Assembly: GCA_944324185.1 (NCBI GenBank)
Contig: CALUVI010000019.1
Coordinates: forward strand, 1-37,442
Direction of reading: 5' to 3'
DNA length: 37,442 nucleotides
Origin: Candidatus Gastranaerophilales bacterium
GTDB taxonomy: Bacteria > Cyanobacteriota > Vampirovibrionia > Gastranaerophilales > Gastranaerophilaceae
Shown one piece after another: positions 1 through 37,442 of the stretch. A model generated the notes under the pieces. That model did not search any database, had not been told where the DNA came from, and saw only the letters and a program-made list of their open reading frames with translations. The position numbers were made by a program, and so were the translations under genes. Each line of letters starts with the position of its first letter. The first letter of the stretch is position 1.

Positions 1-894
1 TTACTTTTATATAAACCTGTAAAAACTCTTGGCGGTACATTAACAGGTATTCAAAACATCTTCGTTGCAATGGGCAGGGTATTTGAACTCTTTGATTTAC
101 AGCCAACAATTCAGGATAAAAAAGATGCAATAGATATGAAAGGTTTAAATGACAAAATTGAACTGCAAAATGTTTGGTTTGAATATGTACCAAATCAGCC
201 GGTATTAAAGAATTTAAGTTTAACGATAAATAAAAATGAAACTCTTGCAATAGTAGGCAATTCGGGCGGTGGAAAGTCAACACTCGTAAATTTGTTACCA
301 AGATTTTATGACATAAAATCAGGCTCAATAAGAATTGATGGTGTGGATATAAGAGATTATACAATCAGTTCTTTAAGACATAATATTGCAATGGTTTTTC
401 AGGATAATTTCTTATTCTCCGGCACAATAAGAGAGAATATTTTAATGGGAAATCCCGAAGCAACAGAAGATGAATTAAATCAGGCAATAGAATCTGCACA
501 CCTGCAAGAAATGATAGCTGACTTGCCTCAAGGTTTAGATACCTTGCTTGGAGAACGTGGAATGACCTTATCAGGCGGACAAAGACAGAGAGTTGCAATA
601 GCACGTGCGATGATAAAAAACACTCCGATTGTAATCCTTGACGAGGCAACTTCTGCATTAGATAATAAATCAGAAGCCATCGTTCAGAAGGCATTGGATA
701 ATTTAATCAAGAATAAAACAGTATTTGTCATAGCACACAGACTTTCAACAATTAAAAATGCGGACAGAATCGCAGTTATAAACGATGGTGAATTAGTAGA
801 ACTCGGAAATCATGGTGAACTAATGTCCATAGAAAACGGTCAATATAAAGCACTTTATGAAATGCAATTTAAAAAGCAAGAGGTAACTTTGTAA
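1..894 (+). CDS. ABC exporter, MsbA-type, C-terminal part (5' end outside window)
   Basis: The frame is open from the first base, so this is the 3' part of a longer gene; 297 residues are visible. The first ~25 residues (LYKPVKTLGG...) match the end of the transmembrane domain of fused half-transporters. The nucleotide-binding domain follows: Walker A GNSGGGKST near visible residue 85, Q-loop VFQDN, signature LSGGQRQR near 190, Walker B IVILDEAT near 212 and switch histidine IAHRLST. All catalytic motifs are intact. The family (MsbA/LmrA-like, often annotated msbA) exports lipids or drugs across the inner membrane as a homodimer. The substrate cannot be read from this part. The gene stops 8 bp before the first FRG gene, so the two are probably co-transcribed. 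Confidence 0.93.
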   Translation, partial: LLLYKPVKTLGGTLTGIQNIFVAMGRVFELFDLQPTIQDKKDAIDMKGLNDKIELQNVWFEYVPNQPVLKNLSLTINKNETLAIVGNSGGGKSTLVNLLPRFYDIKSGSIRIDGVDIRDYTISSLRHNIAMVFQDNFLFSGTIRENILMGNPEATEDELNQAIESAHLQEMIADLPQGLDTLLGERGMTLSGGQRQRVAIARAMIKNTPIVILDEATSALDNKSEAIVQKALDNLIKNKTVFVIAHRLSTIKNADRIAVINDGELVELGNHGELMSIENGQYKALYEMQFKKQEVTL

Positions 895-902
895 GGGGAA
901 AT

Positions 903-1991
903 ATGACAATTGTTGGAGCTCCTGGTTTCAATAGATTAGTAATAAAAGAAAATGCTGATGTTGAATGTTTAAAACTTATTGGCATAGAAGAATTAATTGA
1001 AAAATTTCAAACAAATACCAATGAACCTTTATTGAACGGGGATGGAATTGAAATTGAAAAATGGCATTGTCTTGGAAGTTTTGTTGCTATTTCAAAAGGT
1101 GTTTTTTCTATTCTAATTGGAAGAAACGAAAATCCATATATTTACAGAGGTCAAAATATTAATCATTCAAAACTTATCCCAACAGCATTAAGGGATGAGC
1201 AAAAAGATGTTATAACAAATTGCATTTCTTGGGTTCATAAACAAGAATTTTTAGATTTTTTTAAAACAACCCCGTATTATAAAAGATGTAAGACATTTCA
1301 AGTTTTTGATTGTGTTTATGATTTTGACTTAGAAGCTGTGGCTCAGCATTATGGCTTTATTTCAAATTATATAGATGTTACAAAAGAAATGTATATTGCA
1401 ATGTTTTTTGCTTATACACAATACGATATTGAAAAAGATGAATATTCCCCAATTCAAGATTTTAAGAACTATTCGCCAGTTCTTTATATTGGGAATTTAA
1501 AAAACATTTACAAAGATTACAATAAAGCTTTTAAAATTGCAGGTTTTCAATCTGTTTTAAGACCAAGATTGCAACATGCAATGGCTCTTGATGCCACAGT
1601 TCCAGGATTAAAATCAAAATTTGAAATTATTGAATTGCCAAAATCTCCCGCAATGGCATTAGAAATTTATAATCAATTTAGAAATGGTGAAACAATTTTT
1701 CCTAAAGATTACATTTCTTTTATTGCTAAAACAATTAGAAATTCTGAAAAAATTAACATAAATTATGTGCAAGAATATTGTTCTTTAAATAAAATAGAAT
1801 ATGAAAGTTTATCAGAACAATTACAAAATAAAGATTTTAAATTAACTGATATTAAATATATGGCAAATTCTTATGATGAATATATGATGAACCGAGACTT
1901 AGATGATTGGATTTTACCGACAATAAACCAATATATAGCGGTTTTCTGTTCTAAAAAATGCAATTACGATTTACATTTTAAGAGGAATTGA
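903..1991 (+). CDS. FRG-domain protein 1 of three tandem paralogues
   Basis: A 362-residue protein. The FRG hallmarks are visible: IYRGQN near residue 80, AVAQHYGF near 146, then NYIDVT and AMFFAYT. The usual family form of the middle motif is PTRLLDWT, so this is a variant. A second conserved block is GFQSVLRPRLQHAMAL, and the tail has MNRDLDDWILP. No signal peptide or membrane segment is seen. ATG 903 follows AAGGGGAA at a good distance. The gene begins 8 bp after the ABC transporter and abuts the next paralogue (TGA directly followed by ATG). The biochemical activity of FRG domains is not settled to my knowledge; a defence or toxin role is inference. Base composition is more AT-rich than the flanking housekeeping genes. 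Confidence 0.85.
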   Translation: MTIVGAPGFNRLVIKENADVECLKLIGIEELIEKFQTNTNEPLLNGDGIEIEKWHCLGSFVAISKGVFSILIGRNENPYIYRGQNINHSKLIPTALRDEQKDVITNCISWVHKQEFLDFFKTTPYYKRCKTFQVFDCVYDFDLEAVAQHYGFISNYIDVTKEMYIAMFFAYTQYDIEKDEYSPIQDFKNYSPVLYIGNLKNIYKDYNKAFKIAGFQSVLRPRLQHAMALDATVPGLKSKFEIIELPKSPAMALEIYNQFRNGETIFPKDYISFIAKTIRNSEKININYVQEYCSLNKIEYESLSEQLQNKDFKLTDIKYMANSYDEYMMNRDLDDWILPTINQYIAVFCSKKCNYDLHFKRN

Positions 1992-3086
1992 ATGATAGGG
2001 TATGATAAAAATGGTTATAAAATAATAGTAAATCCTGCCACCGGGCAGAATGAGGGCAAAACATTAATGGACATAAATGCTTATATGTTTTGTTTAAACG
2101 AGCCATCTTATGCAATTTCTCAAGTTGATGCTTGGGGTGGATATACGGATCCATATCGTTTTGCGGGTTCTTATGTTGCAACCTCTAAAGATACTTTTGG
2201 CATTGTTTTTGGTCATGAATTTAATCCTTTTATATATAGAGGTGAAAATAAGGATTACGAACATTTTGTACCAAGTGCATTGAGATATAATCTTTCAAAT
2301 ACCGACAATCGTATAAAACATTGTATTGATTTTATTAAAAAACAAGAATTCATTTATTTATTTAAAGAAACCCCTTATTACAAAAGATGTGAAAATTTCA
2401 ACGTTTTAAATTGTAAATTTAAATTTGATTTAGAAGCTGTTGCACAGCACTATGAATTTATTTCAAACTATCTTGATATAACAAAAGATTTATTGACGGC
2501 AATGTTTTTTGCTTATACTTATCAAAAAGATGGTAAATATTATCCAATTACCGATTTTGAAAAATATCAACCAACACTTTACGTTGGTAATTTAAAAAAT
2601 TTATATAAACGATGTTCACAGTATATTAAATTGATAGGTTTTCAAGCTCTATTAAGACCTTTTCTACAGAAGGCAATGGCTGTACAGATAACCAAAGAAG
2701 ATATTATAAAGCCTCTTTTTGAGAAAATTACACTCCCTAAAAGCTCGGCTTTCTCATTTGAAATTTATCATAAATATCAAAAAGGAGCTTCAATTTTTCC
2801 ATTAGATTTTACCGGAATACTTGTTCAAGAAGTTAAGAACAGAAAAACGCTTAATGAAGAATATTTTAAAATTTACTGCAACGTAAATAATTTAAATGAA
2901 AAAGAAATACTAGAAGAAATACATAAACAGGGTTATTCTCTGACAAATGCACAATATGAGCTCCCTGAAACTTTAATAAATGGCATGAATAGAGAAATTG
3001 ATGATGAAATAATACCATTCCTTGATAGATATATTGGATTTAGAGACTGTTCAGAACCACTTAGAAGAGGTGAAATATATGAGTAG
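1992..3086 (+). CDS. FRG-domain protein 2 of three tandem paralogues
   Basis: A 364-residue full-length paralogue of its neighbours. Motifs occur in the same order and spacing: IYRGEN near residue 81, AVAQHYEF near 150 (glycine of the usual AQHYG replaced by glutamate), NYLDIT, AMFFAYT, then GFQALLRPFLQKAMAV and MNREIDDEIIP near the C-terminus. ATG 1992 directly follows the stop of FRG 1, with AGAGGA at 1981-1986 as ribosome-binding site. Its end overlaps the start of FRG 3 by 8 bp, so the three are probably translationally coupled. It is cytoplasmic by appearance. Conservation of whole-protein architecture across three copies suggests old duplication and divergence, not a recent tandem error. 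Confidence 0.85.
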   Translation: MIGYDKNGYKIIVNPATGQNEGKTLMDINAYMFCLNEPSYAISQVDAWGGYTDPYRFAGSYVATSKDTFGIVFGHEFNPFIYRGENKDYEHFVPSALRYNLSNTDNRIKHCIDFIKKQEFIYLFKETPYYKRCENFNVLNCKFKFDLEAVAQHYEFISNYLDITKDLLTAMFFAYTYQKDGKYYPITDFEKYQPTLYVGNLKNLYKRCSQYIKLIGFQALLRPFLQKAMAVQITKEDIIKPLFEKITLPKSSAFSFEIYHKYQKGASIFPLDFTGILVQEVKNRKTLNEEYFKIYCNVNNLNEKEILEEIHKQGYSLTNAQYELPETLINGMNREIDDEIIPFLDRYIGFRDCSEPLRRGEIYE

Positions 3087-4140
3087 TATGAAAATTCCTG
3101 AATGTCCATTTCCAAATCCATACAATCATAAAATAATTTGGACTCCATTTACTGGTCATATTGATACAGACATAATTGGGCATATAATTTTAAACGAAGA
3201 TAAAACTTTTTTTAAAATTATGTTATTTAAAATGTTTTGTGGAGATACGGGCTATTATAGAGGACAAAATGAAAATTTTACTTCTTTTAAAACTTCTTAT
3301 CAAAAATTAGACTCGGATTTAGATAGGTGTCTTGGATTAATTCAAAAACAAATTTTTATAGATTGGTTTCTTAGAACTCCGTATTTTGACTATTTCGCAA
3401 ATAGATACGAATTTGCAGAAAAGGCTGATATACCAGAAGGACAAGGTGCAAAATTTTGTTTTGATTTTGAAGCAATTGCTCAACATTATGGTTTCCCCAC
3501 AAATTATTTAGACATAACAACAAAAAAAGATATTGCGGAATTTTTCGCTTATTGTTATTGGGATAAAAAAACTGGTGAATACAAGCCAAGAGAAATATTT
3601 ACAGATGAGCATAAACCTTTTTTGTTTGAATCAAAATACAATAGTGTTCTTAATCATCCATTTAATAAAGACATAAAAATAATTGGTTTTCAGCCTTTAT
3701 ATAGACCTATTTTGCAATTTGCAATGGGGATTGATTTGGGACAAACTACTGTTGATTATAATGAAGAATTTTACAAAATAGAGTTACCTTGTGATAAAAA
3801 GAGAGCTTTTGCTGTTTTTGATAAATTTGAAGGCGGTAAAAAAATATTTCCAGATGATTATGCATCTATTGCAGCATCTATGATAAAAAGTCGTGTTAAA
3901 AAGGAACGAATTATCAGCATAAACAGTTTCGAAAAATATTGCGAAAAGTATAATGTAAATCGAAAAGAAACCGAAATTTTGTTAAAGGAAAATGGTTATA
4001 AGTTTTCAGACGAAGAACTAAAAATTTCAGATAATGTAAAAATTGATATGCAAAAAGAAATTGAAGAAAAACTGATTCCTTGGATAGATGAATTTGTGGA
4101 ATACAGGCCTATAGTAAGAGGGGAAGCTGTAAGGAGATAA
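3079..4140 (+). CDS. FRG-domain protein 3 of three tandem paralogues
   Basis: 353 residues from ATG 3079 (MSSMKIPECP...). This start is chosen because AGAAGAGGTGA ends about 6 nt upstream and paralogue 2 runs to 3086. ATG 3088 is an alternative, and a longer reading to 3022 would overlap the previous gene further. Motifs: YYRGQN near residue 59, AIAQHYGF near 134, PTNYLDIT (closest of the three to the FRG consensus), EFFAYC, GFQPLYRPILQFAMGI, and MQKEIEEKLIPWIDEF at the end. The N-terminus is shorter than in copies 1 and 2 and lacks their aromatic/glycine-rich opening. It is followed after 20 bp by the cyclase-like gene. Function unknown beyond FRG membership. Confidence 0.84.
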   Translation: MSSMKIPECPFPNPYNHKIIWTPFTGHIDTDIIGHIILNEDKTFFKIMLFKMFCGDTGYYRGQNENFTSFKTSYQKLDSDLDRCLGLIQKQIFIDWFLRTPYFDYFANRYEFAEKADIPEGQGAKFCFDFEAIAQHYGFPTNYLDITTKKDIAEFFAYCYWDKKTGEYKPREIFTDEHKPFLFESKYNSVLNHPFNKDIKIIGFQPLYRPILQFAMGIDLGQTTVDYNEEFYKIELPCDKKRAFAVFDKFEGGKKIFPDDYASIAASMIKSRVKKERIISINSFEKYCEKYNVNRKETEILLKENGYKFSDEELKISDNVKIDMQKEIEEKLIPWIDEFVEYRPIVRGEAVRR

Positions 4141-4160
4141 TAGTGGTAGAAGGAAAAATT

Positions 4161-5000
4161 ATGTTAAATGAAAATGATGTAGATGTGCTTAATAAAAATA
4201 AAAATAATTTTGTTAATGAGGACAAATCCCAACTAAAAAAACACGTTATTGGTTATATTGATTTTTTAGGTACCAAAAGGAAAATTTCATCAGAAGAACA
4301 ATTAAATTTTTTGAAAAAAATAAAATATATTTATCATTCAACAGTTTTAAAATATGAAGAACAAAGAGAATTTTTAAATCAAAATCTTTATGACAAAATC
4401 AAAAAAGATAATGAAGGGGTTAAATTTAGTGATATTGTCAATCCCGTAATAAAATATAAAATATTTTCTGATAATATTATATTGGCAATAGAAATTCCAA
4501 GCAAAGAACCTTATATGAATAAATATTATACTTTAGACTTGTATTCAAGAATGATTGCTATATGCGGGCAATTTCAAGCAATGGCCATTTTTTGTGGACT
4601 GTTATTAAGAGGTGGAATTACTGTCGGGAATCTATATTTAGATGAAACCTTTGTTTATGGTGATGGTTTACTTACTGCTTTTGATATGGAACATTCACAA
4701 GCAAAAGACCCAAGAATTATTTTAAATGAAGATTTTGTTGATAATTTTTCAACAAATAAAAAAAGTTATTGTAAAGATAGTGATAAATTTTTATTTATCA
4801 ATTATTATAGCCAACTTGGTTTAACAAATTATATTACAGAAGATATGGCAAGATATGTAAAAGATACATTGATTAAATTAAAAAATGAAGCACCAGATGA
4901 AAAAGCTATAGAAAAAGTAAATTGGGCAATTGATTATCATAATAAATACTTTAGAGAACATTCAAAAGAAGAGGAATATTTAATTAAATATTTGATATAA
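4161..5000 (+). CDS. Putative class III nucleotide-cyclase-like protein in the FRG cassette
   Basis: 279 residues from ATG 4161, preceded by AGAAGGA at 4148-4154; GTG 4143 would add six residues. No confident family name. The order of motifs resembles the class III adenylyl/guanylyl cyclase fold. GYIDFLGTK near residue 32 sits like the first metal-binding aspartate strand (FxDIxGF). KIFSDNIILA near 98 sits like the second metal aspartate (GDxxxA). RGGITVGNLYLDE then VYGDGLLTAFDMEHSQAKDPRI sit like the GIxxG and Gxx(V/L)xxAxxxE segments. Base- and ribose-selecting residues cannot be assigned by eye, so it could be active, inactive or only a look-alike. It is the last gene of the cassette, 20 bp after FRG 3, and very AT-rich. 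A signalling enzyme paired with FRG effectors is inference. Confidence 0.55.
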   Translation: MLNENDVDVLNKNKNNFVNEDKSQLKKHVIGYIDFLGTKRKISSEEQLNFLKKIKYIYHSTVLKYEEQREFLNQNLYDKIKKDNEGVKFSDIVNPVIKYKIFSDNIILAIEIPSKEPYMNKYYTLDLYSRMIAICGQFQAMAIFCGLLLRGGITVGNLYLDETFVYGDGLLTAFDMEHSQAKDPRIILNEDFVDNFSTNKKSYCKDSDKFLFINYYSQLGLTNYITEDMARYVKDTLIKLKNEAPDEKAIEKVNWAIDYHNKYFREHSKEEEYLIKYLI

Positions 5001-5136
5001 TAGTTGCCATTATAAACTTTTGGCAAAAAGATAATATAAATTAAATTGACAACAAGTTTACGAAAAAGTAACTGACGATTTTGAGAAAAAATCAGCTCAT
5101 ATTTTTAAATTTTTAAAACTAAATTGCCGAAAAAAA

Positions 5137-5192
5137 TCAAACCATGTGGAACAAGAAATCAAACCATGTGGAACAAGAAATCAAACCATGTG
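5137..5192 (+). repeat. 22-bp direct repeat, about 2.6 copies
   Basis: The unit begins TCAAACCATGTGGAACAAG and recurs at 5137, 5159 and 5181, the last copy partial (TCAAACCATGTG). Period is exactly 22 bp with no unique spacer between copies, so this is a short tandem repeat and not a CRISPR array. It lies between the AT-rich FRG cassette and a GC-richer islet. The GTGGA core recalls the palindromic dispersed repeat found nearby, but the similarity is short. Confidence 0.9.
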
Positions 5193-5197
5193 TTTCT

Positions 5198-5326
5198 TTA
5201 CAGGAGGCTTGTTGGCAAAATGGTGAAGCCATTGCAGGCAACAACCGCAGACCCGTTAAACGCGACCGAACAAGACACGAATCCCGCCTTCTCCATTTTT
5301 CAGTTATTATTGGGCAGGTTTGCCAA
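5198..5326. other. GC-richer islet with inverted-repeat ends and a 32-codon minus-strand reading frame
   Basis: Base composition jumps compared with both sides. TTGGCAAA at 5212-5219 is perfectly complementary to TTTGCCAA at 5319-5326, so the segment could fold as one long-range structure. On the minus strand ATG 5296 to TAA 5198 encodes 32 residues (beginning MEKAGFVSCS, ending GFTILPTSLL) with no ribosome-binding site in front. It may be a structured RNA, a remnant of a mobile element, or the boundary scar of the cassette. I do not recognise it. Confidence 0.4.
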
Positions 5327-5364
5327 GCGACTAAGCTAACACACCTTTTTTATAATTTAAATTT

Positions 5365-5389
5365 TGTGGAGCAAACTCCACACTACTAT
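5365..5389. repeat. Dispersed palindromic repeat, copy 1
   Basis: Reads TGTGGAGCAAACTCCACA followed by CTACTAT. Two further copies in this window (18471-18495 and 35586-35610) share the TGTGGA...TCCACA arms and the CTACTAT tail. The arms can form a hairpin. All three lie in or at the edge of gene-free gaps, as expected for REP-like elements. Confidence 0.8.
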
Positions 5390-5470
5390 ATTAATGGATG
5401 ACAGCTCCTTATATGAGGGGAGATTGCTTGAACCACAAATATTTAAATTTTTTTATTAATATCAACTAAT

Positions 5471-5504
5471 TAACTGATTTATTTAAGGGTAAATCAGTTA
5501 TAAT
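5471..5504 (+). promoter_or_regulatory. cdd promoter with a perfect inverted repeat; possible leaderless start
   Basis: TATAAT at 5499-5504 is a perfect -10 box. A perfect 11-bp inverted repeat, TAACTGATTTA (5471-5481) and TAAATCAGTTA (5490-5500) with an 8-nt spacer, covers the spacer/-35 zone and touches the -10. That is a typical position for a repressor operator; no T-tract follows, so a terminator is unlikely. The predicted transcription start (about 5511) falls at the ATG of cdd (5512), so the mRNA would be leaderless. Confidence 0.6.
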
Positions 5505-5511
5505 ATGTGGT

Positions 5512-5901
5512 ATGATTTGTGATTATAATTTATTGATGGATAAAGCGCGTGAGGCATCAAAGATGTCTTATTCTCCGTTTTCAAAATTCGCAGTAGGTGC
5601 AGCAGTTCTTGCAAAGAGCGGTAAGATTTATGCAGGATGCAATATTGAAAATTCTTCTTTCGGAATGACAATTTGTGCGGAAAGATGCGCGATATTTAAA
5701 GCGGTTTCTGAAGGTGAAAAAGAAATTCTTGCTGTTGCAATATATTCTCCAAATGAAGACGACTGCTATCCTTGCGGAGCTTGCAGACAGGTAATGTACG
5801 AATTTCAGGGAGAAGAAGAAATTTCAATTATCACTGACAACAAATCCAATTTGAATATAAGAAAAATGAGTGATTTTCTGCCATACGGGTTTAAAATTTA
5901 A
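5512..5901 (+). CDS. cdd: Cytidine deaminase
   Basis: 129 residues, the normal length of the homotetrameric zinc enzyme. It deaminates cytidine and deoxycytidine to uridine and deoxyuridine in pyrimidine salvage. Visible motifs: YSPFSKFAVGAA near residue 20, zinc and catalytic CAERCAIF near 56 (Cys plus catalytic Glu), and PCGACRQ near 89 supplying the other two cysteine ligands. All key residues are present. ATG 5512 has no Shine-Dalgarno in front and sits at the predicted transcription start of a TATAAT promoter. In Bacillus cdd belongs to the pgpH-ybeY-dgkA-cdd-era cluster; here it lies ahead of that block on the same strand. Confidence 0.95.
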   Translation: MICDYNLLMDKAREASKMSYSPFSKFAVGAAVLAKSGKIYAGCNIENSSFGMTICAERCAIFKAVSEGEKEILAVAIYSPNEDDCYPCGACRQVMYEFQGEEEISIITDNKSNLNIRKMSDFLPYGFKI

Positions 5902-5933
5902 AATAATTGAAAACCTGAGTGCATAAAGTTATT

Positions 5934-6149
5934 ATGTATATTGTTGAACTTTTTATAAAATGGCTTAATAAAAATAAAAGAGGTCAGGGAGCAAATCCGG
6001 AAGGGATATATAAAGAAAGTTTTGAGGAAACTCCTGATGAAGCATTAACCTGCAGGCATAATTTTATGCCGGTAGACAGTACAGGGAATGTTCTTGCTTG
6101 TACAAAATGCGGATTTGTAGTAAAAAGAAATGAGAACTATAAAGGATAA
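5934..6149 (+). CDS. Small zinc-ribbon-like protein, function unknown
   Basis: 71 residues from ATG 5934; GTG 5919 would add five residues and neither start has a strong ribosome-binding site. The N-terminus is a short amphipathic or membrane-touching helix (MYIVELFIKWL). The C-terminal half has one Cys, one His and a CxxC pair (CRHNF...ACTKCGF), a plausible single zinc site. The rest is charged. It ends 6 bp before pgpH, so it is probably in that operon. I do not recognise a named family. Confidence 0.7.
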   Translation: MYIVELFIKWLNKNKRGQGANPEGIYKESFEETPDEALTCRHNFMPVDSTGNVLACTKCGFVVKRNENYKG

Positions 6150-6155
6150 ATATTT

Positions 6156-8327
6156 ATGCAAAAAGTTTTAGATTTTATATCATCAAAACAATTCAGAAAT
6201 GTAATTTGTTTTATTTTATTCACTTTTTTACTCACAATAACTATATCTTCCCAGAACTTCTTTTTCCAGAAAGTTATTGAAAACGGTATCAGCAAAAAAG
6301 ATATTGTTGCGCAGAAAGATATAAAAGTTATTGATACCAAAAAGACAGAGCAGCATAAAAAAGAGGTTGCACAGAGCGTTGAACCTATTTTAACTCAGGC
6401 TGAGGACGAATTTATTGCAACAAGCCTTTCAACTCTTCAAAATTCCGTGATGAGAATTAGGGATAAAAAAATTTCAGATCAGGTAAAAAAAGAAGAGTTA
6501 AATGTTTTATTTGATGAATCCGGCAAAAAAGGGCTTGTTGACTTTTTGCTAAAATCTAACGAAGACGATTTGAGAATGGTTTTTGATAATGCAAAAATTA
6601 CTCTGACTTCAGTTCTTAATGTCGGTGTTTCATCAAAAGATTTTGAAAATAACAACGTAGATTTAATTATAAAAAACAATCTTCCTAATAATGTTCCAAA
6701 GTATCAGGGTTCTCTTATTACAGGAATTTTAAATCAGGTAATTGTACCGAACCTTGTTGTTGACGAGTTTGCAACGGAAATTGCAAAGAAAAATGCCCAG
6801 AATGCAGTCAAACCTTATGAAGTTGTTTTTAAAAAAGGTGATAAGATTGTATTTGAAGGCGAACCTGTTACAAAGTTAAAAAGAGATGCACTTAGAGCAG
6901 CCGGATATAACGTACTTGAAATCAACTACGGCGGCATACTCGGGTTGTTTATTCTTACTGCATTTTTTACTTTTGTATTTCTTCAGTATGAGAGAAATTT
7001 TGAAAAACAGTATTATGACGCTAAACACATGACAATGGCTGCAACATTTACTCTTGTGCTTGCCTTTATAGCAGTCCTGCTGCCGACAGGATTTTCTCCG
7101 TATATAATTCCGATACCGGCTTATACAATACTTTTGTCAATATTTACAACACCAAGAAATGCTTATTTTGCTTCCACAATCCTTCTTGCATTGATTGCAA
7201 TAGGAATGCACTGGAATATTGAAGTGATTGTTTCATTTATGCTTTTAAATACGGTTGTTATGACAGCGGTTTCAAAGCTAAAATTTTCAAAACGTTCAGA
7301 TTTGCTTATTGTAAGCTCAAAAATATCCCTTGCAGGTATCCTGATTGTCGGCGGCATATATTTTCTTGAAAAATACATGATGGACATTAACAATTTCCTT
7401 ATTTTAAGAGACTTGGAACTCATCATAGTAAACTGTTTTGTAATAAGCGGAATTCTCGTACTCGGTGTTCTGCCGCTTATTGAAAACATTTTCAGAATAC
7501 TCACTCCATACGGTTTATCAGAACTTGCCGATCATAATCAGGAATTATTAAAACGTCTTATGCAGGAAGCTCCGGGAACATTTAACCACAGCCTGACAGT
7601 ATCACATTTGTGTGAAAATGCAGCAGAAGCTATCGGTGCAAATCCTGTTCTGGCAAGAGTCGGGGCTATGTACCATGATATAGGAAAACTTATGCGCCCG
7701 ATGTTTTTTGTTGAAAACCAATCATTTTACGGAATTGAAAACCCGCATAAAACCTGCACTCCGAGATTTAGTAAAATGCTTATAACCGCACACCCTAAAG
7801 ACGGTATAGAACTTGCTAAAGACGCCCACCTTCCGCAGGTTATTAACAATTTTATATTGCAGCACCACGGAACAAGTCTTGTCAGCTATTTCTACAACGA
7901 AGCTCTGAAAGAAGAAGGAGCTGATAATGTTAAAGAAGAGCAATTCCGTTATCCGGGTCCAAAACCGAATATGAAAGAAACTGCTATTCTGATGCTTGCA
8001 GATGCTATTGAATCAGCAGTAAGAGCAGCCAAAAATCCTTCTAATGAAGAAATTGATGCTATAATTAATAAAATAATTAAAGAACGCCTGAACGACGGAC
8101 AGCTTTCTGACTCACCTCTAACATTAAAAGACTTGAAAACGATAGCGGAAACTTTCTCAAGAATGCTGAGAGGTATGCACCACAAGAGAATTAAGTATCA
8201 CAATGACCTTGTTCAGGAACTTGACAAAAACAATATATTAAATCACGAAGTATTAAAACAGACTCTTGATACTGGTTTGGAATCTAAAGTTAAAGAGCTT
8301 GAAAGCAAAAAGAATGACAACAATTAA
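6156..8327 (+). CDS. pgpH: 7TM-HD family phosphohydrolase, PgpH-like (cyclic di-AMP phosphodiesterase family)
   Basis: 723 residues. Order of parts: N-terminal membrane helix (about 13-33), a large extracytoplasmic 7TMR-HDED region to about 260, a polytopic membrane domain (about 262-470) and a cytoplasmic HD domain (about 472-690). Metal-binding HD motifs are intact: FNHSL near 475, MYHDIGK with the His-Asp pair near 507-508, and QHHGT further on. In Listeria and Bacillus this family degrades cyclic di-AMP to pApA; that activity here is by homology. ATG 6156 follows AAAGGAT. The end overlaps ybeY by 14 bp. The pgpH-ybeY-dgkA order is conserved in Firmicutes, which supports the call. Confidence 0.92.
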   Translation: MQKVLDFISSKQFRNVICFILFTFLLTITISSQNFFFQKVIENGISKKDIVAQKDIKVIDTKKTEQHKKEVAQSVEPILTQAEDEFIATSLSTLQNSVMRIRDKKISDQVKKEELNVLFDESGKKGLVDFLLKSNEDDLRMVFDNAKITLTSVLNVGVSSKDFENNNVDLIIKNNLPNNVPKYQGSLITGILNQVIVPNLVVDEFATEIAKKNAQNAVKPYEVVFKKGDKIVFEGEPVTKLKRDALRAAGYNVLEINYGGILGLFILTAFFTFVFLQYERNFEKQYYDAKHMTMAATFTLVLAFIAVLLPTGFSPYIIPIPAYTILLSIFTTPRNAYFASTILLALIAIGMHWNIEVIVSFMLLNTVVMTAVSKLKFSKRSDLLIVSSKISLAGILIVGGIYFLEKYMMDINNFLILRDLELIIVNCFVISGILVLGVLPLIENIFRILTPYGLSELADHNQELLKRLMQEAPGTFNHSLTVSHLCENAAEAIGANPVLARVGAMYHDIGKLMRPMFFVENQSFYGIENPHKTCTPRFSKMLITAHPKDGIELAKDAHLPQVINNFILQHHGTSLVSYFYNEALKEEGADNVKEEQFRYPGPKPNMKETAILMLADAIESAVRAAKNPSNEEIDAIINKIIKERLNDGQLSDSPLTLKDLKTIAETFSRMLRGMHHKRIKYHNDLVQELDKNNILNHEVLKQTLDTGLESKVKELESKKNDNN

Positions 8328-8823
8328 TATTTTTACGGAAAATATTTTTGAAAGCTGGAAAGTAGACGAAAAAGATGTTATAGAAAAAACTAGAAAAATG
8401 CTGGAGTTTTATATAAAAACTCTCAAGGATAAATCCTGCTTAAACGGAAAAGAATACGATACGATTACACTTGATATTGTTTTTTGCGATTCTAATAAAA
8501 CGCACGAACTTAACAGGGAATACAGAGATAAGGATTATCCTGCAGATATCATAACTTTTGCAATTTTTGCAGATGATGAAAATAGTTTTATTTTTGACGG
8601 AGAAATTAATCTCGGGGAAATTATTATAGCGCTGGATAAGGTAATAGAAGGGGATAACAGAGATATAAGCTATTCAAAGAATAAAGAACAGGAACTGTAT
8701 TTTTTAATAAGCCACGGGCTTATGCACTTACTGGGATTTGACCACAGAGACGAAGAAGAATACAATTTTGTTATAAGGGAACAGCGAAAAGCTCTGGAGT
8801 GTATCGAATATGACAAAATTTAA
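8314..8823 (+). CDS. ybeY: Endoribonuclease YbeY (rRNA maturation factor)
   Basis: 169 residues from ATG 8314 (MTTINIFTEN...). The upstream in-frame ATG 8266 would put 16 lysine-rich residues inside the pgpH frame and is less likely. The family zinc motif H-G-L-M-H-L-L-G-F-D-H is complete near the C-terminus (three histidines in HxxxHxxxxxH form). YbeY acts in 16S rRNA 3'-end processing and ribosome quality control as a metal-dependent single-strand RNase. It overlaps pgpH by 14 bp and dgkA by 14 bp, which suggests translational coupling of all three. Confidence 0.94.
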   Translation: MTTINIFTENIFESWKVDEKDVIEKTRKMLEFYIKTLKDKSCLNGKEYDTITLDIVFCDSNKTHELNREYRDKDYPADIITFAIFADDENSFIFDGEINLGEIIIALDKVIEGDNRDISYSKNKEQELYFLISHGLMHLLGFDHRDEEEYNFVIREQRKALECIEYDKI

Positions 8824-9187
8824 GTCGCAGGGATTTAACAATACTTTTAAAAACGCAAGAAAAGGCTTTAGACTCGTTCTAAAAAGCGAATTGAATATCA
8901 GAATACACGTTGCTGCTGCAACACTTGTTCTGTTTCTGGCTTTATTATTGAAATTTTCAGCGCTGGAGTTTTGCGTTCTGCTCTTTGTAATAGGGCTTGT
9001 AATTGTCGCTGAAATGCTAAATACTGCAATAGAATTTACCCTTGATTCAATTTATCATAACAAATTCTCCAGAATGGTCGGTATGGCAAAAGATATTTCT
9101 GCAGGCGCTGTAATGTTTGCAACTATTATAAGCGTTTTTGTCGGAATTATTTTGTTCACAAGTAAGCTGCTTGAACTTTTACACTAG
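8810..9187 (+). CDS. dgkA: Diacylglycerol/undecaprenol kinase, DgkA family
   Basis: 125 residues, typical for this small trimeric membrane kinase. An N-terminal amphipathic part (FNNTFKNARKGF) is followed by three membrane helices (about 33-50, 54-70, 96-116). The active-site signature AEMLNTAIEFTLD is intact between helices 2 and 3, with AKDISAGAV after it. Gram-positive members phosphorylate undecaprenol and proteobacterial ones diacylglycerol; the sequence alone does not decide. It is the last gene of the pgpH-ybeY-dgkA unit. Confidence 0.92.
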   Translation: MTKFKSQGFNNTFKNARKGFRLVLKSELNIRIHVAAATLVLFLALLLKFSALEFCVLLFVIGLVIVAEMLNTAIEFTLDSIYHNKFSRMVGMAKDISAGAVMFATIISVFVGIILFTSKLLELLH

Positions 9188-9225
9188 TATTTCCGTCTTT
9201 TTCTAATTTTTATTATTTGTACTTT

Positions 9226-9294
9226 TTTGTAAAGAATTGTAACAATATATCTGTTGTCGTGCAATTTTATATAAGAAATATACTTTATATATAT
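9226..9294 (+). promoter_or_regulatory. Promoter with HLR1-like (RpaB-type) tandem box, drives the 9291-9433 transcript
   Basis: The minus strand at 9226-9243 reads GTTACAAT-TC-TTTACAAA, a perfect match to the cyanobacterial HLR1 consensus (two K-TTACA-W-W octamers separated by 2 nt). TATACT at 9279-9284 lies 35 nt downstream, and ATACTTTATATATAT (9280-9294) is identical over 15 nt to the same region of the promoter at 19835-19849. No good -35 box is seen (TTGTCG at 9254-9259 with 19-nt spacing), as expected for an activator-dependent promoter. Confidence 0.55.
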
Positions 9295-9433
9295 GTAAGT
9301 CAAAAATGACAAACATTAAATAAACACGGAACACATAACACAACCTTTCATACAACCTACACACTAACCTTCTACACATGAGGAATTATTAAAAAAGATT
9401 CCGAACCTTTCCGACAAAGAAAGGTTTTTTTTT
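9291..9433 (+). ncRNA. Candidate small RNA with HLR1-type promoter and intrinsic terminator
   Basis: Bounded by a predicted start at about 9291 and the terminator at 9404-9433, giving about 143 nt. It contains no credible reading frame; the two ATGs open frames of only four or five codons. A long central stretch (about 9330-9378) is rich in A and C and nearly free of G, so it should be unpaired. It contains CCTTTC and CCTTCT, which are complementary to GAAAGG/AGAAGG-type ribosome-binding sites used by genes in this window. This fits a regulatory RNA that covers Shine-Dalgarno sequences. It could instead be only the 3' tail of the dgkA message. Confidence 0.45.
9404..9433 (+). terminator. Intrinsic terminator
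   Basis: Perfect 8-bp stem AACCTTTC (9404-9411) with GAAAGGTT (9419-9426), loop of 7 nt, followed by an uninterrupted T-tract to 9433. It closes the candidate small RNA and any read-through from the pgpH-ybeY-dgkA unit. Confidence 0.9.
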
Positions 9434-9440
9434 GTGGGGG

Positions 9441-9495
9441 GGGTAAATATATCGGGCTGGTCTGGTAGGTAGAACTACCCGTTTCGTGTCATTGT
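9441..9495 (+). repeat. Dispersed GGGTAAAT repeat, degenerate copy
   Basis: Starts GGGTAAATATATCGGG, directly after a run of eight G (9436-9443 overlapping the start). It follows the pattern of the better copy at 9507-9580, including GTAGGTAGAAC and GTGTCATT, but with several differences. The two lie in tandem. Confidence 0.6.
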
Positions 9496-9506
9496 GGGGG
9501 GGGGGA

Positions 9507-9580
9507 GGGTAAATGTATCGGGTTAGAAAGTAAAACTTTCAAGAGTGCCGTCATTCAGAGGGCGGAAACCCGATGAATCC
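9507..9580 (+). repeat. Dispersed GGGTAAAT repeat, 74-bp copy A
   Basis: Counted base by base, this 74-bp block matches 35454-35527 at 66 of 74 positions. Inner parts can pair: TCGGGTT near the start with AACCCGA near the end, and GAAAG with CTTTC. One of the eight differences changes an A-U pair to G-U, so the stem survives. It is preceded by a run of ten G (9496-9505). Confidence 0.85.
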
Positions 9581-9833
9581 CTTTAACCTGTGTCAGATTT
9601 ACCCCCTCCCTAGCCCTCCCCGTTGGAGAGGGAACGCGCGCTGAGGTTCAATTGGGAGAAGAATCAGGTATACCTTTTTAATGTTAAAGGGATTCTTTAC
9701 CCCTGAATTGTTGTCGAGTTCAAAATGATAGCACATTTGTTGTTTAACCTGCCAACCCAATGTACTTACCCCCGGAATGACTTTTTAAATGTAGGCTTTA
9801 TCAAGCTTACATTAACTCTATGGATTAAAATAA

Positions 9834-11135
9834 TTATAAATTCTCAGTCAGTGTAAAATCCTCATCATTGACTTCTCTTAAAAAATTTGTCCAGCTGTTA
9901 TAGTATTCTGCAAGAGCCTGAGAATATCCTATAATTATTGATTTATAAGACTGCTTCATAACAATTAATGCAGTTATATCAGATTTACCCTCTTCATAAC
10001 TGTCCTTTGAAGTCTCAATTAATTTTTCTGAATCCGTTATAATCTTTTTTTCATAATGGTTTAAGTTATCAGCAGCAGTCAAAAATCGTTCATAAGCGGC
10101 AGAAACATCTTTTACAGCTCTGTTTTTTACTGAAGTGTATTTTAATTCAGTCTGTTTGAGCTTAAGTGCTGCATTTTGGATTTCAGGAGAATAATTGTAG
10201 AACAAAGGAATATTAACAAGACTCGCGCCTGCGTATGCGCCATTATTAAAATTCCCGCTGTCAGTATATCTTCCCAACTGATAAGCGTATCCGCCTGAAA
10301 TTTGTATGTCCGGAATTCTTTGCCTTGCAACTACAGTCATATTTTTCTCTGCAACATCTATTTCCTGCTTTGCAATTTTTATATCGAATCGGTTATCAAT
10401 TGCTTTTTGTACAATCTGGTCAAAGTCAGGAAAATTGTAATCAGGAGGAGGTGTCATCATCTCTTCAAAGTTATTCTCCTCTGTAAACAATTTATCCATA
10501 CTGTCATAAGTTACATCTTCTGGATTGTTTATTACTTTATTAAAATCCGCAAGAGCCTTATTTACGCTCACGCGTGCGGAATTAACCTGTGTAATCATCT
10601 GATTGAGCGCAATCTCAGCCTGCATTACATCAATATCCTGCGATTTATGGCTCTTAACACGGCTCCTTGCAATATCCAGAAGCTCCTCCTGTAATTCCTT
10701 TTGCTGCTCCAGAGTAAATAAAATAGACTTTGTCGCAACAAGGTTTATATACGCTTCTCTTACGTCCATCTTCAAATCAAAAGTCGTATAATCGATATTT
10801 TTCTCAACAAGCTTTAAATTAGATTCCGCAAGTTTTTTACGTGCACTTCTTTTAGCTATTTCAAAATTTTCACTAACGCCAAGCTGCTTAGGCTCATTAT
10901 TTCCGGATGCCCCCATAAAATAAAACGCATCAAAAGACGGATTTTGGAGCCGGTTTGCAGTTTTAATATTATTTTTTGCAATATTTCTCTCTAATCTTGC
11001 AGCCTGTAAATCAATATTGTTTTTTAATGCAGCATCAATTGCTTCATTTAAATATACTTTCTTTATAGTTGTTTCTGCATATATTAAAGGCTGTAACATT
11101 AAAACAAATATCACTGCCAAAAATAATCTCTTCAT
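9834..11135 (-). CDS. TolC-like outer-membrane efflux protein (CusC/CzcC-type)
   Basis: 433 residues from the ATG at 11135. This start is chosen because it opens a clear signal peptide (MKRLFLAVIFVLMLQPLIYA, cut before ETT). Longer readings to 11180 would overlap the previous gene and bury the signal peptide. Two outer-membrane efflux repeats are visible, with heptad-rich helices (DAALKNNIDLQAARLERNIAKNN; KAIDNRFDIKIAKQEIDVAEKN). The family forms trimeric channels for RND or metal-efflux pumps. NPSFDAFYFMG after the first helix is CzcC-like. No pump genes flank it; it lies alone behind a YvlD-type gene. An extended -10 box lies so close to the ATG that a leaderless mRNA is possible. Confidence 0.85.
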   Translation of the reverse strand: MKRLFLAVIFVLMLQPLIYAETTIKKVYLNEAIDAALKNNIDLQAARLERNIAKNNIKTANRLQNPSFDAFYFMGASGNNEPKQLGVSENFEIAKRSARKKLAESNLKLVEKNIDYTTFDLKMDVREAYINLVATKSILFTLEQQKELQEELLDIARSRVKSHKSQDIDVMQAEIALNQMITQVNSARVSVNKALADFNKVINNPEDVTYDSMDKLFTEENNFEEMMTPPPDYNFPDFDQIVQKAIDNRFDIKIAKQEIDVAEKNMTVVARQRIPDIQISGGYAYQLGRYTDSGNFNNGAYAGASLVNIPLFYNYSPEIQNAALKLKQTELKYTSVKNRAVKDVSAAYERFLTAADNLNHYEKKIITDSEKLIETSKDSYEEGKSDITALIVMKQSYKSIIIGYSQALAEYYNSWTNFLREVNDEDFTLTENL

Positions 11136-11141
11136 AAGATT

Positions 11142-11150
11142 ATTATACCA
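11142..11150 (-). promoter_or_regulatory. Extended -10 promoter element before the lone TolC-like gene
   Basis: On the minus strand the sequence reads TGGTATAAT, a perfect extended -10. Only six bases separate it from the ATG at 11135, so transcription would start at about the A of the ATG. No Shine-Dalgarno lies between. The element sits in the 25-bp gap after the upstream gene. Confidence 0.5.
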
Positions 11151-11160
11151 GAAATACATC

Positions 11161-11493
11161 TTAAATTTTATTAACCGCAAGAGAAAACAGAGACAGCAGC
11201 AGCGAGCCTAAAAGAGCGCTTAAGAAGCCTTCGACTTCAAACCCCGGTGTAATCCATCCTGCAAGCATAAACATCAAAGCATTAATTACAAGACTAAACA
11301 GCCCGAGAGTCAAAATCGTAACAGGAAGAGTTATTATTTGCACAAATGGTTTTATAAAAGCATTAACAAGTGCAAGAATTATACAAACAAACATTGCGCT
11401 TAAAAAATTATCAACCTCAATTCCCGGAACTATCCATGAGACAAATATTATTAACAGGGCGTATAAAAGCCATCTTAAGATTATATTTAACAT
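11161..11493 (-). CDS. YvlD/phage-holin-4-like small membrane protein
   Basis: 110 residues with four hydrophobic helices and the duplicated pattern of this family: SWIVPGIEVDNFLSAMFV in the first half and GWITPGFEVEGFLSALLG in the second, with LVNAFIKPFVQIITLPVTILTLGL between. The family is widespread in bacteria; some members affect envelope stress or antimicrobial peptide sensitivity, but function is largely unknown and a true holin role is not supported. AGGAGGG precedes ATG 11493. It ends 25 bp before the TolC-like gene. Confidence 0.85.
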   Translation of the reverse strand: MLNIILRWLLYALLIIFVSWIVPGIEVDNFLSAMFVCIILALVNAFIKPFVQIITLPVTILTLGLFSLVINALMFMLAGWITPGFEVEGFLSALLGSLLLSLFSLAVNKI

Positions 11494-11570
11494 ATTTACC
11501 CTCCTGATTTATTATTTTCGGAAAAATAATAAAATAAATTATCCGGTTTACTTAATTTTATAAAATAAAA

Positions 11571-11602
11571 AAAAGAACACCAGCATTTGGTGCTCTTTTT
11601 TT
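11571..11602 (-). terminator. Intrinsic terminator, probably bidirectional
   Basis: Stem around CACCA/TGGTG (11578-11582 with 11588-11592), extended by AGA/TCT across one mismatch. An A-tract lies on the left and a T-tract on the right, so it has a U-run in either direction. It follows the stop of the minus-strand gene at 11615. Confidence 0.75.
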
Positions 11603-11614
11603 ATGAATAACTAA

Positions 11615-11890
11615 CTACTTAAGGTTAGTAGGAACAAATGGAGCAAAATAGCCTTTTGATGGATCAAAGTCCTCACGAACTATTTTCTTCATTACTTCTC
11701 TGTTTTCTGCAAATTCTTTCACATATTTATCATCAACTTTGTTATCAGCTAAAGTACCGACAGGAGTTGTATCTGTAAAGAATGCCGGTTTTGTTTCTTC
11801 CTTTATAAGATTTTCTGCTTTTTTCAAATCCTTTGAAGCTATTTTCTTTCCGCCGTTAAAATTCATAAATGATACTCTTGTTACTTGCAT
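11615..11890 (-). CDS. Small conserved-looking protein of unknown function
   Basis: 91 residues, no signal peptide or membrane segment. The start is rich in basic and polar residues (MQVTRVSFMNFNGGKK), then a lysine/glutamate helix, and a C-terminal KGYFAPFVPTNLK. ATG 11890 follows AGAAAGGA on the minus strand. It is flanked by terminators on both sides (11571-11602 and 11958-11998), so it is probably a single-gene transcript. I do not recognise the family. Confidence 0.65.
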   Translation of the reverse strand: MQVTRVSFMNFNGGKKIASKDLKKAENLIKEETKPAFFTDTTPVGTLADNKVDDKYVKEFAENREVMKKIVREDFDPSKGYFAPFVPTNLK

Positions 11891-11957
11891 AATAATTTGT
11901 CCTTTCTTAACTTACAATCTATTAAACACACATAAAAATAAAATTTGCTAGGGAGAC

Positions 11958-11998
11958 GAAAAAGACTTATCAAAACTTTACATTGATAAATCTTTTTC
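11958..11998 (-). terminator. Long hairpin terminator
   Basis: A 16-bp stem with one mismatch pairs 11958-11973 (GAAAAAGACTTATCAA) with 11983-11998. The minus strand ends the stem in five T. It lies 20 bp after the stop of the minus-strand gene at 12018. Confidence 0.7.
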
Positions 11999-12017
11999 AT
12001 ACTATATTCCACAAAAC

Positions 12018-12266
12018 TTATTCTTCTATAGAAGCGCCTTCACTTTCATTAGCGAGTTCCAGTAATCTGTATGAAAGATAGGCTCCGAGTGCAACTGCCT
12101 TTAAGTCGATACTTTCGTCGTGTTTAGCAACTTCAAGAATTGCACTGTTAACTTCCGGATTTTCTTCTTTAAGGTATTTCACCATATTTTTCCGCCAGTT
12201 CTGCACATCCTGAAATGCTTCGGAAAAGACTTCCGATGATATATCCTCTGTTATAATTGGCAGCAT
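12018..12266 (-). CDS. Small acidic protein of unknown function
   Basis: 82 residues from the ATG at 12266 (MLPIITEDISSEVF...), which has AGGAGAAAG just upstream. A longer reading to 12311 lacks such a site. The protein is acidic and predicted helical: SEAFQDVQNWRKNMVKYL, then SAILEVAKHDESIDLKAVALG and a glutamate-rich tail. No signal, cysteine or metal motif. It has its own downstream hairpin terminator. Not recognised. Confidence 0.65.
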   Translation of the reverse strand: MLPIITEDISSEVFSEAFQDVQNWRKNMVKYLKEENPEVNSAILEVAKHDESIDLKAVALGAYLSYRLLELANESEGASIEE

Positions 12267-12335
12267 ACTTCTTTCTCCTATGTTTGTGTATTGATTATAT
12301 AACATATTCAAATAAGATACAATACACTATATATA

Positions 12336-13802
12336 TTAAGAATGTTTTTTAGATTTCTTTTTGCCTTTGCAGTCATCCGTTTTTAACTCTACTTCACCGT
12401 TTGCAATATTTCTGCCGATATTTTTTTCTAAAGTTGCTTTTGCAGCATTATAATCAAACATTGTCTGGTAATACGTAAGCATGGCATTCTGGTACTGTAC
12501 CTGAGCTTCTTTGAGTTCAATCGGGTCGCCGACTCCGACTTTATACCTGCCAAAAGATAGTTCATAATTTTCTTTTGCCTGCTTTACTCCTAAAGTTGCA
12601 ACCGGAATTTTATTTTTCTTTTCAGTTAAAGAATAATACGATTCCTGAACTTCATAATAAATATTATTCATTGTATTAATTGCGTTAGATTGTTCTTTTG
12701 AATAAAGCGCTTTCGCCTCTTTAATTTCATTTTTGATAAGCATTCCGTTTATTGTAGGAAAATTCAAATAACCGCCGTAATTATAACCGTAGTTTGAAGT
12801 CGGGTGTTTTCCGCCGATCTGGTATTGTCCTTCAATTGTCAGTTGCGGAAAGTAAGATTTTTTAACCAGTTTTACATTTTGTCTTGCCTCTTCAACCTTT
12901 ACCTCCGCAAGAAGGAATTCCGGTCTTGATTCCCGCGCGGTATCTATAGCTTTTTCCAGAGTTATATCGCAAGGATCATATCTTAACTCTTCTGCTACTT
13001 TGTACTTGTTTGTATAAGGAAGCCCCATCATATTATTTAGTTTAGCCATTGCAACATCAACACCGTTTTCAGCCTGAATAAGGGTTAATTTTGCATTGCT
13101 CAAATTAACCTCTGCAATTGTCACATCAACTTTTGGTTTTATACCGGCTTTGTAGAAGGCTTTTGCCTGATCATAAAAAGCGGCGTATCTGGCAACGGAA
13201 TCCTCTGCAACTTTTTTTGCTTCGATTGCATACTGCAAATTGTAATACGCTTTTTTAACTTCACATATAACATCGTTAATCGTACCGGTTAAAGTAATTT
13301 TATACCCTTTATTGTCCAACTTTCTAATTGTTACCTGATTTTGTGTTACCCCAAAGTCATAAAGCATCTGGGAGGCACTTATTTGACCGAGAACCCAGTA
13401 GTTGAATACAAGATTTCTGCCTAAAGCGTCTGACAACTGGAGCTGCTTAATCTTGGTATAACCGGTCTGCCAGCCAAATTGAGGAAAATAAGCCGCCCAT
13501 GTCTGGCGTATTCTGGCATCAGATGCAAACACATCCTGCATAGCAGCCTGAATCCGGGGATTATTTCCGAGCGCGTATTTTAAACATTCCTCAAGAGTAA
13601 TATCTATTCCTGTTTCAATCCCGCCTTGAATAACAAGATTATCATTTTCTTGTGATTTTTTAGGCTCAACATCCTTGCTGTCAGGATATTCTTCTTTCTT
13701 AATCTCATTTCCGAGTTTACTGTCCTTATGCCACAGAGAAGCATTACAAGACGGCATGAACATCATTAAGGAGAGTATAAAAACAATAAAAGCTCTTATC
13801 AT
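12336..13802 (-). CDS. TolC-family outer-membrane channel of the RND efflux operon
   Basis: 488 residues with an N-terminal signal sequence ([21 protein letters not shown]). The cysteine in PSCNAS is not a good lipobox, so signal peptidase I cleavage is more likely. After a charged linker come two efflux repeats: [31 protein letters not shown] near residue 75 and [30 protein letters not shown] near 285. The tail is lysine-rich ([10 protein letters not shown]). AAGGAGAA precedes the ATG. The start overlaps the stop of the pump gene as ATGA, so the two are translationally coupled. It should form the outer-membrane exit duct for the pump. Confidence 0.93.
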
Positions 13803-16800
13803 TTTTTTCTCCTTATATTCTGTATAAATTCATAAAATCTTGCTTTCATAAGGTTCGTAAGCACAAAGAAAGCCGGAACCATAATGCTGCCTAAAAATGC
13901 AACCGCAAGCATACCGCCAAACACTGAAATGCCGATAGAATGACGGCTTCCGGCGCCTGCTCCTTTTGCAAAAACAAGCGGCAGCAAACCTAAAATGAAC
14001 GCTATATTTGTCATCATAACGGCTCTGAATCTGAGTTTTGCAGCCTGAATTGCAGCATCTATATAATTCATTCCGTCTTTTTCCATGGCGTCTTTTGCAA
14101 ACTCTACAATTAAGATAGCCTGCTTTGTACTCAAACCGATTAACATAACAAGTCCTACCTGTGCGTAGATATCAAGCGACAGACCTGAAACATATTGGAA
14201 GAAAAGCGCGCCTAAAAGTGCAACCGGAGATATCAAAAGTACCGCAACCGGAAGCGTCCAGCTTTCATACAATGCAACAAGGAACAGGTATACAAAAGTA
14301 AGAGCCATAGCAAGAATCGGACCTATTTGACCTGATGACATCTGCTCCTGCAGTGAAGTTCCCGACCATGCAAAGTCCATATCCCTCGGTAAAATCCTGT
14401 CAGAAAGCGCTGCCATAGCTTTCATTGCTTCACCTGAACTTACTCCGTTTGCCGCATTACCGTTGATTACAATAGACGGGTACATGTTGAATCTGTTCAA
14501 TAAATACGGTCCTACAATGTTTTCAGTTTTAACGACAGAACTTATAGGAACCATTTTCCCCTGATTATTTTTAACATATATTTTGCTTAAATCCCCGAGT
14601 ACAGAACGGTAAGGCGCATCTGCCTGCATATAAACACGGTAAACTCTTCCGTACTTGTTAAAGTCATTGATATAAGTTGCACCGAATTGAGCCGCAAGAG
14701 TTGAATAAATTTCCGCAATAGAAACTCCCTGCGCCATAGCTTTTTCGTCCTCTACTGTTACAATAACCTGCGGAAGCGAGGCTGTATATGAAGTATACAG
14801 GCTTGAAAATGCCGCATCCTGTCTTGCTGCCTGCATAACTTTCTGCGCTTCCGTGAACAATTCCTCAGGAGTTCTGTCCCCTTTATCCAGAAGCTGATAT
14901 TCAAACCCGCCGAACATACCCATACCGCTAATTGCAGGAGGCTGGGTTACAAAGGTATTAGCTTCTGTGTACTTGGATGTTATAGCATTTGCCTGTTTTA
15001 TAATATTATTGATAGAAAGTTTTGCAGATTTTCGCTTAGACCACGGTTCAAGCCTTACAACAACAAAAGCTGTATTCTCGCCCGAAAAACCGTTTACCTG
15101 CATTACAGATACAACCCCCGGAATTTGTGCTAATTCCTTTGTTAAATTACTTACAACATCAGCAGTTCTCGTAAGCGTTGCACCGTCAGGAAGCTGAACC
15201 TGTACGAACAATGCCCCTCTGTCCTCATCCGGCAAAAATCCTGTCGGAGTTATAAAAAACATTGCGCCGATGAAGATTATGACACCCGCAAGAACTGCAA
15301 GCGTCTTTTTAGGCGCGTGTACAAAATAACTTACTACATTTAAATACTTTTCTCTGACCCCGTTAAACCAGTCCTCAAATTTTTGAATAAATTCAAAGTC
15401 GGTTTTCTCGTCGCCTGATTTTAATATAATTGAACAGAGAGCCGGAGAAAGAGTCAGCGCAACAATAGTAGAAAGACCGATTGAAGTTGCAATACATACA
15501 GCAAACTGTCTGTACATCTGACCTGTAATACCGGTCATAAAGGATACCGGAACGAATACAGCCATCAATACAAGAGAAGTTGCAACAACGGCGCCGAAAA
15601 CTTCTTCCATCGTGATTTCCGTCGCATCTTTCGGTGATTTTCCCTCCTGGATGTGCCTTTGTGTGTTTTCAAGTACAACAATAGCATCATCTACAACCAG
15701 TCCGACCGCAAGCACAAGCCCGAACAGAATCAAAAGGTTTATGGAAAATCCCATTAATGCCATAAATATAAATACACCGATTAAAGAAACCGGAATTGCG
15801 CAGAAAGGAATAAACGCTGCTCTTGCAGTTCCCAGGAATAAATAAGTAACCGCACTAACGAGGATAATAGCAAGTACAATGGCGCTTATAACCTCGTGAA
15901 TAGATTCTCTTACAAACTCCGTTATGTCGTATTGAACGTGATATTCTACATCACTAGGGAATTTTTTGCTTAACTCCTTCATCTTCTTTTCAACGCGGTT
16001 AACAAGGTCAATTGTATTTGCCTCCGGAAGCTGGGCAATGGAAATCATAGCAGCACTTTTGCCTGCAATCGTTACGGAAGAAGAATAACTTTCCGCTCCG
16101 AGTTCAACCCTTGCTACATCCTTAAGCTTAACATTAGAGCCGTCTAAATTGGCTTTTACAACAATATTTTCAAACTCTTCTACAGTTTTTAAACGCCCTT
16201 TTGTTCTTAAAGTGAATTTCAAAACCTGCGGTTCATCCATCGGCTCAACACCTATGTTTCCGGCAGGAGATTGAATATTTTGCGCTGTTACGGCGTTATT
16301 TATATCGGTGGTTGAAACTCCTAAACTTGCCATTTTATCAGGCTTAAGCCATATTCTCATTGAATAATCTCCGGCACCGAAAATTGAAACACTTCCGCAG
16401 CCTTTTATACGTGCAAGTTCATCTTTTATGAACATCGTTGCGTAGTTTGCAAGATACAAAGAATTGTACGTTCCGTTAGGAGAAGATAAAGACATCAAAA
16501 GGCAACCCGCGCCGCCTGTTGATTTCCTTACGGAAAGCCCGTATCTCTTAACCTCCTCCGGAAGTCTCGGAGTTACTAATTGAAGCTGGTTTTGAACGTT
16601 TACAAGATCCATGTCAGGGTCGGAACCTACTTCAAAAAACAGAGTTAATTTATAAGACCCGTTTTTGGATTCCGAGTACATATATAGCATATCTTCAATA
16701 CCGTTCAATTGAAGTTCGACAGGCGCTGCAATAGTTGAAGTTATAACGTCCGAACTTGCTCCGCTGTAAGTCGCTGTTACAACAACCTGAGGAGGTGTAA

Positions 16801-16915
16801 TCGACGGATACTCTTCCAAAGGCAGAGTTGTAAGAGAAATCAATCCCGCAAGTATGATTGCAAGAGAGATTACTATTGCTAATTTTGGACGTTTTATGAA
16901 TAAATTGCCTGCCAT
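13799..16915 (-). CDS. RND multidrug efflux pump, HAE1/AcrB family
   Basis: 1038 residues, the normal AcrB length. It starts [28 protein letters not shown] with TM1, followed by [18 protein letters not shown] and a first porter domain. TM2-6 carry the proton-relay segment [19 protein letters not shown] with its two aspartates near residue 405. The second half repeats the plan ([19 protein letters not shown]), ending with [20 protein letters not shown] and a short basic tail. The pump exports hydrophobic compounds from the inner-membrane leaflet or periplasm using proton motive force. It lies between adaptor (18 bp) and TolC gene (4-bp overlap), so the tripartite system is complete. Substrates cannot be read. 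Confidence 0.96.
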
Positions 16916-16933
16916 TTATATTTTCCTATTTTA

Positions 16934-18136
16934 TTATTTCTTAAAGATACCGGTGATTTTATTCTTGATTTTTGTAAACAAACCTGCTTTTTTAGTCTGA
17001 ACCTTTTCCTGAACAGGTGCCTGAACAATTCTTACAGGACTTCCCGGAATAACTTTTTGAAGCCCCGAAGTTACAATCCTGTCACCCGCATTTACTCCGG
17101 ATGAAATTATCCATTTGCTGTTTTTTTCGCCGGATGTTTTTATATACGACATTCTCGGTAAATTATCTTCATCAAGAATATACACAAACCGACCTTCCTG
17201 ATTCTCCATTGTTGCCGTCTGAGGAACAACAGGAACATTGTCTTTTGATTTGGAATAAATTATTACTCTTCCGAAATCACCTTGAATTAAAGCATCGTCA
17301 GGATTCGGGAAAGTTGCCCTCATAGTAATTGTTCCGGTTGATTCATCAATTTCATTATCGTGAAAATCCTGAACCCCTTTATATTTATACTTTTCTCCGG
17401 AGCTAAATATAAATTCTACATCTCTGTTAATATTGGCGGATTTATCAATTCTCACAAGCTCCGCAAAATCTTTAGACTCCAGAGGAAACGTCACATACAT
17501 AGGCTCCGAACTGTTAATTGTTGTTAAAGGTCCGCTGTTCATTGAAACATAGTTGCCTTCGGTTACGGAAATCATTCCGACTCTTCCGTTAACCGGAGAT
17601 TTGACTCTCGTATAGCCGAGATTTCTCTCCGCATCATTATAAGCACTTTTTGCGCTCTCTACCTGCGCCTTAAAAGCGTCTCTCTGCGAAAGAATATTAT
17701 CATAATCAGACCTTGCAATATAATCCTGCTGCACAAGTTCCTTATACCGTTTCAACTGCTTGTCATAATAATCATACTGAGACTGCGCGTTGTTTAAGTT
17801 AGCTTTTGCCTTGCTTGCAGCATACTCATATTCCTGCGGTTCAATCTCGAAAAGTAATTGACCGGCTTTTACATAATCACCTTCTTTAAAGTAGCTTTTA
17901 GTCAAATATCCGCTGATACGCGCCAGAACCTCAACTCTGTATTTTGCCATAACTCTGGCAGTAGCCGTAAACTGTCTTTCAACCTCCTCGGTCTGAACCT
18001 CCGCCACCGTAACAGAAGGAGTTTTTGCAAGCATTCTCTGTTTTGTTGTCTTTACTTTGTCCCACTGAGATACCAGCATTCGACCGAAAATCAACGCCAG
18101 AACAATTGCAACTATTGTTATTATTTTATATCTCAT
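16934..18136 (-). CDS. Periplasmic adaptor subunit of the RND efflux pump
   Basis: 400 residues from the ATG at 18136, which follows TTTGGAGAGAA; a longer reading to 18196 lacks a site and would spoil the membrane anchor. The N-terminal helix (YKIITIVAIVLALIFGRMLV) anchors the protein. Then come the lipoyl half-motif (RVEVLARISGYLTKSYFKEGDYVKAGQLLFEIEP), an alpha-helical hairpin (about residues 100-165), the second lipoyl half (TRVKSPVNGRVGMISVTEGNYV), a beta-barrel and a basic tail. This membrane-fusion protein bridges the pump and the TolC channel. It is the first gene of the operon. Confidence 0.94.
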   Translation of the reverse strand: MRYKIITIVAIVLALIFGRMLVSQWDKVKTTKQRMLAKTPSVTVAEVQTEEVERQFTATARVMAKYRVEVLARISGYLTKSYFKEGDYVKAGQLLFEIEPQEYEYAASKAKANLNNAQSQYDYYDKQLKRYKELVQQDYIARSDYDNILSQRDAFKAQVESAKSAYNDAERNLGYTRVKSPVNGRVGMISVTEGNYVSMNSGPLTTINSSEPMYVTFPLESKDFAELVRIDKSANINRDVEFIFSSGEKYKYKGVQDFHDNEIDESTGTITMRATFPNPDDALIQGDFGRVIIYSKSKDNVPVVPQTATMENQEGRFVYILDEDNLPRMSYIKTSGEKNSKWIISSGVNAGDRIVTSGLQKVIPGSPVRIVQAPVQEKVQTKKAGLFTKIKNKITGIFKK

Positions 18137-18257
18137 TTCTCTCCAAATCCTATTTTGAAAAAACGACTTTTTGGTATTAAGTGTACGTTTATACACTAAA
18201 TTTCAATTATGATACTAACAAAAAATAGGAATCAAATCAAGAATCCAATCGGGGGGG

Positions 18258-18367
18258 GGGTAAATGTATTCCAGTTGGTAAGTCAGACTACAGGTTTATT
18301 ATCCTTCGGTAGGGGTAAATGTATTCTAGTTGGTAAGTCAGGCTATAGGTTTACTGTCCGTCAGGGG
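18258..18367 (+). repeat. Tandem 55-bp repeat, two copies, GGGTAAAT family
   Basis: Units at 18258-18312 and 18313-18367 share GGGTAAATGTATTC and AGTTGGTAAGTCAG with few differences. They share the GGGTAAATGTAT head with the 74-bp repeats at 9507 and 35454 but diverge after it. The first follows ten G. Confidence 0.75.
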
Positions 18368-18391
18368 GAGGTGGTGTGAAGAGTGAAACAT

Positions 18392-18452
18392 AAAAAATGT
18401 AGATATTTCTCTTAATTGTAAATTTTTCGTTACAATCAAGAGAAATATCTAC
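18392..18452 (-). terminator. Very long hairpin terminator of the coiled-coil gene
   Basis: GTAGATATTTCTCTT... (from 18399) pairs with ...AAGAGAAATATCTAC (to 18452) over about 23 bp with one mismatch and an 8-nt loop. On the minus strand the stem is followed by ATTTTTT. It lies about 40 bp downstream of the stop at 18492. The stem is longer than most terminators. Confidence 0.75.
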
Positions 18453-18470
18453 ACCGACTTATACAATGGT

Positions 18471-18495
18471 TGTGGAACTTGCTCCACACTACTAT
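18471..18495. repeat. Dispersed palindromic repeat, copy 2, overlapping a stop codon
   Basis: Reads TGTGGAACTTGCTCCACA followed by CTACTAT. The arms TGTGGA/TCCACA match the other copies, the centre differs. Its CTACTAT tail supplies the TAG stop of the minus-strand gene at 18492-18494, so the repeat sits at the very end of that gene. Confidence 0.8.
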
Positions 18496-19805
18496 TGTTC
18501 AATTTTAACTTTTTCAAACGGATTGAGCTTTGACTGAACATCAAATTGAGATGTCTGCAATTCTATTTGAGAATTATCACTGTTTTGTTCTTCTTCCTCG
18601 CCGTTATCTTCTTTAGTAACAGTAACTTCACCGGATTCATCAACTTCTGCTGTATAGCCTAAAGAGCTTAAGTCAGAAGTTACAGCTGCATTTAATTCTT
18701 CGTTGCCTGTTTTAACTGCTTCAAAAGAACCAATGCTTGTAATTACAGGGTCTACTGATGTATTCCAGCTTCCTACGGCCCCGCTGAAAGCGTCTAATGC
18801 ACTTCCGATTGCGGTTTCAAAGTGGCTTAATAAAGATGTGTTATCTTTCAAACCGCCGATACCTTGAAGAACTGTCTGCAGATTTGCTAAAGATCCGCTG
18901 GCTCTTGTTTCTCCGGCTGTAGACTGATCATTTGCAGCTCTATATAATTTAGGCGCAGCACCGGCGGAGAACATATTAGAAGAAGCAGCTTCGGCAGCGG
19001 CTTGCAAACCGGCTCCGACACCCTGGTTAGTAACACCTTTTACCTGAGTAGAAGTGTTTTGGGTTAATAATGTTCCGCCTTCTTGAACCAGTTTGAGGAT
19101 TTCCATCTGACCGTCTTGCTGAACGGTAACAGCATTACCTTTTGCGGTTTCAATGTTTGTAACAGCATTTTCAACAGACTGGCTTAATTCTTCAACCTGA
19201 CTCTGCAATTCTCCAAGACTGCCGACAAGTTCTGAAATCTGACCTGATAAACCTTGAATCTGACCTAAAATTGCAGCTTTCTCTTCAGGAGTTTTAGCTT
19301 CTGCAAGAAGTTTTTGCTGTTTTTCTATTTTCTGAACAATTGCATTAAGCTCTGCCTGTTTTTCTGCTAATTCTTTATTAACATCTTCCAGAGACTTGGT
19401 AGAATCTGTAACAACTGTTGACTCTGTTTCTATGTCCCTTTGAATTGTATCAATACTGCTTTGAAGCTCTGCTCTGGATTTTTCCTGCTCTTTTTGAAGT
19501 TCAGCAGCTGCTTTTTTATTTTTCTTAACTTCTTCTCTTGCAGCTTTAGCCTCTTGATTTGTAATCTTATCAAGAAGTGACATGACAGTATTGATTGTGC
19601 TTTTTATCATATTAGCGGTTTGATCGCCATTGCTTCCGCTGCTGCCGCCTTCTAAATCAAGAGAACCGTTAAGTATATTGCCAAGCTTAAAAAACTCACC
19701 GGCATTAAAAGATGAGCCGCCTTCAGTCCCCGAAGGCAGTTTTGCTAACAGACCGTCAACCTGTCCGAATATTGCTTGTAAATCTGTATTTGTACTGAGA
19801 CCCAT
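18492..19805 (-). CDS. Large coiled-coil protein of unknown function
   Basis: 437 residues with no signal peptide or membrane helix. The N-terminal 65 residues are glycine- and serine-rich (SSGSNGDQ). A long coiled coil follows (about 70-225; KAAREEVKKNKKAAAELQKEQEKSRAEL cut short here to its start, then repeated EKQ/EEL heptads). The rest is low in charge with A/S/G-rich segments, and the tail is very acidic (EDNGEEEEQNSDN). The start at 19805 has AAGGAA about 12 nt upstream. Its promoter region has an HLR1-like box and a -10 region identical to that of the candidate small RNA. A structural or secreted-substrate role is possible; nothing decides it. Confidence 0.75.
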   Translation of the reverse strand: MGLSTNTDLQAIFGQVDGLLAKLPSGTEGGSSFNAGEFFKLGNILNGSLDLEGGSSGSNGDQTANMIKSTINTVMSLLDKITNQEAKAAREEVKKNKKAAAELQKEQEKSRAELQSSIDTIQRDIETESTVVTDSTKSLEDVNKELAEKQAELNAIVQKIEKQQKLLAEAKTPEEKAAILGQIQGLSGQISELVGSLGELQSQVEELSQSVENAVTNIETAKGNAVTVQQDGQMEILKLVQEGGTLLTQNTSTQVKGVTNQGVGAGLQAAAEAASSNMFSAGAAPKLYRAANDQSTAGETRASGSLANLQTVLQGIGGLKDNTSLLSHFETAIGSALDAFSGAVGSWNTSVDPVITSIGSFEAVKTGNEELNAAVTSDLSSLGYTAEVDESGEVTVTKEDNGEEEEQNSDNSQIELQTSQFDVQSKLNPFEKVKIEQ

Positions 19806-19834
19806 CTTACGTTATTCCTTTTTTATACCATCTT

Positions 19835-19902
19835 ATATATATAAAGTATCGAAAATATATCTAATTTCAGGGCTTATTTAAATCGTTACAAAAGTTTACA
19901 CA
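19835..19902 (-). promoter_or_regulatory. HLR1-like box and -10 region before the coiled-coil gene
   Basis: Plus strand 19885-19902 reads GTTACAAA-AG-TTTACACA, one mismatch from the HLR1 consensus. On the minus strand ATACTTTATATATAT (plus positions 19835-19849) lies 35 nt downstream, identical over 15 nt to 9280-9294. The box has the same orientation relative to the gene as at the other three sites. The divergent LuxR-type gene starts about 118 bp to the other side and could also be affected. Confidence 0.5.
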
Positions 19903-20020
19903 AAACAAAGTTTATTGTGCAAAAATGTAGCCACCGAGCTTATAGACAGATTTATGTCCGATATTGTACAAATATATTGAGGGCTAAAATAAAGAAGAAA
20001 GATGAGGATAGTTGGTATAA

Positions 20021-20242
20021 ATGGAAAGTTTTACGGAGAGAGAAAGAGAAGTTTTACACTTATTGTTACAGGGATTAAACAACAAACAAATTTCTAATAA
20101 ACTTTTTATATCAAACCATACGACAAAGGCACATGTTGCATCAATTTATAAAAAGCTTGGCGTATCAAACAGAGTTCAGGCTGCTGTTAGAAGTATGATT
20201 ATAGGTGCCGGAGATTATTTTAATATTAAAGAGAAATATTAA
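20021..20242 (+). CDS. Single-domain LuxR/GerE-type DNA-binding protein
   Basis: 73 residues, almost exactly one LuxR-type helix-turn-helix: FTEREREVLHLLLQGLNNKQ opens the domain, then ISNKLFIS, the recognition-helix region HTTKAHVASIYKKLGVSNRV and AAVRS. There is no receiver or ligand-binding domain. Such stand-alone regulators (GerE-like) act by DNA binding alone or with partners. ATG 20021 has GAGGA upstream at wide spacing. It is divergent from the coiled-coil gene and followed by a hairpin it may share with pnp. Targets are unknown. Confidence 0.88.
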   Translation: MESFTEREREVLHLLLQGLNNKQISNKLFISNHTTKAHVASIYKKLGVSNRVQAAVRSMIIGAGDYFNIKEKY

Positions 20243-20307
20243 CAAAAATATGTCGGATTATTTTTGTGCACAGATGCAGGACTTTTAAGTGCTTGTAAAT
20301 AATTTTT

Positions 20308-20344
20308 ACAAAAAACAAGAAGTTTGATTTTTCAAACTTCTTGT
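20308..20344 (-). terminator. Intrinsic terminator of pnp
   Basis: Perfect 12-bp stem ACAAGAAGTTTG (20315-20326) with CAAACTTCTTGT (20333-20344), loop ATTTTT. On the minus strand the stem is followed by TTTTTTG. It lies 18 bp after the pnp stop. It may also stop the plus-strand LuxR-type gene, though the T-tract there is broken. Confidence 0.88.
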
Positions 20345-20362
20345 CTCTTATTTATCTTAAGA

Positions 20363-22507
20363 TTAAGCATTTATAATTTTTGTCTTGTCTTCGTCGGTGA
20401 CACCCTTAATCGTCAGGTTAATTCTGCCTTTGTCATCAATCTTGATAACTTTTACAACAACTTCGTCTCCGATATTTACGTGAGGCTCGATTGTCTCAAT
20501 TCTTTCCTGACAAATTTGTGAAATGTGAACCATACCGTCTTTTCCGCCGCCGAGTTCAACAAAAGCGCCGATAGGAATAATTCTTACAACCTTGCCTTTG
20601 ATTACCATGCCGACTTCCGGCTTGAAGGTCAGGTCGTTAATCATTTTCTTAGCAATAGCAGCGCCTTCCTGATCGTTTGACGTAATTGTTACAACGCCGT
20701 TATCCTGAATATCGATTTCTGCACCGGAGGCTTCAATAATCGCTCTGATTTGTTTACCGCCAGGTCCGATTACGGTTCCGATATCTTCTACAGGAATATT
20801 CATTGTTGTGATGCTCGGAGCGTATGGTGATAAGTGATCAGCAGGTTTTGTGATAACCTTTCTCATCTCCCCTAAGATATGCAGTCTGCCTTCTTTTGCC
20901 TGAGCTAACGCTCTTCTTAAAGTATCATTTGCAATACCTTTAGCCTTCATATCCATTTGAAGAGCAGTAATACCGTCATCGTTACCTGTAACTTTGAAGT
21001 CCATATCGCCTAAAAAGTCTTCAATACCCTGAATATCGGTTAAAACAACGGGTTCTCTTCCCGGTTCTGTTATCATACCCATTGCAACACCGCCGATCAT
21101 GCATTTTACAGGAACGCCGGCATTCATAAGAGCCATTGAAGAGCCGCAGGTTGAACCCATTGAGGTTGAACCGTTTGATTCAAGAACATCAGATGTTACG
21201 CGGATTGTGTATCCAAACTCTTCCTGAGAAGGAAGTGCCGGAACGTTAGCTCTTTCAGCAAGATTTCCGTGCCCTACTTCACGTCTTCCCGGACCTCTTA
21301 GAGGTTTAACTTCGCCAACGGAGAAGCCGGGGAAAATATATTTGTGCATATAAGTTTTTTCTGTTTCAGGATCAACCCCGTCGAGTTCCTGTTTCATGCC
21401 TGGTCCTGCAAGAGTTGCAACAGAAAGAATCTGGGTTTGACCTCTTGTGAATACTGCAGAGCCGTGAGCGCGCGGAATTACACCGACTTCACACCAGATA
21501 GGGCGAACTTCATTTGGTTTTCTGCCGTCTGCTCTGACGCCTTCGTCAAGAATCATTGCACGCATAATTTTCTTTTCTGCAGCCTTAAATTCTTCTGCAA
21601 CAAAGTCAATGCCTGTTTCTTCCATAATCTGATGGATATAATGATCTTCAGGAAGAGCTTCAACGCGTTCTTTAACAAGTTTCTTAGCTTCTTCAAGCTT
21701 GTTTTGTCTGTATTCTCTGTCAAAGTTGTGATACGCATCGAAAATCATATCGTGTGCAACTTCGTCAATTATATTTTTAAGTTCTGTTGTGTCATAAGGG
21801 TTTACAAATTCTTCTCTTTCAACACCGCAAGCTTTTGCAAACTCAACCTGAGCTTCACACTGTTTTCTGATTTCAACTTGTGCAAATTCAACAGCTTCCA
21901 TAATTTCATCTTCTGTTACGAACTTGCAGCCTGCTTCAACCATAATTACACTGTCGTGTGTACCTGCAACAACAATATCTAAATTAGATTTGTCAGCCTG
22001 CTGGTGGGTCGGGTTAGCAATTAATTGCCCGTCGAGTTTAGAAACTCTTACAGCGCCGATTGGACCTTCAAAAGGAGCGCCTGAAAGCATTAAAGCGCAA
22101 GAAGCGCCTAACATTGCCAAAGTATCAGGCTGATTTTGCTGGTCATAGCTGAATAACTGAGCAACGATTTGAATATCGTTTCTGTATCCCTTAGGGAAAA
22201 GCGGTCTTATAGGTCTGTCTATCAAACGTGAAACAAGTATTGCCTTGTCGCTTGCCTTACCTTCCGTACGGTTGTATCCGCCCGGAATTCTGCCTATAGA
22301 GGACATTCTTTCTTCATAATCAATAAGCAGAGGGAAAAAGTCGATTCCGACTCTCGGTTCTTTGCTTACGCAGCAGTGAACAAATAACATTGTATCTCCG
22401 CATCTTACGGTAACACTACCGTTAGCGGAACGCGCATACTTTCCTGTCTCTACAGTGACGGTCTTGCCGCCGATTTCCAATTGAAAACTTTTTGTTTCCG
22501 GTAACAT
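20363..22507 (-). CDS. pnp: Polyribonucleotide nucleotidyltransferase (PNPase)
   Basis: 714 residues, normal length. Order: first RNase PH core (RSANGSVTVRCGDTMLFVHC), helical linker, second RNase PH core beginning DGRKPNEVRPIWCEVGVIPR with the catalytic-side segment GDMDFKVTGNDDGITALQMD near 490, then a KH domain (GTVIGPGGKQIRAIIEASGA near 585) and an S1 domain (GKVVRIIPIGAFVELGGGKD near 640). PNPase degrades RNA 3' to 5' phosphorolytically and can add tails, usually as a trimer in the degradosome. GAAGGA precedes the ATG. The leader contains a small stem, CGGCT/AGCCG (22523-22539), next to the ribosome-binding site. No rpsO is adjacent. Confidence 0.97.
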   Translation of the reverse strand: MLPETKSFQLEIGGKTVTVETGKYARSANGSVTVRCGDTMLFVHCCVSKEPRVGIDFFPLLIDYEERMSSIGRIPGGYNRTEGKASDKAILVSRLIDRPIRPLFPKGYRNDIQIVAQLFSYDQQNQPDTLAMLGASCALMLSGAPFEGPIGAVRVSKLDGQLIANPTHQQADKSNLDIVVAGTHDSVIMVEAGCKFVTEDEIMEAVEFAQVEIRKQCEAQVEFAKACGVEREEFVNPYDTTELKNIIDEVAHDMIFDAYHNFDREYRQNKLEEAKKLVKERVEALPEDHYIHQIMEETGIDFVAEEFKAAEKKIMRAMILDEGVRADGRKPNEVRPIWCEVGVIPRAHGSAVFTRGQTQILSVATLAGPGMKQELDGVDPETEKTYMHKYIFPGFSVGEVKPLRGPGRREVGHGNLAERANVPALPSQEEFGYTIRVTSDVLESNGSTSMGSTCGSSMALMNAGVPVKCMIGGVAMGMITEPGREPVVLTDIQGIEDFLGDMDFKVTGNDDGITALQMDMKAKGIANDTLRRALAQAKEGRLHILGEMRKVITKPADHLSPYAPSITTMNIPVEDIGTVIGPGGKQIRAIIEASGAEIDIQDNGVVTITSNDQEGAAIAKKMINDLTFKPEVGMVIKGKVVRIIPIGAFVELGGGKDGMVHISQICQERIETIEPHVNIGDEVVVKVIKIDDKGRINLTIKGVTDEDKTKIINA

Positions 22508-22727
22508 TTTTCCTTCTTTCTCCGGCTGCTCGAAAGCCGAATTCTTCCATTAAGTTATACTATTTTTATTCTTAATTTAAATAATAGTATAAACAAAAAT
22601 GGTTGTCTATTAGAAGTAAACATATGAAAAGGCATAAATATGTTCCCGTAATTATTACTATAAGGTTTTGCCTGCTTTGTAAAATCAACCTGGTACAATC
22701 AGATGCAAAATTTTGTAAATATGAAGG

Positions 22728-23354
22728 TTAGATATAAGGGTAAAGACGCTTTCTATCATATATTACAATAATTTCACTCAGTTTATCATAATCCGGTTCT
22801 TCACCTTTATCTATTGACTCACTAACTTCTGCCATAAGCTGTTTACACTTTGCTTTGTCTTCTTCTTCAAATATTTTTATGTTTTCTTTTTCATACTGTT
22901 CAAAGCAGGCGTTCATAATTTTAAAACCTGTTTTAACACTTCGTATATTAAGTCCGTTGCTGTTGAATTGCGCCAGCCATTCTCTTGCAGTATTAAAATA
23001 TCTGTAACCGTCGCTAAAACTGTGTAGTGTCATAGAATCACACTTTGAAGTCGGTTGAAACAATGAACGGTACTTTTCAACAGGCATTCCGGCTTTTGCA
23101 GCAGCTTCCGCCTCCTGCTTTTCTTTTAAAGCTTGTTCATCTTCCTCTTCATTCTTTTTTTTACCGAATAAACCGAGAGTAAATAATGTTCCTGCCGTGA
23201 CCGGTGTATTTAACGGGTCTGTAGCTTTATTGCTTACAATTTCAACTTTTTCTTCCGGTTCAGAAACGATTTTTGAAGCGCAATAAGCTCCGGTACTGAT
23301 TGCAGCAGCTGCAATTAATGTTTTTGGTACAATCGATATTTGTTTAATATTCAT
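22728..23354 (-). CDS. Unknown protein with N-terminal hydrophobic segment
   Basis: 208 residues from the ATG at 23354, preceded by GAAAGGG; a longer reading to 23381 is less supported. The N-terminus (SIVPKTLIAAAAISTGAYCA) resembles a signal anchor. An acidic/lysine linker (GKKKNEEEDEQALKEKQEAE) follows, then a helical domain with aromatic residues (HSFSDGYRYFNTAREWLAQF) and several cysteines. It has no recognised domain. Its upstream region holds a perfect HLR1-like box 60 bp before the ATG, so it may share control with the coiled-coil gene and the next gene. Confidence 0.7.
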   Translation of the reverse strand: MNIKQISIVPKTLIAAAAISTGAYCASKIVSEPEEKVEIVSNKATDPLNTPVTAGTLFTLGLFGKKKNEEEDEQALKEKQEAEAAAKAGMPVEKYRSLFQPTSKCDSMTLHSFSDGYRYFNTAREWLAQFNSNGLNIRSVKTGFKIMNACFEQYEKENIKIFEEEDKAKCKQLMAEVSESIDKGEEPDYDKLSEIIVIYDRKRLYPYI

Positions 23355-23413
23355 ACACAATAACCCTTTCTTGATACACATAAGTCATATAAATACGTAA
23401 ACTTGCGCAATTA

Positions 23414-23431
23414 TTTACAAAATTTTACAAA
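23414..23431 (-). promoter_or_regulatory. HLR1-like box upstream of the 22728-23354 gene
   Basis: Plus strand reads TTTACAAA-AT-TTTACAAA, a perfect match to the HLR1 consensus. It lies 60 bp before the minus-strand ATG in the same orientation as at the other sites. The -10 is less clear here; weak candidates lie 21-36 nt downstream (TATATG, TATGTG). Confidence 0.5.
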
Positions 23432-23583
23432 ACTGAAAGGAAAACTATCGTTGGCTTGATAAAGCTGATCTGCATTTTAATATCCCAAAAATATATGCAG
23501 CAGGGGAAGTCAGCAGTATTGCCGGCTCTGTCAATCCGGCAATAACTTCTAAAGACAGCTTTTAACCGGTGAAGTTTGGGATT

Positions 23584-24093
23584 TTATTTGCCGCTGTCTT
23601 CAATTACCGGCTGAATATCAAGTTTTGAAAAAGTCCTTGAAGCTTTTGCAAATTTGAAAGTGCCGGGAGGGGTTGTAGCTGCTAAAGATGCTGCAAATCC
23701 GGCAGAGATACCGACAATTATACCGGCGACTGTTGCAAGTATAGATTTTACCCGTGAAACATTTTTTGTTAAAGCTATAGGAACTGCAGCACCTATAATA
23801 CCGCCTGCCGCAACAATTGCACGGGATTTATTTCTTCTTCTTTTAATATCTTTTTCAGAAGAATTTTCCATTACGAATTTCTGAATTTGCGGAGCAGCAT
23901 CCATTACATCCCTGTAAGCGGATTCAAATTTGTCTACCTGATTCTGCGGAATACTCAACTTTCCCGATTCCTGACCTTGAGAGTCTATAACTCTGTATAC
24001 AGCTCTTCCGCCGGGAGTGGTTCCTATTCTTTGAATATTCCCGTATGAATTCTGTCTAAAGCCCGTCGAACCGGTATTAAATATGTCAACCAT
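23584..24093 (-). CDS. Unknown protein with two C-terminal membrane segments
   Basis: 169 residues from the ATG at 24093, preceded by GTGGAG; a longer reading to 24147 lacks a site. The N-terminal half looks like a small folded domain (RIGTTPGGRAVYRVIDSQGQ, then SGKLSIPQNQVDKFE). After a basic stretch (KDIKRRRNKSR) come two hydrophobic segments (AIVAAGGIIGAAVPIAL and ILATVAGIIVGISAGFAAS) and a polar tail. It is probably an inner-membrane protein with a cytoplasmic N-terminus by the positive-inside rule. Not recognised. It has an HLR1-like box and a TATATT -10 upstream. Confidence 0.72.
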   Translation of the reverse strand: MVDIFNTGSTGFRQNSYGNIQRIGTTPGGRAVYRVIDSQGQESGKLSIPQNQVDKFESAYRDVMDAAPQIQKFVMENSSEKDIKRRRNKSRAIVAAGGIIGAAVPIALTKNVSRVKSILATVAGIIVGISAGFAASLAATTPPGTFKFAKASRTFSKLDIQPVIEDSGK

Positions 24094-24168
24094 ATAAACA
24101 TCTCCACACTTTATTCCATTATAATTTATAAACACTCCAAATAACAATAATTTGCTAATGTGTTAAGA

Positions 24169-24227
24169 AATATAAAGACGAATTTTTTATTAAATTTGTA
24201 ATCCAAAATTTTACATTTTGTTACAAA
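24169..24227 (-). promoter_or_regulatory. HLR1-like box and -10 before the 23584-24093 gene
   Basis: Plus strand 24210-24227 reads TTTACATT-TT-GTTACAAA, a perfect HLR1 match. On the minus strand TATATT (plus 24169-24174) begins 35 nt downstream, the same offset as TATACT at 9279. The box has the same orientation relative to the minus-strand gene as the other sites. prs lies divergently, starting 98 bp away, and could also respond. Confidence 0.5.
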
Positions 24228-24324
24228 TTTACTTAATATTTCGTAAAAAATACTTTTTTAAAATGGTATTTAGGTATAAAATAGAGATACTCCAACATTA
24301 CAAATTATCAGAAAGGACTTCCGC

Positions 24325-25335
24325 ATGGTGCTTGAAATGACTTATCCTCAGCTGGAACGAGCTGTTAACCCCACTCACGATATAAGACTTTTTTCAGGTC
24401 GTTCCAACCCCAAATTAGCTCAGGAAATTGCAGATTATCTCGGAACAACAGTAGGTCCGATGGTTATTAAAAACTTTGCTGACGGAGAAATTTATGTTCA
24501 GGTTAAAGAAAGTATCAGAGGTGATGATGTTTTTATCATTCAGCCGTTGTGTAATCCCGTAAATGAAAATCTTATGGAACTTTTGATAATGATAGATGCT
24601 TTTAAAAGAGCCAGTGCAAAAACGATTACAGCTGTCATTCCTTACTACGGTTACGCACGTCAGGACAGAAAAACTTCCGGAAGGGAGGCTATAACTGCAA
24701 AGCTCGTAGCAGACCTTCTTACAACAGCGGGAGCAAACAGAGTTCTTGCGATGGATTTACATACCGGACAAATTCAAGGTTTCTTTAATATCCTTGTTGA
24801 CCATATTTTTGCGGCTCCGGTACTTGTTGATTACGTAAAGAGTCTCGGTCTAAATCCTGATGAAATGGTCGCTGTAAGCCCTGATATGGGAGGAGCCAAC
24901 CGTACAAGACATTTTGCCAAAAATCTGAACATTCCGATGGCTATTATTGATAAAAGACGCGATAAACATAATGAAGCAATAGCAGCACACATAATCGGTG
25001 ATGTAGAAAACAAAATTTGTTTAATGTTTGATGATATAATCGACACAGCTGGAACTATCTGCGAAGCTTCAAAACTTCTTAAAAGCAAAGGTGCCAAAGC
25101 AGTATATGTTGGTGCAACCCACGCTGTTCTGTCCGGTCCGGCGATTGAACGTCTTAAAAATGCTCCGATAGAAGAATGTATTATAACAAATACCATTCCT
25201 TGGGCAAAAGAAGACCTGCCGTCGAATGTTAAGCAACTTTCGATTGCACCGCTTCTCGGACAAGCTATATCGCGCATCCATGATGATGAGTCTGTAAGCT
25301 CTTTGTTCGGATTTGAAAAAGAGATGAAGGTTTAA
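24325..25335 (+). CDS. prs: Ribose-phosphate pyrophosphokinase (PRPP synthetase)
   Basis: 336 residues, about 20 longer than the usual enzyme because of a short N-terminal extension; ATG 24337 is an alternative start. It makes PRPP from ribose 5-phosphate and ATP for nucleotide, histidine and tryptophan synthesis. Motifs: LFSGRSNPKLAQEIADYLG, FADGEIYVQV, the flexible-loop VIPYYGYARQDRK near 107, and the PRPP-binding LMFDDIIDTAGTI near 236. AGAAAGGA lies 7-8 nt before the ATG. Its stop overlaps the stop of the convergent XRE gene by 4 bp. Confidence 0.96.
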   Translation: MVLEMTYPQLERAVNPTHDIRLFSGRSNPKLAQEIADYLGTTVGPMVIKNFADGEIYVQVKESIRGDDVFIIQPLCNPVNENLMELLIMIDAFKRASAKTITAVIPYYGYARQDRKTSGREAITAKLVADLLTTAGANRVLAMDLHTGQIQGFFNILVDHIFAAPVLVDYVKSLGLNPDEMVAVSPDMGGANRTRHFAKNLNIPMAIIDKRRDKHNEAIAAHIIGDVENKICLMFDDIIDTAGTICEASKLLKSKGAKAVYVGATHAVLSGPAIERLKNAPIEECIITNTIPWAKEDLPSNVKQLSIAPLLGQAISRIHDDESVSSLFGFEKEMKV

Positions 25336-25550
25336 ACTTCTTTCAACAATATATTAATATCAATATCCAGAACTTTAGCTATATCAACGACTTTCAATAT
25401 GGTCGGATTGATTTTGCCTGTTTCTATTAAACTAACTGAGTTTCTTGAAATATTAGTAAGTTCGGCAAGCTTCTCCTGAGAAATATTTTTTCTCAAGCGT
25501 TCGCTTTTAATGTTTATTCCAAGGTTTTTTAATCTTTTATTTTCCAGCAT
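25332..25550 (-). CDS. Small XRE-family HTH regulator
   Basis: 72 residues made of a single Cro/C1-type helix-turn-helix: LGINIKSERLRKNISQEKLA, ELTNISRNSVSLIETGKINP, TILKVVDIAKVLDIDINILL. No other domain. The start ATG 25550 has no visible Shine-Dalgarno. It converges on prs with overlapping stop codons. Similar one-domain repressors often control their own promoter or a toxin-antitoxin pair, but no partner gene is adjacent. Confidence 0.88.
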   Translation of the reverse strand: MLENKRLKNLGINIKSERLRKNISQEKLAELTNISRNSVSLIETGKINPTILKVVDIAKVLDIDINILLKEV

Positions 25551-25627
25551 AATGTTTTAATTTTCTTGCATTATTAAATAAATATCTATACAATATATTG
25601 GTCTTATGATAATATTACACAAGATAG

Positions 25628-25664
25628 AAAGGAAGTCTAATGCATTTGCATGACTTCCTTTTTA
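25628..25664 (+). terminator. Intrinsic terminator, plus strand
   Basis: AAAGGAAGTC (25628-25637) pairs with GACTTCCTTT, followed by a T-tract. It would stop plus-strand transcription that passes prs. It is the first of two adjacent hairpins. Confidence 0.8.
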
Positions 25665-25694
25665 TATAAAAGGGCAGACTGAGTGCTGCCCTTT
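25665..25694 (-). terminator. Intrinsic terminator of the Hsp20 gene
   Basis: AAAGGGCAG (25669-25677) pairs perfectly with CTGCCCTTT (25686-25694). On the minus strand the stem is followed by TTATAT and the next hairpin. It lies about 70 bp after the stop at 25767. Confidence 0.7.
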
Positions 25695-25766
25695 ACCGCG
25701 TTCAATCTCTCGGAAACTTTTTCCTGTAAACTTAACCGTAATGTCAAGTGGATTGATGCGGTGCAA

Positions 25767-26243
25767 CTATGAAATTTTAAGTTTTCTTGATGCTGAATGT
25801 CCGGTATTAATTTTCGGAATACTGATTTTTAATACTCCGTTTTTATATTCAGCTCTGGCGTCAGATACTTTTACAGGTTCATCAAAAGATATTGTTCGTT
25901 GATATTTACCGTACCGGAATTCACATGTGTGGAATTTTGCGTTCTTTTCAGCCTCGTCTTTCTGTTCTTTTTCTTCTTCAATCTCGGCGGTAATTGTCAG
26001 AAAGTCATTATCTAATTCTACATCAATATCATCCTTGTTTACACCCGGAAGCTGAACTTTTACTTTGTATTCTTTGTCATTTTGTTTAATTTCTACTGCC
26101 GGACGCCATATGGAATTCTTTTTTACATTAAGAGGATTTGCAAAATGAGGATGTAAAAAAGTATCCCTCAGAAAATTATTAAGTTCATGGTGTATGCTGT
26201 CAAAGTACAATTCAGGTTCTCTTATTATTAAATTATTATTCAT
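25767..26243 (-). CDS. Hsp20/alpha-crystallin small heat-shock protein
   Basis: 158 residues. The N-terminal arm is followed by the alpha-crystallin domain (about 48-145): WRPAVEIKQNDKEYKVKVQL, PGVNKDDIDVELDNDFLTIT, and the family end motif YKNGVLKISIPK. Such proteins form oligomers that hold unfolding proteins without ATP. GGAGAA precedes ATG 26243. It is a single-gene transcript; an HrcA/CIRCE element is not seen upstream. Confidence 0.94.
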   Translation of the reverse strand: MNNNLIIREPELYFDSIHHELNNFLRDTFLHPHFANPLNVKKNSIWRPAVEIKQNDKEYKVKVQLPGVNKDDIDVELDNDFLTITAEIEEEKEQKDEAEKNAKFHTCEFRYGKYQRTISFDEPVKVSDARAEYKNGVLKISIPKINTGHSASRKLKIS

Positions 26244-26304
26244 TTTATTCTCCCGTGTTTTACTATTTTAATATAAGGGAGTTTTAAAAATGTTACATTG
26301 GACA

Positions 26305-26339
26305 AACGGGCAATGTTGTATATTACAACATTGCCCGTT
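26305..26339. terminator. Perfect 16-bp hairpin between the matrixin-like and Hsp20 genes
   Basis: AACGGGCAATGTTGTA (26305-26320) pairs perfectly with 26324-26339 across the loop TAT. It lies 20 bp after the minus-strand stop at 26359. The T-tract on either strand is short (TTT), so it may be a weak terminator or an RNA-stabilising 3' hairpin. Confidence 0.55.
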
Positions 26340-26358
26340 AAAATCTCCGATTTATTTA

Positions 26359-27591
26359 TTAATCTTCTACCTGACCTGCTGTTTTTCCGTATTTTTTTAT
26401 CGTTGCGTTCAGCATATTTTCGTGGTGTTTTTCACGGTAAATCTGGCACAACAATTTGTATGCGTGTTTGTTGTAAGGATCCTGTTCTAAGATTGTTTCC
26501 AGTTGCTCAACTGCTGAGTTTGAACGTTTTGTATAATAATCTATCAAAGCAGGAAGAGTCTCTGTCAAATCATTCATATCGGTTGCACATGCAATTTCCG
26601 CACAGCTTTTTGCCTTGTCAAATTCTTCCGCATCAAGATACATAACGGCAACTTCGTAATAAACTTCCGACTTGCTTCTTCTGTCATTTTTCATCTGTGC
26701 AACTGCTTGATATTCCTGAGCAGCTTTATCATACTCGGCTCTTTTTCTGTACTGTTCCGCAAGAGCAAGTTTAGTCTCAATATCCTGCGCTACAACTTCA
26801 TCCGGATTAGTATTGTCGTCAACCGGAACATTAAGCGTAGATAAGATTTCTGCGACAGTAAACAACTGTGCTTTTTCTTCTGCAGTTACCGGTGCGTTTG
26901 TTACATCAGGAACTACTGAATAGAGAAGAGCTAGTGTTTTTAAGTCTCTTGCTGTAATTTCCGTGTTGAACTTTGTTCCGATAGGATACATAACATCATA
27001 TATGCTCGGGCTTTTTCCGTTTAAACCTAACGAATGTCCGATTTCCTGCAAAGCAGAAGAGAACAACTGTTTTGAATCCAGATTATGATTTTTTGCATCC
27101 GTTTTTTTGAAGAAAATTGTGGAGCTTAAAATAGTGTTTCCGTTGACTTCAAAAGCCTGAGAGCCTATCGGAGCATTATCATCATTACTTATGTTCTTAA
27201 AATAACATTTCATATCAGCATCTTCGGGACTTTCAACGAAAGTAAAACGAACAAGTCCTTCGCTTGCTCTCTGCCATGCCTGATAAGCGCTCATAACAAC
27301 TTCTCTGTAATAATCCGGGACATCTGTTGTATCTTGAATAAATACTTTTAAAGGGAAAGATGATTTATTCCATCTTACAATTTTGCCGTTTGCGGCGATT
27401 TCGCGGAAGTAGCTGTCAATAACAGCTGCTTTTATTGTTTTCTCGCCCATTGATTTGTCATACCCGAGAACAATTGCGTATGAATTTTTAAATCCAAATT
27501 CAGGAGCCTGTGTATCTGTTTTATCATTAATGTTCAATAGTGATACAGCGCCTGCTGCCATTAGGACAGTACAAATAATAATCTTTTTCAT
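26359..27591 (-). CDS. Matrixin-like protein with degenerate zinc motif plus TPR repeats
   Basis: 410 residues. Signal peptide MKKIIICTVLMAAGAVSLLN, then a matrixin-like region: WNKSSFPLKVFI, AYQAWQRASEGLVRFTFVES, and the active-site segment LQEIGHSLGLNGKSPSIYDVMYP split as LQEIGHSLGLN and DVMYP. The family motif is HEIGHxxGLxH with a Met-turn. Here the first histidine is glutamine (codon CAG) and the third is asparagine/glycine; the catalytic Glu, second His and Met-turn remain. Zinc proteolysis is therefore doubtful. The C-terminal half (about 270-400) has TPR-like pairs (ALAEQYRKRAEYDKAAQEYQ; VMYLDAEEFDKAKSCAEIA). It is predicted to be exported. AGAGGT precedes the ATG. Confidence 0.82.
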   Translation of the reverse strand: MKKIIICTVLMAAGAVSLLNINDKTDTQAPEFGFKNSYAIVLGYDKSMGEKTIKAAVIDSYFREIAANGKIVRWNKSSFPLKVFIQDTTDVPDYYREVVMSAYQAWQRASEGLVRFTFVESPEDADMKCYFKNISNDDNAPIGSQAFEVNGNTILSSTIFFKKTDAKNHNLDSKQLFSSALQEIGHSLGLNGKSPSIYDVMYPIGTKFNTEITARDLKTLALLYSVVPDVTNAPVTAEEKAQLFTVAEILSTLNVPVDDNTNPDEVVAQDIETKLALAEQYRKRAEYDKAAQEYQAVAQMKNDRRSKSEVYYEVAVMYLDAEEFDKAKSCAEIACATDMNDLTETLPALIDYYTKRSNSAVEQLETILEQDPYNKHAYKLLCQIYREKHHENMLNATIKKYGKTAGQVED

Positions 27592-27794
27592 TTTTCAGAA
27601 AACCTCTTTTCAATACTACTTTCATATTATACATTAAAAACCTGAAAATTTAAATTTTTGCGCACTGAAACAAATCTATGAACTGAAAGTATGTGAATTG
27701 TACACAATAGCTTAGTTTAAATAATTTTACAAAATTTAATCAAACTTGAAAGTTTGGATATTTTAAGATAAACTTAACACATTAAGGAGGTTTT

Positions 27795-27917
27795 ATGCAC
27801 GAATATGTATTTAAGATGAAAAAAGGTGATATTGAAATAGAATTAAAATCAGATGATCTGGAATTTGTTGAAGAACAGCTCAACAAATGGAGAGAAGAAC
27901 TTCTACAGGACAAATAA
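27795..27917 (+). CDS. 40-residue protein homologous to the N-terminus of the next gene's product
   Basis: ATG 27795 with a strong AAGGAGG at 27784-27790; TAA at 27915-27917. The protein starts MHEYVFKMKKGDIEIELKSD and ends with WREELLQDK. It matches the first 33 residues of the next protein at about 13 positions, including Y4, F6, K7, K10, G11, L17, D21, E23, E27, Q28, K31 and W32, without gaps. So this is a free-standing copy of a small domain. It lies 37 bp ahead of that gene on the same strand, so the two are probably co-transcribed. No known family. Confidence 0.75.
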   Translation: MHEYVFKMKKGDIEIELKSDDLEFVEEQLNKWREELLQDK

Positions 27918-27954
27918 ATGTATAGTCGGGTTTAATTCGGATAGGAAATTTGAT

Positions 27955-28704
27955 ATGTCAATTTATTCTTTTAAAATTACAAAAGGAAAGTTTCAACTGT
28001 CATTGACAACTACAGACAGAGAACTTATAACGGAGCAGTTTGCAAAGTGGGTAAGGTCTGCTTCCGATTATGTTCAGAAACATAAAGTTGAGCAGTGTAA
28101 GGAAATGGTAAATTCGCAAATAAATGCGGAAAAAGAAATTACACAAAAGAAAATTGACGAACAGTTAAAAAGAATACCGAAATCCGAACCTCAAGAAGAA
28201 GATAAGGCAAAAAATCTGGATATATTTTATGCTCCCGGCAATCAAATTCAAACAAAAAATAATGAAGAATTTCAAACTATTGTAACACAGAATGAGTCTG
28301 AACCTGAACAGATACAGGCTGTACAAAAAACGGCAGATTTTGACAATATTTTAGAAAAATCTCTTCAGGCGCCGCAGACAGAATTATCATTTAAACCGAA
28401 TCCTTCTATAAAAAAAGACAATGCCTTTATTAATTTTATATCTGCAAAACCTGTAGAGAAAAAGATAGATTACCTGTTAATGACTGCATATTATTTTACC
28501 CAGTATGAACAAAAACCTCGATTCACTCTGAAACAGCTTAATGCTAAACTTATGCAGAATATTGCGGTAATTATTGACCATAGTGTTTTACAGGAAGCTA
28601 TAAACAGAGATTATATCGAATGTTTGCCTGATTTAACGGGTTTAGTGGGGGCTTCCGAGTACAGGCTGACAGCATACGGTGAGAAAGTTTTATTAGATGA
28701 CTAA
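27955..28704 (+). CDS. Unknown protein: small N-terminal domain, linker, helical C-terminal domain
   Basis: 249 residues from ATG 27955 (MSIYSFKITKGKFQL...), preceded by AGGA. A longer reading to 27853 would overlap the small gene and has no site. Residues 1-40 are the domain shared with the 40-residue protein. A charged, glutamine/proline-rich linker follows (about 45-165). The C-terminal part (IDYLLMTAYYFTQYEQKPRF then LKQLNAKLM and ASEYRLTAYGEKVL) looks like a winged-helix fold. The stop overlaps the start of mnmA by 8 bp, so translation is probably coupled. A nucleic-acid link is possible but unproved. Confidence 0.7.
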   Translation: MSIYSFKITKGKFQLSLTTTDRELITEQFAKWVRSASDYVQKHKVEQCKEMVNSQINAEKEITQKKIDEQLKRIPKSEPQEEDKAKNLDIFYAPGNQIQTKNNEEFQTIVTQNESEPEQIQAVQKTADFDNILEKSLQAPQTELSFKPNPSIKKDNAFINFISAKPVEKKIDYLLMTAYYFTQYEQKPRFTLKQLNAKLMQNIAVIIDHSVLQEAINRDYIECLPDLTGLVGASEYRLTAYGEKVLLDD

Positions 28705-29737
28705 GCGTGTTGCAGTTGCTCTTTCCGGCGGTGTGGACAGCAGTGTTGCCGCTTTGCTTCTTAAAGAGCAGGGCTATGATATCATAGGAGTCAGTGCTAA
28801 GACTTCAAACTCAAAAGAGGCGGAAACTGTAATACAAAATGCAGAGCAAGTCGCCAAAAAACTTGATATACCCTTCTGCTCGTATGACGCAGCAGAAATT
28901 TTTCAGGAAAAAGTTATTAATTATTTTGAAAAGGCATATGCCTCAGGTACGACGCCAAACCCTTGTATCATGTGTAATAAGTACATGAAATGGGGGGCTC
29001 TTTTTGATTTTGCTGCTGATAATCTGGGGGTTGATTTTATTGCAACCGGACACTATGCAAGGATAAAAGAAGATAGAGGGAGTTATAAATTATATCCGGC
29101 GGAAGATGAGCATAAAGATCAGTTGTATTTTTTATTTATGCTTGACCAGAAAAGACTTGCGAGAACATTATTTCCTCTTTCCGGGCTCAAAAAAGATGAT
29201 ATCAGAAAAATTGCGATTGATAATGACCTCCCAAGCAAATCTTCTAAGGAAAGTCAGGATATTTGTTTTATAAAACCGCCTTTAACAACAAAAAAATATT
29301 TAAATAATATTTTTACGCCAAAGGAAGGTGTTTTTATAGAAAAAACAACCGGAAAAATTCTCGGGAAACATGACGGTTTCTGGCAGTATACCATAGGGCA
29401 GAGAAAAGGAATCGGGCTTGCGGCGCCGGAGGCTCTTTATGTTGTCGATATTGATGCCTGCAATAATATTGTATATGTTGGATATAAAGAAAGTCTTTTT
29501 GTCGATAATCTTGAGCTGGATAATTTTAATTGGAGTTATCCGAACGAATTTCAAAAGTTTGATGCGCTTGCTAAAATCAGATACAATATGCAAGCGGTTC
29601 CGTGCAGTGTCATTGTAAAAGAGCAAAATAATCTTTTAATAAAGTTTTCAAAAAAAGTTTCTGCAATAGCAAAAGGTCAGGCTTGTGTACTTTATGCCAA
29701 AGATGACGGTCATTTGCTTGGCGGTGGTTTTATATAG
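28697..29737 (+). CDS. mnmA: tRNA-specific 2-thiouridylase MnmA
   Basis: 346 residues, within family range. It thiolates U34 of tRNA for Lys, Glu and Gln. The N-terminal PP-loop RVAVALSGGVDSSVAALLL binds ATP. The two catalytic cysteines are present: Cys90 in NPCIMCNKY and Cys190 in ESQDICFI. The central and C-terminal beta domains follow (GQRKGIGLAAPEALYVVDID; ALAKIRYNMQAVPC). The segment after the first strand is shorter than in E. coli MnmA. It starts inside the end of the previous gene. Confidence 0.96.
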   Translation: MTKRVAVALSGGVDSSVAALLLKEQGYDIIGVSAKTSNSKEAETVIQNAEQVAKKLDIPFCSYDAAEIFQEKVINYFEKAYASGTTPNPCIMCNKYMKWGALFDFAADNLGVDFIATGHYARIKEDRGSYKLYPAEDEHKDQLYFLFMLDQKRLARTLFPLSGLKKDDIRKIAIDNDLPSKSSKESQDICFIKPPLTTKKYLNNIFTPKEGVFIEKTTGKILGKHDGFWQYTIGQRKGIGLAAPEALYVVDIDACNNIVYVGYKESLFVDNLELDNFNWSYPNEFQKFDALAKIRYNMQAVPCSVIVKEQNNLLIKFSKKVSAIAKGQACVLYAKDDGHLLGGGFI

Positions 29738-29851
29738 GATTCTTAAATTTATTATTTCTTCCTAATTGTTAAAAAAAAATAAACTTTACCCTCTTATGGG
29801 ATTTGATGGCATATAATTGTTGTATAATAATATTTGTATAAGGGGGCAATT

Positions 29852-30472
29852 ATGAAAAATCCATTCAAAGGGACTGATGAAGATATTAAAGACGATATAA
29901 AACAAGTAGAAACTTCCGGAGTTGAAGAGGAAGTTAAAGCTGATGAAGAAAAGCTGGCTGCTGAGAATGCCGAAGCGGAAGCGGAGGAGAAATTAGAGGG
30001 TAATGCGGCAGAGGAAAGTGAATCAGTAAACCCGCTTCAGGAAAAATATGATACTTTGAATAATCAGTACATAAGACTTGCGGCTGATTTTGACAATTAC
30101 AGAAAACGTCAGGAGCAGGAGAAGGAAGCTCTATTAAAATACGGGGCTGAAAATACTTTAAAGAAAATGATAGAAGTTCTTGATAATTTTGAAAGAGGGT
30201 TGAAAGCAATTGAAACTGTAGAAGATTGTGATAAGGTTAAAGAGTGCTACAATTTAGCGTATAAAAACTTTACCGATGTTTTGACAAAGGCAGGTTTAGA
30301 GGCTATTAAAGCAGAGGGTGAACAGTTTGACCCTAATTTCCATGAGGCAGTTATGCAGACGCCGACTTCCGATAAGCCGGAACATACGATAATAGCGGAA
30401 CTTCAAAAGGGGTATAAACTCGGAGATAAAGTTTTAAGACCTACACTGGTAAATGTTGCGGTATCAGAATAG
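29852..30472 (+). CDS. grpE: Nucleotide exchange factor GrpE
   Basis: 206 residues from ATG 29852 after AAGGGGGC; a TTG at 29834 would add six residues. The N-terminal third is very acidic (EEEVKADEEKLAAENAEAE). The dimerising helix contains YIRLAADFDNYRKRQEQEKE, followed by the C-terminal beta domain ending KGYKLGDKVLRPTLVNVAVS. GrpE exchanges ADP on DnaK. It lies 27 bp before dnaJ; dnaK is not in this window. Two TATAAT-like hexamers (29812 and 29823) lie upstream, but no CIRCE element. Confidence 0.94.
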   Translation: MKNPFKGTDEDIKDDIKQVETSGVEEEVKADEEKLAAENAEAEAEEKLEGNAAEESESVNPLQEKYDTLNNQYIRLAADFDNYRKRQEQEKEALLKYGAENTLKKMIEVLDNFERGLKAIETVEDCDKVKECYNLAYKNFTDVLTKAGLEAIKAEGEQFDPNFHEAVMQTPTSDKPEHTIIAELQKGYKLGDKVLRPTLVNVAVSE

Positions 30473-30499
30473 ATGCAATAAAAGGGAAATAGAATAGCA

Positions 30500-31624
30500 A
30501 TGAGTGATTATTATGAAATACTTGGTATAGAAAAAACTGCCACAAAGGAAGAGATTAAAAGCGCATTCAGAAAGATGGCAAGACAATGGCATCCGGATGT
30601 TAATAAGGCTCCGGAGGCAGAGGCAAAATTTAAAGAACTTGGTAAAGCGTATGAAACATTAATGGATGATGAGAAGCGCGCGACTTATGACCGGTTTGGC
30701 GAGGACGGCTTGAGAAATGCCGGATTTAATACTCAGGGACCGTTTGCAGGAGGGTTCGGCGATCTGGATGAAGTTTTCAATTCTTTCTTTGGAGGTTTCG
30801 GCTTTGGCGGAGGCAGCAGGCGGTCTGATCCTAATGCTCCGAGAAGAGGTGATGACTTAAGGCTTGATATTGAAATTGAGTTTGAAGAGGCTGTATTCGG
30901 GATGACAAAAGAAATTACTATAGACCATCTTGAAACCTGCCCTTCATGCAAAGGCTCCGGAGCAAAAGAAGGCGCAAAACCTGAAACCTGTAAAACATGC
31001 GGTGGCGCCGGCTCTATTCAGCAGACTACAAGAACTGTTCTCGGGCATTTTACACAAATTGTCACCTGTCCTCATTGCCATGGTAAAGGTACGGTAATTT
31101 CAGATCCTTGTCCGGATTGTCATGGAGAAGGCAGAAAAACTGCTGAGAAGAAAATAGAGTTAAAAATTCCGGCAGGTGTTGATAACGGCTCCAGAATGAG
31201 ACTTTCTCACGAAGGTGATGCGGGTGTAAACGGCGGAGTTGCAGGGGATTTATATGTGGTAGTTCACGTTAAACCGTCTCTGTATTTCAAACGCGACGGT
31301 ATTAATATTTATACAAAGCTTGAAATTTCACCTGCTCAGGCTGTACTTGGTGATACTATATCAATAAAAACTCTGGACGGCGAAAGAAATGTGACTATAC
31401 CGGCTGGAATTCAGCATGGCGAGAGTGTAAGAATCAGAGGCGCCGGTGTTCCTAATCTTTCAAAACCGTCTGTAAGAGGCGAGCATATTGTTGTTGTAAG
31501 TGTTAAAATTCCGGCTCATATTTCTAATGATGAAAAAGTTTTGTATGAAAAACTCTATGAAATACAGGCGGGGCGTAAAGCAAAAGGCTCTGTAAAAGAA
31601 CGCATAAAAGGTGTTTTTAAATAA
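30500..31624 (+). CDS. dnaJ: Chaperone DnaJ
   Basis: 374 residues, type I. J domain with the HPD motif near 31-34 (RQWHPDVNKAPE), G/F-rich region (GGFGDLDEVFNSFFGGFGFG), four zinc-binding repeats CPSCKGSG, CKTCGGAG, CPHCHGKG and CPDCHGEG (about 150-215), and substrate-binding C-terminal domains. All four zinc repeats are intact. It stimulates DnaK ATPase and delivers substrates. AAAGGGAAA lies upstream of the ATG. grpE-dnaJ without dnaK between them is unusual compared with grpE-dnaK-dnaJ operons. Confidence 0.96.
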   Translation: MSDYYEILGIEKTATKEEIKSAFRKMARQWHPDVNKAPEAEAKFKELGKAYETLMDDEKRATYDRFGEDGLRNAGFNTQGPFAGGFGDLDEVFNSFFGGFGFGGGSRRSDPNAPRRGDDLRLDIEIEFEEAVFGMTKEITIDHLETCPSCKGSGAKEGAKPETCKTCGGAGSIQQTTRTVLGHFTQIVTCPHCHGKGTVISDPCPDCHGEGRKTAEKKIELKIPAGVDNGSRMRLSHEGDAGVNGGVAGDLYVVVHVKPSLYFKRDGINIYTKLEISPAQAVLGDTISIKTLDGERNVTIPAGIQHGESVRIRGAGVPNLSKPSVRGEHIVVVSVKIPAHISNDEKVLYEKLYEIQAGRKAKGSVKERIKGVFK

Positions 31625-31671
31625 ACAAAATTATGGTAGAATAAAAATTATTGAGATGCGTTGGAGAGATG

Positions 31672-33111
31672 ATGCGTAAGCTTTTAATTTTAACAGGTAT
31701 TTTATTGTTAAGCTGTACAAATGTTTTTGCAGCTAAAATTCCTGTAGAAGTAAAAGATTATATATTGCAAAAAGTTCCGCAGGCGGATATAAGGTTTGAC
31801 GGGGTTATAATTTTCCCTGATAACACTATTTACCTGCCTCTTTATCCGGCTTTGTTTTCAGATGTTTCAAAAATCCAGATTAAAGAAACACATCCTGCAA
31901 AACAGGATTTGAAACAAGAGCCTGATGTTGTAATTTTCAACAACGATTTTGTTCTTATGAAAGTATTGACAGACGGAGAAGGACACAGAACGGTTTTGCA
32001 TATGCCAAATCCGCCGCTGCAGGTAAGAACCGGACTTTTACCGCAGGACATGCTTGTGCCTTCCGGTTTAATTATTCCGGAAAATATCAAGGGTATAATC
32101 GGGAACCTGAAAATTGATACAAAAAACGAAGATATGATAAGGATTGAAAACAGTGATTCTTATGAAGATTTTCTGGCAGAGAGCGAGCCTGATATTCCGC
32201 AGAGTTTGATATCACAATTGAAAAATAAAATTCTTTTTGTAACAACCAATTATTCAAAAAATATTCAGGTAATAGAACCGGCGAAGGCTGTTCCGAGTTA
32301 CTCTCTGGCTCAGAAATCCATCCCTGTTGATGTGGAAGCAGTTAAAGACGGAAAATTTCTGCTTGTAACAACTTATGACAGACCTTTTGTCGATGTTATA
32401 TCTGTCGCTGATTCAAGATTTATTAAGCAGATAAATGTTCCTTCCAATCCGGAGGAAATTTTGCTTGATGAAGCGAATAATAAAGCTTATGTAACCTCTC
32501 CTTCCGCTTCAATGATTTTTGTTATAGATTTAGAGACGATGTCTTTAATCCAGAAGATTAAAGTTAACGGATATTGTGAAAAACTTTTATTAAAAGAGGA
32601 TAAGCTTTTTTATGTAGACAAACTTAAGAACGAAATCTGGGCAATAGAGCTTAAGAACCAGTATGAGTTAAAAGACATAGGGCTTTTCCCGAATGTTTCC
32701 GCTCTTGCGTTCAGGAATAATAAGTTATACATCTCAAGCAGGACAAAAAGCAGAATTGCTATAATTGATTATTCAACTCTGGGCTTAATAAATGAGTTTA
32801 CAACTGTAAATAAACCTATAGGAATGCTGCAGTATGACAAATATTTGTACGTTTTAGGCGCGCAGAATAATGAAGTACAAAAAATTAATACTGATAATGA
32901 TCAGGTTGTTGAAGAAATTCAACTGGGGACAGGCGGTTTCTCTTCCGGATTTAAGGGTATAGAAAATTCTTCTCTTGCGGTTATTAATGATATAAAGAAT
33001 AATCAGTACTCTATATTTGATCTGGCAAAAGGTAAGTTGTTGAAAACTTATCAGATGAATGTTCCTATAAAATCGGTTATTATAACTAATAAAGTAGAAT
33101 TGTTTGATTAG
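31672..33111 (+). CDS. Exported beta-propeller (YVTN-like) protein
   Basis: 479 residues from ATG 31672, with TTGGAGAG at 31661-31668; ATG 31669 and TTG 31651 are alternatives. The signal sequence is MRKLLILTGILLLSCTNVFA. Cleavage by signal peptidase I after FA, or lipoprotein processing at the SC cysteine, are both possible. After ~170 residues of N-terminal domain, about six propeller blades follow, with repeats such as AYVTSPSASMIFVIDLETMS and LYISSRTKSRIAIIDYSTLG. These domains usually bind partners. No enzyme motif is seen. It starts 47 bp after dnaJ and ends 8 bp before the methyltransferase. Confidence 0.82.
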   Translation: MRKLLILTGILLLSCTNVFAAKIPVEVKDYILQKVPQADIRFDGVIIFPDNTIYLPLYPALFSDVSKIQIKETHPAKQDLKQEPDVVIFNNDFVLMKVLTDGEGHRTVLHMPNPPLQVRTGLLPQDMLVPSGLIIPENIKGIIGNLKIDTKNEDMIRIENSDSYEDFLAESEPDIPQSLISQLKNKILFVTTNYSKNIQVIEPAKAVPSYSLAQKSIPVDVEAVKDGKFLLVTTYDRPFVDVISVADSRFIKQINVPSNPEEILLDEANNKAYVTSPSASMIFVIDLETMSLIQKIKVNGYCEKLLLKEDKLFYVDKLKNEIWAIELKNQYELKDIGLFPNVSALAFRNNKLYISSRTKSRIAIIDYSTLGLINEFTTVNKPIGMLQYDKYLYVLGAQNNEVQKINTDNDQVVEEIQLGTGGFSSGFKGIENSSLAVINDIKNNQYSIFDLAKGKLLKTYQMNVPIKSVIITNKVELFD

Positions 33112-33119
33112 AAGGCAAA

Positions 33120-33692
33120 ATGGATATTGTATTTGACGAGATAACATCTCAAACACTGGGCGAATTAGAAAAAACACAAAAAGATTTCTGGAATGTTCCG
33201 AGAACAACGGGGATTCTTTTGAACATGTTTGTAAAAATGATGAATGCCGGAAGCGTGCTTGAAATCGGTACATCAAACGGATATTCCGGTCTCTGGCTTG
33301 CAAAAGCTCTAAAAGAAACCGGCGGCAGACTTACTACAATAGAGTATTATGATAAGAGGCAGAGTATTGCAGTAGAGAATTTTAAAAAATGCGGGGTTAT
33401 GGATGTCGTAAGACCGCTTCAAGGCTCAGCTTGCGATATTTTGGAATCATTTGATGAAAGCGAAAAATTTGATTTTGTATTTATTGATGCAAATAAAAGA
33501 GAGTATGTAAAATACTTTGAACTGGTGAAGCCCCATTTGACTCCAAAAGCAATGATTGTTGCTGATAATATTACATCACACGCTGAAAAAGTTCAGACTT
33601 TTATTGATGCGGTAGACAGGGATGAAGAATTTCAATATACAATTGTGGATGTTCCGGGCGGAATTTTAACGGCTTATAGAAATTCAAATTAA
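33120..33692 (+). CDS. SAM-dependent O-methyltransferase (COMT-like)
   Basis: 190 residues. The SAM-binding glycine motif SVLEIGTSNGYSGLWLAKAL near residue 46, LTTIEYYDKR for the ribose-binding acidic residue, FDFVFIDANKREYVKYFE near 118 and VADNITSH near 145 fit bacterial class I O-methyltransferases of the metal-dependent type. AGAAGG precedes the ATG. It follows the propeller gene by 8 bp, so the two are probably one transcript. The substrate is unknown; this family acts on catechols, phenols and related acceptors. Confidence 0.88.
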   Translation: MDIVFDEITSQTLGELEKTQKDFWNVPRTTGILLNMFVKMMNAGSVLEIGTSNGYSGLWLAKALKETGGRLTTIEYYDKRQSIAVENFKKCGVMDVVRPLQGSACDILESFDESEKFDFVFIDANKREYVKYFELVKPHLTPKAMIVADNITSHAEKVQTFIDAVDRDEEFQYTIVDVPGGILTAYRNSN

Positions 33693-33818
33693 TTTTGTTA
33701 AAATATATAGCCGTCATTATGTAGAAAATCTTTAAATATTATGATATAATATAAACAGGAGTTCAAATTTGAATCGTTATCAGCCAAATGCGTGTGCAGA
33801 AAGGCGTTTTATATAAGA

Positions 33819-35387
33819 ATGATGAGCAATTTACAATTTCAAAATGATCTTGAACGACTGCTAGCTATCATGCCCCAAAAAGTTGTGAATAATTTGTCAT
33901 GTGAAAAACTTGATGATGTTATTGAAATTGTATTAGATATAGGTCGCGTACCAGAGGTAAGGCATTCCGGCGGTAAGATTGAAAAGTTAAACTGCGACGT
34001 GGTAAATGATGAGGACATTACTTTTATAACCTCTCACCTGCAGGAATTTACGCATGATAATCGCTCGGGCATACCCGGAACTTTGCATAGAATAAGCGCA
34101 ATCAGAAACCGGCAGGGTAAGGTAGTCGGACTTACCTGCCGCATAGGGCGTGTTGTGACGGGAACTATAGCTTGTATTAAAGATATTTGTACTCAGGGTA
34201 AAAGTATTTTATTTTTAGGTCCTCCGGGGGTTGGTAAAACCACAAAACTCAGAGAAATCTCAAGGTTAGTTGCAGACGAACTCGGCAAACGTGTAGTTAT
34301 AGTTGATACTTCAAATGAAATTGCAGGCGACGGTGATGTTCCGCATCCGGCTGTTGGTTCGGCAAGAAGAATGCAGGTAGCTCAGCCGGAGTTGCAAAAA
34401 GATATTATGATTGAGGCTGTAGAAAATCATACACCTGAAGTTATTGTTGTAGATGAAATCGGAACAGAGGCTGAAGCTCAGGCGGCAAGAACAATAGCGG
34501 AGCGCGGGGTTATGCTTATTGCAACCGCTCACGGTAACTGTCTTGAAAGTTTGATTAAAAACCCGACTCTTTCTGACTTAGTGGGCGGAATTCAGTCTGT
34601 AACACTCGGAGATGATGAAGCAAAAAGAAGAGCTTCCCAAAAAACTGTTCTCGAAAGAGAAAAGCAGCCGACTTTTGATATAGTAATAGAAATCTTAGAC
34701 AGAAATACGCTTGCGGTTTATAAAAATACATCTGAAGCAGTTGATTATATTCTCAGAGGCTGGCCGATAAGACCGGAGATTAGAAAAGTAGAACAGAAGG
34801 ATGTTGAAAAAGTTATTATACCGGAGGTTAATAAGCCAGAAATTGAAACACCTCAAGATAATAAGATGAATTTCTCATTCTCCCGTCAGAAGTATGTCGA
34901 GCAGGCAAAACCTCTTAGAAAGATTTATCTCTATGCTGTATCACGTACGATTGTTGAAAAGCTTATTGAACGCTTGAATTTGAATGCCGAGATTATCAGA
35001 AATGTTGAGGATGCGGATATTGTTATTGCGCACAAGAACTTTGCAAAAGGCGGCGCAAAAATTTTGAGTACAGCAAAAGAATACAGAGTTCAGATATTCT
35101 ATGTAAAAACAAACTCAATGGCGCAAATTCAGAAGGTTTTGAAAGATGCTCTTGATATTCAGCCGGGAGATGTTGAATCCCTGACAGGATACACCGATGA
35201 AACAGAAAAGGCTCTTGATGAAGCAAAGGCCGGCATTAAAAAAATTTTAGACGGAGCTCAGATGGTGGACTTGGAGCCACAAAATTCTCATATAAGAAAA
35301 TTACAACACGAACTGGTCGAACAGTATAATCTCCAGAGTACATCAATCGGCGAAGAACCGAACAGACATTTGAGGATTGAAAGGTAA
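33819..35387 (+). CDS. Ycf45/SpoIIIAA-like AAA-type ATPase with C-terminal R3H domain
   Basis: 522 residues from ATG 33819 (ATG 33822 or GTG 33792 are possible; no start has an ideal site). The N-terminus LERLLAIMPQKVV and EIVLDIGRVPEVRHSGGKIE is the family signature. Walker A GPPGVGKTT lies near 135, Walker B EVIVVDEIG near 210, followed by LIATAHGN. After a less conserved middle part, the C-terminus has an R3H module: SHIRKLQHELVEQYNLQSTS then EEPNRHLRI. This architecture is characteristic of cyanobacterial and plastid Ycf45 proteins and supports the lineage call. R3H binds single-stranded nucleic acid; the cellular role is not established. Confidence 0.9.
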   Translation: MMSNLQFQNDLERLLAIMPQKVVNNLSCEKLDDVIEIVLDIGRVPEVRHSGGKIEKLNCDVVNDEDITFITSHLQEFTHDNRSGIPGTLHRISAIRNRQGKVVGLTCRIGRVVTGTIACIKDICTQGKSILFLGPPGVGKTTKLREISRLVADELGKRVVIVDTSNEIAGDGDVPHPAVGSARRMQVAQPELQKDIMIEAVENHTPEVIVVDEIGTEAEAQAARTIAERGVMLIATAHGNCLESLIKNPTLSDLVGGIQSVTLGDDEAKRRASQKTVLEREKQPTFDIVIEILDRNTLAVYKNTSEAVDYILRGWPIRPEIRKVEQKDVEKVIIPEVNKPEIETPQDNKMNFSFSRQKYVEQAKPLRKIYLYAVSRTIVEKLIERLNLNAEIIRNVEDADIVIAHKNFAKGGAKILSTAKEYRVQIFYVKTNSMAQIQKVLKDALDIQPGDVESLTGYTDETEKALDEAKAGIKKILDGAQMVDLEPQNSHIRKLQHELVEQYNLQSTSIGEEPNRHLRIER

Positions 35388-35453
35388 GCCAATGTACTTC
35401 CCCTCGCATTGATGGGTAGTCTGTAGGCTTACTTCCCAGAGTGCCGTTATTCC

Positions 35454-35527
35454 GGGTAAATGTGTCGGGTTAGTAGGTAAAACTTTCAAGTGTGCTGTCA
35501 TTCAGAGGGCGTAAGCCCGAAGAATCC
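35454..35527 (+). repeat. Dispersed GGGTAAAT repeat, 74-bp copy B
   Basis: Matches 9507-9580 at 66 of 74 positions. TCGGGTT and AAGCCCGA keep the stem by a G-U pair. It has no long G-run in front, unlike copies near 9500 and 18258. Confidence 0.85.
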
Positions 35528-35585
35528 ATGCAACTTTTACAAATATAGTTAATGTTGGGTGTCATCCAACCCACCTTCCTTACCT

Positions 35586-35610
35586 TGTGGAGCAAGCTCC
35601 ACACTACTAT
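35586..35610. repeat. Dispersed palindromic repeat, copy 3
   Basis: The clearest copy: TGTGGAGC-AA-GCTCCACA, a fully palindromic arm pair, followed by CTACTAT. It lies 59 bp after repeat copy B. Confidence 0.85.
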
Positions 35611-35688
35611 TTTTATATTCTCAGTCACTCAGTCACCAGTAAAACACCTCCCCATTGACTAAACAATATAAAGAAAATATTAAACTTT

Positions 35689-35719
35689 TTTAGCGAGTGT
35701 ATAAATTACACTCGCTAAA
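35689..35719. promoter_or_regulatory. Perfect 13-bp inverted repeat upstream of adhE
   Basis: TTTAGCGAGTGTA (35689-35701) and TACACTCGCTAAA (35707-35719) with a 5-nt spacer. A T-run precedes the left arm but none follows the right, so it is a poor plus-strand terminator. It lies about 70 bp before a -35-like TTGACA. It may be an operator or RNA hairpin; the sequence does not resemble the Rex consensus I know. Confidence 0.5.
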
Positions 35720-35788
35720 TTGATTTCTGTAATTGGGTTTTAGCATTTTTATATATTTTTTATCCCTCAACGTCACTGCTCACTTGCG

Positions 35789-35817
35789 TTGACAAGAAAT
35801 TTCATTTGTGTTGCAAT
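35789..35817 (+). promoter_or_regulatory. Probable adhE promoter
   Basis: TTGACA at 35789-35794 is a perfect -35. After 17 nt, TGCAAT at 35812-35817 is a weak -10 (four of six consensus bases). The predicted leader is about 30 nt and contains AAAAAAGGAG before ATG 35854. Confidence 0.4.
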
Positions 35818-35853
35818 ATTGGTATAGCCGTACTTAAAAAAGGAGATTTTAAT

Positions 35854-37442
35854 ATGACAACGAAAACAAAAAAGAACGTTGAATCTTTGGAAAAATCTCT
35901 AAATGCATCAAATGTAGTTGAAACACTTGATCAGTTAGAAGGTTTGATTTCAAGAGTCAGCAAAGCACAAAAGATTTTCGCAACTTTCTCTCAGGAAAAA
36001 GTTGATGCAATCTTTAAAGCCGCAGCCGCTGCTGCAGATAAAGCACGTATTCCTCTTGCAAGAATGGCTGTTGAAGAAACAGGCATGGGCATTTTGGAAG
36101 ATAAGATTATCAAAAACCACTTTGCATCAGAATACATTTATAACAAACACAAAAACGCAAAAACTTGCGGAATCATTAAAGAAGATAAAATTAACGGTAT
36201 AAAAATCGTTGCAGAACCTTTGGGCGTGCTTGCAGGTATCGTTCCTACAACAAACCCTACTTCTACTGCAATATTCAAATCTTTAATTGCGCTTAAAACA
36301 AGAAACGCAATTATCTTCTCACCACACCCGAGAGCTAAAAAATGCACAATCGAAGCTGCTAAAATAGTTCTTGAAGCTGCTGTTAAAGCAGGTGCTCCGG
36401 AAGATATTATCGGATGGATTGATGTTCCTTCTATTGAACTTTCAAGCGCATTAATGCAGCACCCGTCAATCGCTTGCATCGTTGCAACCGGCGGACCGGG
36501 CATGGTTAAAGCCGCTTACTCATCCGGAAACCCTGCTTTAGGCGTAGGTCCTGGTAACGTTCCGGCTGTTATTGACGAAACTGCTGATATCAAAATGGCT
36601 GTTTCTTCAATTTTGATGTCAAAATCTTTCGATAACGGTATGATTTGTGCTTCTGAACAGTCAGTTATCGTTGTTGACAGCATTTATGAAGAAGTTAAGA
36701 ATGAATTCTTATACAGAGGTGCTTACCTTGTTAACGATGATCAAAAACAAAAATTAATTGACCTTCCGCTTATTGATCCAAAGAGAGGAACTGCTCATCC
36801 TGACGTTGTTGGGCAAAAACCTCACAGAATTGCTGAACTTGCAGGTTTTGGTCACGAAGTTCCGGAAGATGCTAAGATTCTTCTTGTTGAAAGACCGGAA
36901 GTTGACTGGGAAGATCCGTTCTCAAGAGAAAAATTGTCTCCTGTATTAACAATGTACAGAGCTTCTGACTTTGAAGATGCTGCTGAAAAAGCTCATCACC
37001 TTGTAATCAGAGGCGGTGCAGGACACACTTCCGTTCTCTACACTGATGAACGTAAAAAAGACAGAATTGATAAATATGCAGAAATGATGCCAACCTGCAG
37101 AGTTTTAATCAACTCACCATCATCACAGGGCGGTATCGGTGACTTATACAACTTTAGACTTGAACCGTCACTTTCACTCGGCTGCGGTTCCTGGGGTAAA
37201 AACGCTGTTTCAGGTAACATCGGCGTTGAAAACTTACTGAACTACAAGACTGTTGCTGAAAGGAGAGAAAATATGTTATGGTTCAAAGTTCCTGCTAAAG
37301 TTTACTTCAAGAGAGGCGCTGTTGATTTAGCACTCAGAGAACTTGCAGGTAAAAAACGTGCATTTATCGTAACCGACAGATTCTTGTTCAATTCAGGTGC
37401 TGTAAATGCTATCACTAACGTACTTGATGAAATCGGTATTGA
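35854..37442 (+). CDS. adhE: Bifunctional acetaldehyde-CoA/alcohol dehydrogenase AdhE, 5' part (cut by window end)
   Basis: About 529 codons are visible and remain open at the window edge; the full enzyme is near 870 residues. The N-terminal aldehyde dehydrogenase half is nearly complete: PLGVLAGIVPTTNPTSTAIF near 127, GGPGMVKAAYSSGNPALGVG near 215 and the catalytic Cys265 in FDNGMICASEQS. The linker LWFKVPAKVYFKRGAVD opens the iron-dependent alcohol dehydrogenase half, with KKRAFIVTDRFL. AdhE reduces acetyl-CoA to ethanol via acetaldehyde, regenerating NAD+ in anaerobic fermentation; it often forms spirosomes. AAAAAAGGAG precedes the ATG. The regulatory palindrome lies upstream. Confidence 0.93.
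   Translation, partial: MTTKTKKNVESLEKSLNASNVVETLDQLEGLISRVSKAQKIFATFSQEKVDAIFKAAAAAADKARIPLARMAVEETGMGILEDKIIKNHFASEYIYNKHKNAKTCGIIKEDKINGIKIVAEPLGVLAGIVPTTNPTSTAIFKSLIALKTRNAIIFSPHPRAKKCTIEAAKIVLEAAVKAGAPEDIIGWIDVPSIELSSALMQHPSIACIVATGGPGMVKAAYSSGNPALGVGPGNVPAVIDETADIKMAVSSILMSKSFDNGMICASEQSVIVVDSIYEEVKNEFLYRGAYLVNDDQKQKLIDLPLIDPKRGTAHPDVVGQKPHRIAELAGFGHEVPEDAKILLVERPEVDWEDPFSREKLSPVLTMYRASDFEDAAEKAHHLVIRGGAGHTSVLYTDERKKDRIDKYAEMMPTCRVLINSPSSQGGIGDLYNFRLEPSLSLGCGSWGKNAVSGNIGVENLLNYKTVAERRENMLWFKVPAKVYFKRGAVDLALRELAGKKRAFIVTDRFLFNSGAVNAITNVLDEIGI

Follow-up and report, generated by a model that had tools for sequence, protein, structure and literature searches.

The Gastranaerophilales are a non-photosynthetic sister lineage of the cyanobacteria. 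In the alphaproteobacteria, the small RNAs AbcR1 and AbcR2 use unpaired anti-Shine-Dalgarno motifs, and Hfq is involved in their action. These RNAs are twin, similar copies that lie in tandem in some species (PMC3712013). The small RNA PsrR1 is controlled by RpaB through HLR1, acts in trans by pairing with ribosome-binding regions, and forms a feed-forward arrangement with RpaB (PMC13421787, PMC6202907). Yfr1, which occurs in all cyanobacterial lineages, carries ACUCCUCACAC, a motif that is ultraconserved and unpaired, together with a terminator at its 3' end (PMC2190773). A 2013 report of RpaB and NblS in the Melainabacteria, which are reported to be non-photosynthetic, remarked that the role of these proteins there must differ from one in photosynthesis (PMC3787301). 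A literature search found no small RNA described in Gastranaerophilales or Melainabacteria.

The window analyzed here, 37,442 nucleotides (nt) in length, is contig C19 of a 1.97-Mb genome (G000) that is 96.5% complete. At the locus of interest, genes for a 7TM-HD phosphodiesterase, ybeY, and dgkA are followed by the candidate RNA and then by an outer-membrane efflux gene on the opposite strand; dgkA ends about 110 nt before the element and lies on the same strand. The original prediction placed here an HLR1 box, a -10 element, and a terminator around an A/C-rich, almost G-less stretch that has no reading frame and contains CCTTTC and CCTTCT, and each of these components was located, as follows.

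9226 to 9243, minus strand: HLR1 box (RpaB site), KTTACAWWNNKTTACAWW (GTTACAATTCTTTACAAA), an exact match at 16 of 16 positions to KTTACAWW-N2-KTTACAWW
9261 to 9266, plus strand: GCAATT, a conserved -35-like hexamer (G(C/A)AATT in alignments) 13 nt before ATACTTT
9280 to 9299, plus strand: ATACTTTATATATATGTAAG, the promoter core (-10 region) common to the regulon, from genome site counts
9300 to 9342, plus strand: variable, A-rich 5' leader of the putative RNA, from alignments of copies
9343 to 9376, plus strand: core CAACCUUUCAUACAACCUACACACUAACCUUCUACA, which is ultraconserved, unpaired, and free of G and includes three ACC(U) motifs; proposed as the segment that pairs, from conservation and unpaired probability
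9352 to 9371, plus strand: 20-nt signature ACAACCTACACACTAACCTT, from a genus-wide search
9382 to 9402, plus strand: hairpin 1, GGAATT/GATTCC, from the fold and alignments
9403 to 9433, plus strand: intrinsic terminator, whose stem sequence differs among copies while its pairing is kept

The candidate resembles PsrR1 in its control by RpaB through HLR1, its model of action in trans, its pairing to regions of ribosome binding, and its feed-forward logic, all of which are inferred here, but the named targets of PsrR1 are photosynthesis genes. In addition, the HLR1 box of the candidate lies upstream of the promoter, and its candidate targets share that promoter, so that its wiring is unlike that of PsrR1; it is also usually present in two copies. 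With Yfr1 it shares the format of a short RNA in which an unpaired, ultraconserved motif that includes CCU is combined with a 3' terminator, but the Yfr1 core is situated between two stem-loops, whereas the leader here is open and both hairpins are 3'. The two also differ in the motif itself, in the extent of invariance (34 nt versus 11 nt in Yfr1), in copy number (two), and in HLR1 control, and ACUCCUCACAC is absent from positions 9296 to 9434. AbcR1 and AbcR2 are alike in occurring as two similar copies, but their sequence and lineage are unrelated, their transcription is otherwise controlled, and neither Hfq model matches in G000. A search of 4227 Rfam families returned no match to the window at the gathering threshold and nothing relevant to the locus at E ≤ 10, although the presence of a PsrR1 model in this set was unchecked. 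By sequence, the candidate is thus neither PsrR1 nor Yfr1, though alike in the outline of its presumed action, and the proposal of a PsrR1 analogue without homology holds within the reach of such a comparison.

The anatomy of the element is that of a small, noncoding transcript. CCTTTC lies at 9344 to 9349 and CCTTCT at 9368 to 9373, and the sequence 5' of the hairpins averages 42% A, 33% C, 23% T, and 2% G over 113 copies. The terminator comprises a 9-bp stem (GAACCTTTC/GAAAGGTTT, 9403 to 9427) followed by a T run, and it is preceded by hairpin 1, which was absent from the original prediction. In the predicted fold (z = -2.5 against dinucleotide shuffles), the 5' two-thirds are open, pairing is limited to 9382 to 9402 and 9403 to 9427, and the core has a mean unpaired probability of 0.945. 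ORF calling on the region returned none, and relatives are distinguished by a 2-nt indel within it. The start of transcription is unmapped and is inferred to lie at about 9291 to 9300.

The 20-mer signature is present in 64 of the 65 genomes of the genus, usually in two copies, nearly all of which are exact, and its reversed control has almost no matches in the same genomes. Forms with up to three mismatches extend to 173 of 286 genomes and 26 of 50 genera of the order. The usual variant in other genera of the family is ACCTACTACACACTAACCTT, and the family-wide form of the signature is its 3' part, CTACACACTAACCTT; the anatomy of the variant is alike, with an HLR1-like box, GCAATT, TACTTTATNNATATGTAAG, an A/C leader, CTACACACTAACCTT, a ACACRYGAGGAATT hairpin, and a terminator. 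Among 109 distinct copies, per-position identity is 98 to 100% from -9 to +24 around the signature (approximately 9343 to 9376) and about 50% in the leader, and the core is close to invariant across an entire bacterial family. The 5' leader and the terminator stem drift, the latter into many different stems with pairing preserved, and hairpin 1 is compensated in another genus, where GAGAATC/GATTTTC substitutes. A lack of conservation outside the terminator would have refuted the original prediction, and the opposite was found: promoter and core are kept in relatives, and the most conserved part of the unit lies outside the terminator. The reading of positions 9226 to 9433 as a distinct, free-standing small RNA gene is therefore supported insofar as sequence can test it, there being no expression data.

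When 37 relatives were searched at the DNA level, almost every genome of the genus gave strong matches, and elsewhere only the promoter matched. Relatives sharing the RNA are Gastranaerophilales or Melainabacteria metagenome-assembled genomes (MAGs) from rumen, horse, deer, goat, and other guts. The sole database match outside the lineage, in a Clostridia bin (L059), was rejected as a chance match within a coding sequence. One copy was seen in the G000 assembly, its nearest database relative has two (L086 and L113), and several genera carry tandem pairs 230 to 320 nt apart. One set of copies adjoins dgkA/ybeY, mostly convergent with dgkA but codirectional in the window and its nearest relative, and the neighbors of other copies are unrelated, among them genes for an oxidoreductase and a lipoamide-dehydrogenase-like protein. 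This variety of loci and orientations indicates that the unit relocates and persists intact, its own promoter and terminator included.

Several features associate the promoter with RpaB. HLR1 matches with at most one mismatch number 5 in the window, as opposed to 0.35 expected, and no shuffle reached 5. The best HLR1 match in 120 promoters of the small RNA averages 15.2 of 16 positions (12.1 in shuffles), and in 116 of these 120 copies, the start of the box precedes TACTTTAT (the -10 element) by 54 or 55 nt, in a single orientation. It would occupy approximately -65 to -48 if transcription starts at 9291 and -74 to -57 if it starts at 9300; a review gives an identical HLR1 consensus and reports activation from sites located at about -66 to -45 (PMC13421787). 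A single G000 protein, encoded on contig C49, exceeds the cutoff of the RpaB equivalog model (NF045944, NCBIfam; 355.2 bits versus 330), and of the four OmpR-type regulators encoded, L278 is second best against this model. HLR1/RpaB control of the small RNA, as originally inferred, is supported to the extent that such comparisons can test it, with no binding or expression data. Elsewhere in the window, four more HLR1-like boxes occur at 19885 to 19902, 23414 to 23431, 24210 to 24227, and 27716 to 27733; two are exact, and those at 23414 and 24210 sit just upstream of predicted ORFs.

The promoter core itself is recurrent. With up to three mismatches, ATACTTTATATATATGTAAG has 27 sites in the genome and its reversed control has 1, indicating that the element is real and shared rather than a chance AT stretch. 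Six genomes from two other families contain 23 sites for the core and none for reversed controls, and the combination of promoter and HLR1 boxes is present in all six. A standard sigma-70 scan of the window misses the promoter of the small RNA, and for this reason the -10/-35 assignment is left open; an alternative sigma factor may recognize ATACTTTATATATATGTAAG, or an operator may lie within it.

At most promoter sites, the gene that follows encodes a small protein of unknown function. About 20 genes for lineage-specific proteins (L177 to L203), with no or only weak Pfam matches, stand behind the HLR1 promoter, and 89% of the regulon promoters score at least 13 for HLR1, compared with 22% when shuffled. 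As a separate observation, L183 and L201 share the C terminus APKFGLG, and some regulon proteins are Gly-rich. The same promoter also precedes a second CCU-rich noncoding unit, L181 (G000:C60:4926-5031; AATCCCTAAATCCCTTCCTAACTAATTTTCCC plus a terminator), whose core, CCCTTCCTAACTAATTTTCC, is unlike that of the small RNA in the window and which has matches in 14 of the 19 further genomes searched in the genus. In families f6 and f7, differing G-poor, CCU-rich RNAs (L254, L255, and L257 to L262) follow this promoter, and two f7 genomes have a tandem pair of them. Across these CCU-rich RNAs, promoter, composition, and terminator layout recur while the sequences differ, and homology is not shown.

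The target scan covered about 400 kb of G000 stretches, chosen in part on regulon contigs. A gene for a 171-amino-acid protein (G000:C41:10639), which has no convincing Pfam match and has orthologues in the genus only, is among the best candidate targets. Each of its 18 orthologues retains the promoter and has a leader whose end is AGTTAGGTAGGTTYAYTATG or closely resembles it, and most of these leaders contain AAGGTTAG upstream, an element that also occurs in the leaders of L185 and L202 orthologues. Leader elements of the AAGGTTAG type and AGTTAGGTAGGTT are complementary to CUAACCUU and AACCUAC of the core. In G000, AAGGTTA/AGGTTAG is found in 4 of 18 regulon leaders and 5 of 319 other genes (Fisher test, P = 6e-4, with the motif chosen post hoc), and the motif is absent from most regulon leaders, for example, those of 14 L201-type genes. 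Exact 7-mer complements at start regions are more numerous for the core than for 294 of 300 shuffled cores.

A genome-wide duplex-energy scan, in which the gene for the 171-amino-acid protein is unexceptional (z = -1.1), yielded only a weak excess over shuffled cores and, being little better than these, was not used as evidence. The earlier proposal of pairing with ribosome-binding sites remains an inference, with complementary, conserved leaders in one genus and a weak global signal. A search of the family for the promoter plus the AAGGTTAG leader returned three sites in two genomes, all of this genus, and none in other genera, a weak negative because the pattern is too strict for most known orthologues. 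Since these candidate targets are confined to the genus although the core is distributed more widely, a different mechanism or different targets are required to account for the ancestral function. Searches of G000 with two Pfam models of Hfq (PF17209 and PF21979, the latter of which finds Synechococcus elongatus as a control) produced no match, implying a chaperone-free mode or an unknown chaperone. Action by pairing is likely, with base-pairing to ribosome-binding sites inferred on modest support, and the evidence for specific targets, confined to this genus, is suggestive.

We consider it probable that the element specifies a small RNA that RpaB activates and that acts in trans, pairing with ribosome-binding sites through its unpaired CCU motifs, although activation, pairing, and repression are all inferred and expression is untested. 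Under such a scheme, phosphorylated RpaB would activate both the small RNA and a regulon of genes for lineage-specific proteins. The RNA, of 100 to 140 nt, would act in trans and without a recognizable Hfq. Its unpaired ACCUUUC, ACCUAC, and CUAACCUU motifs would pair with leaders that contain GGUU and with ribosome-binding sites, and the covering of these sites would lower the translation of some regulon members. The best candidate targets are the gene for the 171-amino-acid protein and relatives of L185, L202, and L189. Because these candidates belong to the same regulon, the arrangement would constitute an incoherent feed-forward loop, in which RpaB induces both an mRNA and the RNA that damps it.

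Alternatives to this scheme differ in how much of it they preserve. Proximity to dgkA raises the question of a 3' untranslated region, a read-through product, or a cis-acting leader rather than a separate gene, but a conserved promoter and HLR1 box belong to the element itself, in nine relatives the copy beside dgkA is on the opposite strand and points toward that gene, a second copy resides at unrelated loci, and no gene follows the terminator on its strand. Because copies occur in either orientation and also away from dgkA, a dgkA 3' untranslated region or attenuator was rejected, and this reading retains next to no plausibility. Scarcely more credible is a mini-mRNA or small-peptide leader using an ATG such as that in ACACATGAGG: many copies have an ATG at 9378 to 9380 (ATGAGGAATTATTAA), but the frame yields only 3 or 4 codons, no ORF is called, and other genera carry ACACGAGG, which has no ATG. 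Peptide coding was ruled out by this loss of the ATG in whole genera together with the 2-nt indels that the conserved stretch tolerates.

Other alternatives accept the RNA and dispute its partners. That a regulator other than RpaB binds the HLR1-like box seems to us improbable, given that the box agrees with the cyanobacterial RpaB consensus at 15 or 16 of 16 positions and that only one protein surpasses the equivalog cutoff; the presence of four OmpR-type regulators, at least one of which (L278) also scores on the RpaB model, and the fact that RpaB function has never been tested in this lineage keep it under consideration. An invariant core of about 34 nt exceeds the usual pairing seed, which could mean that a genuine RpaB-controlled RNA binds or sequesters a protein, either an unknown RNA chaperone or a translational regulator, with mRNA pairing not its main mode. 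The weak global target enrichment and the lack of a match to either Pfam type of Hfq are compatible with this possibility, as are the two copies per genome, which fit a titrating RNA. It remains an unlikely explanation, however, for a core that is unstructured, C-rich, and G-free like anti-Shine-Dalgarno small RNAs and whose complementary leaders are kept in co-regulated genes. Moreover, other families swap in different CCU-rich cores under the same promoter, a pattern more in keeping with pairing to CCU-complementary sites than with a single, fixed site for a protein.

Pairing by an RpaB-controlled small RNA, the reading that we prefer, also admits a broader and more speculative formulation, which we put forward only as a possibility. 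An entire non-photosynthetic order may have retained the cyanobacterial RpaB/HLR1 switch but rebuilt it around its own regulon of lineage-specific proteins and around multicopy, G-free, CCU-repeat small RNAs, whose cores differ by family under the same promoter and which would silence co-activated mRNAs by anti-Shine-Dalgarno mimicry without Hfq. The promoter described here gives the RpaB of Melainabacteria a concrete, genome-wide candidate target in which the cyanobacterial site is almost unchanged, and the question raised in 2013 becomes testable. The putative small RNA family, ultraconserved, without an Rfam match, and recognizable from its sequence in abundant uncultured gut bacteria, should be easy to seek in existing gut and rumen metatranscriptomes.

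Two minor observations concern noncoding sequence in G000. A purine-rich noncoding unit, L190 (G000:C33:6397 onward; AAGAGAGAGAAAAAGAGAAATTG plus a terminator), follows the same promoter and could be a small RNA or a sponge. Additionally, a G-run and the intergenic sequence gtaaat...tcg(g/t)g...gtgtcattg lie 3' of both small RNA terminators in this genome (9435 to 9660 in the window and downstream of L181), and this intergenic sequence resembles a dispersed repeat.
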